From Spongiibacter thalassae (GTDB taxonomy: Bacteria; Pseudomonadota; Gammaproteobacteria; Pseudomonadales; Spongiibacteraceae), in assembly GCF_012272835.1 (NCBI RefSeq), contig NZ_JAAWWK010000001.1:744001-808000 (forward strand): a stretch of DNA of 64,000 nucleotides. Direction: 5' to 3'. Under the pieces are notes generated by a model. It was given only the letters and a program-made list of their open reading frames with translations, was not told the origin of the DNA and made no database searches. The position numbers were made by a program, and so were the translations under genes. Below are positions 1-64,000 of the stretch, in pieces. Positions within the stretch are counted from its first letter, which is position 1, and each line of letters starts with the position of its first letter.

Positions 1-682
1 CGAAGGTGTAATACTGGCCAGACTCGTTGTAGAACAGCGCCAGACTTGTGGCGAACCAGTCGGTAACAGGGGTGTTTATCAGTCCGGCCACTTTCTTGCT
101 GTTGAAACTGCCGTAGCTAGCGTCCACCGAACCGTAGACCTCTTCAAAGTCCGGTGTCTCAGAAGTGATGCTGATCGCGCCACCGGTAGTGTTACGGCCA
201 AACAGCGTGCCCTGTGGCCCTTTAAGTACTTCGATACGTTCCACTTTGCCGAAAGACTGAGCGAGGCCACTGGCGAAGGGGTAGTAGATGCCGTCGATAT
301 AGGTGGCCACACTGGGGTCGGCCATCAGGAAGGCATCGGAGCCCACGCCGCGCAGATAGATAATTGAGAAGCCGGTGGCGGAATTGTAGGTCAGACCGGG
401 GGTCACTGCCTGTAAGTCTGTTGGGTCATCCACGCCCATTGCCGAGAGCATATCGCCGCTGAAGGCCGACACCGAGACCGGGATATCCTGCACATTTTCC
501 GCCCGTTTGGTGGCTGTAACCACGACCTCCTCGATCAGTCGGCTGCGACTCTTTCTGGGTTCGTCGGCGGAATCCTGCGCCGAAACCTGCGTCGCAGCCA
601 GACTGGCAAGAATCGCCAGGGTCAGTGCGCTTTTGCTGTGCCGGGCTGAAACCCGAGGGGGGGTAGCGGTTTGATAAGTCAT
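1..682 (-). CDS. TonB-dependent receptor, N-terminal part (runs off left edge)
   Basis: The first 227 codons of an outer-membrane TonB-dependent receptor; the C-terminal barrel lies beyond base 1. The ATG at 682 is followed by a signal-peptide-like stretch ending near VSAQ, a TonB-box-like EEVVVTATKRAE segment and a plug domain with LKGPQGTLFGRNTTGGAI. It is a clear paralogue of the receptor at 19411-21744: both share the plug stretch DAFLMADPSVA and the order of surrounding motifs. It follows the GMC oxidoreductase gene by 30 bases on the same strand, so it is probably the last visible gene of the operon that starts at 5166. Expected role is energised uptake of a large or hydrophobic substrate of that operon; the ligand is unknown. 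Confidence 0.92.
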   Translation of the reverse strand, partial: MTYQTATPPRVSARHSKSALTLAILASLAATQVSAQDSADEPRKSRSRLIEEVVVTATKRAENVQDIPVSVSAFSGDMLSAMGVDDPTDLQAVTPGLTYNSATGFSIIYLRGVGSDAFLMADPSVATYIDGIYYPFASGLAQSFGKVERIEVLKGPQGTLFGRNTTGGAISITSETPDFEEVYGSVDASYGSFNSKKVAGLINTPVTDWFATSLALFYNESGQYYTF

Positions 683-712
683 GGTTATAGCCTTCCTGTT
701 ATATAGAATTTT

Positions 713-2296
713 TTAACTATTTTCGAGAATGAAATCGGCCGCGCGCCATCCCACCGCCATTGCAGGTGCGTTGGTATTGCCGGAAACCATGTCGGGGAAT
801 ACCGACAGGTCGGCGACGCGAAGTTGTGCGATACCTTTTACTCGCAATTTTTCGTCCAGCACCGCATCGTCGCCGAGGCCCATTTGACAGGTGCCCGTGG
901 CGTGCAGGGCGGTGGACCCTTTTTGTAGATAGTAGTCGATGATGTCGCTGTCGCTGACGACATCCGCGCCAGGTGACATTTCCCGTGGTTGATAGGGTGC
1001 CATCGCCGAGGATGCAAACAATTGGCGGGTCAGCCGAAATAAATCCACGGCATCTCGCTGGTCATCCTCGTGGGCGAGGTAGTTAGGCTGAATATAGGGT
1101 GCTTGTCTTGCGTCCGCAGATTGAATGCGCAAATAGCCACGGCTTTTGGGCTTAATGAGGTAGCTACAGGCAAGTACTCCAGGCTCTCGATCCGGGGTGA
1201 CCTTTGTGCCGTGGCGGTCTACTGAAACCGGGGTAAAGCCGATTTGTGCGTTGGCTCGGGGAAGGTTTGCCGAGGTCTTGACCAGTGCGCTGGCTTCAAA
1301 GGCGCTATAGGCCATTGGGCCGTCCCGACGGAGCAGGTAGGTCAACAGGGTTCTGGTCAGCCCCAGTGGCCGCAGGGCGCTATTGAGACTGCCGTGGGAG
1401 ACGCGATAGGTTGGCATAACACAGCGATGTTCAATCAGATTCTTGCCGACCAGTGGTGAATGCGCCTGCACCGGGATGCCCAGGCTTTGCAGAGCCGCAG
1501 CGTCGCCGATGCCGGAGCGTTGCAGAATCAGGGGTGAGGCAATGGCACCGGCGCTGAGAATAACTTCACGATTGGCGTAAAAATCCACTTGAGCGCCGTT
1601 GCGGGTGTTTGTCCGTACACCGGTGGCTGTTTGGTTTTCCAGTATCAGCTGCTGCACATCGCAGTGGGTTTTAATGGTGAGGTTTTTGCGATGACGAATA
1701 GGATGGAGAAAGGCGCGGGCGGCACTTTGGCGAAAGCCTTTGTAGATGGTGCGAGGCTGGTAGCCTGCGCCCTGTTCATCGACATCGTTGAGATCTTCGC
1801 AATACGGTGCACCGATTAATTCAGCACTGTGGATAAATGCGTCACAAATGGCCGAGCGAGTGGGGTGCTGGCTGACTCTGAGTGGCCCGCTATCGCCGCG
1901 ATATTCCGCTGCGCCGAGTTCGTGGTTTTCGAATTCACGCATCGCAGCGCCGACCTCTTTCCAGCCCCAGCCGGGGATGCCGAGGGCGTCATAGTCGGCG
2001 GCAAAGCCGCGCATATAGACCTGTCCATTGACCGAGCTTGAACCGCCCAATACCTTGCCCCGTACCCACTCTTCCTGCTTGCCCTCATAGCCGGTGTGAT
2101 CGATGGCGTAGCGGTGGAGGAGGCTGTCGCCTTCGAGAATTTTGGCGAATCCGCGGGGAATATGAATAAAGGGATTAAGATCGAGGCCACCGCACTCCAG
2201 CAGCAGTACCTGGCAGTCGGGCCTGGCACTCAATCTATAAGCAAGGGCACAGCCGGCAGAGCCGGCGCCCACAATGATATAGTCGAAGCGATTCAT
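713..2296 (-). CDS. GMC family FAD-dependent oxidoreductase (choline/alcohol dehydrogenase-like)
   Basis: A 527-residue glucose-methanol-choline oxidoreductase. The N-terminal VGAGSAG (about residues 9-15) is the FAD Rossmann motif. The GMC signature region with GGSSSVNGQVYMRG follows near residue 90, and the C-terminal HATGTCQMG and SGNTNAPAM segments hold the usual active-site His and Asn. The family oxidises alcohols to aldehydes or ketones using FAD. It lies 34 bases after an SDR gene and 30 before a TBDR gene, all on the minus strand. It has a paralogue at 45319-46917 with the same motif order. Substrate unknown; a bulky alcohol from the imported compound is the likely target (inference). 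Confidence 0.93.
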   Translation of the reverse strand: MNRFDYIIVGAGSAGCALAYRLSARPDCQVLLLECGGLDLNPFIHIPRGFAKILEGDSLLHRYAIDHTGYEGKQEEWVRGKVLGGSSSVNGQVYMRGFAADYDALGIPGWGWKEVGAAMREFENHELGAAEYRGDSGPLRVSQHPTRSAICDAFIHSAELIGAPYCEDLNDVDEQGAGYQPRTIYKGFRQSAARAFLHPIRHRKNLTIKTHCDVQQLILENQTATGVRTNTRNGAQVDFYANREVILSAGAIASPLILQRSGIGDAAALQSLGIPVQAHSPLVGKNLIEHRCVMPTYRVSHGSLNSALRPLGLTRTLLTYLLRRDGPMAYSAFEASALVKTSANLPRANAQIGFTPVSVDRHGTKVTPDREPGVLACSYLIKPKSRGYLRIQSADARQAPYIQPNYLAHEDDQRDAVDLFRLTRQLFASSAMAPYQPREMSPGADVVSDSDIIDYYLQKGSTALHATGTCQMGLGDDAVLDEKLRVKGIAQLRVADLSVFPDMVSGNTNAPAMAVGWRAADFILENS

Positions 2297-2330
2297 TATT
2301 TGTTTATGGCCTCATCGGTAAGTTGGTGCG

Positions 2331-3017
2331 TTACACGCGACCGGTCACCGGCAGCAGCGCGCCGGTAATGGCGTCAGCCTGTGCGGATAACAGGAAACAC
2401 AAAACCCCGGAGAGTTGCGCAGGGGTCACCCAGGCTGAATAGTCGGCGTCGGGCATGTCCTTGCGATTCAGCTCAGTATCAATGACGCTGGGCAACACGG
2501 CGTTTACACACACGTTGTCGGCCTTGCACTCCTCGGCCAGTGATTCTGTGAGCTTGGCCACGCCGGCCTTGGCCGCCGCGTAGGGGCCGAAGCCCGCACC
2601 GGCTTTGGTTGCGCCGGCGGCGCCGATATTGACGATCTTGCCACGGCTGCGAATCATAGCCGGCAGTGCTCCGCGGCAGGCGTTACTGGCGGTCAGCACA
2701 TTAATGCGGAACATTTTTTCCCAGCTGCCGGCGTCGCCATCGGCCAGGGTTTCCCAGCAAAAGCCGCCGGCGATATTGGCCAGACCATCGATGCGGCCGT
2801 ATTGCTTTTCTATGGAGATGAACACATCGCGGCTCGCGGCGGCATCGCACAGATCGACGCCGCTAAAGCCCTCAAAGCCTTCCGCTTCAAGGGTAATGGT
2901 GGCGTAGTCCAGACCGATAACAGTGGCCCCTTCGGCCAGTGCAGTGCGTACCATCGTTGAGCCAACATTGCCTTGCGCGCCGGTGACAACGATGATTTTG
3001 TTCTCAAGTAGTGCCAT
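2331..3017 (-). CDS. Atypical short-chain dehydrogenase/reductase
   Basis: A 228-residue SDR with the cofactor motif TGAQGNVG (residues 12-19), NIAGG in place of NNAG, and YAAAK with Tyr146 and Lys150. The catalytic Ser expected 13 residues before Tyr146 is Ala133, in a VNIGAAG context instead of the usual VNISS. Activity may therefore be reduced, or Ser may be supplied by a neighbour (inference). The start at 3017 has an AGAGGA ribosome site. It sits 25 bases downstream of the thiolase gene and 34 upstream of the GMC gene, in the 5166-to-682 operon. Likely an alcohol/ketone step on the side chain or ring of the catabolised compound. Confidence 0.85.
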   Translation of the reverse strand: MALLENKIIVVTGAQGNVGSTMVRTALAEGATVIGLDYATITLEAEGFEGFSGVDLCDAAASRDVFISIEKQYGRIDGLANIAGGFCWETLADGDAGSWEKMFRINVLTASNACRGALPAMIRSRGKIVNIGAAGATKAGAGFGPYAAAKAGVAKLTESLAEECKADNVCVNAVLPSVIDTELNRKDMPDADYSAWVTPAQLSGVLCFLLSAQADAITGALLPVTGRV

Positions 3018-3042
3018 GTTGCTGTCCTCTGTTGGCGGCGTT

Positions 3043-4224
3043 TCAGGCGCGTTTCAATACCGATACGACACAGGCGCCGCCGAGACCGATATTGTGCTGG
3101 AGGCCGATTTTTGCGCCCTCTACCTGACGTTCGCCGGCACTGCCACGCAGGTGCCAGCTGAGTTCTGTAATCTGCGCCAGACCGGTCGCGCCGAGGGGGT
3201 GGCCCTTTGACAGCAGTCCGCCAGAGGGGTTGGTGACGACACGGCCACCGTAGGTGTTGTCGCCGTCGAGCACGAATTTTTCCGCGCCACCTTCGGGACA
3301 CAGTCCCAGGGCTTCGTAGCTGACTACTTCGTTAGTGGAAAAGCAGTCGTGTAATTCGACCAGATCGACATCTTCCGGCCCGACGCCTGCCTGTTCGTAA
3401 GCGGTTGCAGAGGCGCGGCGGCTGGCATCGGCGCCAATCGCATTGATCATGCTGCCACTGCTGAAACTGGCATCGGTGTCGGTGGTCAGGGCCATACCGG
3501 CAATTTCAATCAAATTGTCGAGACCGTTCTTTTTGGCATAGTTTTCTGACACCACAACAACCGCCGCGCCGCCGCAGGTAGGAGGGCAGCACATCAGGCG
3601 GGTCAAGGGGCCGAATATAGCGGGGGACGACATCACCTGCTCAAGGCTCAAAGGGTCAGTGAACAGGGAATAAGGATTGCGCGCGGCGTGGCTGCGGGCC
3701 TTGACCGACACGCGGCCAAACAGCTCGGCTGAGGCGCCGTATTTTTCCATGTATTCACGTCCGGCACCGCCAAAGTACTGGGCGGCTTGCATGGCCTTGT
3801 CATCCCAGCCCTGAATGCTGGCAACGGTCTGATCCAGACGGGCCGTGGTGGCCTTGCGGTCGCTGGTGTTGCTGGCCAGAGCACCGCTGGGCATCTGCTC
3901 AAAGCCTACTGCCAAGGCAACGTCAACGGCGCCGGATTCAACCGCTTGCTTCGCTAGGAACAGGGCAGTGGAGCCGGTGGCGCAGGCGTTGTTGACATTA
4001 ATAACCGGAATTCCGGTCAGACCCACGGAGTAGAGTGCGGTCTGACCGGAGCAGGTGTCACCAAAGACAAAGCCGGCATAGGCTTGCTGAACATCGCGAT
4101 AGTCGATTTTGGCGTCGGCAAGGGCAGATTGTGCCGCCTGTGCGCCGAGTACATCGTACTCGTCACTCTTGCCGGGTTTTGTAAATTTCACCATGCCGAC
4201 ACCGGCGATTAATGCTTTGCTCAT
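3043..4224 (-). CDS. Thiolase, SCP-x / lipid-transfer-protein type
   Basis: A 393-residue thiolase-fold enzyme. The nucleophile is Cys81 in NNACATGS; the other expected elements are ELHDCFS and the C-terminal SKGHPLGATG histidine segment. Its layout, with HDCFS rather than the NEAFA of degradative thiolases, is that of SCP-x-type thiolases, which in steroid and bile-acid pathways cleave branched or ring-attached 3-ketoacyl-CoAs. It lies between two SDR genes on the minus strand (78-base gap upstream, 25 downstream). Together the set looks like the hydroxyacyl-CoA dehydrogenase plus thiolase end of a beta-oxidation-like spiral. The functional reading is by family, and the substrate chain is inferred. 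Confidence 0.88.
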   Translation of the reverse strand: MSKALIAGVGMVKFTKPGKSDEYDVLGAQAAQSALADAKIDYRDVQQAYAGFVFGDTCSGQTALYSVGLTGIPVINVNNACATGSTALFLAKQAVESGAVDVALAVGFEQMPSGALASNTSDRKATTARLDQTVASIQGWDDKAMQAAQYFGGAGREYMEKYGASAELFGRVSVKARSHAARNPYSLFTDPLSLEQVMSSPAIFGPLTRLMCCPPTCGGAAVVVVSENYAKKNGLDNLIEIAGMALTTDTDASFSSGSMINAIGADASRRASATAYEQAGVGPEDVDLVELHDCFSTNEVVSYEALGLCPEGGAEKFVLDGDNTYGGRVVTNPSGGLLSKGHPLGATGLAQITELSWHLRGSAGERQVEGAKIGLQHNIGLGGACVVSVLKRA

Positions 4225-4302
4225 AATATCTGCCTATATAACTAGCTGTTGTGTTGGGTGTTAAGGGCGGTGATGTCGTCACGCCCCGCCATGTGTTTAC
4301 GC

Positions 4303-5166
4303 CTACTTGGCGAAGTCCTGAATGGTCAGGGTTGGCGCGTCAACGAAAATTGCGTCTGCGGCGGCAGCAATGCCTTCGGCGGTCAGGTCGGCATTTTCAC
4401 CACGGCCGCGAATACCTTCGGCAGATACCAGCTTCAGTTCACGGATGCTTTGGCCTGAGGCAAACAGGCAGTGGCCGGTTTTGTTGCCCGACAGATCGCT
4501 GACCATGTACAACATGGCTTCAGCAACGTGGCTGGGGTCGAGGAGCTGCTTCTGCTCGTCGTTCATCAGCGGTGCAGTGAGGGCAGAGGTTGCGGCGGGG
4601 GCGAGTGTCCATACGCGAATACCGGCCTTGGCGCCTTCGATGGTGAGGACATTGGACATGCCAAATACACCGGCCTTGGCGGCGGCATAGTTCAGCTGGC
4701 CAAAGTTACCGACGAGACCTGAGGTGGAGCTGGTATTAACGATGACGCCGCCACCGTTTTCCTTCATCCAGGCAAACACCGGTTGGGTAACGGTGAACAT
4801 GCCCTTGAGGTTAACGCCGAGCACGCTGTCCCAGTCGTTTTCAGTCAACTTCAGGAAGCTCTTGTCGCGCAGAATGCCGGCGTTGTTAATCAGAATGTCG
4901 GCGGAACCGAAGTTGTCCAGAGCGGTTTTCAACAGCGATGCGCCGCCTTCCATTGTGGAAATGTCGGCGGTGTTTGCTGCCGCTTTGCCGCCAGCGGCCA
5001 CAATGCTTTGGGCAACAGTTTCAGCGATAAGAGCGCCATTCTCGTCCTTGCCCAGATCGTTGACCACCACGGCTGCACCGTGCTCGGCGAGGCGGCGGGC
5101 ATAGGCTTCTCCCAGACCACGACCGGCGCCGGTGATAATTGCAACTTTGTTCTCAAGAAGAGCCAT
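4303..5166 (-). CDS. SDR, peroxisomal-MFE-like 3-hydroxyacyl-CoA dehydrogenase type
   Basis: A 287-residue SDR with TGAGRGLG (residues 12-19), NNAG, the Ser of NTSSTSG and YAAAK. The long insert after the cofactor motif (VVVNDLGKDENG) and the C-terminal extension resemble the dehydrogenase part of HSD17B4-like multifunctional enzymes. These oxidise 3-hydroxyacyl-CoA. It is the first gene of the minus-strand operon leading to the TBDR at the left edge. A GGAG ribosome site precedes the ATG. A 17-bp candidate operator (5183-5199) lies just upstream, and a terminator-like hairpin separates it from the amidohydrolase gene, so it probably has its own promoter. Confidence 0.9.
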   Translation of the reverse strand: MALLENKVAIITGAGRGLGEAYARRLAEHGAAVVVNDLGKDENGALIAETVAQSIVAAGGKAAANTADISTMEGGASLLKTALDNFGSADILINNAGILRDKSFLKLTENDWDSVLGVNLKGMFTVTQPVFAWMKENGGGVIVNTSSTSGLVGNFGQLNYAAAKAGVFGMSNVLTIEGAKAGIRVWTLAPAATSALTAPLMNDEQKQLLDPSHVAEAMLYMVSDLSGNKTGHCLFASGQSIRELKLVSAEGIRGRGENADLTAEGIAAAADAIFVDAPTLTIQDFAK

Positions 5167-5182
5167 GTCTACTCCAGTTAAA

Positions 5183-5199
5183 TGACTATGTGTCAGCTG
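5183..5199. promoter_or_regulatory. Candidate operator, TAACT-N7-AGTTA family (site 1)
   Basis: TGACTATGTGTCAGCTG, 17 bases before the SDR start at 5166. It matches the exact palindrome-armed site at 9681-9697 at 13 of 17 positions. It is one of five related sites in the first 15 kb, all in front of genes. Regulator unknown. Confidence 0.45.
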
Positions 5200-5208
5200 T
5201 TGGTTCGT

Positions 5209-5243
5209 GCAAAAGCCCGTCGCGCGGGCGTACGGGCTTTTGC
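5209..5243 (-). terminator. Terminator-like hairpin after the amidohydrolase gene
   Basis: GCAAAAGCCCGT (5209-5220) pairs perfectly with ACGGGCTTTTGC (5232-5243) over an 11-base loop. It lies 25 bases beyond the stop of the minus-strand amidohydrolase gene and carries a T-rich arm in that direction. Confidence 0.7.
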
Positions 5244-5267
5244 AGTAGAGAGGTTACGACGACGCGC

Positions 5268-6575
5268 TTAGCTTTTTGCGCCGACGTCCAGCATTTTGCT
5301 CAGCTGGCCGGTTACATCGCCAAAGGTGACGGGACCTTTGTGTTGTGCAGGGGGAACGCCCTTGCCTTCGGTGTTGGTGAAGCTCAGATCTACATCTTTC
5401 GCCTGGGCACGCAGAGCACCAACAGTGCACTCTTCCTTCTTCAAATGTTTGAACGGATCAAACTGGAAGGCTTTCATGGCATTCAGGTGAGTGATCATGT
5501 CGATCTCTTCATCCGGGATGTCCTTGATGCTGGGCCACAGGGTTTCCGGAGCTTTCGGCCAAGTGGAGTCAGAGTGGGGGTAGTCACATTCCCAGGTCAT
5601 TTTTGACAGGCCGGCATCGTGGCGTACCTTGATGCCCACTTTGTCATCAATGAAGCAGGTGTAAACGTGCTTGAGGAACAGCTCGCTGGGCTTCATGCCA
5701 CCAAAGTCCTGGTTGGTCCACACGTGACGCTCGTGAACGTAGTCGATACGCTCCAGGAAGTGAGGAATCCAGCCGACACCGCCTTCAGACAGTGCAAAGC
5801 GAATGTCCGGGAATTTGCGCAGAATTGGCGAGAAGGTCAAATCGGTGGCTGTGGCATAGAGGGACACAGGCATGTTGGCGATCATCACGTCAACCGGTGA
5901 CTCGATAGAGGGTACTGCGTTGGACGCATCGGCGATGTGCAGGCAGATAACCACGCCGGTATCGCTACAGGCCTTCCACAGGGGATCCCATACCGGATTG
6001 TGCAGGCTGGGCAGGCCAGTCAGGCAGGGGTTCGGCGGAAAGGAAATCGCGTAGCAGCCTTTCTTGGCGATACGGCGAACTTCTTCCGCGGCGGCAACCG
6101 GGTCCCAGTTGCTGACGATGCCAACGGGAATGAAACGGCCGGGGTGAGCGCCACACCATTCGTCGATGTGCCAGTCGTTCCAGGCACGCACAATAGCCAG
6201 ACCCAGTTCGCGGTCTTTTACCTTTTCCAGTGTTTGTCCGCCAACGCCGACAAAGGAGGGGAAGTTCAGGCCAGCCAGCTGGCCATTGACGTTCATGTCG
6301 CCAATACGAGCATCGACGTCGTAAGTGCCTTTGCGCAACTGAGCGAAGCCTGTTGGCTCAAAGCCGTATTCTTCCGGACGGCGCCCGGCAACGGCGTTCA
6401 GGGCAATATTAGGCACTGGCATTTCGCCAATCAACCACATGTCTTCGCCCTGCTCTCCCTGGACGACGCGTGGCATCTGGCCTTTGAATTTGGCGGGAGT
6501 GTGGCGATCAAACATGTTCGGCGGCTCAATGAGGTGGTCGTCGACGCTGATCAGGACCATATCGTCCATCTTCAT
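5268..6575 (-). CDS. Amidohydrolase-2 fold metal-dependent hydrolase
   Basis: A 435-residue TIM-barrel hydrolase or decarboxylase of the ACMSD/amidohydrolase-2 group. The N-terminal VDDHLIEP stands where HxH metal ligands normally begin. CLHIAD mid-protein and WECDYPHSDSTWP late carry the expected His and Asp. Members of this group with VDDHxxEP are common in terpenoid and steroid gene clusters of proteobacteria and actinobacteria, but few have a proven reaction. The ATG at 6575 has an AAGGAG site 8 bases upstream. It is separated from the next operon by a hairpin and diverges from the esterase gene at 6879. Two related 17-bp motifs lie in the shared intergenic region. Confidence 0.85.
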   Translation of the reverse strand: MKMDDMVLISVDDHLIEPPNMFDRHTPAKFKGQMPRVVQGEQGEDMWLIGEMPVPNIALNAVAGRRPEEYGFEPTGFAQLRKGTYDVDARIGDMNVNGQLAGLNFPSFVGVGGQTLEKVKDRELGLAIVRAWNDWHIDEWCGAHPGRFIPVGIVSNWDPVAAAEEVRRIAKKGCYAISFPPNPCLTGLPSLHNPVWDPLWKACSDTGVVICLHIADASNAVPSIESPVDVMIANMPVSLYATATDLTFSPILRKFPDIRFALSEGGVGWIPHFLERIDYVHERHVWTNQDFGGMKPSELFLKHVYTCFIDDKVGIKVRHDAGLSKMTWECDYPHSDSTWPKAPETLWPSIKDIPDEEIDMITHLNAMKAFQFDPFKHLKKEECTVGALRAQAKDVDLSFTNTEGKGVPPAQHKGPVTFGDVTGQLSKMLDVGAKS

Positions 6576-6637
6576 ACTGGCTTCTCCTTGACAGGCCAGC
6601 TTGGCTGGCGAGCTTGTTATCAGTTAGTGGTTAAAAA

Positions 6638-6654
6638 TAACTAGTAGTCAGTTA
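6638..6654. promoter_or_regulatory. Candidate operator, TAACT-N7-AGTTA family (site 2)
   Basis: TAACTAGTAGTCAGTTA, with perfect 5-base arms, in the 303-base divergent region between the amidohydrolase (6575, minus) and esterase (6879, plus) genes. A half-like copy (TTATCAGTTAG) occurs at 6617-6627. Confidence 0.5.
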
Positions 6655-6712
6655 TAGTTTGGGCGCGCCGCTTAAATTTGTCAAAGTATTTTCTGCGTTA
6701 CGGCCTAATAGT

Positions 6713-6729
6713 TGACATATTGTCAGTTA
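6713..6729. promoter_or_regulatory. Candidate operator, same family (site 3)
   Basis: TGACATATTGTCAGTTA; the core TGACA-TAT-TGTCA is itself a palindrome. It lies in the same divergent region, nearer the esterase gene. It matches site 5 (14537-14553) closely, including the TGACA left arm. Confidence 0.5.
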
Positions 6730-6878
6730 TTGAGGTTAAAATCAATCCGCGCTCTAACGTAGCAGCACAGCGCTATGTTGTGACCCCGAACGGCTGTCCG
6801 GTCTATAGGTCGATGCCGTTATTTCTCGAAAATCGTATGAATACCAGCAGGTTAACTTACTAAAAGGGATTGGGTTGG

Positions 6879-8108
6879 ATGATCATCTCGTTGAGCGTTC
6901 TGGTTTTAATGCTGTGCATGGCGGGGATCACGCCGCTGCGCTACCGCCAGCTTAAAGTGGCTGCACCGCTGTACTGGCTACTCAGTGTGGGGGGGCAGCT
7001 GATGGTTTTGCCCCTCACCGTGCTGGCGCTTGTTTTGGCGGTGGCGGGCCATGATTCCCGGGTATTTCCACTGGCGATATTGGCCGGTCTTGCCGGTCTC
7101 GCGGGCATAGTGCGGCAATGGCGGGTGCGCCGACAGGCAATCAAAACCGCCGAACGGCTTGGTCTGGGGGGCGCAAAGGATTTCGCTGTTGGTCCAATGG
7201 ATGTCGCGCGTTGGTTGGGGGTCTTTTTTTGTCGGCGCCGAGGCTTGGTGATTAAGCGGGATGTCGCTTACGGTCAGTTTGTTGCGCAAAAAATGGATAT
7301 TTATCGCGATGACAGACCCGGTGAGACACGCCCCGTATTGATTCATATTCACGGCGGCGCCTGGGTGACAGGGAAAAAAGGGCAGATGGGCCGCCCACTG
7401 ATACACGATATGGCCCAGCGGGGTTGGTTGGTGTGCGATATTGAATACCGTCTGGGGCCGGAGCACCGCTATCCCGCCATGGTGGTCGATGTGCTGTGTG
7501 CCATTGCCTGGATCAAGGCAAACGCCGGTCGCTATGGTGGCAATGGCGAATTTGTTGCGGTCAGCGGTGGATCTGCGGGTGGGCATCTTACCGCGCTGAG
7601 CACCCTGTTGCCGGAGGCTCTGCGACGTGATTATGCGGCGGGGGCAAGCACCGACGTGCAGGCGGTAGCGCCGTGTTATGGGCGTTACGATTTCCTTGAT
7701 CGCTTTGACATTATCAATGATCCCATCATTGCCAACTTTACCCGCGACAAGGTGATGCCCGGCGCGGTGGAAGATGTTGGTGAGGCGATCTGGCGCGAGG
7801 CGTCTCCAATCGACCAGGTAGGCCCCCATCTGCCAGCATGTCTTTTGGTACACGGCGGCGGAGACTGCATGATAGACCGGGACGAAGCGCGGGTGTTTGC
7901 TGAAGCTCAGGCTGCCGTTGCCGCCAACGACTTTGAGTTTTTCCTTGCTCCGGGCGTTCAGCACGCCTTCGACCTGGGTCACTGTATTCAGGCAGATGCT
8001 ATTAACAGGCTGATCCAGCTGTTTTTGAATCGTTGTCATGCCCGGTTCTCTGAGTCCCGGCTGCAGGAATTCTCCGCCGCTGGCGACCGCGAATCCATCG
8101 CACCCTAA
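6879..8108 (+). CDS. Membrane-anchored alpha/beta hydrolase (HSL-type esterase)
   Basis: About 409 residues. The first ~80 residues are strongly hydrophobic (two to three membrane segments). A catalytic domain follows with the HGGAW oxyanion motif of hormone-sensitive-lipase-type esterases, the nucleophile Ser in SGGSAGG, an Asp near GGGDCMID and the His in VQHAFD. The ATG at 6879 is preferred because AAGGGA lies 9 bases upstream; an in-frame TTG at 6870 would leave no spacing. It is 27 bases before the patatin gene, probably co-transcribed. Role: hydrolysis of an ester at the inner membrane, likely on the compound handled by the divergent operon (inference). Confidence 0.85.
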   Translation: MIISLSVLVLMLCMAGITPLRYRQLKVAAPLYWLLSVGGQLMVLPLTVLALVLAVAGHDSRVFPLAILAGLAGLAGIVRQWRVRRQAIKTAERLGLGGAKDFAVGPMDVARWLGVFFCRRRGLVIKRDVAYGQFVAQKMDIYRDDRPGETRPVLIHIHGGAWVTGKKGQMGRPLIHDMAQRGWLVCDIEYRLGPEHRYPAMVVDVLCAIAWIKANAGRYGGNGEFVAVSGGSAGGHLTALSTLLPEALRRDYAAGASTDVQAVAPCYGRYDFLDRFDIINDPIIANFTRDKVMPGAVEDVGEAIWREASPIDQVGPHLPACLLVHGGGDCMIDRDEARVFAEAQAAVAANDFEFFLAPGVQHAFDLGHCIQADAINRLIQLFLNRCHARFSESRLQEFSAAGDRESIAP

Positions 8109-8135
8109 GCCCACGGCGTTCACATAGGAGCCACA

Positions 8136-9623
8136 ATGTTTAATGGACGTGTAGTCAAAAAGCTGTCTCGAATCGAGCAGGCCATGCTGAAAGCGCGCAA
8201 CTACCAGGAATGGCGGGGGTTGGCGCTGGAACACGATGCCTTGTCTCGGGCGGAGCACTGGAAGGCGAGGGTAGACAATGAAATGTTTGACTCCAGTCAA
8301 ATCGCCGCCCGCTACCGCCGCTTGAAAGACTGCATGGACAAGGAAGATTACGAAGAGCTACTGTTTACCCTTAACGAGGGGATACACGGCAATATGGCGG
8401 GGATGGGCAGCGCCCGTTTGTATACTCGAGCGCGCTTCGGCACCAAGACGCTGATAGTCGATTTTGTCGAGCTGATTGCCCGAGCACTGCACCGGCTGGT
8501 TGACGCCCCGGAGTCAATTATCAGCCGCGAACGCAAGCTGAATTTCTTTCGCCGGGCAAGCCACTGTTACGGGCGCTCGGCGCTGAGTTTAAGCGGCGGG
8601 GCGGGGTTGATCTATTTTCACCACGGTGTGGTTGACAGCTTGCTGGAGGCCGACCTGATGCCGCGGGTGATTTCCGGTGCCAGTGCGGGCTCGTGGGTAA
8701 GTGCCCAGATCGGCACGCTCACCGATGAGGAGTTAAAAGGGTATTTTCGCGACAAGCGCTATGATGGCCGCTTTTTCCGTGCGGGAGAGCTGCTCAAGGC
8801 CCGCTCCAGCGGGGTTGTGGCATCGGCTCGGGACGATATGATCGACTCCTTTGTCGGCGATATGACCTTTGAAGAAGCCTATGAACACACCGGACGACAT
8901 ATCAATATTTCCGTGGCCCCCCACGAGAAACACCAAAAATCCCGACTGATGAATGCGATGACCTCGCCGAACGTGACCATTCGTTCGGCGGTCAAGGCCT
9001 CTTCGTCGCCGAGCGGCCTGGCGCCGCCGGTGCAGCTGGAAGCCAAGGACTCGCGAGGGCGGCTTAAGGCCTATTTACCCGGTAGGCTCTGGGTGGATGG
9101 CTCCACCGCGGAGGACTTGCCGTTCAAGCGCCTCGCGCGCCTGTACGGCGTGAATCATTTTATTGTCAGTATGATAAATCCGGCGGGGCTGCTATACACC
9201 CTGGAGTTGAACCCCAGGAACGAGGAGAACGTATTTCGTTCGATGAAGCGCCTTTATTTCACTGCGCTGAAGGAATCGGTGCGCAACCTGCGACGTTGGT
9301 CGGGAGATCAATCGCTGTTGGGGCCGGTGGATTTCGCCCTGGGCGGCTTGTATCAGGTGCTGGATCAAAGCTATGTGGGGGATATCAACATTTCCCTGGA
9401 TCTCAAGCATCTGCGCGTGCGCAAACTGCTTTATCAGTATAAAAACGATGAGGAGATTCAGGAAGTCTACCGTGCCGGGCAAACCGCCAGCTGGCCGAAA
9501 CTGGAGCAGATTCGCATGGCGAGCCTGATCAGTAAGGAAATTGACGCCTGTCTGGAGAAGCTTGAAGTTGACGCGATCAGCCGAGATGGCGCGGCGCTGG
9601 CGTTTAATCACCCGATTTTGTAA
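8136..9623 (+). CDS. Patatin-like phospholipase with DUF3336-type N-terminus
   Basis: A 495-residue patatin-fold lipase. A helical N-terminal region (about 1-140) resembles the DUF3336 domain of yeast Tgl3/Tgl5-like lipases. Then come LSGGAGLIYFHHGV (oxyanion loop), the nucleophile Ser183 in SGASAGSW and the Asp of the dyad in WVDGSTAEDLP. The family hydrolyses acyl chains of phospholipids or triglycerides. The ATG has AGGAG 5 bases upstream. It follows the HSL-type esterase and precedes a FadL-like porin, so this block looks dedicated to ester or lipid handling. Confidence 0.9.
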   Translation: MFNGRVVKKLSRIEQAMLKARNYQEWRGLALEHDALSRAEHWKARVDNEMFDSSQIAARYRRLKDCMDKEDYEELLFTLNEGIHGNMAGMGSARLYTRARFGTKTLIVDFVELIARALHRLVDAPESIISRERKLNFFRRASHCYGRSALSLSGGAGLIYFHHGVVDSLLEADLMPRVISGASAGSWVSAQIGTLTDEELKGYFRDKRYDGRFFRAGELLKARSSGVVASARDDMIDSFVGDMTFEEAYEHTGRHINISVAPHEKHQKSRLMNAMTSPNVTIRSAVKASSSPSGLAPPVQLEAKDSRGRLKAYLPGRLWVDGSTAEDLPFKRLARLYGVNHFIVSMINPAGLLYTLELNPRNEENVFRSMKRLYFTALKESVRNLRRWSGDQSLLGPVDFALGGLYQVLDQSYVGDINISLDLKHLRVRKLLYQYKNDEEIQEVYRAGQTASWPKLEQIRMASLISKEIDACLEKLEVDAISRDGAALAFNHPIL

Positions 9624-9631
9624 CACAATCA

Positions 9632-9665
9632 CTCCGTGAACGATGTCGTATCGCGGAGGATTTTG
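9632..9665 (+). terminator. Probable terminator after the patatin gene
   Basis: CTCCGTGA (9632-9639) pairs with TCGCGGAG (9651-9658) with one G-T pair. A short TTTT run follows. Confidence 0.4.
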
Positions 9666-9680
9666 TTCTAACATTATAAG

Positions 9681-9697
9681 TAACTATATGTCAGTTA
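9681..9697. promoter_or_regulatory. Candidate operator, TAACT-N7-AGTTA family (site 4)
   Basis: TAACTATATGTCAGTTA with perfect arms, 74 bases before the FadL-like gene. It is the best-conserved member of the family in the window. Confidence 0.5.
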
Positions 9698-9770
9698 TTG
9701 GTTGGCCGATGGCACTCATCTACCGGGCTTGCATCGCGGCTGACCGAGCTGATGACTCAGGGGGAAGACA

Positions 9771-11069
9771 TTGAATAACTATAAACTAGCGACCACGGCG
9801 GCAGTTGCGCTGTTGTCGCCGGCGGTTTATGCCGGCTATGGCACCATCGGAATTGGCTACGGCGGTGAAAGCTATGCCATGGCGGGGGCCGATGTCGCCC
9901 GTGCCGACAGCGGCCTTGGTGCCAGCGTTAATCCTGCGGGGCTGAGCCGAATCGAACAGGGCAATCTCGGCATGTATGGCGAGGTATTTCATTTTACCGG
10001 TTGGGAGCACCAGGACGATCTGGGGAACGACCAGCGGGTGACGCAGCTCACGGCCACGGCCTTTGGCTTTGGTTACGGCCAGCGCCTCAGCGACAATCTT
10101 GTGGCGGGTGTGGTGATGATGGGGCAGGGCGGTATCGGCCTGGAGCACAAGGACTTGCTGACCAGTGCCGGTAACCGCGACGAGCTTTCGACCATGGTGG
10201 GCGTGTTTCGGATATCGCCTTCCATTGCCTGGCAGTATTCGCCGGCATTGTCGCTGGGTGCATCAATGGGTCTGAACTATTCCTCTGCCACGCAGAAGAT
10301 ATTCCCCAATACGTCCATCGCGCCGGATCAGCAGCAACCGGGCTTTCCCGGAATGAAACTCGACGGTATGGAAAGCTGGACGCTGTCCTATCGGCTGGGA
10401 ATGCTTTATGAACTCAATCAAGCGGTGACCCTGGGGCTTGCCTATGGCAGCAAGACGAAGATCCATCTCGACGGCGGCGATGCGGTGGTGAATTACGAAG
10501 CCTTCGATGCCTTTGGGAATCAGCGGGTGCGTTACCGAAACGCCGAACTGAAGGGCTTGGCATTACCTCAGGAGCTGGTCGTGGGTGCGAGCTGGCAGGT
10601 TTCTGAACGCTGGGAGCTGGCTGCGGAAATTGTCTGGCTGGATTGGTCAAAGGCAATGGCGGAGTCAGAATTGCGGGTGTCCGACCCGCAGACGGACAAC
10701 CAGAATGTTCAGGACTTTGCGGCCAATATCGTCGCGGTGACGCCAATGAAGCTGAAGGATCATTACCCTGTGGCCATTGCCGCGCGCTATCAGCTTGACG
10801 ATAAAAGCCACCTGATGGGCGGTATTAGCTACGCGAAAAGCCCGTTGCCCCCGGAAAATGCCGCTCCGCTGTTTGCCATTATGACCGAGGTGCATCTTAC
10901 TGCGGGCTATAGTCGGCGGCTGGATGACAAATGGACAATGGTGGCGACCACATTTTATATCCCTGAGAACGAAGTCAATTATCAGAACAAGGGTTTGCCG
11001 CTGGGAAATCGCGCCAGGGAAAAAGTCGAGGGCTGGGATTTCACCTTTACTCTTGAGCGCGATTGGTAA
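9771..11069 (+). CDS. OmpP1/FadL-family outer-membrane transporter
   Basis: A 432-residue outer-membrane barrel protein. The signal peptide ends near residue 21 (VYAG). The N-terminal region GGESYAMAGADVARADSGLGASVNPAGLSRI is the conserved FadL hatch region with its NPAG. The C-terminus ends in aromatic FTFTLERDW. FadL proteins let long-chain fatty acids and other hydrophobic molecules diffuse through the outer membrane. The start is a TTG at 9771 with GGGGA 6 bases upstream; any later ATG would delete the signal peptide. It has its own candidate operator at 9681. It probably carries the hydrophobic substrate or acyl chains for this cluster (inference). Confidence 0.92.
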   Translation: MNNYKLATTAAVALLSPAVYAGYGTIGIGYGGESYAMAGADVARADSGLGASVNPAGLSRIEQGNLGMYGEVFHFTGWEHQDDLGNDQRVTQLTATAFGFGYGQRLSDNLVAGVVMMGQGGIGLEHKDLLTSAGNRDELSTMVGVFRISPSIAWQYSPALSLGASMGLNYSSATQKIFPNTSIAPDQQQPGFPGMKLDGMESWTLSYRLGMLYELNQAVTLGLAYGSKTKIHLDGGDAVVNYEAFDAFGNQRVRYRNAELKGLALPQELVVGASWQVSERWELAAEIVWLDWSKAMAESELRVSDPQTDNQNVQDFAANIVAVTPMKLKDHYPVAIAARYQLDDKSHLMGGISYAKSPLPPENAAPLFAIMTEVHLTAGYSRRLDDKWTMVATTFYIPENEVNYQNKGLPLGNRAREKVEGWDFTFTLERDW

Positions 11070-11073
11070 ACCC

Positions 11074-11997
11074 CTACAGGGCGTGTACGGCGGTGCTGAA
11101 GGCCGCCATGATGTCCTTGCTATGCACGCTCAGATTGGTGTCCTTATGGGTAACCAGCCCGAGGGTGCGAATGTCTTCATTGTTGGCGACCCGATGATCG
11201 ATGCGTACCAAACGGCCGGATGTGCAGTCTTCGCTGACGGCGAAATCCGGACAGGCAAACACCGCGTCTGACTGAGCGGTCACGGTTTTCAGCAGGGGAA
11301 TATCCGGGCATATCACCTGCTGCCGCCGCTCGGGTTCGTTGGCGTCCATATGATGCCAGCGCAGCTCCTCCCAAATAGCCTCGTGAACATTTGACGGTGT
11401 GACAATGGGGTAGGCGTATATCGCCTTTCTGGTTACGTTTAACACCGTGGCCAGAGGGTGTCCGGGGCGTACGAAGAAACTGCCCCGCAACTGGCGCAGC
11501 GGGTCGATATGAATATTTTGAATTTCCGCTGGTTTGAATTCGGTCGTATCCGCAATAAAAAAATCGATGGCCTTGTCCAGCAGCATACCCAACAGACTGC
11601 CTCTGGATTCCACCTTGACCTGAATCTGCATCAGCCGCGACTGGGTAATCATCCCCGGTAATTGGCTGGCGAGAAGAGGGCCAGCAATCATCGGATCCAG
11701 TCCAAAGGAGGCCACGCTTTGGCTCCCGCTGCTGAGAGAGCGCGCTTCGGCGCGCAGCTCCCCCGCCTGTTCCAGCAAGGCCCGAGCACGAGCGATGATA
11801 ACCTCGCCTTCGCTGGTAAGGCTTACTCCGGTGGATTTTCGATGAAATATCGCAATGTCCAGTTCGTCTTCAAGGGATTTGATACTGCGGGTGAGGGCCG
11901 ACTGGGTCAGGTGGAGTTTACGGCTTGCCGCCACCAGCGAGCTTTCTTCAGCGACCACCAGAGCGTGAAACAGCTTTTGCAGATTGAGGGTTTTCAT
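11074..11997 (-). CDS. LysR-family transcriptional regulator
   Basis: About 307 residues. The N-terminal winged helix (about 1-60) holds SSLVAASRKLHLTQSALTRSIKSLE, the typical LysR HTH, followed by an effector-binding domain. ATG at 11997 is preferred to the GTG at 12009. It is divergent from the dehydrogenase-like gene at 12135, with an ATTGCA-N18-TGCAAT inverted repeat between them. Control of that neighbour is the simplest reading. It converges on the FadL-like gene with a 4-base gap. Confidence 0.93.
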   Translation of the reverse strand: MKTLNLQKLFHALVVAEESSLVAASRKLHLTQSALTRSIKSLEDELDIAIFHRKSTGVSLTSEGEVIIARARALLEQAGELRAEARSLSSGSQSVASFGLDPMIAGPLLASQLPGMITQSRLMQIQVKVESRGSLLGMLLDKAIDFFIADTTEFKPAEIQNIHIDPLRQLRGSFFVRPGHPLATVLNVTRKAIYAYPIVTPSNVHEAIWEELRWHHMDANEPERRQQVICPDIPLLKTVTAQSDAVFACPDFAVSEDCTSGRLVRIDHRVANNEDIRTLGLVTHKDTNLSVHSKDIMAAFSTAVHAL

Positions 11998-12042
11998 CGC
12001 ACAGACCACAACGGTTGTCGGGTGGATTTTGGCTATTCAATT

Positions 12043-12072
12043 ATTGCATAGCAACATAGCATTATTTGCAAT
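12043..12072. promoter_or_regulatory. Candidate LysR operator
   Basis: Inverted repeat ATTGCA (12043-12048) and TGCAAT (12067-12072), centred in the 137-base divergent region between the LysR gene and the dehydrogenase gene. Position and size fit a LysR recognition site. Confidence 0.45.
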
Positions 12073-12134
12073 TGGATTATATCTGGCGGCGTCTATAATC
12101 AAACGATATTTCAATAAATGATAAGGAGTCAGTT

Positions 12135-13238
12135 ATGCGCGCACCCTATAAAGTGATTGTTTGGGGGCCGGGTATTGTCGGCAATGCCTGCCTTAAAGAG
12201 GTGATTAAAAAACCGGAACTCGAATTGGTTGCCGTGTTGGCCTACAGCGATAGCAAGAACGGCGTTGATGTGGGTGAATATCTGGGCATGGATCCTGTCG
12301 GGGTTAAGATGACCACCGACCAGGAGGCAGTTATTGCCATGGAAGCCGATGTAGTCCTGTTTTCGGTCAACATGAGCGCTGAGCTGAATCTCGATTCTGA
12401 AGCGACAAACATCGCCTGCCGCCTGCTGGAGTCCGGTAAAAGTCTCGTTACCTCTGCGGGCTGGTGGTATCCCTCGTACCACTCGCAGGCTCTGCACGAC
12501 AAACTTGAAGCCGCGTGCAAGAAGGGAGGCAGCTGCCTTCACGGCACCGGGGTGAACCCTGGTTGGCTGTATGAGCGAATTATTTCGACTTTTACCGGCG
12601 CCTCGACCACCATCAAGCACATCCATGTGCAGGAGCTGTCGGATAACAGCCATATTGAAAGTGCCGATATGATGGGCGGCCTGGGCTACGGCTCTGAGAT
12701 GTCTGAAACGCCGTGGATCGAAAATGTGGGCGACCGGGGTTACGAAGAAACTCTCGCGCTAACCTGCCACGTTATGGGTGTCGAGCTGGACCGCATTGAG
12801 TCAGAGAAAAAGTATTTTGTCGCTCGGGAAGACACCAAGCTGATTCCCTTTACTGTGCCCAAGGGCAAACGCAATGGGGTGAATTTCCTCTACCACGCGA
12901 TCGTTGATGGCAAAAAATTTATCACTCTGGAAGAGATCTGGTACGTCGATGAACGGGACTTACCGGAGGGCCTGCACCGGGGGGATTACTACAATATTAA
13001 AATTGAGGCCGAGCCAGTGTCAGTGCGAGGGCAATTCCAGCTGATGGCCTCGGTAGAGGAGAACCTGGAACACCGTGAGGGTGATAATACGCTGCCCGCC
13101 TATTACGCTACTGCAATACCGATGATTCAGGCTATTCCCATAGTTTGTGGGGCTGAGCCGGGGATAGTGCTGCCCTTTAACTTTGCCAACTACAGCCCTG
13201 ACCTGCGTAATTTTAAAAGCCCCTTGATCGTTCGTTAG
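12135..13238 (+). CDS. Dihydrodipicolinate-reductase-like NAD(P)-dependent dehydrogenase
   Basis: A 367-residue protein with an N-terminal Rossmann motif WGPGIVGNACL. Its overall plan is that of the dihydrodipicolinate reductase / 2,4-diaminopentanoate dehydrogenase group, much longer than true DapB (about 270). Conserved family stretches include FSVNMSAEL and HGTGVNPGW. Homologues occur in many terpenoid and steroid catabolic loci without a settled reaction, and I do not assign one. AAGGAG lies 6 bases before the ATG. It is divergent from a LysR gene and ends at a strong terminator, so it is a single-gene unit. Confidence 0.8.
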   Translation: MRAPYKVIVWGPGIVGNACLKEVIKKPELELVAVLAYSDSKNGVDVGEYLGMDPVGVKMTTDQEAVIAMEADVVLFSVNMSAELNLDSEATNIACRLLESGKSLVTSAGWWYPSYHSQALHDKLEAACKKGGSCLHGTGVNPGWLYERIISTFTGASTTIKHIHVQELSDNSHIESADMMGGLGYGSEMSETPWIENVGDRGYEETLALTCHVMGVELDRIESEKKYFVAREDTKLIPFTVPKGKRNGVNFLYHAIVDGKKFITLEEIWYVDERDLPEGLHRGDYYNIKIEAEPVSVRGQFQLMASVEENLEHREGDNTLPAYYATAIPMIQAIPIVCGAEPGIVLPFNFANYSPDLRNFKSPLIVR

Positions 13239-13260
13239 ACGACCCCGGTCGGTTTGGTAA

Positions 13261-13293
13261 AGCCGCTGCCCAGCATTGGGCAGCGGCTTTTTT
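13261..13293 (+). terminator. Strong rho-independent terminator
   Basis: AGCCGCTGCCCA pairs with TGGGCAGCGGCT around a 3-base loop, followed by six T. It closes the dehydrogenase gene. Confidence 0.9.
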
Positions 13294-13348
13294 GTGCCTA
13301 ACGTTCGGCCAGGGCGCTGCTGTAAACGCGCCGCTAGTCTACAGACAT

Positions 13349-13383
13349 AAAAAAACTCCGGGCCAATCGCTCCCGGAGTTTTT
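13349..13383 (-). terminator. Terminator for the gene at 13400-14473 (bidirectional form)
   Basis: AAAAAACTCCGGG and CCCGGAGTTTTT form a perfect stem with A/T tails on both sides. It lies 17 bases beyond the stop of the minus-strand gene. Confidence 0.85.
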
Positions 13384-13399
13384 CACTGTGACGTCGCGC

Positions 13400-14473
13400 T
13401 TACTCGGCGTGTGATCTCAGCGGAATAGCGGTCCAGCCGTGCTCGATATAGGTACGCATATCCTTGAGTTCAAAATGGCGTCCATCGGTCAGCTTCATGC
13501 TACCTTCAGCGTGGGAGTGCAGGCCGTAGTGCATGGTTGCGCCTGAGGTGGTCAGGTAGCTGTAGTAGGTGCGGTGTGCGGCCTCGATATCCAGATCGAT
13601 CACGCCGTTCTTGGACTCCAGGTTGAAATGCCACTTAACCGGCACACGCATGCGGGTTTTGGGGTCGATCCAGAATTCTTTCTCCTCCATGGAAATGTTG
13701 CTGTGACCATTTTCAGAGAATTGAATTTCCTCGCCGTCTACGGTGACGTGGCTGAAAGTCTTGCCTACAGAGGGGTAGTAATAAATGAATACCCGAATGT
13801 TTTCGCTCGCCCACCAGTTCCAATAGTAGGTTTCGCCGCGCAGAATGTCGGCGAGATCCCATGCCGGCTGAGTGAACTTCTCCTGGCAACCGAAGGTATT
13901 TTGATTGCTGACGTGGTAGGTTTTGCCTTTGGCCTTGATGGTGCCCTCTGCACATACGGGGTGCTCAAAACCCGCAATATTGTTCTTTTCCAGATCAGCA
14001 AAGGGTCCTTTGTGGTAGGGGGCGTCGCCGATACCAGTCAGTTTCAGGTCGAATTCGATGCCCATGTGCTCGCCCTTGATTTCCCAGTAAGGGGGGCGAC
14101 AGATGTGCTGACGGTTACCGAGGGTCCAGATCACGGCATCGCCGACTTCCTCAACGCTGCCGGATTCCCAATGGTCGGTGGCCCAGGTGCGGTTGCCGAT
14201 AAATTCGTTGTCCTGCATGCCGCCGGTGTGCCCCTTGGGGACAACCATAAAGGTGGTTTGACCCTTGTACACATCGTCAACCTGCCATGGGCCGTCTTTA
14301 CCACCGCCGACACGGAAGATGCAGGAGACAAAGGAGAATTCTTCACCTTCGTCAGTTTCACCCATAATCATAAAGCCGTTGTTTTCCATGTAGGGCATAC
14401 CCGCTGGCAGCTTGTCTACATAGCTTTTCTGGTCATCCAGGGTGACGTTAGTCTGTGCTTTTATTTCCGTCAT
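13400..14473 (-). CDS. Conserved protein of unknown function, beta-rich (possibly lipocalin/CrtC-AttH-like)
   Basis: A 357-residue protein with no signal peptide or membrane segment, unusually rich in Trp, Tyr, Gly and His. Segments include NRTWATDHWESGS, RQHICRPPYWEIKGEH, YYWNWWASENIRVFIYYYP and a C-terminal HYGLHSHAEGS. The alternating polar/aromatic pattern suggests a beta-sandwich or double lipocalin fold, as in hydroxyneurosporene-synthase/AttH-type proteins. I offer this only as a fold guess. GGAG precedes the ATG. A candidate operator (14537-14553) shared with the left-hand cluster lies 64 bases upstream, which ties it to the same pathway. Confidence 0.65.
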   Translation of the reverse strand: MTEIKAQTNVTLDDQKSYVDKLPAGMPYMENNGFMIMGETDEGEEFSFVSCIFRVGGGKDGPWQVDDVYKGQTTFMVVPKGHTGGMQDNEFIGNRTWATDHWESGSVEEVGDAVIWTLGNRQHICRPPYWEIKGEHMGIEFDLKLTGIGDAPYHKGPFADLEKNNIAGFEHPVCAEGTIKAKGKTYHVSNQNTFGCQEKFTQPAWDLADILRGETYYWNWWASENIRVFIYYYPSVGKTFSHVTVDGEEIQFSENGHSNISMEEKEFWIDPKTRMRVPVKWHFNLESKNGVIDLDIEAAHRTYYSYLTTSGATMHYGLHSHAEGSMKLTDGRHFELKDMRTYIEHGWTAIPLRSHAE

Positions 14474-14536
14474 TGAGGTAGTTCTCCGTTAGTCCAATCT
14501 TGAATTGCGGTTTTCGGCGACGCTCTGCTTACTAGC

Positions 14537-14553
14537 TGACAATCTATCAGTTA
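14537..14553. promoter_or_regulatory. Candidate operator, TAACT-N7-AGTTA family (site 5)
   Basis: TGACAATCTATCAGTTA, upstream of the minus-strand gene that starts at 14473. It is most like site 3 at 6713. Confidence 0.45.
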
Positions 14554-14574
14554 TTTGTTCGACCTTCAACCTGG

Positions 14575-14790
14575 AGATTCGCGAGGTGGTCTCGCTCCCC
14601 AGGTCTGGGCTGTTTGTTTGTCATTTGTCTGTAGGAGCGAGCCCAGCTCGCGAATGGGTTAGTGCGGAGGTTCGCGAGGAAGCCTCGCTCCCACAGAGTT
14701 CGTGTTGTGTTTCTGTAATTTGTCTGTAGGAGCGAGCCCTGCTCGCGAATGGGTTGGTGCGGATGTTCGCGAGGAGGCCTCGCTCCCACA
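14575..14790. repeat. REP-like repeat cluster (GTAGGAGCGAGC type)
   Basis: Two direct units 95 bases apart (from 14631 and from 14726). Each consists of GTAGGAGCGAGCCC(A/T)GCTCGCGAA followed by an inverted copy TTCGCGAGGA(A/G)GCCTCGCTCCCACA. A further inverted, partly decayed copy lies at 14575-14601. The sequence matches the well-known REP/BIME palindromes of Pseudomonas and relatives. It lies between two minus-strand genes, after the stop of the SDR at 14811. Confidence 0.85.
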
Positions 14791-14810
14791 GGGGCTGGGC
14801 GCGACAAAGA

Positions 14811-15650
14811 TTACATTTTGTTGCTGCCCATTTGCGCAAACAGCTCACGCATTGGCGCCATGCTGGGCGTATGGCTACAGAAGCCGCCGTCTGCACTAAG
14901 TACTGACCCGGTGACGAAGGAAGATTCGTCGCTGGCGAGGAATGCCGCAGCGTCGGCGATCTGTCGCGGTGTACCCAATTCCGGCGTCAGGTGGTTGTCG
15001 CGAATGATGTCGAGCAATTGCTGAGGCATGGTCGCATGGGCGTTTTCTGCCGGTGCAAGTCCAATCAGCAGGGCGTTCGAGCGCACCCCCTGTTTACCGT
15101 ATTGGGCGGCCATTGAGCGCGCGAGCATAATCAGTGCGGCTTTGGATGAGGCATAGGCCGACAGGGTGAGATCCCCCATAGTGCCGAGGCCGGAGGTAAC
15201 ATTGATAACCGAACCTTTGCCTTGCTTGATCATATGAGGAATGCTGTGTTTGCTGCACAGCATTGCGCCTCTGAGATTCACCGCCATGGCGCGATCCCAG
15301 GCATCGACGTCCATGTTGACCACATCCAGGTCGCCGGCGCGCTGAGCCTCGCTGAGTATGGCAGCGTTGTTGTACAAAATATCTATGCGGCCAAATGCCG
15401 CGACGGTCTGCTCAACCATGGCGCTCACCGATGCTTCCTGCGAAACGTCGGTCGCGACTGCGATGGCAGTACCGCCTTGCTCAGTGATTTCGTCTGCGAC
15501 CCGCTGACCCGCTTCGGCATTTATATCTGCTACGACAATCTTTGCGCCGTGTGATGAAAAGACCCGCGCACATTCCGCGCCGAGGCCGCCGCCCGCCCCG
15601 GTGATAATAGCTACGCGGCCTTCCAGTTTTCCATTGCTCATGATGTGCAT
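14811..15650 (-). CDS. Short-chain dehydrogenase/reductase
   Basis: A 279-residue classical SDR: TGAGGGLG cofactor motif near residue 18, NNAA in place of NNAG, catalytic Ser in VTSGLG, and YASSK. ADI after the second strand suggests NAD(H) preference. The start could be the ATG at 15650 or the in-frame ATG at 15641. It is transcribed alone, with a RACA-N12-RTGT motif and promoter-like sequence about 35 bases upstream and REP repeats downstream. It lies next to the double-GntR gene. Probably oxidises an alcohol produced by the P450 route (inference). Confidence 0.88.
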   Translation of the reverse strand: MHIMSNGKLEGRVAIITGAGGGLGAECARVFSSHGAKIVVADINAEAGQRVADEITEQGGTAIAVATDVSQEASVSAMVEQTVAAFGRIDILYNNAAILSEAQRAGDLDVVNMDVDAWDRAMAVNLRGAMLCSKHSIPHMIKQGKGSVINVTSGLGTMGDLTLSAYASSKAALIMLARSMAAQYGKQGVRSNALLIGLAPAENAHATMPQQLLDIIRDNHLTPELGTPRQIADAAAFLASDESSFVTGSVLSADGGFCSHTPSMAPMRELFAQMGSNKM

Positions 15651-15683
15651 CCGTTATTGTTAGTGTGTTAATGGTGTAAATAT

Positions 15684-15703
15684 ACACATTCCGTATAAAT
15701 GTT
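15684..15703 (-). promoter_or_regulatory. Candidate operator, RACA-N12-RTGT family (site 1)
   Basis: On the minus strand AACATTTATACGGAATGTGT, with TGAACA as a possible -35 element overlapping its left arm. It lies 34 bases before the SDR start at 15650. The rest of 15651-15949, between this SDR and the end of the GntR gene, shows no gene. Confidence 0.4.
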
Positions 15704-15949
15704 CAAATATTGTCGGCGGTGGTAACGACTGTGGGGAAGTTTGAGGTGTCTCCAAAGTGACGGTGCGAAAGAGATTTATGGGTATCGATATCAAGTCAAA
15801 ATTCGTTTTACTTTAGGTAAAGCGCTTTCTGTGGGAATTCCTGTTCGGTCATTTGTGACAATCGGGTCCCTCTTGATATCGTCGGACTTAAATGATGCCC
15901 ACTGCCGCGGCGTTGATTTGGATTTTCGGTGCCTGATTGGTTGCCTATC

Positions 15950-17566
15950 CTAGGTTGCACCGGGACCTTTCGAATCCAGATTGTTGTTTGCTAATTGGCG
16001 CAATAGTCGTCGAGCACCAGCGAGGTTGCAAGTGTCAATAGCGTTTATGAACTGCCAGTACCCAGCTGAGTTGCGACAAGGCCCTTTGTTCTTCTTGGTT
16101 GGGAAATACTCGCTTTCGGTATCGGTTAGGAGAGGTAGGATGACAGCCTGCATAATCGACAATACCGGGTTTTGGCAAACAAGTTCTGTAAAGCGCCAAT
16201 AATCTATTGGAGCACCGGTTGCATCGCAGTATTTCAGATATTCTCGCGCGGCGATGGCGTTGCGCGCCAGCCGTTGTGGGCTGGTTTGGGGGAAGCCGTC
16301 AAATGCCTGCAGTACGAGGTTTTGTAAAAATCGAGTCATACGTGTTGTCGTTGCGCCGGCATATTTTAAATACGACTGCGCTTCGAGTATTGTGGCTTCG
16401 CGGTTGGGCTCTGTGATTACAATGCCCCCGGACCGGCCTTTTGTCGCTGTGACAACTCCGTGATCCTGAAGCATTAATACCGCCTGACGGAGGATGTTCG
16501 GACTTGTTTGATAGCGCTCCATCAGCTCGACACCGGAGCCTATTCGCGCACCATATTCCCAATTATGGTGGCGGACCTCGCGAAGGATCTCCCTGGTAAG
16601 TCGGTCGGCACGGCTGGTCGACTCTTTGAACTCAGGCCTGCTCAAGTCGCCCATTTTCGGATTGAGAATTGGTGTTCTATTAATTTCCTCCCATGTATCC
16701 CAGCTTTCTTTGAAAAAGTTGATCTGGCGCGGGAGATATTCAAAAAGACGGCCAATATCCGCTCCGACAATCGCCTCCACTACCGCCAGGCTCAGTTGCC
16801 AGGATGGGTGGGCTTTCGATTCACCTAAAACAGCTACGCTGTAGGGAATCATGTCCACCGCGCATTCAAATGAGGTGAGCTGTGCCAGATTCAGGGTTGG
16901 CTCAGCGGAAACCAGTCGAATAGCGTTGAAAAGCTGGCGATGAGCACCCAGGCGCATGAACTCGTCATCATTCAGGCGATCGAGACGGTGAGCCAATTGT
17001 AAAAGCTCATTGCAGGCCTCCAATGATAGCGAAGGGACTTCCTCGAGATAGAGCTGATGGTCGATTGACACGGGCAATACGCCGATCTCCATCATATCCC
17101 TCATATCGTGCTCGATCAGTATCGATAGCCCGCGGCTGGCAAAACCGGGCGACCTTTCCTTTACCACTAATCCCCCGTTAACACCTCGGCGTACTTTAGC
17201 GACGCCGCGACTTTCCAGTATTCTCAGGGCCTGCATTAGCACCGGGTGGCCGGTGCGATAGCGTTTGGATAATGCCTCCAGGGAGTCCATCACCGCGCCT
17301 GGCGAAAGCTCTGCCTCGGCAATATCCCGCGCAATTTGGTCGGCGAGTTGATGTCCGGCTGTGGGTGGTTGCTGAAGGTTTTCGGGGTTCAATGGCGCGT
17401 CCTGGTTGGCTAGTGATAGAAGTGGCCTAAGTCTAATGAGGTCATCGAGAATCAGCGGCCTGTTATTAAAGGCTGTGTTTATATATCTGTGAAATTGTAT
17501 GCCGAAGCAATTGTACACCTTGTTGTGTATTCGCTTTTCTGCGCTGCCGATGTGCAAGCGTCCCAT
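15950..17566 (-). CDS. Fused double GntR/FadR-type transcriptional regulator
   Basis: A 538-residue protein, about twice the usual 230-250 of FadR-subfamily GntR regulators. Two winged-helix units are visible. The first (about 72-135) has LEALSKRYRTGHPVLMQALRILESRGVAKVRRG. The second (about 325-390) has ELMERYQTSPNILRQAVLMLQDHGVVTATKGRSGG. Each is followed by about 140 mainly helical residues of effector-domain type. GntR proteins normally act as dimers, so this chain could behave as a built-in dimer. It is divergent from the ferredoxin-P450-TBDR operon, and a RACA-N12-RTGT motif lies between them. The true start may be later than 17566, since residues 1-60 look unstructured. Confidence 0.85.
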   Translation of the reverse strand: MGRLHIGSAEKRIHNKVYNCFGIQFHRYINTAFNNRPLILDDLIRLRPLLSLANQDAPLNPENLQQPPTAGHQLADQIARDIAEAELSPGAVMDSLEALSKRYRTGHPVLMQALRILESRGVAKVRRGVNGGLVVKERSPGFASRGLSILIEHDMRDMMEIGVLPVSIDHQLYLEEVPSLSLEACNELLQLAHRLDRLNDDEFMRLGAHRQLFNAIRLVSAEPTLNLAQLTSFECAVDMIPYSVAVLGESKAHPSWQLSLAVVEAIVGADIGRLFEYLPRQINFFKESWDTWEEINRTPILNPKMGDLSRPEFKESTSRADRLTREILREVRHHNWEYGARIGSGVELMERYQTSPNILRQAVLMLQDHGVVTATKGRSGGIVITEPNREATILEAQSYLKYAGATTTRMTRFLQNLVLQAFDGFPQTSPQRLARNAIAAREYLKYCDATGAPIDYWRFTELVCQNPVLSIMQAVILPLLTDTESEYFPTKKNKGPCRNSAGYWQFINAIDTCNLAGARRLLRQLANNNLDSKGPGAT

Positions 17567-17656
17567 AGTGTATGCGGGGATTGACCCCCCGCCCCCTGAA
17601 AAATGCCGCTAAATGCGCTCAATCATAATAGTGGTAGTCTATTTGGTGTTAATATA

Positions 17657-17676
17657 GACATATAATTAAAAAGTGT
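17657..17676 (+). promoter_or_regulatory. Candidate operator, RACA-N12-RTGT family (site 2)
   Basis: GACATATAATTAAAAAGTGT, in the 186-base divergent region between the double-GntR gene and the ferredoxin gene. It aligns base for base with site 3 at 21915 over most of its length. Confidence 0.45.
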
Positions 17677-17752
17677 ATTGTTAATCCGGTAAAGTGGTAG
17701 TATATTTTTCAGCGGTCAATACAGTTTTGTATTCAGACGACCTGGAGTTCAT

Positions 17753-17962
17753 ATGAAAATAATAGTTAACCGCTCCTCCTGTGTTGGACACGCTCGATGC
17801 GCAGCAGTAGCGCCTGAGATTTTTCCTCTCGATGATGATGGTTACATCGCTACGGATTCTTTCACCGTGCTCGAAGGTCAAGAGCAGCTTGCTCAACGGG
17901 GCGCTCGCGCATGCCCCGAGCGGGCACTTTCTGTAGCTGATCCGAAAAAAACAGACGGTTGA
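17753..17962 (+). CDS. [3Fe-4S] ferredoxin (P450 partner type)
   Basis: A 69-residue ferredoxin with the CxxHxxC...CP pattern: Cys10, His13, Cys16 and Cys54-Pro. This cluster type (His in place of a fourth Cys) is typical of small ferredoxins encoded beside bacterial P450s. GGAG lies 5 bases before the ATG. It is followed 93 bases later by a P450 gene and then a TBDR, all on the plus strand. It should pass electrons to the P450. No ferredoxin reductase gene is present in this window, so the reductase must be encoded elsewhere. Confidence 0.95.
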   Translation: MKIIVNRSSCVGHARCAAVAPEIFPLDDDGYIATDSFTVLEGQEQLAQRGARACPERALSVADPKKTDG

Positions 17963-18055
17963 ATTTCGTTAATAAGGCCGCTTGTTGGCGCATATAGCAG
18001 CTCGCGATCTGTCACGCCTGAATCTTCACTATTTATCACGAGGAGAATGTAAATA

Positions 18056-19282
18056 ATGACAACAAATACGACGACCCCTCAAGCGATACCAAGTCACGTT
18101 CCTGAGCATCTGGTATTTGACGGCGATCCGTGGGAAGTACTGGCTCAAACCGGCAAACGGGCGCATGAGCGCGTGGCGGCCTTCCACCGGGAATTCCCCA
18201 GAGTGTTCTGGGCTGCACGTCTCAGCTATCTTGGTGGATGTTGGGTGCCTCAAAGTGCGGAAGACCTGCGCCGTATTTTGCAGGACCCGGAAACCTTTTC
18301 CAATGAGGGGCTGACGGGTTTTTCTGCACTACTGGGAGAGACATGGCCCTTGTTACCACTCGAGGTAGACCCGCCGCGGCACATGCAATATCGGGCCCTG
18401 TTGAACCCTCTGTTCACGCCAAAAAAGGTCAATGCGCTGGAAGCTGATATTCGGGCTATGGCGCAATCTCTGGTCGATGATGTCGCGCCTCAGGGGCATT
18501 GCGACTTCAATGCCGCCTTTGCCGAGCAGTTCCCGATTTTGATCTTTCTGAAATTAATGGGCTGGCCATTGGACGAGGCCCCCAGGTTTGTCAGCTGGAC
18601 TCAAACCCTGGTTAAAGGTGACGACATTGCCAAGACCGCTGGCGCGGCTATGGAAATTGCAACGTACTTGAGGGCGCGCCTCGCTGGGGCCAGGGAAAAC
18701 CCCGGTGACGATTTCTGTAGCTATGTTGTAAACGCCAAAGTTGAAGGGCGGAGCCTGACGGAGGAGGAAGCACTGGGTATGTGTTTTCTGGTGTTTATCG
18801 CTGGCCTCGACACAGTGACCTCAGCCCTTGGCTTTCAATTAATGCACCTTGCCCAGCATCCTGAACAGCAGGAATTTCTTCGCGCCAACCCCGACCGGAT
18901 ACCGGATGCAGTGGAAGAATTATTGCGCGCTTACTCTATCGTTACAATGCGGCGACAGGTGACCCGGGACGTTCAGATAGGTGATGTTCTGATGAAAAAG
19001 GGCGATTTTGTAATGATGGCTACGCCGTCGGCCAATCTGGACTCCGAGGCATTTTCAAACCCTGAAACGATCGACTTCGATCGGGAAGATAAGCGACACA
19101 TGGCCTTTTCCCTGGGGCCTCACCGCTGTGCCGGATCGCATTTGGCACGACGGGAACTCGCTATAGCAATTGAAACCTGGCTCGCTCGTGTGCCACCTTT
19201 TTCTTTAAAAGATGAAGATAAAATTATTATGCGAGCTGCGGGGGTATTCGGACTGGATGGCCTGCACTTGCGTTGGAAATAG
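18056..19282 (+). CDS. Cytochrome P450, CYP101-like (class I)
   Basis: A 408-residue soluble P450. It has the I-helix oxygen motif FIAGLDTVTS, the K-helix EELLR, and the heme loop FSLGPHRCAGSHLARRE with the proximal Cys358. The stretches around AGLDTV, AVEELLRAYSIV and the C-terminal GVFGLDGLHLRW recall P450cam and related terpenoid hydroxylases. This comparison is from memory, so the family name is tentative. It is preceded by a [3Fe-4S] ferredoxin and followed by a TBDR. Predicted role: hydroxylation of a hydrophobic, probably terpenoid or steroid-like skeleton in the cytoplasm. Confidence 0.93.
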   Translation: MTTNTTTPQAIPSHVPEHLVFDGDPWEVLAQTGKRAHERVAAFHREFPRVFWAARLSYLGGCWVPQSAEDLRRILQDPETFSNEGLTGFSALLGETWPLLPLEVDPPRHMQYRALLNPLFTPKKVNALEADIRAMAQSLVDDVAPQGHCDFNAAFAEQFPILIFLKLMGWPLDEAPRFVSWTQTLVKGDDIAKTAGAAMEIATYLRARLAGARENPGDDFCSYVVNAKVEGRSLTEEEALGMCFLVFIAGLDTVTSALGFQLMHLAQHPEQQEFLRANPDRIPDAVEELLRAYSIVTMRRQVTRDVQIGDVLMKKGDFVMMATPSANLDSEAFSNPETIDFDREDKRHMAFSLGPHRCAGSHLARRELAIAIETWLARVPPFSLKDEDKIIMRAAGVFGLDGLHLRWK

Positions 19283-19410
19283 TTTGCGGGGATAGTGGAG
19301 GGGACACTACCTCCGGTGACGTTCGACGATAAGCAAGCCTTTTGGCTTCGTCGAATGGGCGGCAATAATAAAATTAATAATAGTTTTGGATAGTTGGAGT
19401 CTGCAGGATT

Positions 19411-21744
19411 ATGGTCGATTCTAATGCGAATGGGCATGTGAATAGCGCGGTGAGGTTGCGACCACTGCTTGCGTTGTCAATGCTACTTCCTTTCTCAATT
19501 TCCGGTGCCCATGCAAATTCCACCGAGGAGAATTCGCCAAAGGTGCGTCAGAGTAGAATGCTGGAGGAGGTGGTCGTTACGGCGCAGAAGCGCGCGGAAA
19601 ATAATCAGGATGTGCCGATTTCAGTGACGGCATTCAGTGATGAAACGCTCGACGCTCTGGGGATTAGCGATCCCCAGGACCTTCAGCGAGTTACGCCGGG
19701 TTTGACATACAACACAGCGGTTGGCTTTTCCATTATTTATATGCGAGGCATCGGTTCAGATGCCTTCCTGATGGCGGATCCCAGTGTCGCCTTATACATT
19801 GACGGCGTGTACTTCCCCTTCGCCCAGGGATTGGCTCAAAATTTTGGCGCAGTAGAACGTATAGAGGTGTTGAAGGGGCCTCAGGGTACGCTGTTTGGTC
19901 GAAACGCCGTGGGCGGAGCGATTAATATTCATTCCAAAAATCCGTCACATGAGCCCGAGGCATCAGTGCAGCTGAGTTACGGCAACTACGGCACGAAAAG
20001 TATCCGCGTGCATGGCAGCTACCCACTTAGTGATGCAATAGCGGTCAGCCTGTCGGCGTTTAAATCGGGTAGCGAGCCCTATTACGATGGTTACGTAGAT
20101 GGTGGTAAAGCCATATCTGACGACGAATCCGATGGGGTCAGGGCTAAATTCAGGTGGCAGCTTACCGACGATCTAGCTTTTAACCTGGCCGGGTTTACCT
20201 ACAACAGTTCGGGCCCCGGGTCATTATTGACGCCGAATACAGAACCGGGGCAGGCATTCAGTACATTTCTTGAAGGAGAGGATGGCTATACCGCTGAATT
20301 TGATGCGCCGGTAGACCAGACGCTGGACAACGAAGTGTATTACGCCAGTGTCGAATGGGACCTATCGCCGTTTAGTGTAAAGTTGTTGGCAAGCACGCAA
20401 TTTATCGAAACCAGTTACTCCTATGACTACGACGGTACGTCATCCAGTCTTGTGACTTTTGAGGCGCGAGATCAACACGCAGATGTGGACACCGCCGAAT
20501 TGCAGATTCTATCGAATGAATCCAGCTGGGGGAGTGATTGGCTGTCCTGGATACTTGGCGCGTATTATTTTGAAAGTACCCAGGGCTTTGACCCTACCTC
20601 ACTGCAGATGGCCGATTTGGATCTTTCCGGGGGTACCGTAGCCGGTATTCCACTGCCGCCCTTGTTTGTCGATGCGATAAATTCAGCGGGTGTGCTTCCC
20701 ACTGGCTACATGGCACTAAGAGCCCTTGTCGGTACAGAATCCATTGCCGCTTTTTTTCAGGGAACCGTTGATGTGACCGATTGGTTTACCTTCACGGTAG
20801 GTGGTCGTTACCAAGAAGAGTTCCGTGAGGTGATCAAATCCAGTTCCGAGTTTGAGAACCCCAATGGCGAGGCGGCATATATTGTGAATTACTCTGATGG
20901 CCGCAATGAAACAACCTATAGTTTCAAGCCTAAAGTCTCCTTCGATTTCAGGCCCTTTGCGGATAGGGAATTTTTGCTTTATCTGAGCTACCAGGAGGCC
21001 CTGAAGAGCGCAACCTATAATGTGGTAACCCTTTATGATGAGCCTGATTACGTGTTGCCTGAGGAGCTTAAGGCCTACGAAATCGGTGTTAAAAGCGAGT
21101 GGCTCGATGGACAGCTGCGGTTGAATGTTGCGGCCTTTCAATATGAGCAGGAGAATCAACAGGTTCAGTTTGTGTCAGCGCTTCAGGGCGGGGCCGTCAG
21201 CTTTGAAAATGCCGGCGGAAGCGAAGTCGACGGCTTTGACTTTGATGCTACCCTGCAGGTCTTTCCCTCCCTGGTTAATGACTTGATCATGACAGTCAGT
21301 GGCGCCTACCTGAACGGACAGTTTACCGATTATACCGGTGCCCGTGGCTATAACGAAGATACCGGGCTGGTGTTTGAAGGCGGTGAGGAAGGGGACTACT
21401 CGGGAAACGTGATACCGCGAACCCCTGAATGGTCTGCCACATTAGGTTTGAATAAGTCGTTTTTCTTTGAGCGGAGCGTGATCGAGATTGGCGCAGACGT
21501 TTATTACAACTCCGGCTTTTACTACCTTCCCCAGAATACCGACGCCAGCTATCAGGACGAATACCACGTCGTTAGCGCACGAATAAGCTACCTGTATGAA
21601 CCGTGGAATCTACGCCTCACCGGCTTTGGTAATAACCTGGAAGACAAGAAATATACTGATGGTCTGTTTCAGACGGACTTTGGGGTGCTGAGTCATCTGG
21701 CCAAGCCAGTGACCTACGGCCTTAAGGTAAATTGGGAGCTGTAG
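19411..21744 (+). CDS. TonB-dependent receptor
   Basis: A 777-residue outer-membrane receptor. Signal peptide (cleavage near GAHAN, about residue 36), TonB-box region LEEVVVTAQKRAE, plug domain with LKGPQGTLFGRNAVGGAI, then a 22-strand-type barrel. The final residues GLKVNWEL form a C-terminal beta-strand without the usual terminal aromatic. It is closely related to the receptor fragment at 1-682 and differs from the 807-809-residue subfamily at 41034, 53002 and 59914. It follows the P450 by 128 bases on the same strand, which suggests that it imports the P450 substrate. Confidence 0.95.
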   Translation: MVDSNANGHVNSAVRLRPLLALSMLLPFSISGAHANSTEENSPKVRQSRMLEEVVVTAQKRAENNQDVPISVTAFSDETLDALGISDPQDLQRVTPGLTYNTAVGFSIIYMRGIGSDAFLMADPSVALYIDGVYFPFAQGLAQNFGAVERIEVLKGPQGTLFGRNAVGGAINIHSKNPSHEPEASVQLSYGNYGTKSIRVHGSYPLSDAIAVSLSAFKSGSEPYYDGYVDGGKAISDDESDGVRAKFRWQLTDDLAFNLAGFTYNSSGPGSLLTPNTEPGQAFSTFLEGEDGYTAEFDAPVDQTLDNEVYYASVEWDLSPFSVKLLASTQFIETSYSYDYDGTSSSLVTFEARDQHADVDTAELQILSNESSWGSDWLSWILGAYYFESTQGFDPTSLQMADLDLSGGTVAGIPLPPLFVDAINSAGVLPTGYMALRALVGTESIAAFFQGTVDVTDWFTFTVGGRYQEEFREVIKSSSEFENPNGEAAYIVNYSDGRNETTYSFKPKVSFDFRPFADREFLLYLSYQEALKSATYNVVTLYDEPDYVLPEELKAYEIGVKSEWLDGQLRLNVAAFQYEQENQQVQFVSALQGGAVSFENAGGSEVDGFDFDATLQVFPSLVNDLIMTVSGAYLNGQFTDYTGARGYNEDTGLVFEGGEEGDYSGNVIPRTPEWSATLGLNKSFFFERSVIEIGADVYYNSGFYYLPQNTDASYQDEYHVVSARISYLYEPWNLRLTGFGNNLEDKKYTDGLFQTDFGVLSHLAKPVTYGLKVNWEL

Positions 21745-21912
21745 CGACCGGTTAGCCCCTCCTTTCCTACGTATTTTAAGAAAACCTGCCGCGAACCGCT
21801 CCGGGGAAACCGCGTAGGCGTTCGCTCCGCCATGCAGCCGCATGGGGCTTGAGTCGCGCGGCCCCGGCGGTGACAGGGGAGCCCGCCGTTACGCTCAGGG
21901 ATTTATTTAATA

Positions 21913-21941
21913 TTGACACATATTCAAAAAGTGTCTAGATT
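21913..21941 (+). promoter_or_regulatory. Promoter with overlapping RACA-N12-RTGT operator (site 3)
   Basis: TTGACA (21913-21918), exactly 17 bases, then TAGATT (21936-21941) make a good sigma-70 promoter for the ligase/Rieske operon. Overlapping it, GACAC (21915-21919) and GTGTC (21931-21935) form a perfect inverted repeat. It is the clearest member of the family. The remainder of 21745-22016 shows no gene. Confidence 0.6.
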
Positions 21942-22016
21942 AAGCCCTATGTAGGTGAGCGATGGTTCTGTCGCTGCGAACAGTTTTCATAATGATAAAG
22001 ACAAGAGACGTCGATA

Positions 22017-23651
22017 ATGTTGGGAATGGGCAATCAGGAAACCTGGAGTGTTGGCACCCGCGACACAGTAATAGATGCACTGGATCGGGCCGTTGCGGCC
22101 CACCCGGATCGGGTGTTATTGGATTTTTCCGGCGATCTGTACACCTACGGGGAGGTCGATAGGCTATCAAATGCCATGGCGCACTCTCTGGCCGACCTGG
22201 GTGTAAAACGCGGCGATACGGTCGTCAGTATGCTGGATAACAATATCGATGCGATTATCAGCTGGCTCGCGGTTAACAAGCTGCGCGCAGTCAGCGTGCC
22301 GATCAACACAGCCCTTCGTGGTATGTTTTTGCAGCACCAGATTGCCGACTCAGGTGCGGGTATTGTGATATGCGAGGCGGAATACGCCGAACGCATCGCT
22401 CAGGTGTCAGGGGAGCTGGATAGCGTTCGACTGGTGTTGCACCGGGACAAGGTGGATGCCGCTGCGCTGGAGGGAAGCACTGAGTTTGCCCCGCTGGACG
22501 ATTATCGCGGTAGTGATGTCAGCGCCTTTAGTGACAAACCGGACCCCGCTGAACTCGCTTGTATTATCTACACATCGGGCACCACTGGGCCATCCAAGGG
22601 CTGTATGCTGAGCTACAACTTCATGTGTAGCTTGGCCCGCCAACAGCTGCGTGCCGGGCCGGCGACGGCGGACGATATTACGATTACGCCGCTGCCACTC
22701 TTCCATATGAATGCGATTTGCGTGGGGGTGATCTCCAATATTCTGGTCGGCGCGCGGGTGGCCATTGTGCCGCGCTTTTCGGTGTCGGGTTTCTGGCCGG
22801 AAGTCGAACGCTCGGGGGCGACCATCGCCTCGATTCTGGGCAGTATGGGCTGGCTTCTCGCTCAGGCTGAAGATAATCCGTCGATGAAAAAATGCCATGG
22901 GCAAATTCACACCGTGCGCGGTAACCCCTTCACCGAGGCTGCCAAGACGATCTGGCGGGATCGCTTCGGCGCGCGTCAGGTGGGCGGGAATGGCTATGGG
23001 CTCACCGAAGCCTGTGTAGTGACTTCGCTACCTGGCGGGGAGTACGCCGCTCCCGGCTCATCGGGCAAGCGTATTCCGGAATACGATGTGCGCATTGTCG
23101 ATGACCTCGATCGGGAGCTGCCTGCAAACACCCCCGGCGAAGTCGTAGTGCGTCCCCTGCATCCCGACGTGATGTTTATGGGCTACTGGCGCCGCCCGGA
23201 GGAAACCCTGAAGCTGATGCGCAATATGTGGTTCCACACCGGCGACATCGGCAAGTTCGACGATGAAGGCTTCTTCTATTTTGTCGACCGTAAAAAAGAT
23301 TATCTTCGACGTCGCGGCGAGAATATTTCCAGTTTTGAAATGGAAGCGGCCTTCCTCAAACACGAGGCTCTTGCCGAGGTCGCAGTACACGCCGTCCCCT
23401 CTGACAAGGGCGAGGACGATGTGAAGGTCACCGCCGTGCTGCACGGCGGGGCGACGCTTACTGCTGAGGACTTGTTCCACTGGTCTACTGACGTGGTGCC
23501 GTACTATGCCTTGCCGCGTTATATCGAGTTCCGCGATTCCCTACCGAAAAACCCCCAGGGCCGGGTGCTCAAGTACCTGCTCAGGGACGAGGGAAAAACC
23601 GCAACGACCTGGGACCTGGAAGACACCGATATTCAGGTGAAAAAGCGCTGA
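22017..23651 (+). CDS. AMP-binding acyl-CoA ligase
   Basis: A 544-residue member of the ANL superfamily. It has the P-loop YTSGTTGPSKGCMLS near residue 186, GYGLTEACV, the hinge/ATP motif HTGDIGKFDDEGFFYFVDRKKDYLRRRGENIS, and a C-terminal PKNPQGRVLKY with the catalytic Lys. Its overall character is closest to the crotonobetaine/carnitine-CoA ligase and cyclohexanecarboxylate-CoA ligase groups. It activates a carboxylic acid to its CoA thioester. First gene after a strong promoter; the Rieske pair follows, which suggests that one substrate is processed by all three. Confidence 0.93.
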   Translation: MLGMGNQETWSVGTRDTVIDALDRAVAAHPDRVLLDFSGDLYTYGEVDRLSNAMAHSLADLGVKRGDTVVSMLDNNIDAIISWLAVNKLRAVSVPINTALRGMFLQHQIADSGAGIVICEAEYAERIAQVSGELDSVRLVLHRDKVDAAALEGSTEFAPLDDYRGSDVSAFSDKPDPAELACIIYTSGTTGPSKGCMLSYNFMCSLARQQLRAGPATADDITITPLPLFHMNAICVGVISNILVGARVAIVPRFSVSGFWPEVERSGATIASILGSMGWLLAQAEDNPSMKKCHGQIHTVRGNPFTEAAKTIWRDRFGARQVGGNGYGLTEACVVTSLPGGEYAAPGSSGKRIPEYDVRIVDDLDRELPANTPGEVVVRPLHPDVMFMGYWRRPEETLKLMRNMWFHTGDIGKFDDEGFFYFVDRKKDYLRRRGENISSFEMEAAFLKHEALAEVAVHAVPSDKGEDDVKVTAVLHGGATLTAEDLFHWSTDVVPYYALPRYIEFRDSLPKNPQGRVLKYLLRDEGKTATTWDLEDTDIQVKKR

Positions 23652-23731
23652 TCCCGTTCGTCGCACAGGCGATTCGCCTAAAAACGTAGCTAATAAAAAC
23701 ATTGCCAAAAACAACGCAAGGAGCAGTGCCG

Positions 23732-24727
23732 ATGTGGTTTCCTGTAGCGGGGTCAGAGCAGGTCAAGGCGGGCGAGGTGTATGCCGCTCAGGTGGGTGAT
23801 CAGGAGCTGGTGCTATTTCGCAATGGTGGCGGCGATATCTGTGTACTGGAGGATCGCTGTCCCCATCGACGGGTGCCGCTGTCGCTGGGTAAGGTCATCG
23901 ACGGGCAGTTGCGCTGCGCCTACCACGGCTGGACCTTCGACGGTAAAGACGGCCACTGTGTGGCGATTCCCAATCTGGATGACGCCGAGCATATTCCTGC
24001 CAGTCTGTGTGCGACCGCATTCCGCACCGCTGAATTCGCCGGTTTTATTTACGTTGCTGTGGCCGGTGAAGGTGCTGGCGACGAAGAATTTCCCTGCTAT
24101 CCCCCCGCAGGCTTCCATTACGAGAAAATCGATAGCGGTTGCGCCGTGGTTAGTGTGTCGTCACAGGAATATCTCGCGGCCATGCTCGATGGCCCCCATA
24201 TTCTGTTAGCGATTCGGGGGATCAATATCAGCGATTTTTACATCGGCGATGTCACCCGTGAAGGTGGCTGTCTCTCTGTCGATCGAACCGCTATCTGGAC
24301 GTTAAAAGCCAAGCCCCACGAAAAATTATGGGGCTTGTCCACGCTGGCATTGCGTACCCAGGTATGCCCGGATCAGTCGGTAGTGCGTCTGCAGTTACTG
24401 GATGCGGGCGAGGAAATTCTACTCGCGGCGGTCATCGCGGTGGTGCCCGGCAAGCGGGGCACCAGTCAACTCCACTGGCGTTGTTACTACTCGCCGAATT
24501 ATCTGCGCTCGGCACCCCGGGGGGTTCGACTGCGCGCGGCCAGGGGAGCGCCCTTTGACGTTTTCGCCGCTGTGAATGGGCAGCGACTGGCTGACTTGAT
24601 GGCAGGCCCATCGGTGGAACTGACTGTTTCCGGCAGTACCGAGGCTGACTCGGCCCCGGCGGAGCGAATTGTACTGAGCGATGTCTCCGAAGTGGAGACG
24701 AGCCCGACCACAGAGGAGAATCTCTGA
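23732..24727 (+). CDS. Rieske [2Fe-2S] oxygenase-like subunit with degenerate catalytic iron site
   Basis: A 331-residue protein. ATG 23732 is chosen because AAGGAG lies 8 bases upstream; an in-frame TTG at 23702 has no such site. The Rieske motif is intact: Cys43-x-His45 and Cys62-x2-His65 (CPHR...CAYHGW). In the C-terminal domain, the stretch that should read D-x2-H-x4-H is Asp153, His156, then Ile161 in place of the second His. The preceding Asn-Leu pattern is also lost. The mononuclear iron site is therefore probably not functional. The stop overlaps the start of the next gene by one base (TGATG), implying translational coupling. It probably delivers electrons to the catalytic partner encoded next. 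Confidence 0.88.
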   Translation: MWFPVAGSEQVKAGEVYAAQVGDQELVLFRNGGGDICVLEDRCPHRRVPLSLGKVIDGQLRCAYHGWTFDGKDGHCVAIPNLDDAEHIPASLCATAFRTAEFAGFIYVAVAGEGAGDEEFPCYPPAGFHYEKIDSGCAVVSVSSQEYLAAMLDGPHILLAIRGINISDFYIGDVTREGGCLSVDRTAIWTLKAKPHEKLWGLSTLALRTQVCPDQSVVRLQLLDAGEEILLAAVIAVVPGKRGTSQLHWRCYYSPNYLRSAPRGVRLRAARGAPFDVFAAVNGQRLADLMAGPSVELTVSGSTEADSAPAERIVLSDVSEVETSPTTEENL

Positions 24728-25770
24728 TGCAACGCCAGCTTATATTGGAACCGGCCGTTGACCGCCCCCAGCGGAAAGCCCATGCTCAGGACGCCTGGTT
24801 ACCCATGGAGATAGAGCTTCGTGACACCTGGTTTCCGCTTGCTCATTCGAATCATGTTGGCGAAACGCCAGTGCGCAGGGCGATGCACCGCCAAACCGCC
24901 TACCTATGGCGCGATCGCGGCCAGGCGATGGCGACAGAGTTTCTTCCTGGGCAGCGCAGCAAGGCATTCAGCCCCTTCACCGCAGGTACAGGCTATTATC
25001 CCTGCTGCGAGTATTTCGGCTATCTCTGGGTGTGGTACGGCAATCCTGAACACGCCGACGAAGCGCTGATTCCCGACATACCCTTTTTGCCCCGTGACGG
25101 CGTGGGGATTCCCAATTATATGCGCACTTCGGTGCGTTTCGACGGCAATGCCCTGCTCTCGGTAGAGAACCTGCTGGATCTGACCCACGCCGATTTTCTC
25201 CACGGTGAGGTCATTGGCGGCGAGGGTGAGGCGGAGTCCGATGAAATCAGTTTCGACCACACCTCAGAGACCCTGACCCGAGTGCGCCATGTTGTTGGCA
25301 AGCCCGTATCACCGGTGATGCGCTGGCTCGGTGGGGTGCGAGCGAAATATCAGGAGTTCCGCTCGACACTGCATGTTCACCTGCGCAGCAATGTGTGTAT
25401 TTCCTATCCGCGCTTTCGGCCGGGTTTTGATATACCCAATATTCAGACCTTCGTGCCGAGCGGCCCTTATCGCTCCCGAGTGGATCAGATTTTCAGTTTG
25501 GGCGACGCGCCGACACCCTTCCGGCAACTGATGCCGCGAATGGCCTATGTAGTTGGCCCCCAGGACAACGCGGTGGTCAGGCCCCAGAACCCACGCTATC
25601 GCGCGGCCCCGTTGCGGCCAGATCAGCATTCACGCTTTGATGCCCCGGGGGTGCGCTATCGCTACCTGATGAAAAAGCTGTGGCAACGACAGCAAACGGG
25701 CGACTACCGATATTTACCGGACGCCAAAGACGCCAGCGATGTTCGCAGCCTGCTCGGTATGGATGGCTGA
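24727..25770 (+). CDS. Rieske-oxygenase catalytic subunit lacking the Rieske cluster site
   Basis: A 347-residue protein. The catalytic domain is canonical: ENLLDLTHADFLH with Asp151, His154 and His159, and a late GPQDNAVV with Asp280 as likely third ligand. The N-terminal domain starts and ends like a Rieske domain (WFPLAHS near 35, YFGYLWVWYG near 97). The middle, where CxH and CxxH should be, is shortened by roughly 60 residues and has neither motif. The protein cannot bind a Rieske cluster in the usual way. Paired with the preceding gene, the two proteins together hold one complete set of cofactors. Gene order and overlap point to a heteromeric oxygenase. Confidence 0.88.
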   Translation: MQRQLILEPAVDRPQRKAHAQDAWLPMEIELRDTWFPLAHSNHVGETPVRRAMHRQTAYLWRDRGQAMATEFLPGQRSKAFSPFTAGTGYYPCCEYFGYLWVWYGNPEHADEALIPDIPFLPRDGVGIPNYMRTSVRFDGNALLSVENLLDLTHADFLHGEVIGGEGEAESDEISFDHTSETLTRVRHVVGKPVSPVMRWLGGVRAKYQEFRSTLHVHLRSNVCISYPRFRPGFDIPNIQTFVPSGPYRSRVDQIFSLGDAPTPFRQLMPRMAYVVGPQDNAVVRPQNPRYRAAPLRPDQHSRFDAPGVRYRYLMKKLWQRQQTGDYRYLPDAKDASDVRSLLGMDG

Positions 25771-25827
25771 GGCCACGCCGATGGCGAAGCTAAGACCGCT
25801 CGCGGCTTGGCTGCGACAGGATTAAGT

Positions 25828-25856
25828 TAGACAAATAATCAAATAATGTTTAATAT
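25828..25856 (+). promoter_or_regulatory. Promoter with overlapping RACA-N12-RTGT operator (site 4)
   Basis: TAGACA (25828-25833), 17 bases, TAATAT (25851-25856). The operator-like GACA...ATGT spans 25830-25849. It lies 132 bases before the enoyl-CoA hydratase start, at the head of the hydratase-dehydrogenase-transporter operon. Confidence 0.45.
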
Positions 25857-25987
25857 TTAATCCTGAAAATAAGACCAACTGTCACCGACGACCCTTTGCC
25901 CGCCATAACATCCTGGCAATGCACACACCAGCGGGTGCTGCTCTGTGTGCGAGTCGAATCGGGTGACAATATCTCCAGGAGACCACC

Positions 25988-26788
25988 ATGCAAGCATTTT
26001 TGGAACAGGAGCGCGAGGGCCATATTCTGGTTGCGCGTATGAATCGCCCTGAATCCCGCAACGCCCTGACCAAGCCAGAGTATATGCAGGAGTTTGTTGA
26101 TCTTTGTGCGGACATTCGCCGCAACCGCAGTATTAAAGTGCTGGTATTAACCGGCAATGGGCCGGCATTTTGCGCCGGGGGCAATGTGAAGGACATGCGC
26201 GATCGCACGGGCATCTTTGAAGGCGGCCCTGCAGAGCTGCGCAATCAGTACCGCGATGGAATCCAACGTATTCCCCTGTGTGTCTACGAGCTGGATATCC
26301 CGGTGATCGCGGCCATTAATGGCCCGGCTATTGGCGCGGGCCTGGACCTGGCCTGTATGTGCGATGTGCGGGTGGCCGCGGACTCCGCCAAGTTCGCTGA
26401 AAGTTTTATCAAACTGGGTCTGGTGCCCGGTGACGGCGGTGCATGGTTGTTACAGCGGGTGGTGGGAAAACCACGGGCCACGCTGATGTCATTGACCGGA
26501 GACACCATCAACAGCGAACAGGCGCTTGAGTGGGGACTGATTACCGAGTCGGTTCCCGCGGACGAACTGATGGACTGCGCCATGGGTATTGCCCGCAGCA
26601 TGGCGGCAAACCCTGCCCATGCACTGCGCATGACCAAGCGCCTGTTGCGTGAAGCCGAGCACCTTAGCCTGCCATCGTTGCTGGAAATGTCGGCGGCCTA
26701 TCAGGCTCTGGCCCACCATACAGAAGATCACAGCGAGGCGGTAAACGCCTTTCTGGAACGCCGCGAACCCCGGTACACCGGCAATTAA
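25988..26788 (+). CDS. Enoyl-CoA hydratase/isomerase family protein
   Basis: A 266-residue crotonase-fold protein with GNGPAFCAGGNVKDM and GPAIGAGLDLACMCDVRVA forming the oxyanion pocket. The two catalytic Glu of hydratases are not in their usual context: GLDLACM has Asp where GCELA is expected. ESFIKLGLVPGDGG replaces the PEI of the second site, a pattern also seen in isomerase-like subgroups. It may therefore be an isomerase or a hydratase with shifted residues. AGGAG precedes the ATG. It is 63 bases before an acyl-CoA dehydrogenase, in a beta-oxidation-type operon. Confidence 0.9.
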   Translation: MQAFLEQEREGHILVARMNRPESRNALTKPEYMQEFVDLCADIRRNRSIKVLVLTGNGPAFCAGGNVKDMRDRTGIFEGGPAELRNQYRDGIQRIPLCVYELDIPVIAAINGPAIGAGLDLACMCDVRVAADSAKFAESFIKLGLVPGDGGAWLLQRVVGKPRATLMSLTGDTINSEQALEWGLITESVPADELMDCAMGIARSMAANPAHALRMTKRLLREAEHLSLPSLLEMSAAYQALAHHTEDHSEAVNAFLERREPRYTGN

Positions 26789-26851
26789 ATCCACCCTACC
26801 AGCTGTGCGGGTTAGCGGCACAGAGATGTACATCAACAGACAGGTGAAGGT

Positions 26852-27985
26852 ATGAGAGCAGTATTCCGCGAAGACCACGAAATGTTCCGCGACATGGCGC
26901 GTCGGTTTATCGACAAGGAAATTGTTCCCCATCTCGACGAGTGGGAAAAGCAGGGCATCGTGCCCAAGGAAATCTGGCAAAAGGCGGGACAGGCGGGCCT
27001 GCTGTGCTCCTGTGTCAGCGAAGAATTCGGTGGCCCCGGTGGCGACTATGGCCATTCAGCGGTAATGATTGAAGAGTTGGCGCGGGTAAACGCCACGGCC
27101 ATTGGCTTTACCACCCACTCGGAAATCGTTGCCAATTACTTTGTGGCCTACGGCAACAAGGAACAGAACGCGAAGTGGCTGCCCGGTATGGTGTCGGGAG
27201 ACACCATCGGCGTGATCGCCATGAGTGAACCCGGTATCGGCAGCGACTTGCGCTCCATGCGCACCCTGGCTCGCCGCGAGGGTGACGAGTATGTTATCAG
27301 CGGTCAGAAAACCTTTATCACCAACGGTGGCAATGCCGATCTGGTTGTGCTGGCCTGTAAACTGGATCCGGCGTCCCGCGACCTGACCCTGATCTGTGTG
27401 GAGACCGATCGCCCCGGCTTTAGCAAGGGGCGACTGCTGGACAAAATCGGATTGAAGGGCCAGGACACCTCCGAACTGTTTTTTGACGATGTTCGAGTGC
27501 CGGTCAGCAACCGTTTGGGTGAAGAAAACAAGGGCTTTAATTATCTGACCCACCAGCTTGCCTGGGAGAGATTGATAATCGGTATTCGCGCCGCTGCCTC
27601 GGTGGACAGCCTGTTGGCCGACACGATTCAGTACACTGTCGACCGCAAGGTGTTTGGCAAGACGGTGTTCGATTTCCAGAACACCCGTTTCAAGCTCGCC
27701 GAGGTGAAGGCCAAGGCCACCATGCTGCGGGCCTTTATTGACAGCTGTTTGCACAAGGTATTGCAGGGCGAGCTGAGTGCCGACGAAGCAGCGATGGCCA
27801 AGTTGATGGGCTCGGAAATGCAGGGGCAGTTGCTCGACGAATTGCTGCAGCTGCACGGCGGCTATGGCTTCATGACCGAATACCGTATCAGTCGCGCGTG
27901 GGTTGATGCACGGGTGGCACGGATTTACGGTGGCACCTCCGAAATAATGAAGGAAATCATTTCCCGCTCGTTGAAACCACAATGA
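26852..27985 (+). CDS. Acyl-CoA dehydrogenase
   Basis: A 377-residue flavoprotein of the usual length. It has the FAD/substrate signature AMSEPGIGSDL, FITNGGNADL in the mid-domain, and a C-terminal LHGGYGFMTEY...IYGGTSEIM. The Glu of the medium-chain type (YEGT) is Gly here, but HQLAWERL in helix G carries a Glu where long-chain and isovaleryl-CoA dehydrogenases keep their catalytic base. That points to a long-chain, branched or bulky acyl-CoA substrate. Its stop overlaps the start of the next MFS gene by four bases (ATGA), so the two are coupled. Confidence 0.93.
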   Translation: MRAVFREDHEMFRDMARRFIDKEIVPHLDEWEKQGIVPKEIWQKAGQAGLLCSCVSEEFGGPGGDYGHSAVMIEELARVNATAIGFTTHSEIVANYFVAYGNKEQNAKWLPGMVSGDTIGVIAMSEPGIGSDLRSMRTLARREGDEYVISGQKTFITNGGNADLVVLACKLDPASRDLTLICVETDRPGFSKGRLLDKIGLKGQDTSELFFDDVRVPVSNRLGEENKGFNYLTHQLAWERLIIGIRAAASVDSLLADTIQYTVDRKVFGKTVFDFQNTRFKLAEVKAKATMLRAFIDSCLHKVLQGELSADEAAMAKLMGSEMQGQLLDELLQLHGGYGFMTEYRISRAWVDARVARIYGGTSEIMKEIISRSLKPQ

Positions 27986-29247
27986 CCGACCGGCCGGGTA
28001 TGGGAACTGACAGTCACGGCATGACACTGCTGTCGCCGCTGAAAGCCCGTACCCTGCCACTGTTGCTCGCCGGGCTGGCGATGCTCGGCCCCTTCACCAT
28101 TAATATGTACATGCCGTCGTTTGCCGCCATGCGCACCGAGCTGGGTGTCGACGATGTACAGTTGCAAATCACCCTGTCACTTTATTTCACCGCCTTTGCG
28201 TTTATGTCCTTGTGGCACGGCACGCTGTCCGACCGCTTCGGTCGCCGCTGGCCGATAGTTGCAGGCTTGTTCACCTTCTCGGTAGCGTCCTTTGGCATCG
28301 CCCTCAGTCGCGACATCCACGTTATCTACCTGCTACGTGTTCTCCAGGGGCTGTCGGCGGGGGCGGGTATTGTAATTGGCCGAGCGGTGATTCGCGATGT
28401 GTATGAGGGACCTGCGGCGCAACGAGCCTATGCCACGGTAGTGATGGTGTTCTCCCTGGCGCCGGCGGTTGGTCCGGTCATTGGCGGGTGGTTGCACAGC
28501 GCTTTCGGGTGGCGAGCCAGCTTCGGGTTTTTGGGCGGAATCAGCACTGTATTGCTATTGCTGGTGTTGTGGGTGTTGCCGGAAACCCTGGCTCGGAGCG
28601 CGCGCCGCTCATTGTCGTTCCGACCGCTGCTTCGCACCTATAAAGAAGTGTTTTTACATTTCCGGTTTATGAGTTGGGCGGTGTCGTTTGCGCTGATGTT
28701 TGGCGGGTTTTTTGTCTATGTGTTGTCGGCACCGGTATTTCTGCTGGAGCACCTGCATCTGGGGCCAACCGAGTTTCTGTGGCTGTTCGGCCCGGCTACG
28801 GCGGGCATGATGCTGGGTTCTTTTCTGTCGGGGCGCCTGGCCCCGCGGTGGCCACTGCGCAGCTTGATGCGAACCGGCTTCGCTATCATGGCGGTGGCGA
28901 CGGTCTACAATCTGGTGGTGAGTTGGCTTGAGCCGCAATACTTCTACCTGTATTTACCCTTTCTTTTTGTCTACACCCTGGGCATGTCACTGGTTCAGCC
29001 AAGCATCACCCTGCTGGGGCTGGATTGTTTGCCCGATCGCCGGGGCACCGCGTCGTCGATCCAACTGTTCACCCAAACATCCTTTAACGCCATGCTGGCA
29101 AGTGTTGTGGCGCCCTTTGTTTGGGGTGCTCCACTGCACCTTGCAGTGGCATCGGCGTTGATGCTGACACTGTCGTTGTCGGGCATTTTTCTGCTGCGCT
29201 GGTTGACCCTTTCCGGGCGTATCAGCGCTGCGCCAATAATAAACTGA
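27982..29247 (+). CDS. MFS transporter, Bcr/CflA drug-resistance type
   Basis: A 421-residue protein with about 12 membrane segments. The motif-A loop is HGTLSDRFGRRWPIV and the motif-C-like segment is SLAPAVGPVIGGWL, as in 12-TM drug:proton antiporters of the Bcr/CflA group. It overlaps the acyl-CoA dehydrogenase gene by four bases, an unusual pairing that suggests export of a toxic intermediate or uptake linked to the pathway. Position 27982 is the only start with this coupling; a later Met (28021) is possible. Confidence 0.9.
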   Translation: MTDRPGMGTDSHGMTLLSPLKARTLPLLLAGLAMLGPFTINMYMPSFAAMRTELGVDDVQLQITLSLYFTAFAFMSLWHGTLSDRFGRRWPIVAGLFTFSVASFGIALSRDIHVIYLLRVLQGLSAGAGIVIGRAVIRDVYEGPAAQRAYATVVMVFSLAPAVGPVIGGWLHSAFGWRASFGFLGGISTVLLLLVLWVLPETLARSARRSLSFRPLLRTYKEVFLHFRFMSWAVSFALMFGGFFVYVLSAPVFLLEHLHLGPTEFLWLFGPATAGMMLGSFLSGRLAPRWPLRSLMRTGFAIMAVATVYNLVVSWLEPQYFYLYLPFLFVYTLGMSLVQPSITLLGLDCLPDRRGTASSIQLFTQTSFNAMLASVVAPFVWGAPLHLAVASALMLTLSLSGIFLLRWLTLSGRISAAPIIN

Positions 29248-29273
29248 TTTTCTGAGTTCCGGACGAATCGCGT

Positions 29274-30638
29274 ATGAGTGCAACAATCCTTTCCGCTGGT
29301 GATAAAAACAACGCCGGGGCTGCGAGTGTCAACAACGATGTGCCGTACCCCAATCACCTCTACGCCTGCTACGTTATCTTCGTATTGTTCGTCGTCACGG
29401 TGCTGTCTCAGCTGGACCGTCAATTGCCGACTCTGCTGGTAGAGCCGATTCGCCAAGAGTTTGCGATCAGTGATACCGCGTTCAGCTTTTTACAGGGTTA
29501 CGCCTTTGCGCTGGTGTACACCTTTGCAGGGCTGCCATTAGGTCGCCTGGTCGATCAGCGCAGCCGCCGTTTGTTGATTTTTTTCGGGCTGGTGTTCTGG
29601 AGCCTGATGACCGTCTATGCAGGTTTTGCCCAGAGTTACACCGGTTTGTTTGTAGCGCGCATGGGAGTGGGTGTCGGTGAGGCAGTATTGGCCCCGGCAG
29701 CATACTCAATTATTGCGGATTACTTTGCGCCGTCGCGGCGGGGACGGGCGCTGGGTATCTACTATATCTCCATCGCCATAGGATCCGGTGCGTCGCTCCT
29801 TCTGGGGGGGCTGCTCCTCGACCTGATCCCGGAGGAGGGCATGACGCTGCCTTTCTTTGGCCACCTGTTGGCATGGCGCTGGGTATTTATTTTTGCCGGC
29901 ATTCCCGGACTGCTGCTGTCCGGGCTGATGTTTACGATTCGAGAGCCGGTGCGCCGCGAGGTCGGGCAGCGGCTCAATGTGCCGGTGGCGGAATTGCTTG
30001 CCTTTCTGCGGGAGGAGCGTGCCACCTTTTCCCGGCTACTGGTGTATCCGTCGATTCTGGCGATTATTGGTTACGGCAGTTTGGCCTGGGCACCCACGGT
30101 ATTTATCCGCCGTTTTGAAATGGATATCTCCCACTCCGGTATTTTACTCGGTGGACTGATTGCCTTGGCCGGGGTGATGGGTGGCTTGATCAGCGGCCAC
30201 CTGAGTGATTACTGGCGTGCTCGGGGGCTGCCCTCGGCGCGTTTTCGCGTGGCCCTTTTGGGTCAGGTCATTCTGCTGCCCTGTGTCAGCAGTTGGTCGC
30301 TGATGCCAAGCCCCCAGCTCGCTCTTGCGGTGTTATTTGTCGCGATTCTTGGCCTGTCAATTGCGCAAACGGCGGCCCCGGCGGCAATTCAGGAAGTCAC
30401 ACCCAACCCCATGCGCGGTCAGGTGATTGCCATTTACCTGCTGCTGGGTGGGCTATTGGGTATCGGGTTGGGGCCTACACTGGTGGCGGTGGTCAGCGAT
30501 CAGGTGTTTGTCGGTGAGGCGCTGCATCTCGCGGTGTCGTCCACCGCGCTGCCGGTGTCATTGCTGGGCCTGTGGTTGTGCTGGAGCGGACAGTCCCGTT
30601 ACGCCCTGAGTCGCCAGCGGCTGTGGGGAGCGGCCTAG
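29274..30638 (+). CDS. MFS transporter, spinster-like
   Basis: A 454-residue permease with 12 predicted membrane segments. It starts with a polar 28-residue tail and then has QLDRQLPTLLVEPIRQEFAISD, the typical opening of spinster-like MFS proteins of proteobacterial catabolic clusters. The GLPLGRLVDQRSRR loop is motif A. It lies 26 bases after the Bcr/CflA-type gene on the same strand. Two different MFS carriers in a row suggest import and export, or two related substrates (inference). Confidence 0.9.
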   Translation: MSATILSAGDKNNAGAASVNNDVPYPNHLYACYVIFVLFVVTVLSQLDRQLPTLLVEPIRQEFAISDTAFSFLQGYAFALVYTFAGLPLGRLVDQRSRRLLIFFGLVFWSLMTVYAGFAQSYTGLFVARMGVGVGEAVLAPAAYSIIADYFAPSRRGRALGIYYISIAIGSGASLLLGGLLLDLIPEEGMTLPFFGHLLAWRWVFIFAGIPGLLLSGLMFTIREPVRREVGQRLNVPVAELLAFLREERATFSRLLVYPSILAIIGYGSLAWAPTVFIRRFEMDISHSGILLGGLIALAGVMGGLISGHLSDYWRARGLPSARFRVALLGQVILLPCVSSWSLMPSPQLALAVLFVAILGLSIAQTAAPAAIQEVTPNPMRGQVIAIYLLLGGLLGIGLGPTLVAVVSDQVFVGEALHLAVSSTALPVSLLGLWLCWSGQSRYALSRQRLWGAA

Positions 30639-30796
30639 GCCCTGTTGTTGGGTTGCTGTGATGGCCATTAAAAATATTAATACCAGGCCGGAAAATCTTT
30701 AAATATACGATAAGTGAATGTTTTTCTAGAATCTGTTCAATAAATAAAAATCCTGTGCCGTCAAAGCGGCGCTGGCTGACAAGAATAGGTAGCACA

Positions 30797-33700
30797 ATGA
30801 GTTCTGAGTTCATCGTTACACCGTCCTTGCGGGACGTTGAGTTACACGACAAATATACCCTTGAGCAGGGCCACATTTACGCCAGTGGCACCCAGGCATT
30901 GGTACGACTGCCGATGATGCAGCAGTTGCGCGACCAGCGCGCGGGGCTGAATACAGCGGGGTATATTTCCGGCTATCGCGGCTCGCCCCTTGGCGGTGTG
31001 GATATGGCACTGTGGGCGGCGAAAAAGGAAATGGCGCAAAAGAATATTGTCTTTCAGCCAGGCTTGAACGAAGACCTCGCGGCGACGGCGGTCTGGGGTA
31101 CTCAGCAAACCAACCTCTATGACGGTGCGCGCTACGACGGTGTATTTGGAATGTGGTACGGCAAGGGGCCGGGGGTGGATCGCTCCGCTGACGTACTCAA
31201 GCACGCCAATTCCGCGGGGACTTCACGCCACGGCGGCGTGCTGATGTTGGCCGGGGATGATCACGCCGCCAAGTCCTCGTCGATCGCCCACCAGTCAGAG
31301 CATATTCTTATTGCCTGTGGTATTCCGGTGTTGTACCCCGCCAATGTGCAGGAGTATCTGGATTTCGGCCTGCACGGTTGGGCGATGAGCCGCTATTCCG
31401 GCCTGTGGGTGGGGATGAAATGCGTGACCGATGTGGTGGAGTCTTCAGCCTCGTTGGAGGTCGATCCTGATCGGGTCAATATTCTATTGCCGGATGATTT
31501 CCAGATGCCGGAAGGCGGCTTGAATATTCGCTGGCCCGATACGCCCCTCGATCAGGAGGTGCGTATGCTCAATTACAAATGGTATGCGGCGCTGGAGTAT
31601 ATTCGCGCCAATAAGCTGAACCGCGTGGTGCTGGATTCACCCAAGGCGCGTTTTGGCATTATGGCGGCGGGCAAGGCCTATCTCGATTTACGCCAGGCTT
31701 TGGTGGATCTCGGCCTGGATGATGACACCTGTCGCCAGCTCGGCATTCGCATAATGAAGGTCGGCTGCGTATGGCCGCTGGACGCTCGTGACTCACGGGC
31801 CTTCGCCGAGGGCTTGGAGGAAATTCTGGTCGTCGAGGAAAAACGGCAGATTCTGGAGTACGCCCTGAAAGAAGAACTGTACAACTGGCGGGAGGACGTA
31901 CGCCCTCGGGTTTACGGCAAATTCGATGAGCGCGACAACGCCGGTGGTGAATGGTCCCAGCCACGGGGCAACTGGTTGCTGCCTGCGCGCTATGAACTTT
32001 CCCCGGCGATTATCGCCAAGGCCATTGCCTCACGATTGACTCGAATGCCCCTCAGTGACGAGGTCAGGGCGCGTATTCTATCCCGCATTGACATTATTGA
32101 GGGCAAGGAGCGGGCAGCGGAACAAACCGGTATGCCAGTGGAACGCAAACCCTGGTTTTGCTCGGGTTGCCCTCATAACACGTCGACAAAAGTCCCGGAA
32201 GGCTCCCGTGCGCTGGCGGGCATCGGTTGCCACTACATGGCAATGTGGATGGACCGCAACACTGAAACCTTCAGTCAGATGGGAGGGGAGGGTGTCAGCT
32301 GGTTGGGCCAGATGCATTTCACCAGCGACAAGCATGTGTTTGTTAACCTTGGCGACGGTACCTATTTCCACTCCGGTTTGCTGGCGATTCGCGCTGCCGT
32401 GGCGGCCTCGGCCAATATGACCTACAAAATACTGTTTAACGACGCGGTGGCAATGACCGGTGGCCAGCCGGTAGACGGGGTGCTGACCGTGCCCCAGATT
32501 GTCGAGCAGCTCAAGGCCGAAGCCGTCGCCGAAATTCTGGTGGTGTCCGACGAGCCCGAAAAGTATCGTGGAAGCTACGCCGTCTCTGTTCCGGTGCATC
32601 ATCGCGATGAACTCGAGGCGATCCAGCTGCGCTTGCGCGACACTGCGGGTGTCACTGTTATTGTCTACGACCAAACCTGTGCCACGGAAAAACGCCGCCG
32701 CCGCAAGCGCGGCTTGATGGTGGATGTAAAGCGCAGGGCCTACATCAACCCGGCAGTGTGCGAAGGTTGTGGCGATTGCTCGGTGGCGTCGGGTTGTGTG
32801 TCTGTAGAACCTCTGGAAACGCCTCTGGGCACCAAACGGCAAATTAACCAGAATAGTTGTAACAAGGACTTTTCCTGCTTGAAGGGCTTTTGCCCGAGCT
32901 TTGTTACCATCGAAGGTGGCGAGCTGCGTCGCCCCGAAGGGAAAGCGGGAGCGCGGGATATTCTTGGGGATATTCCCGACCCGGTATTGCCTTCACTTGA
33001 GCAGCCCTTCGGTGTTGTGGTGGCCGGAATCGGCGGCACCGGTGTGGTGACGATAGGGGCATTGATGGGTATGGCCGCCCATCTCGAGTCGAAGGGAATT
33101 ACCGTACTCGACCAGACCGGTCTCGCCCAGAAGGGCGGTGCGGTAATGAGCCATATTCAGATCGCTGCCCGCCCTGAAGACATTCACGCTACCCGCATCG
33201 CCGTTGCCGAAACCGCAACCCTGATCGGCTGTGACGAAATTGTTGCCGCCTCCAACGACGTACTGTCGCGGGTGAAGGGTGGTCTGACCAAGGCAGTTAT
33301 CAACACAGCACTGACGCCGGCGGCGGAGTTTCTGTCCAATCCGGACTGGAAGTTTCCCAAGACAACCGCCGAGGGCAATATCCAGCAAGCGCTGGGCGAT
33401 GATTGCGACTATATCGACGCAACCTCACTTGCCGAAACGGTGATGGGCGACAGTATTTTCGCCAACCCGTTAATGCTGGGCTACGCCTGGCAGAAGGGCT
33501 GGGTACCGCTGTCCTATCAAGCATTGATCCGCGCCATTGAGCTGAACGGTGTGGCGGTGGACAAAAATATTGATGCCTTTGAATGGGGACGTGTTGCCGC
33601 CCACGACCGTGGTCTGCTACCTGAGGTGGAGTCTGATACCCGTGCGGTGCAGTGGGTCGAGCCGGAAACCCTCGACGATGTGGTTGCCCGGGGAGTGGCA

Positions 33701-34318
33701 CTGCTGACCGAGTATCAGGACGAAGGCTATGCGAAGCGCTATACCGACGCGGTGGAAAAAGTGCGCTGTGCCGAGGACAAGGTGGCACCCAATCGCGGTG
33801 CGCCCCTTAGTATCGCCGTCGCCCGAAACCTGATGAAGTTGATGGCCTACAAAGACGAATATGAGGTGGCGCGCCTGCATGCATCACCGGTTTTCCAGCA
33901 GCAGTTGGAACAACAATTTGCGGGTAAGCCGGGCAAGGACTACCAGGTGCATTTCCACATGGCGCCGCCGCTGATTTCCAAAAAAGATGCTAACGGACAC
34001 TTGATTAAACGCCGTTTCGGCCCGTGGATGCTGCCGATGTTCAAGTTGCTGGCCAAAATGAAGTTTTTGCGCGGCTCGGTGCTGGATGTCTTTTCTCACA
34101 CCGACGAGCGTCGTCAGGAAAGGCAGTGGATCAATGACTATCTCGCCTTTGTCGACGAAGTGAGTCACTCATTGACCCGTGAACGTTTGGAAATTGCCAT
34201 TGCTAGAGCGGAAGTACCGCAGAATATACGCGGTTTCGGTCATGTCAAAGAGCGCAATATGGTTGCCGCCCGTACTCGCTGGCAGGTACTGAAACAGGAC
34301 TATGACGGCAAGGCGTGA
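30797..34318 (+). CDS. Indolepyruvate:ferredoxin oxidoreductase, fused single-chain form
   Basis: 1173 residues from the ATG at 30797, which follows an AGG site; the in-frame GTG at 30755 lacks one. The N-terminal pyrimidine/TPP part begins with the GYRGSPLGG segment. The mid-protein has CSGCPHN and GIGCHYM, then DGTYFHSGLLAIRAA of the TPP domain and CEGCGDCSVASGC (an iron-sulfur motif). The C-terminal gamma domain has GIGGTGVVTIGALMGMAA. The length and order are those of the fused enzyme of aerobic proteobacteria, which decarboxylates aryl- or branched 2-oxoacids to acyl-CoA with a ferredoxin. It sits alone between the MFS pair and the APH gene. Its link to the island is uncertain, though it could oxidise a 2-oxoacid intermediate. 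Confidence 0.93.
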   Translation: MSSEFIVTPSLRDVELHDKYTLEQGHIYASGTQALVRLPMMQQLRDQRAGLNTAGYISGYRGSPLGGVDMALWAAKKEMAQKNIVFQPGLNEDLAATAVWGTQQTNLYDGARYDGVFGMWYGKGPGVDRSADVLKHANSAGTSRHGGVLMLAGDDHAAKSSSIAHQSEHILIACGIPVLYPANVQEYLDFGLHGWAMSRYSGLWVGMKCVTDVVESSASLEVDPDRVNILLPDDFQMPEGGLNIRWPDTPLDQEVRMLNYKWYAALEYIRANKLNRVVLDSPKARFGIMAAGKAYLDLRQALVDLGLDDDTCRQLGIRIMKVGCVWPLDARDSRAFAEGLEEILVVEEKRQILEYALKEELYNWREDVRPRVYGKFDERDNAGGEWSQPRGNWLLPARYELSPAIIAKAIASRLTRMPLSDEVRARILSRIDIIEGKERAAEQTGMPVERKPWFCSGCPHNTSTKVPEGSRALAGIGCHYMAMWMDRNTETFSQMGGEGVSWLGQMHFTSDKHVFVNLGDGTYFHSGLLAIRAAVAASANMTYKILFNDAVAMTGGQPVDGVLTVPQIVEQLKAEAVAEILVVSDEPEKYRGSYAVSVPVHHRDELEAIQLRLRDTAGVTVIVYDQTCATEKRRRRKRGLMVDVKRRAYINPAVCEGCGDCSVASGCVSVEPLETPLGTKRQINQNSCNKDFSCLKGFCPSFVTIEGGELRRPEGKAGARDILGDIPDPVLPSLEQPFGVVVAGIGGTGVVTIGALMGMAAHLESKGITVLDQTGLAQKGGAVMSHIQIAARPEDIHATRIAVAETATLIGCDEIVAASNDVLSRVKGGLTKAVINTALTPAAEFLSNPDWKFPKTTAEGNIQQALGDDCDYIDATSLAETVMGDSIFANPLMLGYAWQKGWVPLSYQALIRAIELNGVAVDKNIDAFEWGRVAAHDRGLLPEVESDTRAVQWVEPETLDDVVARGVALLTEYQDEGYAKRYTDAVEKVRCAEDKVAPNRGAPLSIAVARNLMKLMAYKDEYEVARLHASPVFQQQLEQQFAGKPGKDYQVHFHMAPPLISKKDANGHLIKRRFGPWMLPMFKLLAKMKFLRGSVLDVFSHTDERRQERQWINDYLAFVDEVSHSLTRERLEIAIARAEVPQNIRGFGHVKERNMVAARTRWQVLKQDYDGKA

Positions 34319-34446
34319 GTCAGAACCTGAATACACATCTGCCCAGCCAGTGGTGACTGGGCAAGGTAATCAGGTTAAGGGATGATCGTCCTGGTGGTGA
34401 TCTCTCGAGTGGATAAGACAGCGGCAATAATAACAAGGAGATAGCA

Positions 34447-35655
34447 ATGACCACAGTCGGAACAAATAGTGTGAAGGATGATCGGCCTTTTCCTGACAGA
34501 CAGGGACCACTTCCTCGTGAACTTGAGGATATCAACGCCGAGTGGCTGAGCGCGATGCTGGCGCGTAAATATCCCGGTGTGGTCGTGGAGCAGATGCAGC
34601 GGGTACAGTTGATCAACAGCCATACCACCAAGCTTCGAGTGAAACTGACGTACAACACGCGGGGCCGGGAACTCGGCCTTCCGGAAAATGCCTGCCTCAA
34701 GTCCAATTGGTCAGAGGGTTTTGAAAGCGGCGAAATTTGCGAGTTGGAAGCGCGGTTCTATTTTATGATGCAGGACGCGCTGACTGCACCGGTGCCGGCG
34801 TCTTATTTTGCAGATTGGGACGGCGATGGCAGCGGTCGCGGCGTGGTAATGTTGGAGGATCTGGGTTGTGCGCCGGGCGAGTTCGGCAATAGCCTCGACC
34901 ACCTGGGGGTTGATGGTGTCGCCAAAGGTCTGGAGTCATTGGCAGATTTGCATGCCGCGCTGTGGGACAGCCCGACGCTGGACCAGCGCTGGTTGCATCG
35001 CTCGATGGATACCCCGGTAGACACCGAGCAGGTGCTGCGCATGTATAACTATTCCAGAATCAATATGGATCGTCCGGCCTATCGGGAGTTTTTGCCCGAC
35101 TGGCTGTACGAGACACCGGAGCGATTCGCCCACGCCTTTGACGAACTGGCAGAATTGGATCGCCAGGCTGGTGGCCCGCTCTGTCTGGTGCATGGCGACT
35201 CCCATCAGGGCAATAGTTTTCTGCGCGAAAACGGCGAGCGAGTGTGGATGGATTGGCAACTGGTGCGTAAGGGCAAACCCTGGCGCGATGTGGTTTATTT
35301 CATGTTGGGTGCACTGACCGTGGAAGAACGGCGGGGCAATGACCGGGCACTGGTTAAGCATTACTACGACTATCTCAAGGCGAAAGGGGTCAGCGGGCTT
35401 GAGTCGGCGGAGCGCGCCCTTGAACTGTGCCAGCTGTGGCCTGCCTACGGAATGCAGGCATGGATGTCCAATATGGATGTGTGGGGGCAGAGTGGTGGCG
35501 ACATGATACGCCGCTTTTGGACCGCTGCAGCGGATTACGAAACGGTGGAGCGCCTGACGGCGGGTAAGTCACCGCGACGGGAAATTCGTCTGGGCGAAGG
35601 TGCCCGCGAGGTCTCGCCAGCAATTAAAGAGATGCTGGCGCGGGGAGAGCTCTGA
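34447..35655 (+). CDS. APH-fold phosphotransferase (ACAD10/11-like kinase domain)
   Basis: A 402-residue aminoglycoside-phosphotransferase-fold protein. LVHGDSHQGNSF is the catalytic loop (HGDxHxxN) and WMDWQLVRKGKPWRDV the metal-binding segment. Proteins of this type often lie beside acyl-CoA dehydrogenases and PHA genes and match the kinase domain of ACAD10/11, where they phosphorylate hydroxyacyl substrates. Antibiotic resistance is unlikely. AAGGAG lies upstream of the ATG. It stands between the indolepyruvate oxidoreductase and the PHA block, all on the plus strand. Confidence 0.88.
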   Translation: MTTVGTNSVKDDRPFPDRQGPLPRELEDINAEWLSAMLARKYPGVVVEQMQRVQLINSHTTKLRVKLTYNTRGRELGLPENACLKSNWSEGFESGEICELEARFYFMMQDALTAPVPASYFADWDGDGSGRGVVMLEDLGCAPGEFGNSLDHLGVDGVAKGLESLADLHAALWDSPTLDQRWLHRSMDTPVDTEQVLRMYNYSRINMDRPAYREFLPDWLYETPERFAHAFDELAELDRQAGGPLCLVHGDSHQGNSFLRENGERVWMDWQLVRKGKPWRDVVYFMLGALTVEERRGNDRALVKHYYDYLKAKGVSGLESAERALELCQLWPAYGMQAWMSNMDVWGQSGGDMIRRFWTAAADYETVERLTAGKSPRREIRLGEGAREVSPAIKEMLARGEL

Positions 35656-35718
35656 GAGCTTCGCCGCTCACCGAGTAATGTCAATATATTTTTGTTAGCA
35701 CGTTGCGGCTGAGAAACA

Positions 35719-35793
35719 TTCCGGCGCAGTCACTTATAGTGATCGAAGTTGCAGTTACAATAACTTATTGATCGTCAGTTGTGTGCGCCGGAA
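35719..35793. promoter_or_regulatory. Nested inverted repeats upstream of phaC
   Basis: The 410-base gap between the APH-fold gene and phaC has no gene but is structured. TTCCGGCGCA (35719-35728) pairs perfectly with TGCGCCGGAA (35784-35793). Inside lie two further palindromes, TCACTTATAGTGA (35730-35742) and CAATAACTTATTG (35758-35770). No T-run follows. It may be a regulator-binding region for phaC. Confidence 0.4.
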
Positions 35794-36065
35794 GGGTTAT
35801 GTTTCGGTACTGATATAGCCGAGTATTGTTGCTACTTGCAGATGGCGCGTGGCGTGAGAATGAGCAAGGTATTTTGACTCACATTAAAACGATTGGCTGA
35901 ACCGGCGCGGCTAATGGCGCGGTTGACGATATACAATCGAGCGAAGCGGTGCCTCGGCGCCCACAGCATCGCATTCGATTTCGAAAATTTCGCGGCGTTA
36001 GTCAGCAGGATTTTACTGATCTAACGGCGACTTTACTGATCCAACAACTAAAGGAAGATGTTGTT

Positions 36066-37805
36066 ATGCAAGCAGAAACTCCCCCTGTACCAAAAACGCC
36101 ATTTATCAGTCGTGCTACGGCAAACGATCTCAACGATGCGATGGTCACCTGGGTTGGGCGGACATCCGGCGGCTTGCCGGGGCCGCGTATCGTCCAGGCC
36201 TATATCGATTGGCTGATAAACCTTAGCGTCGCGCCCGGGCGCCAACTGGAAATTCTCGAGGCATTGATTCGTCGCAGTGCCGATCTTGTCAAAGCAGCAT
36301 TGCTTGGCAGCGAGCCGACGGATGATCGGCGGTTTCGCGGAGAGGGGTGGCAGAAAAGACCCTATGCCTGGCTGGTGCAGGCAGCTCTGCATCGCGATGA
36401 ACTGGCGCGTATAGCGACCGAGCCACTTCCCGGTATGGATGCCCACAATGCCGAGCTGGTCAGATTTTACACCCAACAACTGGTAGACGCGTTGTCGCCT
36501 GCCAACTTCGCGCTGACCAACCCGGAGTTTGTGCAGGCGACCATCGCCCAGCGCGGTAAAAATTTGCTGCGCGGTGCCCGCTTTGCCATAGGCGACGCGG
36601 TGCGCACAATTACCGGTACTGATCCCGAGACGGCGGAGCAATTCAAAGTGGGAGAAACCCTCGCCACGACCCCCGGCAAGGTGGTCTATCGCAACGCCTT
36701 GATGGAGTTGATCCAGTACTCGCCGAGCACCGAAGACGTTCATGCCGAGCCTATCCTCTATGTGCCCGCGTGGATCATGAAGTACTACATCCTCGATCTA
36801 TCGCCATCTAATTCGATGATCCGCTGGTTGGTAGAGCAAGGGCACACCGTGTTTGCGATCTCGTGGAAGAACCCCGGCAAAGAGGACAGCGACCTCAGCA
36901 TGGAGGACTACCGCACACTCGGTGTGGCGTCGGCGATGGAGGTGATCGGCGACATTATGCCGGAACGGAAGGTGCACGCCGTAGGCTATTGCGTGGGGGG
37001 GACGCTACTGATGATCGCCGCCGCAGTGATGGCCCGCGGCGGCGACAACCGGCTGCAAAGTATTACCCTGTTCGCGGCGCAAACTGATTTCACCGATGCC
37101 GGCGAGCTGCGGCTGTTTATCGATGAAATGACTCTCTATTGGCTGGAACAGCAGATGAAGCGCAATGGCTTTCTTGCGACCAAGCAGATGGGCGGAGCGT
37201 TCGCTGCGCTGCGAGCGCCGGACTTGCTCTGGCAACCGATGCTGCGCCGCTACTGTCTGGGTGAAGATAACTCGGGCTTCGATATTATGGCGTGGAATGC
37301 CGATGGCACGCGAATGCCCTGTCGCATGCACAGCGACTATTTGCGTCAACTCTACCTGAAAAATGAACTCGCCCAGGGCAAGTATGTTGCCGGTGGTGCG
37401 GCCATATCTATTGGCGATATTAGCGCGCCGCTTTACATCGTCGGTACGACGGCGGATCACATTGCGCCCTGGGAGTCGGTGTATAAAACCCGAAATCTTA
37501 AAAAGTTGGGCGAAACCATGTTCTGCCTGACCAAGGGCGGACACAACGCGGGTATCGTTTCCGAGCCGGGTCGGCCTCGGCGCAGCTTTGTTGCGGGTGG
37601 CTGGGATGAGACCAGCGCCTATCAGTCTCCCGAGGTGTGGCAGGCCAGCGCCGAACCTCACGAGGGCTCCTGGTGGATTCACTGGCAGGAGTGGCTGGTG
37701 GGACGTTCTTCGCCTGAGCGTACAAGCCCACCGCCGATGGGCGCCCCGGATAAAGGCCATGTGGTTTTGGGCGACGCGCCGGGAACCTATGTCTTTCAAC
37801 GCTAA
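36066..37805 (+). CDS. phaC: Class I poly(R)-hydroxyalkanoate synthase
   Basis: 579 residues from ATG 36066, which has AAGGA about 10 bases upstream. It has the lipase-like box GYCVGGT with nucleophile Cys309, Asp in VGTTADHIAPWESV and His in TKGGHNAGIVSEPG. The PAWIMKYYILDLSPSNS stretch is a PhaC hallmark. It polymerises (R)-3-hydroxyacyl-CoA into polyester granules. The 3-hydroxyacyl-CoA reductase gene follows 72 bases later and a MaoC-type hydratase after that, so monomers could come from acetyl-CoA or from beta-oxidation. No phasin or PhaE is visible, and the length fits class I. Confidence 0.95.
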   Translation: MQAETPPVPKTPFISRATANDLNDAMVTWVGRTSGGLPGPRIVQAYIDWLINLSVAPGRQLEILEALIRRSADLVKAALLGSEPTDDRRFRGEGWQKRPYAWLVQAALHRDELARIATEPLPGMDAHNAELVRFYTQQLVDALSPANFALTNPEFVQATIAQRGKNLLRGARFAIGDAVRTITGTDPETAEQFKVGETLATTPGKVVYRNALMELIQYSPSTEDVHAEPILYVPAWIMKYYILDLSPSNSMIRWLVEQGHTVFAISWKNPGKEDSDLSMEDYRTLGVASAMEVIGDIMPERKVHAVGYCVGGTLLMIAAAVMARGGDNRLQSITLFAAQTDFTDAGELRLFIDEMTLYWLEQQMKRNGFLATKQMGGAFAALRAPDLLWQPMLRRYCLGEDNSGFDIMAWNADGTRMPCRMHSDYLRQLYLKNELAQGKYVAGGAAISIGDISAPLYIVGTTADHIAPWESVYKTRNLKKLGETMFCLTKGGHNAGIVSEPGRPRRSFVAGGWDETSAYQSPEVWQASAEPHEGSWWIHWQEWLVGRSSPERTSPPPMGAPDKGHVVLGDAPGTYVFQR

Positions 37806-37877
37806 ATCTGAACTGCGTCGTTGCCGCTCGGCACGACGCAGACCTATGGAAATTCATTCGAATTTAACGAGGACGTT

Positions 37878-38636
37878 ATGAAACTATCACTGGAAGGCAA
37901 GGTAGCGTTGGTCACCGGCGGGTCGGGTGCGATCGGCCAGCAGGTCTGCCTGTATCTTAATCGCGCCGGGGTCAAGGTTGTGGGTGCGACCTCGCGCTTT
38001 GATCTGGAAACGGCGCAGGTACTGCGCAAGCAGGCTATAGCGGTTGGTATCGAAATCGATGTGGTTGCCTTTGATGCGGCGGATTTTGATGACGCCGGCA
38101 GGGCGATCGCTGAGGTGACCAAACAGTATGGTGCGATCGACATTCTGGTGAATTGCGCCGGTATTACTCGGGACGCCCCCCTGCGCAAAATGACCGATAG
38201 CCAATGGCAGCAGGTAATGGGGGTGAATTTGAACAGTATGTTTAACAGCAGTCGCCATGTGATTGAGGCGATGGCCGAGCGCGGTTGGGGGCGCATTATC
38301 AATATCTCGTCGGTGAACGGTCAGCGCGGCCAGTTCGGTCAGACGAATTATTCAGCCTCAAAGGCGGGTGTGCATGGTTTTACCATGGCATTGGCGCAGG
38401 AAGTTGCGCGCAAGGGTGTGACCGTAAATACCGTGGCCCCGGGATACATCGACAGTCCGATGATTCAGGCGGTACCGGAAAATATCCGCACAGACATTCT
38501 GGGTAATATTCCTGTGGGCCGTTTTGGGCAGCCGCGGGATATTGCGGCGGCGGTGACCTTTTTATGCTCTCCACAGGCCTCGTTCATCACCGGCGCACAG
38601 ATACCGGTGAACGGTGGGTACTACATGGGGCACTGA
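37878..38636 (+). CDS. phaB: Acetoacetyl-CoA reductase-like SDR
   Basis: 252 residues from ATG 37878 with GAGG 5 bases upstream. TGGSGAIGQ is the cofactor motif. Then NCAGITRDAPLRKMTDSQWQQV, NISSVNGQRGQFGQTNY with the catalytic Ser and Tyr, and YSASKAG. The GITRD and GQxGQTNY features are those of PhaB reductases, which make (R)-3-hydroxybutyryl-CoA with NADPH. Location directly after phaC supports this. FabG-like activity cannot be excluded. Confidence 0.88.
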   Translation: MKLSLEGKVALVTGGSGAIGQQVCLYLNRAGVKVVGATSRFDLETAQVLRKQAIAVGIEIDVVAFDAADFDDAGRAIAEVTKQYGAIDILVNCAGITRDAPLRKMTDSQWQQVMGVNLNSMFNSSRHVIEAMAERGWGRIINISSVNGQRGQFGQTNYSASKAGVHGFTMALAQEVARKGVTVNTVAPGYIDSPMIQAVPENIRTDILGNIPVGRFGQPRDIAAAVTFLCSPQASFITGAQIPVNGGYYMGH

Positions 38637-38647
38637 TCCTGTAAATA

Positions 38648-38704
38648 GGGACACGCCAGGCTCTTAATTTTGACCGGAGCCTGGTTACCCTGTGGGAGTG
38701 TCTC
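38648..38704. repeat. Extended inverted repeat (GGGACAC type)
   Basis: Outer arms GGGACAC (38648-38654) and GTGTCTC (38698-38704) have one mismatch. Inner arms CCAGGCTC (38656-38663) and GAGCCTGG (38677-38684) pair perfectly. No T-run follows. It resembles dispersed REP-like hairpins rather than a classic terminator. Confidence 0.5.
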
Positions 38705-38751
38705 ACCCAAAGACATAGATAATTTATAAACAGGCATGTTGGAGCGGGCAT

Positions 38752-39153
38752 ATGGATATTCAGTTTGAAATTGGCAATACCGCCACATTGGCAAAGACAT
38801 TTACCGAGGGTGACGTTTTACAGTTCGCCAGTCTGTCGGAGGATCGCAATCCTATTCATATCGACCCCGAGGCGGGGGGCGCCAGCGTGTTCGGTGCCCA
38901 GGTGGTGCATGGCATGTTGGTGGCTAGTCTGATCTCCGGATTGCTTGGCTTGCACCTGCCTGGCCCCGGTACCATTTACCTGGGACAGGACCTGAAGTTC
39001 AAGGCCCCTGTCTTTATTGGCGACGAGATTACCGCCATTGTTGAAGTAACGGCGATCCGCCGCGATAAACCCATCGCGACGCTGCGCACCTACTGTGTTA
39101 ACCAGAAGGATACCGTGGTGATCGACGGAGTGGCGACGGTCAAATACGCCTGA
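38752..39153 (+). CDS. phaJ: MaoC-like (R)-specific enoyl-CoA hydratase
   Basis: A 133-residue single hot-dog domain. FASLSEDRNPIHIDPE carries the hydratase-2 motif, with Asp and His in D-x4-H arrangement, followed by VHGMLVASLISG. The family converts trans-2-enoyl-CoA to (R)-3-hydroxyacyl-CoA, supplying PHA synthase from beta-oxidation. It lies 115 bases after the reductase, with a GGAGCGGG site before its ATG. Confidence 0.9.
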   Translation: MDIQFEIGNTATLAKTFTEGDVLQFASLSEDRNPIHIDPEAGGASVFGAQVVHGMLVASLISGLLGLHLPGPGTIYLGQDLKFKAPVFIGDEITAIVEVTAIRRDKPIATLRTYCVNQKDTVVIDGVATVKYA

Positions 39154-39175
39154 GCAGCATTGGAGTCGCTGGAAT

Positions 39176-39199
39176 ACACGGGGATACCTGTCCCCGTGT
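39176..39199. repeat. GC-rich inverted repeat beside the decayed locus
   Basis: ACACGGGGA (39176-39184) and TCCCCGTGT (39191-39199) pair perfectly over a 6-base loop. The CTGTCCCCG core recurs in the palindrome at 39959-39984 on the other side of the pseudogene. Confidence 0.6.
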
Positions 39200-39210
39200 G
39201 TTGCGTGGGT

Positions 39211-39821
39211 TTAACTCCCTCTCGCCCTGGCGTACAGCTCCCGCAGGCGCTTCATCGGGTCGGCGGTGACACGGCACTCTACATCAAGGAGCATGGTTGC
39301 GCGGTCGTTCAGGGTGTAGGCAGGCCAATCGCCAATCGCCGTAGTCTGAGGGATTCCCGTGTGGGCAAAGGCGACAAAGGCATCGCTCATTTGTTGACCC
39401 ATTACCGCGTGTTCCGGCCGTTGCCCGGCGATTTTTGTGCAGGCGTAATTGTTCATGGCAAAGGGAATATCGCCGCCGTGGGTGGCGCCGAGTAGTCCGT
39501 CCATAACCGGTGTTTCGTAATCGAATCGGTAGAAATAAACCGGCGCGCCTTCGGCCTTGAGCCGTCGCTCCGCCCAGTCGATACTACCGGACCACATCAC
39601 CCGATCGGTGACAAACTGACAAGCCAATTCAGTGGGGTTTGTAGCGATTGCTCGCGTCGTTGGGCAGTAACCACAACTTCTTCAAGGCTGTTGGAAGTGG
39701 ATTTTTGCTTATCTACAGTGTCTCCAGTCGCACCCACGGCGGGGCTAACTAGCGTAAATTGGGTAAGCAATAGCAGTGAAACTGACGGTACACTCAGATG
39801 ATTCCTGCGCATGAAGCTCAT
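39211..39821 (-). pseudogene. Remnant: TonB-dependent receptor N-terminus joined out of frame to carboxylesterase C-terminus
   Basis: Reading the minus strand from ATG 39821 gives a signal peptide and LEEVVVTAQRREQSLQ, the TonB-box region of the 53002/59914-type receptors. Homology stops right after SLQ near 39645, and the frame closes 13 residues later. From about 39635 to the stop at 39211 another frame encodes the last ~140 residues of a type-B carboxylesterase (GAPVYFYRFDYETPV, DIPFAMNNY, GDWPAYTLNDRATM). It is clearly related to the end of the intact enzyme at 55499-57157. A single deletion from inside a receptor gene to inside the adjacent esterase gene explains this. The intact pair in that order exists at 53002-57157. 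Confidence 0.85.
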
Positions 39822-39958
39822 TTCCTCTATTATTAATTATTCAGAGCGGGCGAGGTTTGTGTCTTTTTGAGACTACTATGTCGCTGTATGACGAAGTAGT
39901 TCGAGTGGGAAATACGATTTAGTTATAGACAGAGCTTTTCTTATCGTTATTCGTTTGA

Positions 39959-39984
39959 GGGGTCTGTCCCCGGGGACAGACCCC
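39959..39984. repeat. Perfect 26-bp GC-rich palindrome
   Basis: GGGGTCTGTCCCC followed directly by its exact complement, with no loop. It lies 10 bases beyond the stop of the TetR gene (39995), so it could also end that transcript, but there is no T-run. Such GGGACAGACCCC hairpins are often dispersed repeats in gammaproteobacteria. Confidence 0.7.
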
Positions 39985-39994
39985 GGGGCGGTTG

Positions 39995-40588
39995 TCAGTA
40001 TTTAAGCGAGCCCAGGTCGCAAAGTATGTCGAAGGTTTCGGCGAATACGTCACCCAGGGTTTTGGTGTCTCTTACCCGGGGCCAGCTGCTGATGGCTGAG
40101 GACATGGCTCCGTGGATGACCGACGCGGCGATTTGTGCCTTGAGGTCGTGGGGCTTGCAGTGCAGTTTGGTTGCCATGCAATCGAGTAATTGCTCTTTCA
40201 GTGAAGGGAAGTGGTTAATACAATCCATGGCCTCTTTGGAGTGGGTAACGATATTGCGCAGTTGGTCGGTCATGCCGATATCGTCTTTGCTCCAGGTGTT
40301 CGGTGCCAGGGCAACGGCTTTCCAGGATTCGAGCAATGGTTCGTCGGCAGGCCGGGCAAGAATGGCTGCGCTCAGTGCTTCCAGAGCCCGTTTGGGGGAC
40401 GCCACAAGAATGTCATTCTTGTTGGTAAAATAACGAAAAAATGTACGGGTAGACATGCCTACTGCCTGGGAAATCTCCTCAACAGTAACGTGGTCAAAGC
40501 CTTTTTCCTCGAACAGGGTAAGTGCGACATTTTCAATTTCACGGCTCATCAGCCGTCGTTTGCGTTCCCAGGGGCCTTCAGTTTTCAT
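39995..40588 (-). CDS. TetR/AcrR-family regulator
   Basis: A 197-residue regulator. N-terminal HTH with FEEKGFDHVTVEEISQAVGMSTRTFFRYFTNKNDIL (about 25-60) and a helical ligand domain. It is divergent from the TBDR at 41034 across a 445-base region. The nearest candidate operator there is a RACA-N12-RTGT site (40889-40908). Probably controls itself, the TBDR, or both. Confidence 0.93.
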   Translation of the reverse strand: MKTEGPWERKRRLMSREIENVALTLFEEKGFDHVTVEEISQAVGMSTRTFFRYFTNKNDILVASPKRALEALSAAILARPADEPLLESWKAVALAPNTWSKDDIGMTDQLRNIVTHSKEAMDCINHFPSLKEQLLDCMATKLHCKPHDLKAQIAASVIHGAMSSAISSWPRVRDTKTLGDVFAETFDILCDLGSLKY

Positions 40589-40874
40589 CGGTCAACCTTG
40601 ACTTTATGTGACAATATTGGCGTAGATTACTGTTTGTCCTGTGCCAGTGTCAAAGTTTCTTTTTCAGATGCCGTCATCGGGAAAGGAGTGCGACCTTGTG
40701 CGGCCGATTGCAAGATGTGATCACCTGACCCTGTCTGTTGTTAGTTATTGTTTTTACGCAATATTTTTTGATACCCAGGAGGTTTCGATACAGCAAAATG
40801 CCATGAGGAAAAAATTTCCGCCTAGATATGCAGGAGCGAAAGCTGTTGCCCGTCTCATTTCTGATCATTTGTTA

Positions 40875-40915
40875 TTTACACTTAATTGAACAGAATGTAT
40901 ATTTGTGTTTATATT
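40875..40915 (+). promoter_or_regulatory. Promoter with RACA-N12-RTGT operator (site 5)
   Basis: TGAACA (40887-40892), 17 bases, TATATT (40910-40915). AACA...GTGT spans 40889-40908. A TTTAC half-site of the other motif family overlaps its left side at 40875. It lies 119 bases before the TBDR start. The rest of 40589-41033 shows no convincing gene; an 82-codon frame at 40641 lacks support. Confidence 0.5.
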
Positions 40916-41033
40916 TGGTGTGTCTCACCAGTGGGTAAGCTAGGATTGAGATGCGGCAACAGTGTTGCGTGCCATTTAAAAATATAAATATAAATCGAGA
41001 GTTCTCATTAGCAAGAGCCAAGGGTAAACAATA

Positions 41034-43460
41034 ATGAAAAAGTTTGATTGCGCGAGTGTTCCGTCGGCACGGCTGTTGGCCGCGCTAACAATGATTACCG
41101 GGGTAGCTTCTCCAGCCTATTCAGCAGAGAAAGCAGCGACCAAATCTCTTGAAGAGGTTATCGTGGTGGCACAGAAGCGTCAGCAGAGTTTGCAGGACGT
41201 TCCCATTTCAGTGAACGCCTATTCTGACCAGAAACTGGGCGAGATGAATATCAACTCGGTGTCCGAAATTGCGCGTATTGAACCTTCATTGCGCTTTACC
41301 ACGGCGAGTTTCGCTTTTACCGCCAATTTCTCCATGCGCGGCGTGACCTCGTTCTCCAGCCAGGGTGGTATTCAACCCAGTGTGGCACTGATTATTGATG
41401 GTACGCCCCTGTCCCGTGCGGGGGAATTTGCCACTGAGCTGGGCGATATTCAGCGCGTAGAAGTGCTACGGGGCCCGCAGGGAACGTTGTACGGGAAAAA
41501 TGCCACCGGCGGTCTGATCAATCTGGTGCGCAAAACCCCCGGCGATACCTTTGAGGCCTCTATTGAAGGGAGCTATACCACCGACGAAGAGGCGCTGACG
41601 CGCTTTATGGTCAATGCGCCTCTTTCCGACAACGTCAGAGCGCGAATTTCGGCATTTTATAAAGATCGGGAAGGGCATATTGAAAACGTCGCCCCGGGAA
41701 TCGACAACGATAGCTTTGAAGAAGTGTGGGGGGCCATGGGCAAACTGCAATTCGATTTTTCCGAGTCAGTGGACCTGATGCTGACCGCGGAGTATCGCGA
41801 TTCCTACAATGGTGGTCAGCCGCAGATTCCCACTATCGTCAGCGACCCGGATCGGCGCGCGGCGATTGGTGAAGAAGCCCTGTCGGATATTTTCAAAATC
41901 AATCAGGATCGGCAGACCCAGGCGAATATTGAAAACGCCGGGTTCATCGCCGATTTGAGCTGGCAGCTCAACGATTCACTGCTGTTCAAGTCGATAACCA
42001 GCTACCGCGACTGGTTTTCGGATATCGATCAGGATATCGATGCGTCACCGGCGACGGCTGAAAACACGCTGAATGTGCCTGCAATTCATATTCCGCGATC
42101 CAATCTGAATCCCAACAGCGACAGTGAAGAACCCATCGTCGATAAGCTGCATTACGTAAGTCAGGAGTTTCGCTTTGACGTAAGCACGGACAGTGTCGAT
42201 TGGACCTTCGGTGTGTTTTATCAGGATTACGAAGAGGACCAGCTCGCCGAGGTGGCGCTGTATTTGAAAGACTCGTTTTTTGCACAGGAAGCGGGTGTGG
42301 CGCTGCCGATCAGTACCGGCGAATACTTCGGTTATACCACTACACCTGAGGCGTATATGACGCTGGAGACCAAGTCGGCCTATACCGACATTACCTGGCA
42401 TACCTTGAGCAATCTCGACCTGTTTGCCGGGTTCCGCTACACCCAGGAAGACGGTGCCATTGACCATTACCGCCGCGATGTCGTAGTGCCTGACGTGCCG
42501 ACCTGTTTCAGCACTACCGCACAGAAGGCGACCTTTACCCCCGATGCTCCGGGTTGTGCTCCGGTGGTTAATGATACCACCGAGTTCAGTGCCGACAGCT
42601 CTATTGGTGAGTGGTCAGCCCGCGCGGGTGCCTCGTGGTTTGCCAGCGATACCACCAATGTATACGCGACTTGGGCGCGCAGCTTTGTCGGTATTTCCTT
42701 TGATCCCGGTCGTACTACAACCCAGGAGCGGGCAATACTTGATCCCAGTACCTCTGAAGCGATCGAAGTCGGTATTAAAACCGAGTTGCTGGGCAACCGC
42801 CTGCGTTTGAATGCGGATGTCTTTCACCAGGAAACGGACAATCTTCAGGTATCGCGTTTAATTCCCGGCACCATTGAAACGGAAGCGTTTAACGCTGGCT
42901 TGATTGAAAGCTATGGCCTGGAGCTGGACTTCGCGTGGCAGGTAAGTAACAACCTGCGCATAGACGGCGCGGCGACCTGGTTAAACACCGAATTCGGTAC
43001 GCTGGTTCAGACCTGCTATGTGGGTCAAACCGAAGAAGACGGCTGTAATATTGACAATAATGGTGATGGTACGCCAAACGCGCAGGACATTGCCGGCACT
43101 CAGGCGGTGGATACGCCGGATGTAAGCTACAGCATTTCCGGTCGTTACGAGTTTCCGCTGGAAAGTCAGGATTTCGATATTTTTGCAACGGCGAGTTACA
43201 GCTGGCAGGACGATACCTTCTTCCAGCTCAGTCACGATCCCCTGAGTACTCAGGAAGCCTATGGCCTGCTGGATGTCAGCCTGGGGATTACCGAGCGCAG
43301 CGATCGCTACCAGATTATCCTCTTCGGCAAAAACGTATTTGATCAGGAATATGTTGCGCAAGCGGGCGAAACCGACGGCGTGATTGGCCGGGTTTACGTG
43401 CGCACGCCCAGAGATGCGCAGCGCTACTGGGGTATCAAGGCGCGTTATTCGTTTTTCTAG
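41034..43460 (+). CDS. TonB-dependent receptor
   Basis: An 808-residue receptor. Signal peptide to about residue 30 (AYSAE), LEEVIVVAQKRQQSLQDVPISV, plug with LRGPQGTLYGKNATGGLINLVRK, then a barrel ending in the aromatic YWGIKARYSFF. It belongs to the same subfamily as the receptors at 53002 and 59914 (near-identical length, shared LINLVRK/R and a Ca-site-like DNNGDGTPNAQD segment late in the barrel). Downstream lie a lipoprotein hydrolase and a GMC oxidoreductase. A hairpin separates it from them. Own promoter with site 5. Confidence 0.95.
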   Translation: MKKFDCASVPSARLLAALTMITGVASPAYSAEKAATKSLEEVIVVAQKRQQSLQDVPISVNAYSDQKLGEMNINSVSEIARIEPSLRFTTASFAFTANFSMRGVTSFSSQGGIQPSVALIIDGTPLSRAGEFATELGDIQRVEVLRGPQGTLYGKNATGGLINLVRKTPGDTFEASIEGSYTTDEEALTRFMVNAPLSDNVRARISAFYKDREGHIENVAPGIDNDSFEEVWGAMGKLQFDFSESVDLMLTAEYRDSYNGGQPQIPTIVSDPDRRAAIGEEALSDIFKINQDRQTQANIENAGFIADLSWQLNDSLLFKSITSYRDWFSDIDQDIDASPATAENTLNVPAIHIPRSNLNPNSDSEEPIVDKLHYVSQEFRFDVSTDSVDWTFGVFYQDYEEDQLAEVALYLKDSFFAQEAGVALPISTGEYFGYTTTPEAYMTLETKSAYTDITWHTLSNLDLFAGFRYTQEDGAIDHYRRDVVVPDVPTCFSTTAQKATFTPDAPGCAPVVNDTTEFSADSSIGEWSARAGASWFASDTTNVYATWARSFVGISFDPGRTTTQERAILDPSTSEAIEVGIKTELLGNRLRLNADVFHQETDNLQVSRLIPGTIETEAFNAGLIESYGLELDFAWQVSNNLRIDGAATWLNTEFGTLVQTCYVGQTEEDGCNIDNNGDGTPNAQDIAGTQAVDTPDVSYSISGRYEFPLESQDFDIFATASYSWQDDTFFQLSHDPLSTQEAYGLLDVSLGITERSDRYQIILFGKNVFDQEYVAQAGETDGVIGRVYVRTPRDAQRYWGIKARYSFF

Positions 43461-43592
43461 ATCGACGCACAGCGTAACGATAGAGACTGTAGTTAATAAC
43501 AATAATAGTTGAGGAGGCGGAGCCGTTTGACCCGGGTGCTCGTGGAAGTGTTCATCCGTGGTTGAACGTGCCGGTTTCTGGAGTTGGTCCTA

Positions 43593-43623
43593 TTAGCTAT
43601 CACCCACGATAGCTAATTTTTTA
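43593..43623 (+). terminator. Terminator-like hairpin just before the next start
   Basis: TTAGCTATC (43593-43601) and GATAGCTAA (43608-43616) pair perfectly, followed by six T. It is 132 bases after the TBDR stop and only 15 before the start at 43638, so it may end the TBDR message or act as an attenuator. Confidence 0.75.
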
Positions 43624-43637
43624 TTCGGAGATCCACG

Positions 43638-45212
43638 GTGTTGAAAATAATTATACTGCGCCAAATGAAGGAACCCGTGTCGACCATAAACTTTGTCCGA
43701 AGGATGGTCGTCGTGATGCTGACAACAGCCGTTATTGCTATCAGTGGGTGCGGAGGAGGAAGCGGGTCGCCTACTGCGTCGGGAGGAGGAAGCGGCGCCG
43801 GTACGACGAATCCGCCGCCTGATTCGCCGCGAGCCGAATCCAGCAGTGTCGAGGTGCCGGAATTAAACGGGCCGATTGCCGATGACGCTGGACCCAAGGG
43901 CCGGTATTTCGGCGCGACTGTTGCCGAACTGGCACCACTGGAGCCTTATGGTTATGTTGAAGAGGAGTATTTTTTCAGTGGGGTCGCGCAGGAGCGGGAT
44001 GAAGATGGCGCGTTGACAGGTGGCCCTGAGGCGGAGTTTGTCAGTCGAATATTGGTACGCCGACCTATTGACCCCGCAGCCTTTAATGGAACGATATTTC
44101 TGGAATGGTACAACGTGACCGGCCAGTCCGATACCGATGTGCTGTGGAATGCTGCCCATGACATGCTAATGCGCGAGGGCTTTGTTCACGTTGGTGTCTC
44201 CGCCCAGCAGACCGGCGTGAGCGGGAATAGCCCCCTCGCACTTAAAAATTGGGACCCGGTTCGCTACGGGCCATTGTTGCACCCCGGCGACGCCTATTCC
44301 TGGGACATCTACGCCCAGGCCGGACGTGTTTTGTTCGATAAAGCCCTGCAGCCGGGGCCGATGGGTGAGCTGTCTCCGCAGCGTATTATCGCTGGCGGAG
44401 AGTCCCAGTCGTCGTTTCGCCTGGTGGCCTACAGCGACGTTATTCAGCGTGAACACCAGTTGTTCGACGGCTTTTTTCTTCATACTGGCCCAGTGCAAGG
44501 AAAGGGTGTAGACGATGTTGGTGTGCCGGTGATGCATTTTATTTCCGAGACCGAGATAGACGGAATTCTGGCAACGGAGCAAGGGGGGGCGGTAGTCGAT
44601 TACACCACGCCGGTGGTCGATAGTGTTGTTGAGCCATTGCCACCACCCTATGGCCCCGACCGGGGGATGATCCGGGTTTGGGAGGTGGCGGGGTCCTCCC
44701 ATTTCGACAAGCAGCTTTGGGCATACGCGACGGCCTTTGCGGCGCGGGAGGCCTCTGCACCGGCTGATATTCCGGTTTATGTTGAGCAGCCGGCATTTTG
44801 TGGCTTGCCGATGAATCAATTGGGACAGGGTCGGGCAACCGCCGCGGCATTACATCATCTGAACCGTTGGGTGACCACGGGCGTGGTGCCAGAGTCGATG
44901 CCCAGAATTGAATTGAACGACAATTATCGCATTGTCCGTGACGATGACGGCCTGGCACGGGGCGGTATCCGTCTGCCTTCGCTAGAGGCTCCAATTGGTA
45001 TAAATCGAGGCGACGAGTGCACGTTCTGGGGCAGCTTTCAGGAGTTTTCTATCGCTGATATTCAGGCGCGTTATCCGACGCACAGTGATTATGTGGCGGC
45101 GGTAACAGCGTCTGCGATGCGCAATGTTAACCAGGGTAGCCTGTTGCCCGAGGAAGCGCTGCTATATATAGAGGAAGCACAGGCGTTGCAAACCTATTGG
45201 CTGCCACAGTAG
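43638..45212 (+). CDS. Lipoprotein alpha/beta hydrolase (Abhydrolase-10-like)
   Basis: A 524-residue exported hydrolase. The hydrophobic VVVMLTTAVIAISGC ends in a lipobox-like ISGC, followed by a Gly/Ser/Pro-rich linker. The catalytic region has GGESQSSFRLVAYSD (nucleophile Ser after GGE), and a later GSSHFDKQ holds the probable His. This matches the large alpha/beta-hydrolase-domain family found in terpenoid and steroid loci. GTG 43638 has GGAG 7 bases upstream; ATG 43665 or 43704 are alternatives and keep the lipobox. Expected to cleave an ester in the periplasm or at the outer membrane. A terminator follows. Confidence 0.82.
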   Translation: MLKIIILRQMKEPVSTINFVRRMVVVMLTTAVIAISGCGGGSGSPTASGGGSGAGTTNPPPDSPRAESSSVEVPELNGPIADDAGPKGRYFGATVAELAPLEPYGYVEEEYFFSGVAQERDEDGALTGGPEAEFVSRILVRRPIDPAAFNGTIFLEWYNVTGQSDTDVLWNAAHDMLMREGFVHVGVSAQQTGVSGNSPLALKNWDPVRYGPLLHPGDAYSWDIYAQAGRVLFDKALQPGPMGELSPQRIIAGGESQSSFRLVAYSDVIQREHQLFDGFFLHTGPVQGKGVDDVGVPVMHFISETEIDGILATEQGGAVVDYTTPVVDSVVEPLPPPYGPDRGMIRVWEVAGSSHFDKQLWAYATAFAAREASAPADIPVYVEQPAFCGLPMNQLGQGRATAAALHHLNRWVTTGVVPESMPRIELNDNYRIVRDDDGLARGGIRLPSLEAPIGINRGDECTFWGSFQEFSIADIQARYPTHSDYVAAVTASAMRNVNQGSLLPEEALLYIEEAQALQTYWLPQ

Positions 45213-45249
45213 CCGATACCGGGCTGTAGGGTGATGCTTGACCGCCGAG

Positions 45250-45276
45250 AGGGGGGCGCCTGGTGTCCCCTTTTTT
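45250..45276 (+). terminator. Probable terminator after the lipoprotein hydrolase
   Basis: AGGGG (45250-45254) pairs with CCCCT (45267-45271), followed by a run of T. Confidence 0.5.
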
Positions 45277-45318
45277 AATTCAGGGCTATCGTTGTAAAGG
45301 GTAAGGAGTAGAGGCTCA

Positions 45319-46917
45319 ATGCGTTCGGATTTTGATTACATTGTTGTGGGAGCGGGTTCCGCGGGCTGCGTGATGGCGAATCGGCTGTCGGCAGACCCCA
45401 GTGTATCGGTGCTATTGATAGAAAGTGGTCCCGCCGACAAAAGCTATTTTATTCGAATGCCTCGTGGTATTGGCAAGCTGCTGGAACCGGGCAATGCCCA
45501 TGTGTGGGATTACCAGGCAGCAGCGCGAGAAGGCGCCCGCAGCGAAATGTGGATGAAGGGGCGAACACTGGGCGGATCGAGTTCGGTCAACGGCATGGTG
45601 TATATGCGTGGTTTTCCTCAGGATTATGACGCCTGGCAGGCCGCTGGCTGCGAAGGGTGGGGCTGGGAAAATATTCACCGTCAGTACCTCGCCCTGGAAA
45701 ACCATGTTTTGGGAGCGTCAGCTTCCCGTGGTCAGGGCGGCCCCCTTGGCGTCACGGTGCAGCCAAAAGACAACGAACTGGTGGCGGCGATTCTTGCGGC
45801 CGGAGAGGCCATCGGTAGCCCAACGGTCGAAGATATTAACAACCTGGAAACGACCTGGAAGGGAGGACTTGGCTACCAAACCCGAAATATCTGGCAGGGT
45901 CAGAGGTGCAGTGCAGCAGATGTTTTCCTCAAACCGGTGCGGTCCAGAAAAAATCTGCATGTAGCGGTGGAATCAACGGTATCGAGCATCGACTTTGATG
46001 GGCGTCGGGTGGTTGGGGTGAATGTGGTAAGCAAGAAGGGGGCGACGCGCTATAGTGCTAACAAGGAAGTCATTCTGTGCGCAGGCGCCATTGAAACGCC
46101 CAAGTTGCTGCAGCTTTCCGGGGTAGGTGATGCCGAGTTGCTGCAGTCATTGGGAATTCCTGTAGTGCACAATGCCCCCGGGGTTGGCAAAAACCTGCGG
46201 GAACATTGTTATTTTGCAATGCAGTATCGCGTTCGCCGAGGCAGCCTTAACAGTGCGTTTCAGGGAGCGGGGCTACTGCGTTCCGTTGTTCAATATATAG
46301 CGTCGAAAACAGGCCCCATGAGCCACGCTGCCCACGAGGCCGGAGGCGTGGTAAAAACACAGCCGGATCTCGATTTGCCCGACGCGCAGATCGGCATTAG
46401 CCTGCATTCATTGGTGGGCGATGGCCAGCGGGTGAGGCTGGAGAAAGAACCAGGGTTGACCATGGGCGGCTATTTTTTGCGTCCGGAAAGCCAGGGTGAA
46501 ATACGCATTACCTCGGCGGATTATCGGCAAAAGCCCTATATCTGCGCAAACTATTTGAGTAGTGAGGTTGATCGCGATCATGCGGTGTCGTTGGTGAAGT
46601 GGGTGCGTGACTGTGTGGCTCAGGCGCCCTTACGGCCATTTATCGTTGATGAAGTGAAGCCCGGTTACCACTACGCCTCCGACGACGACATTCTTGCAGC
46701 CTTCCACGAAATGGGCCAAACGGCGTATCACGTAGCGGGCACCTGTCGTATGGGCAGTGATGACTCGTCGGTGGTTGACCCCAAGTGTCGAGTCCGTGGG
46801 GTTGAAGGCCTGCGAGTGGTTGACACATCGATTATGCCGACCCTGGTTTCAGGCAATACGAATGCACCAATGATGGCCATGGCCATGCGAGCGGCGGAAA
46901 TAATGACCGAAGCGTAA
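45319..46917 (+). CDS. GMC family FAD-dependent oxidoreductase
   Basis: A 532-residue GMC enzyme. VGAGSAGCVMANRL is the FAD motif (about 10-23), TLGGSSSVNGMVYMRG the GMC signature, HVAGTCRMG and SGNTNAPMMAMAMRAAE the active-site end. It is a paralogue of the enzyme at 713-2296, sharing these motifs and the NSAxxxxGLLR central region. Preceded by AAGGAG, it stands between two hydrolase genes. A reasonable role is oxidation of an alcohol released by the nearby esterases. Confidence 0.93.
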   Translation: MRSDFDYIVVGAGSAGCVMANRLSADPSVSVLLIESGPADKSYFIRMPRGIGKLLEPGNAHVWDYQAAAREGARSEMWMKGRTLGGSSSVNGMVYMRGFPQDYDAWQAAGCEGWGWENIHRQYLALENHVLGASASRGQGGPLGVTVQPKDNELVAAILAAGEAIGSPTVEDINNLETTWKGGLGYQTRNIWQGQRCSAADVFLKPVRSRKNLHVAVESTVSSIDFDGRRVVGVNVVSKKGATRYSANKEVILCAGAIETPKLLQLSGVGDAELLQSLGIPVVHNAPGVGKNLREHCYFAMQYRVRRGSLNSAFQGAGLLRSVVQYIASKTGPMSHAAHEAGGVVKTQPDLDLPDAQIGISLHSLVGDGQRVRLEKEPGLTMGGYFLRPESQGEIRITSADYRQKPYICANYLSSEVDRDHAVSLVKWVRDCVAQAPLRPFIVDEVKPGYHYASDDDILAAFHEMGQTAYHVAGTCRMGSDDSSVVDPKCRVRGVEGLRVVDTSIMPTLVSGNTNAPMMAMAMRAAEIMTEA

Positions 46918-46992
46918 TACATTCCATTGTGCTGTGGTCATCCGTTGTCCACGCTACCTTTTCTCTCTTCCCTGTCCTCCATTCATTCCCTG

Positions 46993-47030
46993 ACTCGTCA
47001 GTGCGAACGCACTGACGAGTTTCCTCTTGT
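46993..47030 (+). terminator. Strong terminator hairpin
   Basis: ACTCGTCAGTGC (46993-47004) and GCACTGACGAGT (47009-47020) pair perfectly around 4 bases, followed by TTTCCTCTTG. It ends the GMC transcript. The rest of 46918-47277 contains no gene that I can support. Confidence 0.85.
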
Positions 47031-47277
47031 TTATATGCGGCAGAGTGGCCGATAGTTAAACTTTTGGCAGTCTGTGACGAAGTTGGCGAATATTGCTATT
47101 TTAATTCGGGGAGGTCGAATTTTCATTTGCGCTTCCCACGGCGGTAGTTCAGTGTGGGTGTTGAGTGTTTGTAAAAGAGCATTCAGCATCGCTAACAGGC
47201 CACAGCCTGACTGTGTTGATTTGCCGCGTACGGTATATCCCGCGCTGCGGTAGTAGAAGTCTCAACGGTCGGATGCA

Positions 47278-47919
47278 ATGACTAAAAAAACCAACAAGAC
47301 CGACACCATCAGCAATATTATTACCGCAGCCAGTGCCGTATTTGCCGAGCGGGGCCTGGCGGATGCCAATATTCAGGAAATCGCAGATCACGCCGGGGTC
47401 ACCAAGCAGCTGGTGTACCATTATTTTCAGAATAAGAATCAACTGTTTGCCTGTGTCATCGATCGTTCGTCAGACGATGCCATGCCCGGTTTAATCGACG
47501 AATTAAACCAAGCCAATATCACCGGACAACCTCCTGTTTTGGCGCTGCGCAAACTGATTGATAAAACCCTCGAAATTTACTACAAGAACCCGTTAATGGC
47601 GTCACTCGCCGACGACGGAATTCGCTATCACTGCAATAATGATACCCCGCGAAATCAGTTTGCACGGCTCGGGCCTGAGTTGACGGAGATGCTGAGGGAA
47701 ATTCTGCGGCGTGGTAAGGAGGAGGGGGTGTTCCGACAGGACATCGACCCGGATTTGCTTTTCGCAACAATCGGCTTGATAGCGGGAAGTACCTTTACCA
47801 ATCGCTATGTCGTAAATGTATTGGGAAAGATCGACCCCACGACCGAAGATGGTGAAAGGCTGTGGCGGCCTTTTATCGTCGATTTGATTGCGTCGGGTGT
47901 GGAAGTGAGAAACGGCTGA
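47278..47919 (+). CDS. TetR/AcrR-family regulator
   Basis: A 213-residue regulator. Lys-rich start, then the HTH AERGLADANIQEIADHAGVTKQLVYHYFQNKNQLFACVI and a helical ligand domain typical of the RutR-like group. It stands alone between the GMC gene and the large hydrolase at 48456. Targets unknown. Confidence 0.93.
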   Translation: MTKKTNKTDTISNIITAASAVFAERGLADANIQEIADHAGVTKQLVYHYFQNKNQLFACVIDRSSDDAMPGLIDELNQANITGQPPVLALRKLIDKTLEIYYKNPLMASLADDGIRYHCNNDTPRNQFARLGPELTEMLREILRRGKEEGVFRQDIDPDLLFATIGLIAGSTFTNRYVVNVLGKIDPTTEDGERLWRPFIVDLIASGVEVRNG

Positions 47920-48455
47920 AAGTTGCGGCCGAATGAGTCATCGCACACGGGTAACGCATCAGGGCTTCGTTTCCGCTGGCTATGCCGTTGCGTGCCCATG
48001 TTGTGATGATGGGGATTATATAAAAACAATATTTAATTATCTGTGTAACTATATGGCGATTAAGCGCTTTTAGGTCGTTAATTAGTTTCCTGTCGTTTCC
48101 GATATTATCGTTGTGTTGGTGAATTAATCGCTAAATATGCTGATTTCCGAAATAAATAATAGCGGGGGAATATAAATAAATTTAATAATGAACAGTATTG
48201 TAATATGTGTGCAATAGTCATACTGTTTGTTTACCGGTTCAGCGATTAAAACAACGATAACAATTGAACGTGTGCCGCCGACTCACGCTTGCTTGAGCTT
48301 TTTTCAAAGAAAACGATAAGCCGACCAGATTCGTTATATTTTTCGCTACGCCAGTGCACCAATGTTGTGGCCCTGTAAATCTGAAGAAAATAATAATGCG
48401 GTGCATTACGCCCGCTTTTGATCCGATGTTTCAATGTATTACGGAGAATAATAAA
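47920..48455. other. 536-base AT-rich intergenic region
   Basis: Between the TetR gene and the lipoprotein hydrolase. No credible gene. It holds the RACA-N12-RTGT site listed at 48191 and several AT-rich stretches. A GGAG site at 48443 supports the ATG at 48456 for the following gene. Confidence 0.6.
48189..48210 (+). promoter_or_regulatory. Candidate operator, RACA-N12-RTGT family (site 6)
   Basis: TGAACAGTATTGTAATATGTGT; AACA and GTGT are 12 bases apart as in the other sites. The base run expected at -10 is weak. It lies about 245 bases before the hydrolase start. Confidence 0.35.
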
Positions 48456-50318
48456 ATGAATATTCATCAAAGTCTTTCAGCTGCCCTGGCTGTCTGCACG
48501 ATATCTCTTACGGCGTCTTGTGGCGGCGGTTCAACACCGACCGCCAGTACGCCAATCACGCCGGCAGCGCGTACCTATGAGGGGATGGTGACCGAAGAGG
48601 CCTACCTGACGACGCGGTACGGCGATACGATGAATATCGATCTGTGTTTTCCCGCAGAAGCGGAAGACAGCACTGAAAAGGCCGCCGGTAAGTTCCCGGT
48701 CATTGTTGAGCTTTCCTATACCACTGGTGCGGGTTCCTCCGACGGCTGTGACGCCGACACCGGCCTCGGTGTAAGTTTTCGGGAATTTGTTCGCAATGGC
48801 TATGTTGCAGGCTATGTGAATGTACCAGGCACCGGCGAGAGCGAAGGTGGCCCCTGGAACTACGGTGATCCGGCCTGGGCCTTGCGTAATTACGATGCCA
48901 TTGAGTGGCTCGGTGCACAGGAGTGGTCTACCGGTAACGTTGGTACTATCGGCGGCTCCGGTAACGGCGTAAGTCAGGTGCAAACGGCCCCCTTTGCGCC
49001 GCCGTCGTGGAAGGCGATGATCCCGCAGGTAACCAGTGGTAATGGCTACATGCTGCTCTATCCGGGTGGTATTCGCTCGCTGGCTACCGCGTCGTTGGTG
49101 TGCAGTATTCCCGGTGGTCTGGCGTACTCCCAGAACGGCACGTATACGCCACCACAGGATGAAAGTCAGTGGGAGCGTATGGTTAAGATCTGGAGCGATA
49201 AGGTCTATCAGGCCCAAACGCCCTATTGCCCCGCGGTATACGGATTCTGGGATCATCCGCAAAAGGATGAGTTTTGGGACTTTTTCGGTATCGCAGATCG
49301 GGAGAGCACTGATATTCCGGCATGGGTATGGAGTTCCTGGGACGACCTGTTTGTCGCTGGTTCGGTCGATGACTACGAGACCTTTGGCGGTAGCAACAAT
49401 ATGATGGCTTTTGGCTTTATGAGTCACTCGGGTAACGCCCCCGGTTTTGATTTTACCGCGGAGGCCTTGCGCTGGTTCGATTACTGGTTGAAAGACGTCG
49501 ACAATGGTATTGCCGCTGACCTGAATGACGGGCGCTTTCGGTATATGACCTATCAGGAGTGGGTGCCGAAGCAGGCGGACGACTGGCCGCTGCCAAATAC
49601 CGAATACCAAACGCTCTATCTGAACAAGGGGTTGGCCACGACGTTACCACTCGAAGAACAATTGGTTGAGGGTAGCTTGACGCCGACCCTGCCCGAAGAA
49701 GCGGGCGCCCACCCCTATACCTATTCGCCGGTCGATGGCCTGCGCAATGGTTATACCGGCTTTTCCCAGGCGTATAATGAAACCAATCCTGAAAACCGCA
49801 ATATTGTCGGGTATAACGATCCCGGTGATCGCGGTGACCAGCGCCTGGAAAATCCGCTGTCGCGGGTGGTTTACATGTCGGAACCGCTGGCGGAAGATAT
49901 GGAAGTTACCGGGCCAATTACCATGACACTGTATGCGTCTACCACCGCATCGGATACCGATTTCGTGGTGAAGTTAATCGACGTATTTCCCGATGAAGTG
50001 GCCGAAGACCCCACAGCAGAACCCCAGCCAGGCGCATGGCTGATGATACAGCCAGGCTACCTGAAGGGAACCTTTCGCAGTTATAAATCAGACTATCGTC
50101 GGCAGGACGCGATACCCGCCGGTGAAATCGTAAAGTACGAGGTGGCGCTGTTTCCCGCATCCTGGCTGATTAAAAAGGGACACCGGATTGCGGTCGCGAT
50201 CAGCTCAAGCGATTTCCCCTACGTGTTTCCAAATGAAAATCCGGCGGACATCACCGTCCATTACTCGGCGGAACATCCGAGCCATATTGTGCTACCGGTA
50301 ATTCCCGCCGGAAACTAA
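48456..50318 (+). CDS. Lipoprotein CocE/NonD-type (X-Pro dipeptidyl-peptidase fold) hydrolase
   Basis: 620 residues from ATG 48456. A GTG further upstream (48354) would bury the signal peptide. The signal SLSAALAVCTISLTASC has a lipobox at TASC, then a Thr/Pro linker. The catalytic domain has TIGGSGNGVSQ around the nucleophile Ser and IPAWVWSSWDD. The last ~200 residues form the jelly-roll domain of this family (VYMSEPLAEDMEVTGPITMTLYAS, HRIAVAISSSDFPY). Family members are cocaine-esterase-like carboxylesterases or acylases. Periplasmic-side lipoprotein. A terminator follows. Confidence 0.85.
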   Translation: MNIHQSLSAALAVCTISLTASCGGGSTPTASTPITPAARTYEGMVTEEAYLTTRYGDTMNIDLCFPAEAEDSTEKAAGKFPVIVELSYTTGAGSSDGCDADTGLGVSFREFVRNGYVAGYVNVPGTGESEGGPWNYGDPAWALRNYDAIEWLGAQEWSTGNVGTIGGSGNGVSQVQTAPFAPPSWKAMIPQVTSGNGYMLLYPGGIRSLATASLVCSIPGGLAYSQNGTYTPPQDESQWERMVKIWSDKVYQAQTPYCPAVYGFWDHPQKDEFWDFFGIADRESTDIPAWVWSSWDDLFVAGSVDDYETFGGSNNMMAFGFMSHSGNAPGFDFTAEALRWFDYWLKDVDNGIAADLNDGRFRYMTYQEWVPKQADDWPLPNTEYQTLYLNKGLATTLPLEEQLVEGSLTPTLPEEAGAHPYTYSPVDGLRNGYTGFSQAYNETNPENRNIVGYNDPGDRGDQRLENPLSRVVYMSEPLAEDMEVTGPITMTLYASTTASDTDFVVKLIDVFPDEVAEDPTAEPQPGAWLMIQPGYLKGTFRSYKSDYRRQDAIPAGEIVKYEVALFPASWLIKKGHRIAVAISSSDFPYVFPNENPADITVHYSAEHPSHIVLPVIPAGN

Positions 50319-50341
50319 CACCGAGCCCAGTGCTTGCTTTT

Positions 50342-50375
50342 GCACCGTCAGTACTCTGGCGGTGCTTTTCCTTTG
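50342..50375 (+). terminator. Terminator after the CocE-like gene
   Basis: GCACCGTCAG (50342-50351) pairs with CTGGCGGTGC (50356-50365) with one G-T pair, then TTTTCCTTTG. Confidence 0.75.
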
Positions 50376-50508
50376 TTATATACCTTCACTCGCCTCGCGC
50401 GGAGCCCTCTGTTTTACTCGCCCCAATGCCGGACTTTTGGCGAGTCAGTGATGAACTCGCGAGAAGATTTTCGTTTTATCAGCCTTCCGGTGTTGACAAG
50501 ATATTAAA

Positions 50509-50524
50509 TTTACGCGAGTGTAAA
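50509..50524. promoter_or_regulatory. Candidate operator, TTTAC-N6-GTAAA family (site a)
   Basis: TTTACGCGAGTGTAAA followed by TATAT. A TTGACA (50493-50498) lies just upstream. It is 65 bases before the tannase-like gene. Confidence 0.45.
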
Positions 50525-50588
50525 TATATGCGTTCGGTCATGATGATTTCGAGTGCACTAATAAAACCAATAAACAAAGGAATTGAAA

Positions 50589-52688
50589 ATGGAAGTCAGC
50601 GAATCTCCCCGCATTGATACGACACTTGAGGTTGACGGCTACAAGGTCACCGACAGCGTTTTCGGACAGCCCTATATCGATCGTGATGAGTGGCGTGAAA
50701 CGCCTTACCCTCATCGCAATGTCCACGGCGGTTTCAGTGGATGTGATACGCGCTTTACCTGTTACTTCCCCGACGAAAAAGATTACCAATCGAGAATGTT
50801 TCACCCCATCGAGGGCGCCCATGCCGGCCACGAGGATGCCTTTGATGGCCTCATGGGGCAGATGCTGGGTGGCCTAGCGATGATCGCTCGCCTGGGCGGG
50901 TATATGGTTGAATCGAACTCGGGCCATATCGGCGACACCATTGACCCGGCAGTGGGGGTAGATCCCACCGTTTACGGTCATCGCGCGAGTGTAGAGTCGG
51001 CGAGATTGTCCAAGTACCTCGCCGCTCAGGTCTATGGTGAGGCACCGCGCTATTCCTATGTGTGGGGTGGCAGCGGTGGCGGTCGCCGGTCGCCGCTTTG
51101 TCTGGAGTACGGTGGGGACGTTTACGATGGTGCACTGCCGTTCATGGGTGGCGGCGCGATCGCAGAACATGGCACGAGCGACCGTATACGCAGTGAACAA
51201 CCCGTGCACTTTGGTTGTATGTTTAATGTGCAGCGGCTATTGGGCGATAAAATTCATTCAGTGGTCGATGCGATGCGCCCCGGTGGCAGCGGTAATCCCT
51301 TTGCTGGCTTGACCAGTCACCAGCGGGAGGAGCTGGACAGCCTTTATCGACTGGGCTACCCCCGCGGCGACGAATTTATGATTGCAGAGCCCATGGGGCA
51401 AATTTGGCTGTGGAGTTCCATTGCCGATATGTTGCAAGAGGAAGGTGCGGACTATTTCAGCAGCTTCTGGTCGAAGCCTGGCTATGTGGGCTTCGATAAT
51501 CCCGAGTACGTCAATGGCGACTTGATCAACTGTCGCGCCAAAGTGAAAAAGGTAGTGACTGCCAGCGAACTGTTGCAAAGCCCTGAGTTTGCTGGACCGG
51601 AATACGCACGGGCCAAGCCGATGGCTATGATGATGGCGGCGAAGGGACCAGACTTTCCGCTGGCTGTGCAGCTGGAGGGAATGGATAACGGCTATTTGCT
51701 GGGCACCGGGGTTAAGGTATTGACCGGCGCTGCGGCGGGACGCCAGCTATACTGTACGAGCTTCGCCTCGGAAGTGTTGTTCTGCGACGGTCGCGACGAT
51801 GCCAATATTCTTCGCTTTACCGGTGTCCAACCCGGAGACGAGGTGCAGGTGGATAATCGCGCCTTTCTCGCCTTCTGTTACTACTATCGCCACCATGTAT
51901 CAGATGACCCGGCGAATGATTTTCTTTGTCTGGATGGCGTGCCGATTTATCCGCAACACGATATGCCCTTGCAGTCTCCCCACATGGGTGTCGCCTATAG
52001 CGGCAAGTATGAAGGGAAGCTGATGTGGATACATCACACCCATGACGCGTCGCTGTGGCCTCCCCAGGGGGTGATATACCGCCGCGCTGTAGAGATGGCT
52101 CAGGGGGAAAAGGGACTGGAGGAGAACTTCTGTCTACGCTGGACAGAAAATGCTGAGCACGTTCCTCCTGCGTTTCTGCCCAGCGCACCTGACAGGGCAA
52201 CCACCACCTGGCTGGTGGATTATATGCCACATATCGAGCAAGGGCTGGTTGATTTAACAGAGTGGGTAGAACAGGGTAAGAAGCCGGCGGAAACGCATTA
52301 TACTTTCGCTGATGGCCGAGTGGTGTTGCCAGATACGGCGGCGAAACGAAAGGGTATTCAACCGGTTTTATCATTGCTAGCCAATGGTGGCGCGCGGGCA
52401 GATGTGGCCGCAGGTACGTCGGTTGAATTTGTACTGAACGCTGAAGTGCCCACCGGCGCAGGCGGCATTATTGCCATTGAATGGGATTGGTTGGGTAAAG
52501 GCGAGTTCACCGATGCTGAAGACCTGACTCGCGCCGATGAAAGGGCTGATGTTACCCGGCAGCGGGTATTTGATACCGTGGGATCCTATTTTGTTACCGC
52601 GAAGGTGACTTCCCATCGCGATGGTGATTTTTCCGCAGTGAGTCGGCGTGTCAGTAACCTTGTGTCGGTGCGAGTTGTTGTAAATTGA
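50589..52688 (+). CDS. Tannase-like alpha/beta hydrolase with C-terminal PKD-like domain
   Basis: 699 residues from ATG 50589 (AAAGGA 7 bases upstream). YSYVWGGSGGGRRSP near residue 155 holds a GxSxG nucleophile of the tannase/feruloyl-esterase type. Candidate acid and His lie in the region with MWIHHTHDASLWPP. From about residue 600 (IQPVLSLLANGG...VAAGTSVEFVLNAEVP...GSYFVTAKVTSHRDG) the sequence looks like a PKD/Ig-like beta-domain. No signal peptide is visible, although PKD domains are usually on exported proteins. Function uncertain; esterase is the best guess. Carries a TTTAC-N6-GTAAA motif upstream and a terminator downstream. Confidence 0.75.
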   Translation: MEVSESPRIDTTLEVDGYKVTDSVFGQPYIDRDEWRETPYPHRNVHGGFSGCDTRFTCYFPDEKDYQSRMFHPIEGAHAGHEDAFDGLMGQMLGGLAMIARLGGYMVESNSGHIGDTIDPAVGVDPTVYGHRASVESARLSKYLAAQVYGEAPRYSYVWGGSGGGRRSPLCLEYGGDVYDGALPFMGGGAIAEHGTSDRIRSEQPVHFGCMFNVQRLLGDKIHSVVDAMRPGGSGNPFAGLTSHQREELDSLYRLGYPRGDEFMIAEPMGQIWLWSSIADMLQEEGADYFSSFWSKPGYVGFDNPEYVNGDLINCRAKVKKVVTASELLQSPEFAGPEYARAKPMAMMMAAKGPDFPLAVQLEGMDNGYLLGTGVKVLTGAAAGRQLYCTSFASEVLFCDGRDDANILRFTGVQPGDEVQVDNRAFLAFCYYYRHHVSDDPANDFLCLDGVPIYPQHDMPLQSPHMGVAYSGKYEGKLMWIHHTHDASLWPPQGVIYRRAVEMAQGEKGLEENFCLRWTENAEHVPPAFLPSAPDRATTTWLVDYMPHIEQGLVDLTEWVEQGKKPAETHYTFADGRVVLPDTAAKRKGIQPVLSLLANGGARADVAAGTSVEFVLNAEVPTGAGGIIAIEWDWLGKGEFTDAEDLTRADERADVTRQRVFDTVGSYFVTAKVTSHRDGDFSAVSRRVSNLVSVRVVVN

Positions 52689-52850
52689 TCTCGGCGAGCG
52701 AAAGAGTGTTTGGGTATCTGGTTAATTTGACGGTAAGCGAATCTTCCAGCGCATCTTCGTTCTAGTGACGAAAGTGTCGCTGTCAGTCATACAGGGCAGT
52801 ACGAGTTAATTAGCCACCCGTCCCATTATAACAATAGGCTAATAACAGCC

Positions 52851-52893
52851 GGGTCGGCAGTGAGTTGTTTGCAACGCTGCCGACCCATTTTTC
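52851..52893 (+). terminator. Terminator after the tannase-like gene
   Basis: GGGTCGGCAG (52851-52860) and CTGCCGACCC (52877-52886) form a perfect stem, followed by ATTTTTCC. The rest of 52689-53001 has no gene. Confidence 0.85.
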
Positions 52894-52915
52894 CAAAGGT
52901 ATTAAAATAATTAAT

Positions 52916-52947
52916 TAGACATGAATGTAAATATAAAATAGCATGTC
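52916..52947. promoter_or_regulatory. Candidate operators before the TBDR at 53002
   Basis: TAGACATGAATGTAAA (52916-52931) matches the TTTACATATGTGTAAA site at 59442 at most positions and is followed by TATAA. Overlapping it, GACATG (52918-52923) and CATGTC (52942-52947) form an inverted repeat. Confidence 0.4.
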
Positions 52948-53001
52948 TTCCAAGCGTACTTGATGCGCATTGTTGATAATTATAATAAAGAGGCTTAATC
53001 A

Positions 53002-55431
53002 GTGAAAAAAAGCATAAGCAACTCCTTTATTAACACTTTGACACTTGGAGTGGTCGCGTCGGCCTGCGCCTTTAACGCCGCTGGCCAGACCGCAGAACCC
53101 AAGGAAAAAGACGTTATTAGGCTGGAAGAGGTAACTGTTACGGCGCAAAGACGCGAACAGTCGCTGCAGGATGTGCCTATCTCTATCAACGTTTTCAGTG
53201 GCGAAAAATTGGTCGAAATGAAAATTGACCGTTTTGAAGACCTGGTTTTGCAGGAGCCATCGCTAACACTGAAGGCCGGAATGAGTCCTAATGCCCTGCA
53301 GTTTGGTATGCGCGGCTTCAGTAGCCTCATCCTTGGTCAGGGTATTCAGCCAGCCGTGTCGCTGGTGGTTGACGGTGTGCCGCTGGCGATGGACTCCGAG
53401 TTCGTTATGGAGTTTGCCGACATTGAGCGAATCGAAATACTGAAAGGCCCGCAGGGGACTCTGTTCGGCGGTAATGCCGTCGGTGGCCTGATTAATCTCG
53501 TGCGCAAACGCCCACAGGATGTCTATGATGCCCGCGTTGAGCTGGATGTCTCCAGCGACGATGAGCGTATCTATCGAATTATTGCCGGCGGGCCGATCAG
53601 TGATAATGTCGCAGGCCGTATTTTTGCCTATAAAAAGGACAAGGAAGGCCATATCAAGAACATCTTTCCCGGTGCAAAGCGGGCGGGGTCTATTGACGAA
53701 AACGGTGTAGTTGCAAAGCTGTCCTTTGCAGTCAGCGATACCTTTGATGTGCTGCTTACCGGCGAATATCGCGACTTTATCAGCTACACCGGCCTTGTAA
53801 CGACAATTAATGACGTTCCTGAGCGGGAGGCAGCAGTAGGTGCTCACGTTATTGCTGATCCCTTCTTGATTAACCAGAATCAGGATGCTTTCGGGGCGGT
53901 GGAAAACTGGGGCATCACTCTGGAAATGTCCTGGGAGCTGTCGGAAACCCTCAGCTTGACGGCCACCAGCAGCTATCGTGATTTGTTGAACCTGACGACC
54001 TTTGATCTGGATTCCTCTCCGGCCAGTGTGACCAACCGTCTCGATATGCCATTTGTGTTTTTCCCCGACTCCAATATCAGTAATATCGATGATGATGCCG
54101 GCGCACAAACCGCGGTTATTGACACGGATTACTGGACCCACGAGCTGAAGTTCCAGAACCTTACCGAGGACTTCGACACCGTGGTGGGGCTTTACTACCG
54201 CGACTTCCGCCAGGTTTCGCCGACCAATGTAGGTCTGTTGGTGAGAGGGGATACCGCCGCAGAGGAAGATATTCTCGGCGTGGGGTTTGCGCCACCGTTA
54301 CCGACAACCTCGGCCCATTTAGCCTTGGGGATTGTCTCCGATGCTGACTTGCAGCGTGAAGAGGCGGCAATTTACGGTGACGTTACCTGGCATCTGGCAA
54401 GCAATTTCGACGTATTCGGTGGCTTACGCTATCACCGGGATAAAACCAGTTTGGGACATACCTCCCGAATTGCCATAACACCTGCTGCAGAGCCCTTTTT
54501 CAGCTCCGAGCCGGATACGGGTATTTTCAACCAAATTCTGGTGGATCAGGTGGGCGCGTTTGACAGCTCGCGCTTGACCGAGGAATGGGCTGCGCGGCTG
54601 GGCGGTTCGTGGTTTATCAATAGCAGTTCCAATATTTACGCAACCGTTTCCCGCGGGTTTATCGGCACCGGTGTAGACGCGAGTGCTGTCGCGGTGGAGG
54701 GCAAGGAATACCTCGATCCAACTACCGCGTTGTCGTTTGAATTGGGTTTTAAATCCAGCTTTATGGACAACCGGGTTGTGCTGAATGGTGCTGTTTTCCA
54801 TCAGGAAAGTCAGGACGTGCAGATCTCTACTATTCCGCCCGGTGAATTCCAGGCACGAGCCAGAAATATCGGTAACCTTGAAAGCATGGGTATCGAGCTT
54901 ACTCTGGGTCTTCAGGCGACGCAGAATCTGAGTCTTAACGCCTCTTTGACCGCGTTGGACACCGCGCGACGCAATATTACTGAGGCGTGTTACCACGAGC
55001 AGACTGAAGAAGAGGGCTGTAATCTGGATATTGACGATGACGGCACACCCGAAAGTCAGGATGTGGATGGCGATCCTTCAATCGGCACGCCGGATCTGGC
55101 CTATACCATCTCGGCGCGTTACGAGATTCCGCAAATAACCAACTCAACACGTGGCTTTATGGCCACCAGCTGGACCTGGACTGACGACGTGCAGTTTGAT
55201 CTTGACGGCGATCCGTTGACGGTTCAGGAGTCATACGGCCTATTGGATGTTGCTATGGGTATCGAAGAAGTCGATGGCAAATACAAGCTGTCACTGTTCG
55301 GCAAAAACGTAATGGACACCTTCTTTGCTGGCTCAAAGACCTCGGGCGTAAACATTCTCGGGCGCGTAGCGATAAACACGCCCGCCCAGGCGCAGTTCTA
55401 TTGGGGCATGCAGGCCATGTATAACTTCTAG
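53002..55431 (+). CDS. TonB-dependent receptor
   Basis: An 809-residue receptor starting with GTG (AGAGG site 8 bases upstream). Signal to about residue 28, TonB-box region LEEVTVTAQRREQSLQDVPISINVFSG, plug with LKGPQGTLFGGNAVGGLINLVRKRP, barrel ending YWGMQAMYNF. Closest in the window to the receptor at 59914 (same plug wording, LVLQEPSLTL and FGMRGFSSL). It heads an operon with a secreted carboxylesterase, an SDR and an epoxide-hydrolase-like protein, so its ligand is probably an ester processed by them. The pseudogene at 39211 preserves a broken copy of the same receptor-esterase pair. Confidence 0.96.
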   Translation: MKKSISNSFINTLTLGVVASACAFNAAGQTAEPKEKDVIRLEEVTVTAQRREQSLQDVPISINVFSGEKLVEMKIDRFEDLVLQEPSLTLKAGMSPNALQFGMRGFSSLILGQGIQPAVSLVVDGVPLAMDSEFVMEFADIERIEILKGPQGTLFGGNAVGGLINLVRKRPQDVYDARVELDVSSDDERIYRIIAGGPISDNVAGRIFAYKKDKEGHIKNIFPGAKRAGSIDENGVVAKLSFAVSDTFDVLLTGEYRDFISYTGLVTTINDVPEREAAVGAHVIADPFLINQNQDAFGAVENWGITLEMSWELSETLSLTATSSYRDLLNLTTFDLDSSPASVTNRLDMPFVFFPDSNISNIDDDAGAQTAVIDTDYWTHELKFQNLTEDFDTVVGLYYRDFRQVSPTNVGLLVRGDTAAEEDILGVGFAPPLPTTSAHLALGIVSDADLQREEAAIYGDVTWHLASNFDVFGGLRYHRDKTSLGHTSRIAITPAAEPFFSSEPDTGIFNQILVDQVGAFDSSRLTEEWAARLGGSWFINSSSNIYATVSRGFIGTGVDASAVAVEGKEYLDPTTALSFELGFKSSFMDNRVVLNGAVFHQESQDVQISTIPPGEFQARARNIGNLESMGIELTLGLQATQNLSLNASLTALDTARRNITEACYHEQTEEEGCNLDIDDDGTPESQDVDGDPSIGTPDLAYTISARYEIPQITNSTRGFMATSWTWTDDVQFDLDGDPLTVQESYGLLDVAMGIEEVDGKYKLSLFGKNVMDTFFAGSKTSGVNILGRVAINTPAQAQFYWGMQAMYNF

Positions 55432-55498
55432 GCAGAATCGTTCGCGCTATCCGTCAGGGTAGTGCGGAGCAATACATAAGAATCAAGAGAGTTTAGTA

Positions 55499-57157
55499 AT
55501 GAAATTTATCAACCACCACACATCGAAAATTCTGGGAGCTTTGCTGTTGTCAGCAACGGCCGTAGCGTCAATCGCGGGTGTCGGGAAATCTGCCGTGGAT
55601 GCTGCACCAATAGTAAGAACCACCGAAGGAATGTTGCAGGGGCAGGTCAGTAAAGGAGCCTATGAGTTCCTGGGTGTTCACTACGGCGCTTCGACAGCGG
55701 GAAAGGCGAGATTTCTTCCTCCCCAAAAGCCTGAAAAGTGGAAGGGTGTGCGTAAGGCAAACGCAAAGGGTGACCGTTGCCCACAGCCGGAAGTAAAAAT
55801 GCCAGGTGAAATGGCAAGTGTATTGTCTTTTTCCGAATTGCCTATCAGCGAAGATTGTCTGGTTCTGGATTTGTGGACGCCCGCTATCGGTAAAAAGCAG
55901 CGTAATCCGGTAATGGTGTGGTTGCATGGTGGAGGGTTCTTTGTCGGTAGCGGCGGCGATGCCTATTATCACGGCGCGAACCTTGCTCGTGGAAACGATG
56001 TCGTGGTGGTGAGTCTTAATCACCGTCTGAATGCTTTTGGCTTCTTTGACCTGGGCGATAAGGCCGGTAGTCAATATGCGGGCTCAGGTAATGCCGGAAT
56101 GCTGGACATTGTTCGCGCCCTTGAATGGGTGAAAGACAATATTGCCGAGTTTGGTGGTGACCCCGATAATGTAACCATCTTTGGGCAATCTGGCGGTGCA
56201 GGTAAGGTTAGTACGCTGTTGGCGATGCCTGAAGCAAAGGGGCTGTTCCACAAGGCGATTTTGCAGAGTGGCGCAAATCCGGTAAGCCGCGGTGAAGAGG
56301 TCTCCAAGGGAGTGGGTGAAAAGCTATACGCCATTCTCGGGGTAAAACCCGGTGACGTGAAAACGCTGCAAAAGTTGCCAATGGATACGCTGGTGAAGGC
56401 AGCGGCGAAAATGGGTCTGCTTCCCTTCGGCCCGTACATGGACCGCAAACACGTCACTGAAAACCCGTTCGCACCGACACCCTCGTCCTACCAGAGCGAT
56501 GTGCCAATACTTCTGGGCTACACCAAGGATGAGGCCACCAATGTCTTCCTGAGTGACCCTACATGGGAAACCATGACCGATGAGCAGTTGCGAGCGCGGG
56601 TTTCGATGGTAGTACCCAAGGATAAAGTCGAGCAGGCGATTTCCTTATATCGTAAGCGGCGGCCAGATGACAAGCCCATGCATCTGTGGAGCAGTATTGT
56701 CACCGACCAAATGTTTGCGACCAACACCATTCTCGCCGCCGAGAGTAAGGCGCGCGCTGGAAAGGCACCTGTCTACATGTACAAAATTGACTGGGAAACC
56801 CCGGTACTTGGCGGGAAATTACGTTCCCCCCACGCGGTAGAGTTACCCTTTGTGTTTGATACGGTATACAGCGCAGAAGGGCTGGTGGGGGTTGGCGAAA
56901 GCCAGGAAAATATGGCCAAGGCTATGAGCCAGTCCTTTGCGGCCTTTGCCCGCAACGGCCACCCGAATACCCTCGGTCTACCTGAGTGGCCGGCATATAA
57001 CCTGAAAGAGCGCGCTGTTTTGATCTACGATAATGAAATACGTATAGAGAAAGACCCCGATAGCGACGTTCGCAAATTCTGGCAGGAAATCCTTGCAGAA
57101 AAGTCTGCAGGTACTGCTGCGATAACCGATGCGTTTAACAATAAAAAATTCGATTAA
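55499..57157 (+). CDS. Secreted type-B carboxylesterase
   Basis: A 552-residue esterase with a signal peptide (about 1-27). Motifs in order: EDCLVLDLWTP, VWLHGGGFFVGSGG (oxyanion), FGGDPDNVTIFGQSGGAGKVS with nucleophile Ser231, and the late LRSPHAVELPFVFDT with the catalytic His. Length and order are normal for the family. Probably periplasmic, cleaving a carboxylic ester of the substrate imported by the receptor 67 bases upstream. An SDR follows after 23 bases. The C-terminal third matches the remnant at 39211-39635. Confidence 0.95.
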   Translation: MKFINHHTSKILGALLLSATAVASIAGVGKSAVDAAPIVRTTEGMLQGQVSKGAYEFLGVHYGASTAGKARFLPPQKPEKWKGVRKANAKGDRCPQPEVKMPGEMASVLSFSELPISEDCLVLDLWTPAIGKKQRNPVMVWLHGGGFFVGSGGDAYYHGANLARGNDVVVVSLNHRLNAFGFFDLGDKAGSQYAGSGNAGMLDIVRALEWVKDNIAEFGGDPDNVTIFGQSGGAGKVSTLLAMPEAKGLFHKAILQSGANPVSRGEEVSKGVGEKLYAILGVKPGDVKTLQKLPMDTLVKAAAKMGLLPFGPYMDRKHVTENPFAPTPSSYQSDVPILLGYTKDEATNVFLSDPTWETMTDEQLRARVSMVVPKDKVEQAISLYRKRRPDDKPMHLWSSIVTDQMFATNTILAAESKARAGKAPVYMYKIDWETPVLGGKLRSPHAVELPFVFDTVYSAEGLVGVGESQENMAKAMSQSFAAFARNGHPNTLGLPEWPAYNLKERAVLIYDNEIRIEKDPDSDVRKFWQEILAEKSAGTAAITDAFNNKKFD

Positions 57158-57180
57158 ATTAATCAGGGATGGAAATAGCT

Positions 57181-57984
57181 ATGAGTAGATTAGCGGAAAA
57201 AGTCGCTGTTATTACCGGCGCTGGCGCCGGGATCGGCAGAGCATCGGCACTGCGATTCGCAGATGAAGGCGCCGCAGTTTTGGTGACCGATATCAATATA
57301 GATGCTGCGACAAAGGTCGCAGAAGAGATTGTCGCAAAGGGCGGTCGCGCCACACCGTTGAAAGTAGACGTTGGCGAGGAAGAGCAACTCAAGGGGATGG
57401 TTGAGCTCGCCGTAAAGGAATACGGCAGTATCGATGTGTTATTTAATAATGCTGTGATAAACAGTCGGGAAATGTCGGTTCGTGACCGCGACTTCCTTAG
57501 CTTCGACCCGGAAGTATTCTTTACAAAAATGCGATTTAACGCACTCTCAGGTGTGCTCGCAAGTAAGTACGCCCTGCCGTATATGCTGGAGCGGGGTAAA
57601 GGATCAATTCTGTTTACGTCATCTACCAGTTCAGTAGCGGGTGAAGTATCACAGTTTACTTATGGTGCTTCAAAAGCAGCGGTGAACTATTTTGTACAAT
57701 CGCTGGCGGTGACCTACGGTAAAGATGGAATACGCTGCAACGCGATTCTCCCGGGTGTTATTCAAACTGAGTCGATGGAAATGTGGGCCAACGACGATAT
57801 GAAAGCGGCTTTCATGGATATTCAGAATGTGCCCAGATTGGGCAAGCCAGAAGACATCGCGGAGATGGCGTTGTTTCTGGCATCTGACGAGTCCGCCTAT
57901 GTCAATGGTCAGCTCTATCAGGTAAACGGAGGTATGACCTGTGGCACGCCGATGGTGCCGGTCGTGCGCAAGTATCTGGTATAG
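57181..57984 (+). CDS. Short-chain dehydrogenase/reductase
   Basis: 267 residues from ATG 57181; an in-frame ATG at 57169 is possible. TGAGAGIG cofactor motif, TDI after strand 2 (NAD preference likely), NNAV at the NNAG site, catalytic Ser in FTSSTSSVAG and YGASK. Third gene of the receptor-esterase-SDR-hydrolase operon. It plausibly oxidises the alcohol freed by the esterase (inference). Confidence 0.9.
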   Translation: MSRLAEKVAVITGAGAGIGRASALRFADEGAAVLVTDINIDAATKVAEEIVAKGGRATPLKVDVGEEEQLKGMVELAVKEYGSIDVLFNNAVINSREMSVRDRDFLSFDPEVFFTKMRFNALSGVLASKYALPYMLERGKGSILFTSSTSSVAGEVSQFTYGASKAAVNYFVQSLAVTYGKDGIRCNAILPGVIQTESMEMWANDDMKAAFMDIQNVPRLGKPEDIAEMALFLASDESAYVNGQLYQVNGGMTCGTPMVPVVRKYLV

Positions 57985-58042
57985 GGTTAGCCTTCACTGG
58001 CGATTAAAAATCCAATGTCAACGATAACAATAGAGGTGAAAA

Positions 58043-58468
58043 ATGGGTAAAAAACAGGAAGAATTTATTCAGGAATTTTGTGATCTATGGGGCGACGGTA
58101 GCGCAGAGTCACGGCCACAGGTAGATAAAATTGTATCAATGATGTCAGAAGACGCAGAGTGGCAGCTCTGGGTTCCGGGTGGCCCGATTATCAAGGGTCG
58201 CGAGAATCTGCGTGCGGAAATCCTGCGGCAAATGACCTACGTCACCCACAATAAGTGCAATATTATCGAAATGGTGTCATCAGAGCGCATTGTAATGACA
58301 GAGCGTGCTGATGATGCAATGGTGAATGGTCGTCCACAACCACACTCCATGGTAGCGGTCTATGAACTCGACGAAGATGGACTGATTTGTTCATGGCGCG
58401 AATATCTGGATACCGCTGACCTGATGAAAAAGTCCGGGCGTAAAGCGGTAGGTGTCGCAGACAGCTAA
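58043..58468 (+). CDS. NTF2-fold protein, limonene-1,2-epoxide-hydrolase-like
   Basis: A 141-residue cone-fold protein. The stretch IVMTERADDAMVNGR with Arg88 and Asp90, and CSWREYLDTADL with Trp118, Glu120 and Asp123, follow the order of limonene epoxide hydrolase (ERVD and WRDYFD). There an Asp-Arg-Asp set opens epoxides. The last Asp appears as Glu here, and the Tyr/Asn water ligands are not obvious. Activity could therefore be altered, or the protein may be a SnoaL-like isomerase or lyase instead. It ends the operon before a terminator. GAGGTG precedes the ATG. Confidence 0.65.
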   Translation: MGKKQEEFIQEFCDLWGDGSAESRPQVDKIVSMMSEDAEWQLWVPGGPIIKGRENLRAEILRQMTYVTHNKCNIIEMVSSERIVMTERADDAMVNGRPQPHSMVAVYELDEDGLICSWREYLDTADLMKKSGRKAVGVADS

Positions 58469-58514
58469 GTCTCAGCGATGTCGAATTCAAATTTTGCGGT
58501 GTGACATGCCCTCT

Positions 58515-58543
58515 GGCCACCGACTCCCCAGTGGCCTTTTTTA
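58515..58543 (+). terminator. Terminator of the receptor-esterase operon
   Basis: GGCCAC (58515-58520) and GTGGCC (58531-58536) pair around a 10-base loop, followed by six T. Confidence 0.8.
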
Positions 58544-58585
58544 TTGACGTTTATTGTTGCAGCGAATCATGCGGGCGCGCTCGTG

Positions 58586-59257
58586 CTAAAGGTCAGTAAA
58601 TCCAATGCCACGTAGATAGCGAAGTACAATGGCGTTGATTTCATTCTTTCTTTTGCTGCCCTTCAGTACCTTTTCACGGCCCTGAATAACAGGTAAGGCC
58701 GCGCCGTAGATTATTGAGAAGAAATCGCGGACGGCACCGTTACTATCGTCAATATCATTTGGGATCTCTGCGCTGCAGCGCTGGATATACTTCTTGACGA
58801 TTTTGTAAGCCTGGTTCACCGAACGAGTATGACGCGAAGCGATTTCAGGGTGCCTGGCCAGTGCTGAATCCAGTACCTGAAATATCTGTAGTTTATCTTC
58901 GGCGGTATAGAATTCGTACAGCAGATTGCCGAGATAGTTAAATAGAAAAACAGGATCATCGCTTTGAAGGTGAGGATCCTTGACAAAGCTTTCGGTTTTA
59001 CGTGAATCGCCCTCGCGAATCACCGCTTGAAAAAGCTGCTCTTTTGAACCGAAGCGATTATAAATAGTCTGGCGGGTGACGCCGGCTTCCTTCGCAATCG
59101 CCTGAATACTTGCGCCTTCAATTCCATGCATCAAAAAATGCTTGTAAGCAACGCGATACAACCCTCTCAGTGTGTCCTCACTGTCCTGCTGAAAAGGGCG
59201 ACCTTTTCCGCGAGAAGAGCCTGAATCCGCTTTTGCTTCGCCTGTGCTCCTTGCCAT
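58586..59257 (-). CDS. TetR/AcrR-family regulator
   Basis: About 223 residues from ATG 59257, with GGAAAG before it; a GTG at 59290 is an alternative. Basic, Ser/Gly-rich N-terminal tail (GEAKADSGSSRGKGRP), then the HTH IEGASIQAIAKEAGVTRQTIYNRFGSKEQLF and a helical ligand domain with a C-terminal region of the AefR-like type. It lies between the receptor-esterase operon and the divergent receptor at 59914. A perfect TTTACATATGTGTAAA palindrome lies upstream of it, so it is the best candidate to bind that motif. Confidence 0.9.
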   Translation of the reverse strand: MARSTGEAKADSGSSRGKGRPFQQDSEDTLRGLYRVAYKHFLMHGIEGASIQAIAKEAGVTRQTIYNRFGSKEQLFQAVIREGDSRKTESFVKDPHLQSDDPVFLFNYLGNLLYEFYTAEDKLQIFQVLDSALARHPEIASRHTRSVNQAYKIVKKYIQRCSAEIPNDIDDSNGAVRDFFSIIYGAALPVIQGREKVLKGSKRKNEINAIVLRYLRGIGFTDL

Positions 59258-59441
59258 TTTTGCGCTTTCCACCAAGTTCTGAAACTCCACTTACTGCAAT
59301 GTTTGTATTAAGGAATTATCAGTTCCCGTAGCCTGACAATATAGCATTTTCTTATGCCAATGGCTAAAGGCTTTGTGTCCTTTGAACAATGACGACTATC
59401 TATAAAATTGAACAAACTCAAAGGAAATGATTAAAATATAA

Positions 59442-59457
59442 TTTACATATGTGTAAA
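59442..59457. promoter_or_regulatory. Candidate operator, TTTAC-N6-GTAAA family (site b, perfect)
   Basis: TTTACATATGTGTAAA, whose outer arms TTTAC and GTAAA pair perfectly, followed by TATAG. It lies in the 656-base divergent region between the TetR gene and the receptor at 59914. That region is AT-rich and has no gene. Confidence 0.5.
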
Positions 59458-59649
59458 TATAGTTTTATATAGGTATTAGAGTTCTCTTTTTTTAAAAGAA
59501 TAATTTTTCACTATTACAAAAAGCGTGAAGACCAAGCCCATGTAGATTGAACATAAAACGATTTTTATTATATGGGTTGGAATATCATCGCTCGCTTCTT
59601 AAAACAGGCGTCAGGGAAGTAAATTTGCGTTGGTGGGTAGTTCGAAGAT

Positions 59650-59665
59650 CGAACTAATGTGTAAA
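59650..59665. promoter_or_regulatory. Candidate operator, TTTAC-N6-GTAAA family (site c, degenerate)
   Basis: CGAACTAATGTGTAAA matches site b at 11 of 16 positions, including the whole right half. Same intergenic region, nearer the receptor. Confidence 0.3.
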
Positions 59666-59913
59666 AGCTCCGATGTGATTAATAAGTATTTTATGTAAGC
59701 CGGCTCAAGAGAAATAGCCAGTTTTTTGCCTTTTAGCTGATTTGATCGCGCTTGACGGCCAGACGTGTTACCCCGCGTGGGTCGTCTTTTTTAATAAGCT
59801 TGAAGCGCGAGAAGACATGGTGAAGGAGTCTGGCGGGGTAGGTATCGAGTTCAGGGTGGGTAGAAGTAAGGCTATTCGGGCAATAATAAAATAATAATAC
59901 AGAGATAATTAGT

Positions 59914-62337
59914 ATGACGTTTTCCCAAAAAGCAGTTTTCCGCTTTGCTTATTCCGCTAAGGTTTTAGCATTGACTCTCTGTTGTTGCAATGTGTCGGCT
60001 GCGGAGAAAGCCACAGGTGCTAAAGTAGAAGAAATAGTGGTCACTGCGCAGAGGCGAGAGCAGTCTATTCAGGATGTGCCCATATCAATTAATGTCTTTG
60101 ATGGTGAGCTATTGGTTCAGTTAAAGATCGATGCCGTATCGGATCTTGTGCTTCAGGAGCCCTCCCTGACCCTTCGTGAGGGTAACGGGCCGAACCAGGT
60201 GCTGTTTGGTATGCGCGGGTTTAGCAGTTTGGTCGAGGGTGCCGGCGTACAACCTGCGGTTGCTCTTGCTGTTGACGGTGTGCCCCTGGCGATGGACACC
60301 GAATTTACGATGGATATGTCAGATATATCGCGAGTCGAGGTGTTGAAAGGCCCTCAGGGAACGCTTTTCGGCGGTAGTGCTGTAGGCGGTTTGATTAATC
60401 TGGTGAGGCGACAGCCTACGGATGTATTTGAGGGATCTGTGGAGCTGCAACTCACTGACGATGAGGAGTTGTCGCTGACCGCGATGGCTAACGGTCCCTT
60501 GTCGGACCATGTTGATGGCCGTTTGTACGCTTACAGTCGCAAACGCGAGGGGCATATTGTCAACGTCTTTCCCGGTGGAAAAAATATCGGTGGTAACGAT
60601 GAACAGGGTTTCGTTGCAAAATTACTATTCAAACCTGTAGATAATGTAGACCTGCTTCTTACCGGTGACTTCCGGGAACTGATCACCTATACCGCGCCGG
60701 TAACGATCATCAGCGACAGTGCGGAACGTACTGCGGCTGTGGGTCAGGAAGTCATCGACGATATATTCAAAATTAACCAGAACGAAGAGTCTTTTGGCAG
60801 TGTCGAAAGCTGGGGTGTCACCGCAGAGCTCAATTGGGAAATAGATGAAGGTCGTTTATTGACTTCTATTACCAGTTACCGGGACACCATTAACGACACA
60901 CTTTTCGATATAGACGCGTCGCCGGCTCAGGCCAATAATCGTCTGAATATGGATTTAGTTGGCTTGACTATGTCCAATTTTAACCAGGAACCAAGTGCCG
61001 ACGGTCACACTGCCCATATTGCGGTCTCTTATTTTACCCACGAGTCACGACTGACGTTCAGCGATAAGGACTATGACTGGGTGATTGGTGGCCATTACCG
61101 GGATTTTTCTCAGAGAATACCGAACGATATCGCATTATTGATACGGGGCGATTTTCTGGCCAGCCGCTCTGCAGATACTACCTTTCCAGCGATAGTTGCT
61201 GGCCCCAATGGACAGGCACCTTATTATGCTCTGGCTATAGTGTCGGATGTTGAACTGTTCCGTCAGGAGCTGGCGCTATACAGCGATATTACCTGGCATG
61301 TTAGTAATCACTTCGATGTGTTTGCGGGCTTGCGTTTACATAACGAGGAAGGGGAGCTAGAGCACTTTGATCGTCGCGTGCTAACTATCGCAGAGGAGCC
61401 CTACTTTACTTCGGAAAACAATAACGGACAGTTTAACATTCCGCTTACTGATTCAGTGCGTAACTTTACCCGTGATATTGAAATAAACGAATGGGCTGGG
61501 CGCCTCGGTACATCCTGGTTTCCCAAGGAAGCGCTTAACGTCTATGCGACCTTGTCGAGGGGGTTTATCGGTATTGGAGCAGATGTTGCGCCTCAGGCGG
61601 ATTCGGTACAGCCCTTTGCCTTTCCTACCACGGCTCTGTCAGCAGAGTTTGGCTTGAAGTCCTATCTGTTTGATAAACGTCTAATGGTGAACGCGGCGGT
61701 GTTTCGCCAACAGAATAAAGACGTTCAGGTAGCGGTAAGGCCACCCGGTGAAGTTGGTGCGACGGCTCAAGCTCGAAACGCCGGCGACCTGGTTAGTCAG
61801 GGGTTGGAGTTGACGGCAGCATTGCAAGCCACGGAGGCGCTATCGCTAAATGCTTCGCTGACGGCGCTGGATACGGAGCGCGGCGGTGGCCAACTAGAGA
61901 AGTGCTATTTTGAGCAGAGCCCCGAGCAGGGCTGCAACATTGACCGCGATGGTAATGGTAATCCCGATCATCAGGATGTATCCGGCAGTAAATCAGTGGG
62001 TACACCAGATCTGTCCTACACCGTTTCCGCCCGCTACGAGCGGCTAGTGAGTAACGCGCTCAGGGGATACTTGTTGCTTAACTGGAATTGGCGGGATGAA
62101 GTCCAGTACACCCTTGAAGGTGATCCGTTGACGATTCAGAGGGCTTTTGGCTTGGCGGATGCCGTCCTGGGCATAGAGGATACCCAGGGTCGGTACGAAG
62201 CCAGTTTGTTCGCAAAAAACCTGTTTGATACCCCTTTTTTATCTGACCGCAGGTATCAATTTGGCCGTGTGTCCACCGTGAATACGCCTCGCCAGGCCCG
62301 TTTGTTTTGGGGAGCAAGATTCAAAGTCATGTTTTAG
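59914..62337 (+). CDS. TonB-dependent receptor
   Basis: An 807-residue receptor. Signal to about residue 30 (NVSAAE), VEEIVVTAQRREQSIQDVPISINVFDG, plug with LKGPQGTLFGGSAVGGLINLVRRQP, and a barrel ending LFWGARFKVMF. It is the closest paralogue of the receptor at 53002 by plug wording and length. It is divergent from a TetR gene and followed, after a RACA-N12-RTGT site, by a gene of unknown function. Ligand unknown. Confidence 0.95.
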   Translation: MTFSQKAVFRFAYSAKVLALTLCCCNVSAAEKATGAKVEEIVVTAQRREQSIQDVPISINVFDGELLVQLKIDAVSDLVLQEPSLTLREGNGPNQVLFGMRGFSSLVEGAGVQPAVALAVDGVPLAMDTEFTMDMSDISRVEVLKGPQGTLFGGSAVGGLINLVRRQPTDVFEGSVELQLTDDEELSLTAMANGPLSDHVDGRLYAYSRKREGHIVNVFPGGKNIGGNDEQGFVAKLLFKPVDNVDLLLTGDFRELITYTAPVTIISDSAERTAAVGQEVIDDIFKINQNEESFGSVESWGVTAELNWEIDEGRLLTSITSYRDTINDTLFDIDASPAQANNRLNMDLVGLTMSNFNQEPSADGHTAHIAVSYFTHESRLTFSDKDYDWVIGGHYRDFSQRIPNDIALLIRGDFLASRSADTTFPAIVAGPNGQAPYYALAIVSDVELFRQELALYSDITWHVSNHFDVFAGLRLHNEEGELEHFDRRVLTIAEEPYFTSENNNGQFNIPLTDSVRNFTRDIEINEWAGRLGTSWFPKEALNVYATLSRGFIGIGADVAPQADSVQPFAFPTTALSAEFGLKSYLFDKRLMVNAAVFRQQNKDVQVAVRPPGEVGATAQARNAGDLVSQGLELTAALQATEALSLNASLTALDTERGGGQLEKCYFEQSPEQGCNIDRDGNGNPDHQDVSGSKSVGTPDLSYTVSARYERLVSNALRGYLLLNWNWRDEVQYTLEGDPLTIQRAFGLADAVLGIEDTQGRYEASLFAKNLFDTPFLSDRRYQFGRVSTVNTPRQARLFWGARFKVMF

Positions 62338-62406
62338 GAGGGGAGCTGGTAGAGGCATTCCGGTGGTGTTTTACCGCGACTTAAGCTCATTCAATACAAA
62401 TTTAGT

Positions 62407-62435
62407 GTGACAAAAAGGAAGATAGTGTCTAAATT
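62407..62435 (+). promoter_or_regulatory. Promoter with RACA-N12-RTGT operator (site 7)
   Basis: GTGACA (62407-62412), 17 bases, TAAATT (62430-62435). GACA...GTGT spans 62409-62428. It shares GTGTCTA-ATTA with site 3. It lies 90 bases before the start at 62525. Confidence 0.45.
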
Positions 62436-62524
62436 ATAGGGCGATTGCCCAATAGTCATTTATTACCGTCGTCATTGTGACGACTAAAACGTTGTTAACG
62501 ATAAGACTAATACGAGGCAGCAAG

Positions 62525-63538
62525 ATGAATGCAATTTTAGAGCAGAACAATTATTTGGACGGCATGGGTGTGCCAGCCGTAGATTCGCTGGTTAGCTTGG
62601 CGCCAGCTTCTGCAAAGCTCTACGACGAACTTACTAAAGGCTTCGCGCCCGAATCAGCGGCGCTGAATTCGCCGCAGTCTTATTGGATTGCCTTTAACGC
62701 GTGGATAACCAATGAACTTTCGCGCCGCATCATGAAAACCGAGGTCAGTGATAGTGAGTTTGGCGGGTTTTTATGGGCTGCCTATGCCTCGTCATATTGG
62801 GGTGGTATGGAATTGCGGGAAAACTGGGGAATGCCGCCGGCGATGGAGAGACTCGGGATCGCACTGGAGCCTCCGTATCTGGAGACTCTCGATAACCTTG
62901 CGGCGACCTTTAATTCGAGATTATCGGTGATGGCCCAGGGCAATGACAAATGCCTCGACTATGTCGATGATCTACTCCACGAAGACCTGAACGCCGGGGC
63001 ACTGTGGAACACGGCCTATAACGCAGGGTGTCAGGTAATTAAAACCGAGGACGCGCCAATAGGCCAGCGGCGTCCCCATCGTCGCCCACAGCCATCGATG
63101 GTGCGTATCAACACCCGTGACTTTATGCGTGTTGACTACGAGCTGCCTGCGCCGGAATACCTGCGTGTACTCCGCTCGGCCTTTGAGGTTGCGGTCACCT
63201 CGCAGCCAGAAACCTACGAGCAAATTATCGTGGGTAAAGACGGACAGAAAGACCTTCGGGAAATCTGGGCCGGCGGCGTTGGGTTTGGTAACACTTCCTG
63301 GGGAGATGGCGCCAATGATGCGTGGACGGACGAATATTTCGACGACACCCTGCATTGGAGCACCGTGGTGAATTTTGGCCTTGAGGCGGTAAGTTTGGCC
63401 TGTTTCGCGGCGTTGATAAACAAGGACGCAGATCTGGCGCGGCGTGCGGTAATGGGCAATGCCATGTATGCCGGTATGGCGACCGGTTGGCTGTTGGGGA
63501 TGCTGAATGTCGAAGGCAGTCTTCCCGCACGTGGTTAG
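62525..63538 (+). CDS. Protein of unknown function
   Basis: 337 residues from ATG 62525. I do not recognise the family. It lacks a signal peptide and membrane segments and looks mainly helical, with many Trp, Ala and acidic residues. Notable stretches: WAAYASSYWGGMELRENWGMP near residue 85, a basic GQRRPHRRPQP patch near 185, and a Trp/Asp-rich GNTSWGDGANDAWTDEYFDDTLHWS near 255. The Asp/His-rich late region could bind metal, but that is a guess. It has its own promoter-like sequence with a site-7 operator. A membrane-protein gene follows after 31 bases, so the two are probably co-transcribed and part of the same regulon. Confidence 0.75.
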   Translation: MNAILEQNNYLDGMGVPAVDSLVSLAPASAKLYDELTKGFAPESAALNSPQSYWIAFNAWITNELSRRIMKTEVSDSEFGGFLWAAYASSYWGGMELRENWGMPPAMERLGIALEPPYLETLDNLAATFNSRLSVMAQGNDKCLDYVDDLLHEDLNAGALWNTAYNAGCQVIKTEDAPIGQRRPHRRPQPSMVRINTRDFMRVDYELPAPEYLRVLRSAFEVAVTSQPETYEQIIVGKDGQKDLREIWAGGVGFGNTSWGDGANDAWTDEYFDDTLHWSTVVNFGLEAVSLACFAALINKDADLARRAVMGNAMYAGMATGWLLGMLNVEGSLPARG

Positions 63539-63569
63539 GTTTTTTATTAATAATTAGAAGGATAGAACA

Positions 63570-64000
63570 ATGATGGGTATTTCGTTACCAGTCGATTTAA
63601 ATCGCCACCTGCGCAAGGAGATGGTGACTAATTTTGCGATAAATTTGGTGATTAATGGCGCGATTGCTTGGTTTGCCTTTGGCGCCAGCCAGCGCGTACC
63701 GATGTGGGGTGAGCACGGCTACGGTGCCGACCTCGCCATTACCGCCTTTTTTCTGTGCTGGATTATCGGTGCCATTTTTGTGGCGATGCACCGCAGTAAA
63801 GTGCGCAAGGGCAAATTTGCGCCCCTGGCGATAACGGTGCCGGCCTGGTTGCCGCGAAATGCCCTGTTGTTTGGCCTGTTGCTTGGCATAGTCGCACTGT
63901 TGACTGTCTTCCCTATTACAGTCGGAGTGTTGTGGGTGTTCGGTCTAAGCAATATAGATTTGCTGGCCTTCAGTATTTTTAAAGGTGCCTGGGCTGGAGT
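63570..64000 (+). CDS. Integral membrane protein of unknown function, 5-prime part (runs off right edge)
   Basis: The first 143 codons of a frame still open at the window end. AGAAGGA lies 7 bases before ATG 63570. At least three hydrophobic segments are visible (about residues 20-36, 52-70 and 93-118), with a basic loop HRSKVRKGK between the second and third. No motif that I recognise. Same strand and close spacing with the unknown gene upstream suggest a two-gene operon. Confidence 0.75.
   Translation, partial: MMGISLPVDLNRHLRKEMVTNFAINLVINGAIAWFAFGASQRVPMWGEHGYGADLAITAFFLCWIIGAIFVAMHRSKVRKGKFAPLAITVPAWLPRNALLFGLLLGIVALLTVFPITVGVLWVFGLSNIDLLAFSIFKGAWAG

Follow-up and report, generated by a model that had tools for sequence, protein, structure and literature searches.

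Chains A and B, encoded by two adjoining genes in a 64,000-nucleotide stretch of the Spongiibacter thalassae genome (the window), are very probably (about 0.85) subunits of a single Rieske non-haem iron oxygenase that requires both, with the cluster on A and the catalytic iron on B. The basis for this reading is their complementary ligand sets, the conservation of those sets, the adjacency of the genes, the co-divergence of the chains and the folds predicted for each chain on its own. In Rieske oxygenases the cluster of one subunit is thought to supply electrons to the iron of its neighbour, and in the homotrimeric enzymes each chain carries both centres. Here the two centres fall on different chains.

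Both reading frames are open and intact. Chain A starts with the ATG at 23732 and ends with a TGA at 24725-24727, and the ATG of chain B at 24727 produces the one-base overlap with that stop that had been reported for these genes. The parts of the pair that matter for the argument are as follows.

23732..24727, forward strand: chain A (Rieske chain, 331 aa), with an intact Rieske domain (residues 1-110) and a catalytic domain (about 131-300) that has degenerated and lacks iron ligands
23858..23926, forward strand: Rieske ligand codons of chain A, for C43 (23858), H45 (23864), C62 (23915) and H65 (23924)
24188..24214, forward strand: iron-motif remnant of chain A, D153-x2-H156-x4-I161
24727..25770, forward strand: chain B (catalytic chain, 347 aa), with a relict Rieske fold (28-107) lacking the cluster loops and a VanA_C-type catalytic domain
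24934..24999, forward strand: cluster-loop deletion of chain B, residues 70-91, from the alignment against controls
25165..25203, forward strand: iron motif of chain B, E147 N148 x2 D151 x2 H154 x4 H159, invariant in 56 of 56 B chains
25561..25566, forward strand: Q279 and D280 of chain B, both invariant in 56 of 56 B chains; D280 is the third ligand

The family was sampled at several depths. Among 293 genomes of the window's order, 51 gave some match to B, mostly partial, and full-length relatives occur in three: one copy in the window genome, one in G135 and three in G029. The four non-window copies all directly follow an A-type gene. Searching the same genomes with chain A led, among the best seven candidates per genome, to the same five places in the three genomes and to three weaker partial matches elsewhere, where both motifs lie on one chain. 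When contigs representing one genome per species were scanned with the B alignment, 70 loci emerged, namely 55 with a full-family B (best-segment identity 37-75%) and 15 ordinary one-chain oxygenases that serve as controls. The counts of 54 A and 56 B chains used below include the window and near copies among Pseudomonas; L059 and L061, identical in both chains, are both counted, contig ends cut the B chains of L084 and L094 and the A chain of L092, and at L101 the copy counted is an unpaired second B. By label, 46 of the 55 loci belong to Pseudomonadota, six to Actinomycetota and three to one Verrucomicrobiota-labelled assembly whose label is doubtful. The assembly of the Verrucomicrobiaceae MAG RYN_599 (L051-L053, L093, L102, L108) is G029, yet it is grouped in the window's order; one of these labels is necessarily wrong, and we therefore claim no Verrucomicrobiota member. 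In a phylum-wide sample, at least one of 398 genomes matched the B profile, the window genome being the sole match among the best five candidates per genome, and with so few candidates scored per genome the family is better described as sparse than as absent. Sixty-seven plasmid records hold some match to B, and at least 80% of B is covered in four of them. On three plasmids public annotation names A a Rieske (2Fe-2S) protein and B an 'oxygenase' (two) or an 'aromatic ring-hydroxylating dioxygenase subunit alpha' (one), and thus handles A and B as unrelated genes. The window genome itself (4.4 Mb) contains 20 Rieske-domain matches, many of them in oxygenase-sized frames.

The first half of chain A is an ordinary Rieske domain. 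It matches the Pfam Rieske family completely (3.2e-24, residues 2-85) and aligns in phmmer to SxtT, SxtDIOX and dicamba monooxygenase, and the four ligands are those originally described: all 54 A chains have C43, C62 and H65, and 53 have H45, the remaining one (L062) having an unreadable X at that position, and all 15 controls carry the full set. Beyond it, Pfam finds neither a catalytic-domain family nor a reductase domain in chain A. The original prediction had placed the break in the iron site at I161, which is correct but understates the loss, as the first His of the motif survives in only three of the 54 chains (the window among them), the second in none, and the third-ligand column holds Val, Met, Leu, Ile, Pro or Thr throughout, with Asp in the three controls printed. 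No substitute is evident: apart from the four cluster ligands and C76, no His or Cys column reaches 70% in the 54 chains, and beyond residue 110 five Asp columns are at that level (153, 168, 173, 202 and 282). The first of these is the Asp of the iron motif; in ordinary Rieske oxygenases this residue bridges subunits. The bridging-Asp position, D153, is kept in 47 of 54 chains, P155 in all 54 and W249 in 53. At the same time the catalytic remnant is the faster-diverging part of the chain (0.298 for the remnant against 0.518 for the Rieske domain), which would also fit a remnant without any role.

Chain B is the converse. Its sole Pfam match is VanA_C (2.6e-32, residues 139-319), no Rieske family being matched, and in phmmer its catalytic half aligns to guaiacol O-demethylase (7qwt) and four others. 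The iron ligands D151, H154, H159 and D280 are where they had been predicted and are conserved in every one of the 56 B chains. The residue before the last Asp is Gln in all 56, which makes it a family signature; it is Glu in 14 of the 15 controls. The loss of the cluster loops, likewise noticed at the outset, holds for the whole family: the segment corresponding to residues 70-91 measures 18-27 residues in the 56 B chains as against 55 or 57 in the 15 controls, a loss of about 30 residues that includes all cluster ligands, and the four ligand columns, filled in all 15 controls, hold nothing but gaps in the 56 B chains. The relict domain has no conserved Cys in the 56 chains, and only H40 and H54 reach 70%. 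An alignment-based search for replacement ligands, whose presence the original prediction had named as refuting it, turned up no conserved His pair in A and no Cys/His set in B. Two B chains do spell cluster motifs by letter (C-x-H and C-x2-H in L089, one C-x2-H in L109); both have gaps at the aligned ligand columns, and we do not regard these residues as cluster ligands.

Despite the loss of one metal site each, both chains are predicted by AlphaFold2 to fold as whole two-domain oxygenase subunits, A being aligned over residues 1-309, and both models align over both domains to 3gte_C and 3gke_A (the underlying structure alignments hold 40 A rows and 46 B rows, with the actinobacterial A chains omitted from the former). 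The best or tied-best structural match of A and of B, in both domains, is dicamba monooxygenase DdmC (3gke, 3gb4, 3gte). According to PMC12445004, DdmC is an alpha3 trimer with both metal centres on one chain; in A and B, in contrast, the centres are on separate chains. None of the 54 A chains has both iron His, and neither A nor B carries the two metal sites of a single alpha subunit. Taken together, the pair has these elements of a Rieske oxygenase: C-x-H...C-x2-H in A, N-x2-D-x2-H-x4-H with the late Asp in B, and, in the single-chain models, the Rieske and catalytic-domain folds.

The two genes also travel together. An A chain lies directly upstream of B in 53 of the 55 loci. The two exceptions are L084, which starts inside B at a contig end, and L101, where a second B follows an A-B pair. 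The distance from A stop to B start ranges from -52 to +93 bases with automatic start choice, and a 4-base overlap occurs in 11 of the 53. A set of 20 genomes, picked from the 55 loci to cover a broad spread, contains 24 B genes and gives 23 strong matches to A (at least 155 bits); every A has an adjoining B, and the extra B is the tandem copy at L101. The locus in question, from Mycolicibacter senuensis, carries this second B without an A of its own, and two catalytic chains may thus share one Rieske chain there. No lone A appeared in the 293 genomes (best seven candidates per genome) or in the 20 family genomes, and the single B lacking its own A is that of L101. The original prediction had proposed looking for fused neighbours; no natural A-B fusion was found among the 55 loci, where no open frame scores highly with both profiles.

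Pairwise identities among A chains and among B chains are correlated (r = 0.878 over 44 non-redundant pairs, ten of 54 having been removed as more than 95% alike), and none of 2000 permutations reaches this value. In a tree of 31 A and 31 B chains (30 loci chosen from the 53 paired ones, plus the window) with 47 one-chain oxygenases, the A chains form one group and the B chains another, each with an SH-aLRT of 100, and the pairing accordingly looks to be of one origin. Whether A and B are each other's closest relatives, as the original proposal of a duplicated ancestor implies, is less sharply defined. A quick free tree did not join A and B; a tree constrained to make them sisters is 11.7 log units better than that free tree and has a p-AU of 0.739, and common ancestry by duplication, as judged from these sequences, is not rejected. 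Adjacency, co-occurrence, correlated divergence and invariant complementary ligands together give strong support to the divided labour originally predicted for the two chains.

The genes around the pair bear on what such an enzyme might oxidize. Besides those given here, the neighbourhood includes a TonB receptor upstream and two MFS transporters downstream.

15950-17566, reverse strand: 538-aa regulator with two separate GntR-type stretches (73-129, and about 320-400 by NCBIfam)
18056..19282, forward strand: cytochrome P450 in the same neighbourhood, 29% identical to the LB400 P450 near the LB400 pair
22017..23651, forward strand: acyl-CoA ligase, directly upstream of A
25988-26788, forward strand: enoyl-CoA hydratase, downstream of B
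26852-27985, forward strand: acyl-CoA dehydrogenase, 78% identical to its LB400-region homologue
30755-34318: 1187-aa open frame with a GTG start, downstream of B, 66% identical to its LB400-region counterpart

By eye the 1187-aa frame looks like a fused indolepyruvate ferredoxin oxidoreductase, and the 538-aa regulator reads as if two regulators had been fused. In P. xenovorans LB400 the pair (L088) is on chromosome 3 at 646-648 kb, and the region also encodes counterparts of four window proteins: the CoA ligase (76-77%), the acyl-CoA dehydrogenase, the second MFS transporter (55%) and the long frame. Further genes of the region encode an HcaE-like alpha subunit (604 kb), two P450s (617 and 654 kb) and a BphC-like, extradiol-type dioxygenase (663 kb). 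An HcaE-like alpha subunit (E of 1e-60 or better, 42-100% identity) is present in 17 of the 20 genomes, each with a copy on the same contig 1.9-72.6 kb from B, and is unmatched at this cut-off in two Trinickia genomes and one Streptomyces; in the window genome a homologue with 73% identity lies about 82 kb downstream, at C1:851707. Homologues of the ligase (74-84%) share a contig with the pair in 13 of the 20 genomes, the seven without a match being the two Trinickia, the Streptomyces, G673, G675, G676 and G677.

To judge by its list of parts, the LB400 region around the pair is probably the LB400 dit cluster. The substrate proposed from the gene neighbours is accordingly a polycyclic acid, perhaps a diterpenoid one, or the corresponding CoA ester. 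Clusters named dit, for abietane diterpenoids, are described for LB400, P. abietaniphila and P. fluorescens F113 in the passages we draw on (PMC13063091, PMC10710418, PMC3570484). Their gene lists, as excerpted, name a ring-hydroxylating dioxygenase, a ring-cleavage dioxygenase and a CoA ligase (PMC12628601), along with the P450 DitQ (PMC13063091). The LB400 pair region holds candidates for such parts in its HcaE-like alpha subunit, a possible counterpart of ditA1, and in its two P450s, CoA ligase and extradiol-type dioxygenase; the passages cited here on dit clusters give no role for an A-B pair.

That the same heteromer acts on something other than a diterpenoid, for instance a steroid, another terpenoid or a hydrocarbon-derived acid, is a serious contender to which we give somewhat less than an even chance. 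At two sphingomonad plasmid loci (L125 and L127, in Novosphingobium and Croceicoccus) the neighbours are different, comprising the F420 biosynthesis genes cofC, cofH and npdG, with cofD and cofE as well at L127, and F420-type/luciferase-like LLM oxidoreductases and sulfotransferases near the pair. The window cluster is also rich in generic CoA-pathway genes, and both chains match a 4beta-methylsterol monooxygenase model, far under its cut-off. What speaks against such substrates is that the neighbourhood resembles the LB400 region and that 17 of the 20 genomes have a linked HcaE-like alpha subunit.

Dividing a Rieske oxygenase over two polypeptides has precedents, and what is new here is the bacterial family and the puzzle of its stoichiometry. 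The closest precedent, absent from the original prediction, is the chlorophyllide a oxygenase of Micromonas pusilla (MpCAO), in which, as Kunugi et al. reportedly described in 2013, the Rieske centre sits on one chain and the mononuclear iron on its partner. MpCAO is eukaryotic and serves chlorophyll b synthesis, whereas the bacterial pair is catabolic by context, and the parallel is drawn from descriptions rather than sequences; unlike what is described for MpCAO, the bacterial B chain has a cluster-loop deletion. How the Micromonas enzyme assembles is subject to a like doubt: a heterodimer was suggested first, and a trimer-of-dimers-like form was later argued to be likelier, according to a passage of PMC9615114. 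In a literature search at the level of titles and abstract openings, with subscription papers largely outside it, none of the entries listed described a two-chain Rieske oxygenase like this one from bacteria.

The second precedent, the 7-methylxanthine N-demethylase NdmC/NdmD/NdmE, suggests a different organization. As presented in PMC4408171, NdmC is a catalytic chain without a Rieske cluster, much like B, that obtains its cluster from another protein; the Rieske domain is on the reductase, and a GST-like protein is required. B could then be an NdmC-like oxygenase and A a dedicated electron carrier with a vestigial tail, taking no structural part in a mixed ring. The catalytic remnant of A is indeed its fastest-evolving domain, as such a tail might be. 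In NdmCDE, however, the Rieske domain is fused to a reductase, whereas the domain considered here belongs to a second oxygenase-like chain whose gene lies immediately upstream, and no GST match was seen in those of the window's frames that were compared with Pfam. Chain A is predicted as a whole two-domain subunit, its remnant retains P155, W249 and D153 for which a carrier has no obvious need, and A and B are adjacent and co-diverge. We therefore consider a free-standing carrier unlikely.

The structurally characterised Rieske oxygenases are C3-symmetric trimers or stacked trimers in the account of PMC12445004, and homo-assembly would be the default for A and B as well. If each formed its own homotrimer and no electrons were shared, one of the two might have a non-oxygenase role such as substrate sensing or binding. 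The iron of B would then have no cluster beside it and the cluster of A would lack an acceptor, which sits badly with the conservation of both ligand sets; separate homotrimers seem very improbable. Least credible of all is that the pair represents a duplicate in decay or an error of assembly or frame, which would account for the loss of one metal site per chain but hardly for open frames, conserved ligands and the same arrangement at 53 of 55 other loci in Pseudomonadota and Actinomycetota, a recurrence that excludes chance and sequencing error.

We return to the two chains as obligatory subunits of one enzyme, for which complex formation, the electron route and a role for the dead domains are inferred from sequence. 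The 3+3 arrangement originally suggested is not simply derivable from the known trimer, because a three-membered ring permits one A-to-B contact. Geometric reasoning allows at most one contact between an A cluster and a B iron in such a ring, so a mixed ring would leave two positions unproductive, unless the assembly is of another kind. We see about an even chance that the enzyme is a hetero-oligomer departing from the C3 homotrimer, whether as an asymmetric mixed trimer with one productive contact or as a trimer of AB heterodimers. In the latter variant the core ring would consist only of Rieske domains from A and catalytic domains from B, and the dead domains would form an outer shell.

In the mechanism we propose, a ferredoxin or reductase would deliver electrons to the [2Fe-2S] cluster of A. 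The NAD-binding reductase domain PF00175 has no match in the 64-kb window and neither does Fer2 ferredoxin, whose matches on the same contig are about 91 kb before the window start and 66 kb after its end; the electron donor would thus be encoded elsewhere. From the cluster the electrons would pass through H65 of A to the bridging D151 of B and on to the iron held by H154, H159 and D280, crossing the subunit interface. Oxygen would be activated at the iron of B and would be used there on a bulky substrate, a terpenoid acid or CoA ester. The degenerate catalytic domain of A and the cluster-free Rieske fold of B may have been retained as assembly surfaces.

If this reading is true, electron storage and oxygen activation are fully separate in the enzyme, and no chain of the complex has both cluster and iron. 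With the metal centres on different chains, either one could be produced, loaded, mutated and titrated without the other, and the pair would offer a natural setting in which to follow the passage of electrons from subunit to subunit. It is a candidate, too, for the oxygenase of poorly understood steps in the breakdown of terpenoids, perhaps of resin acids.
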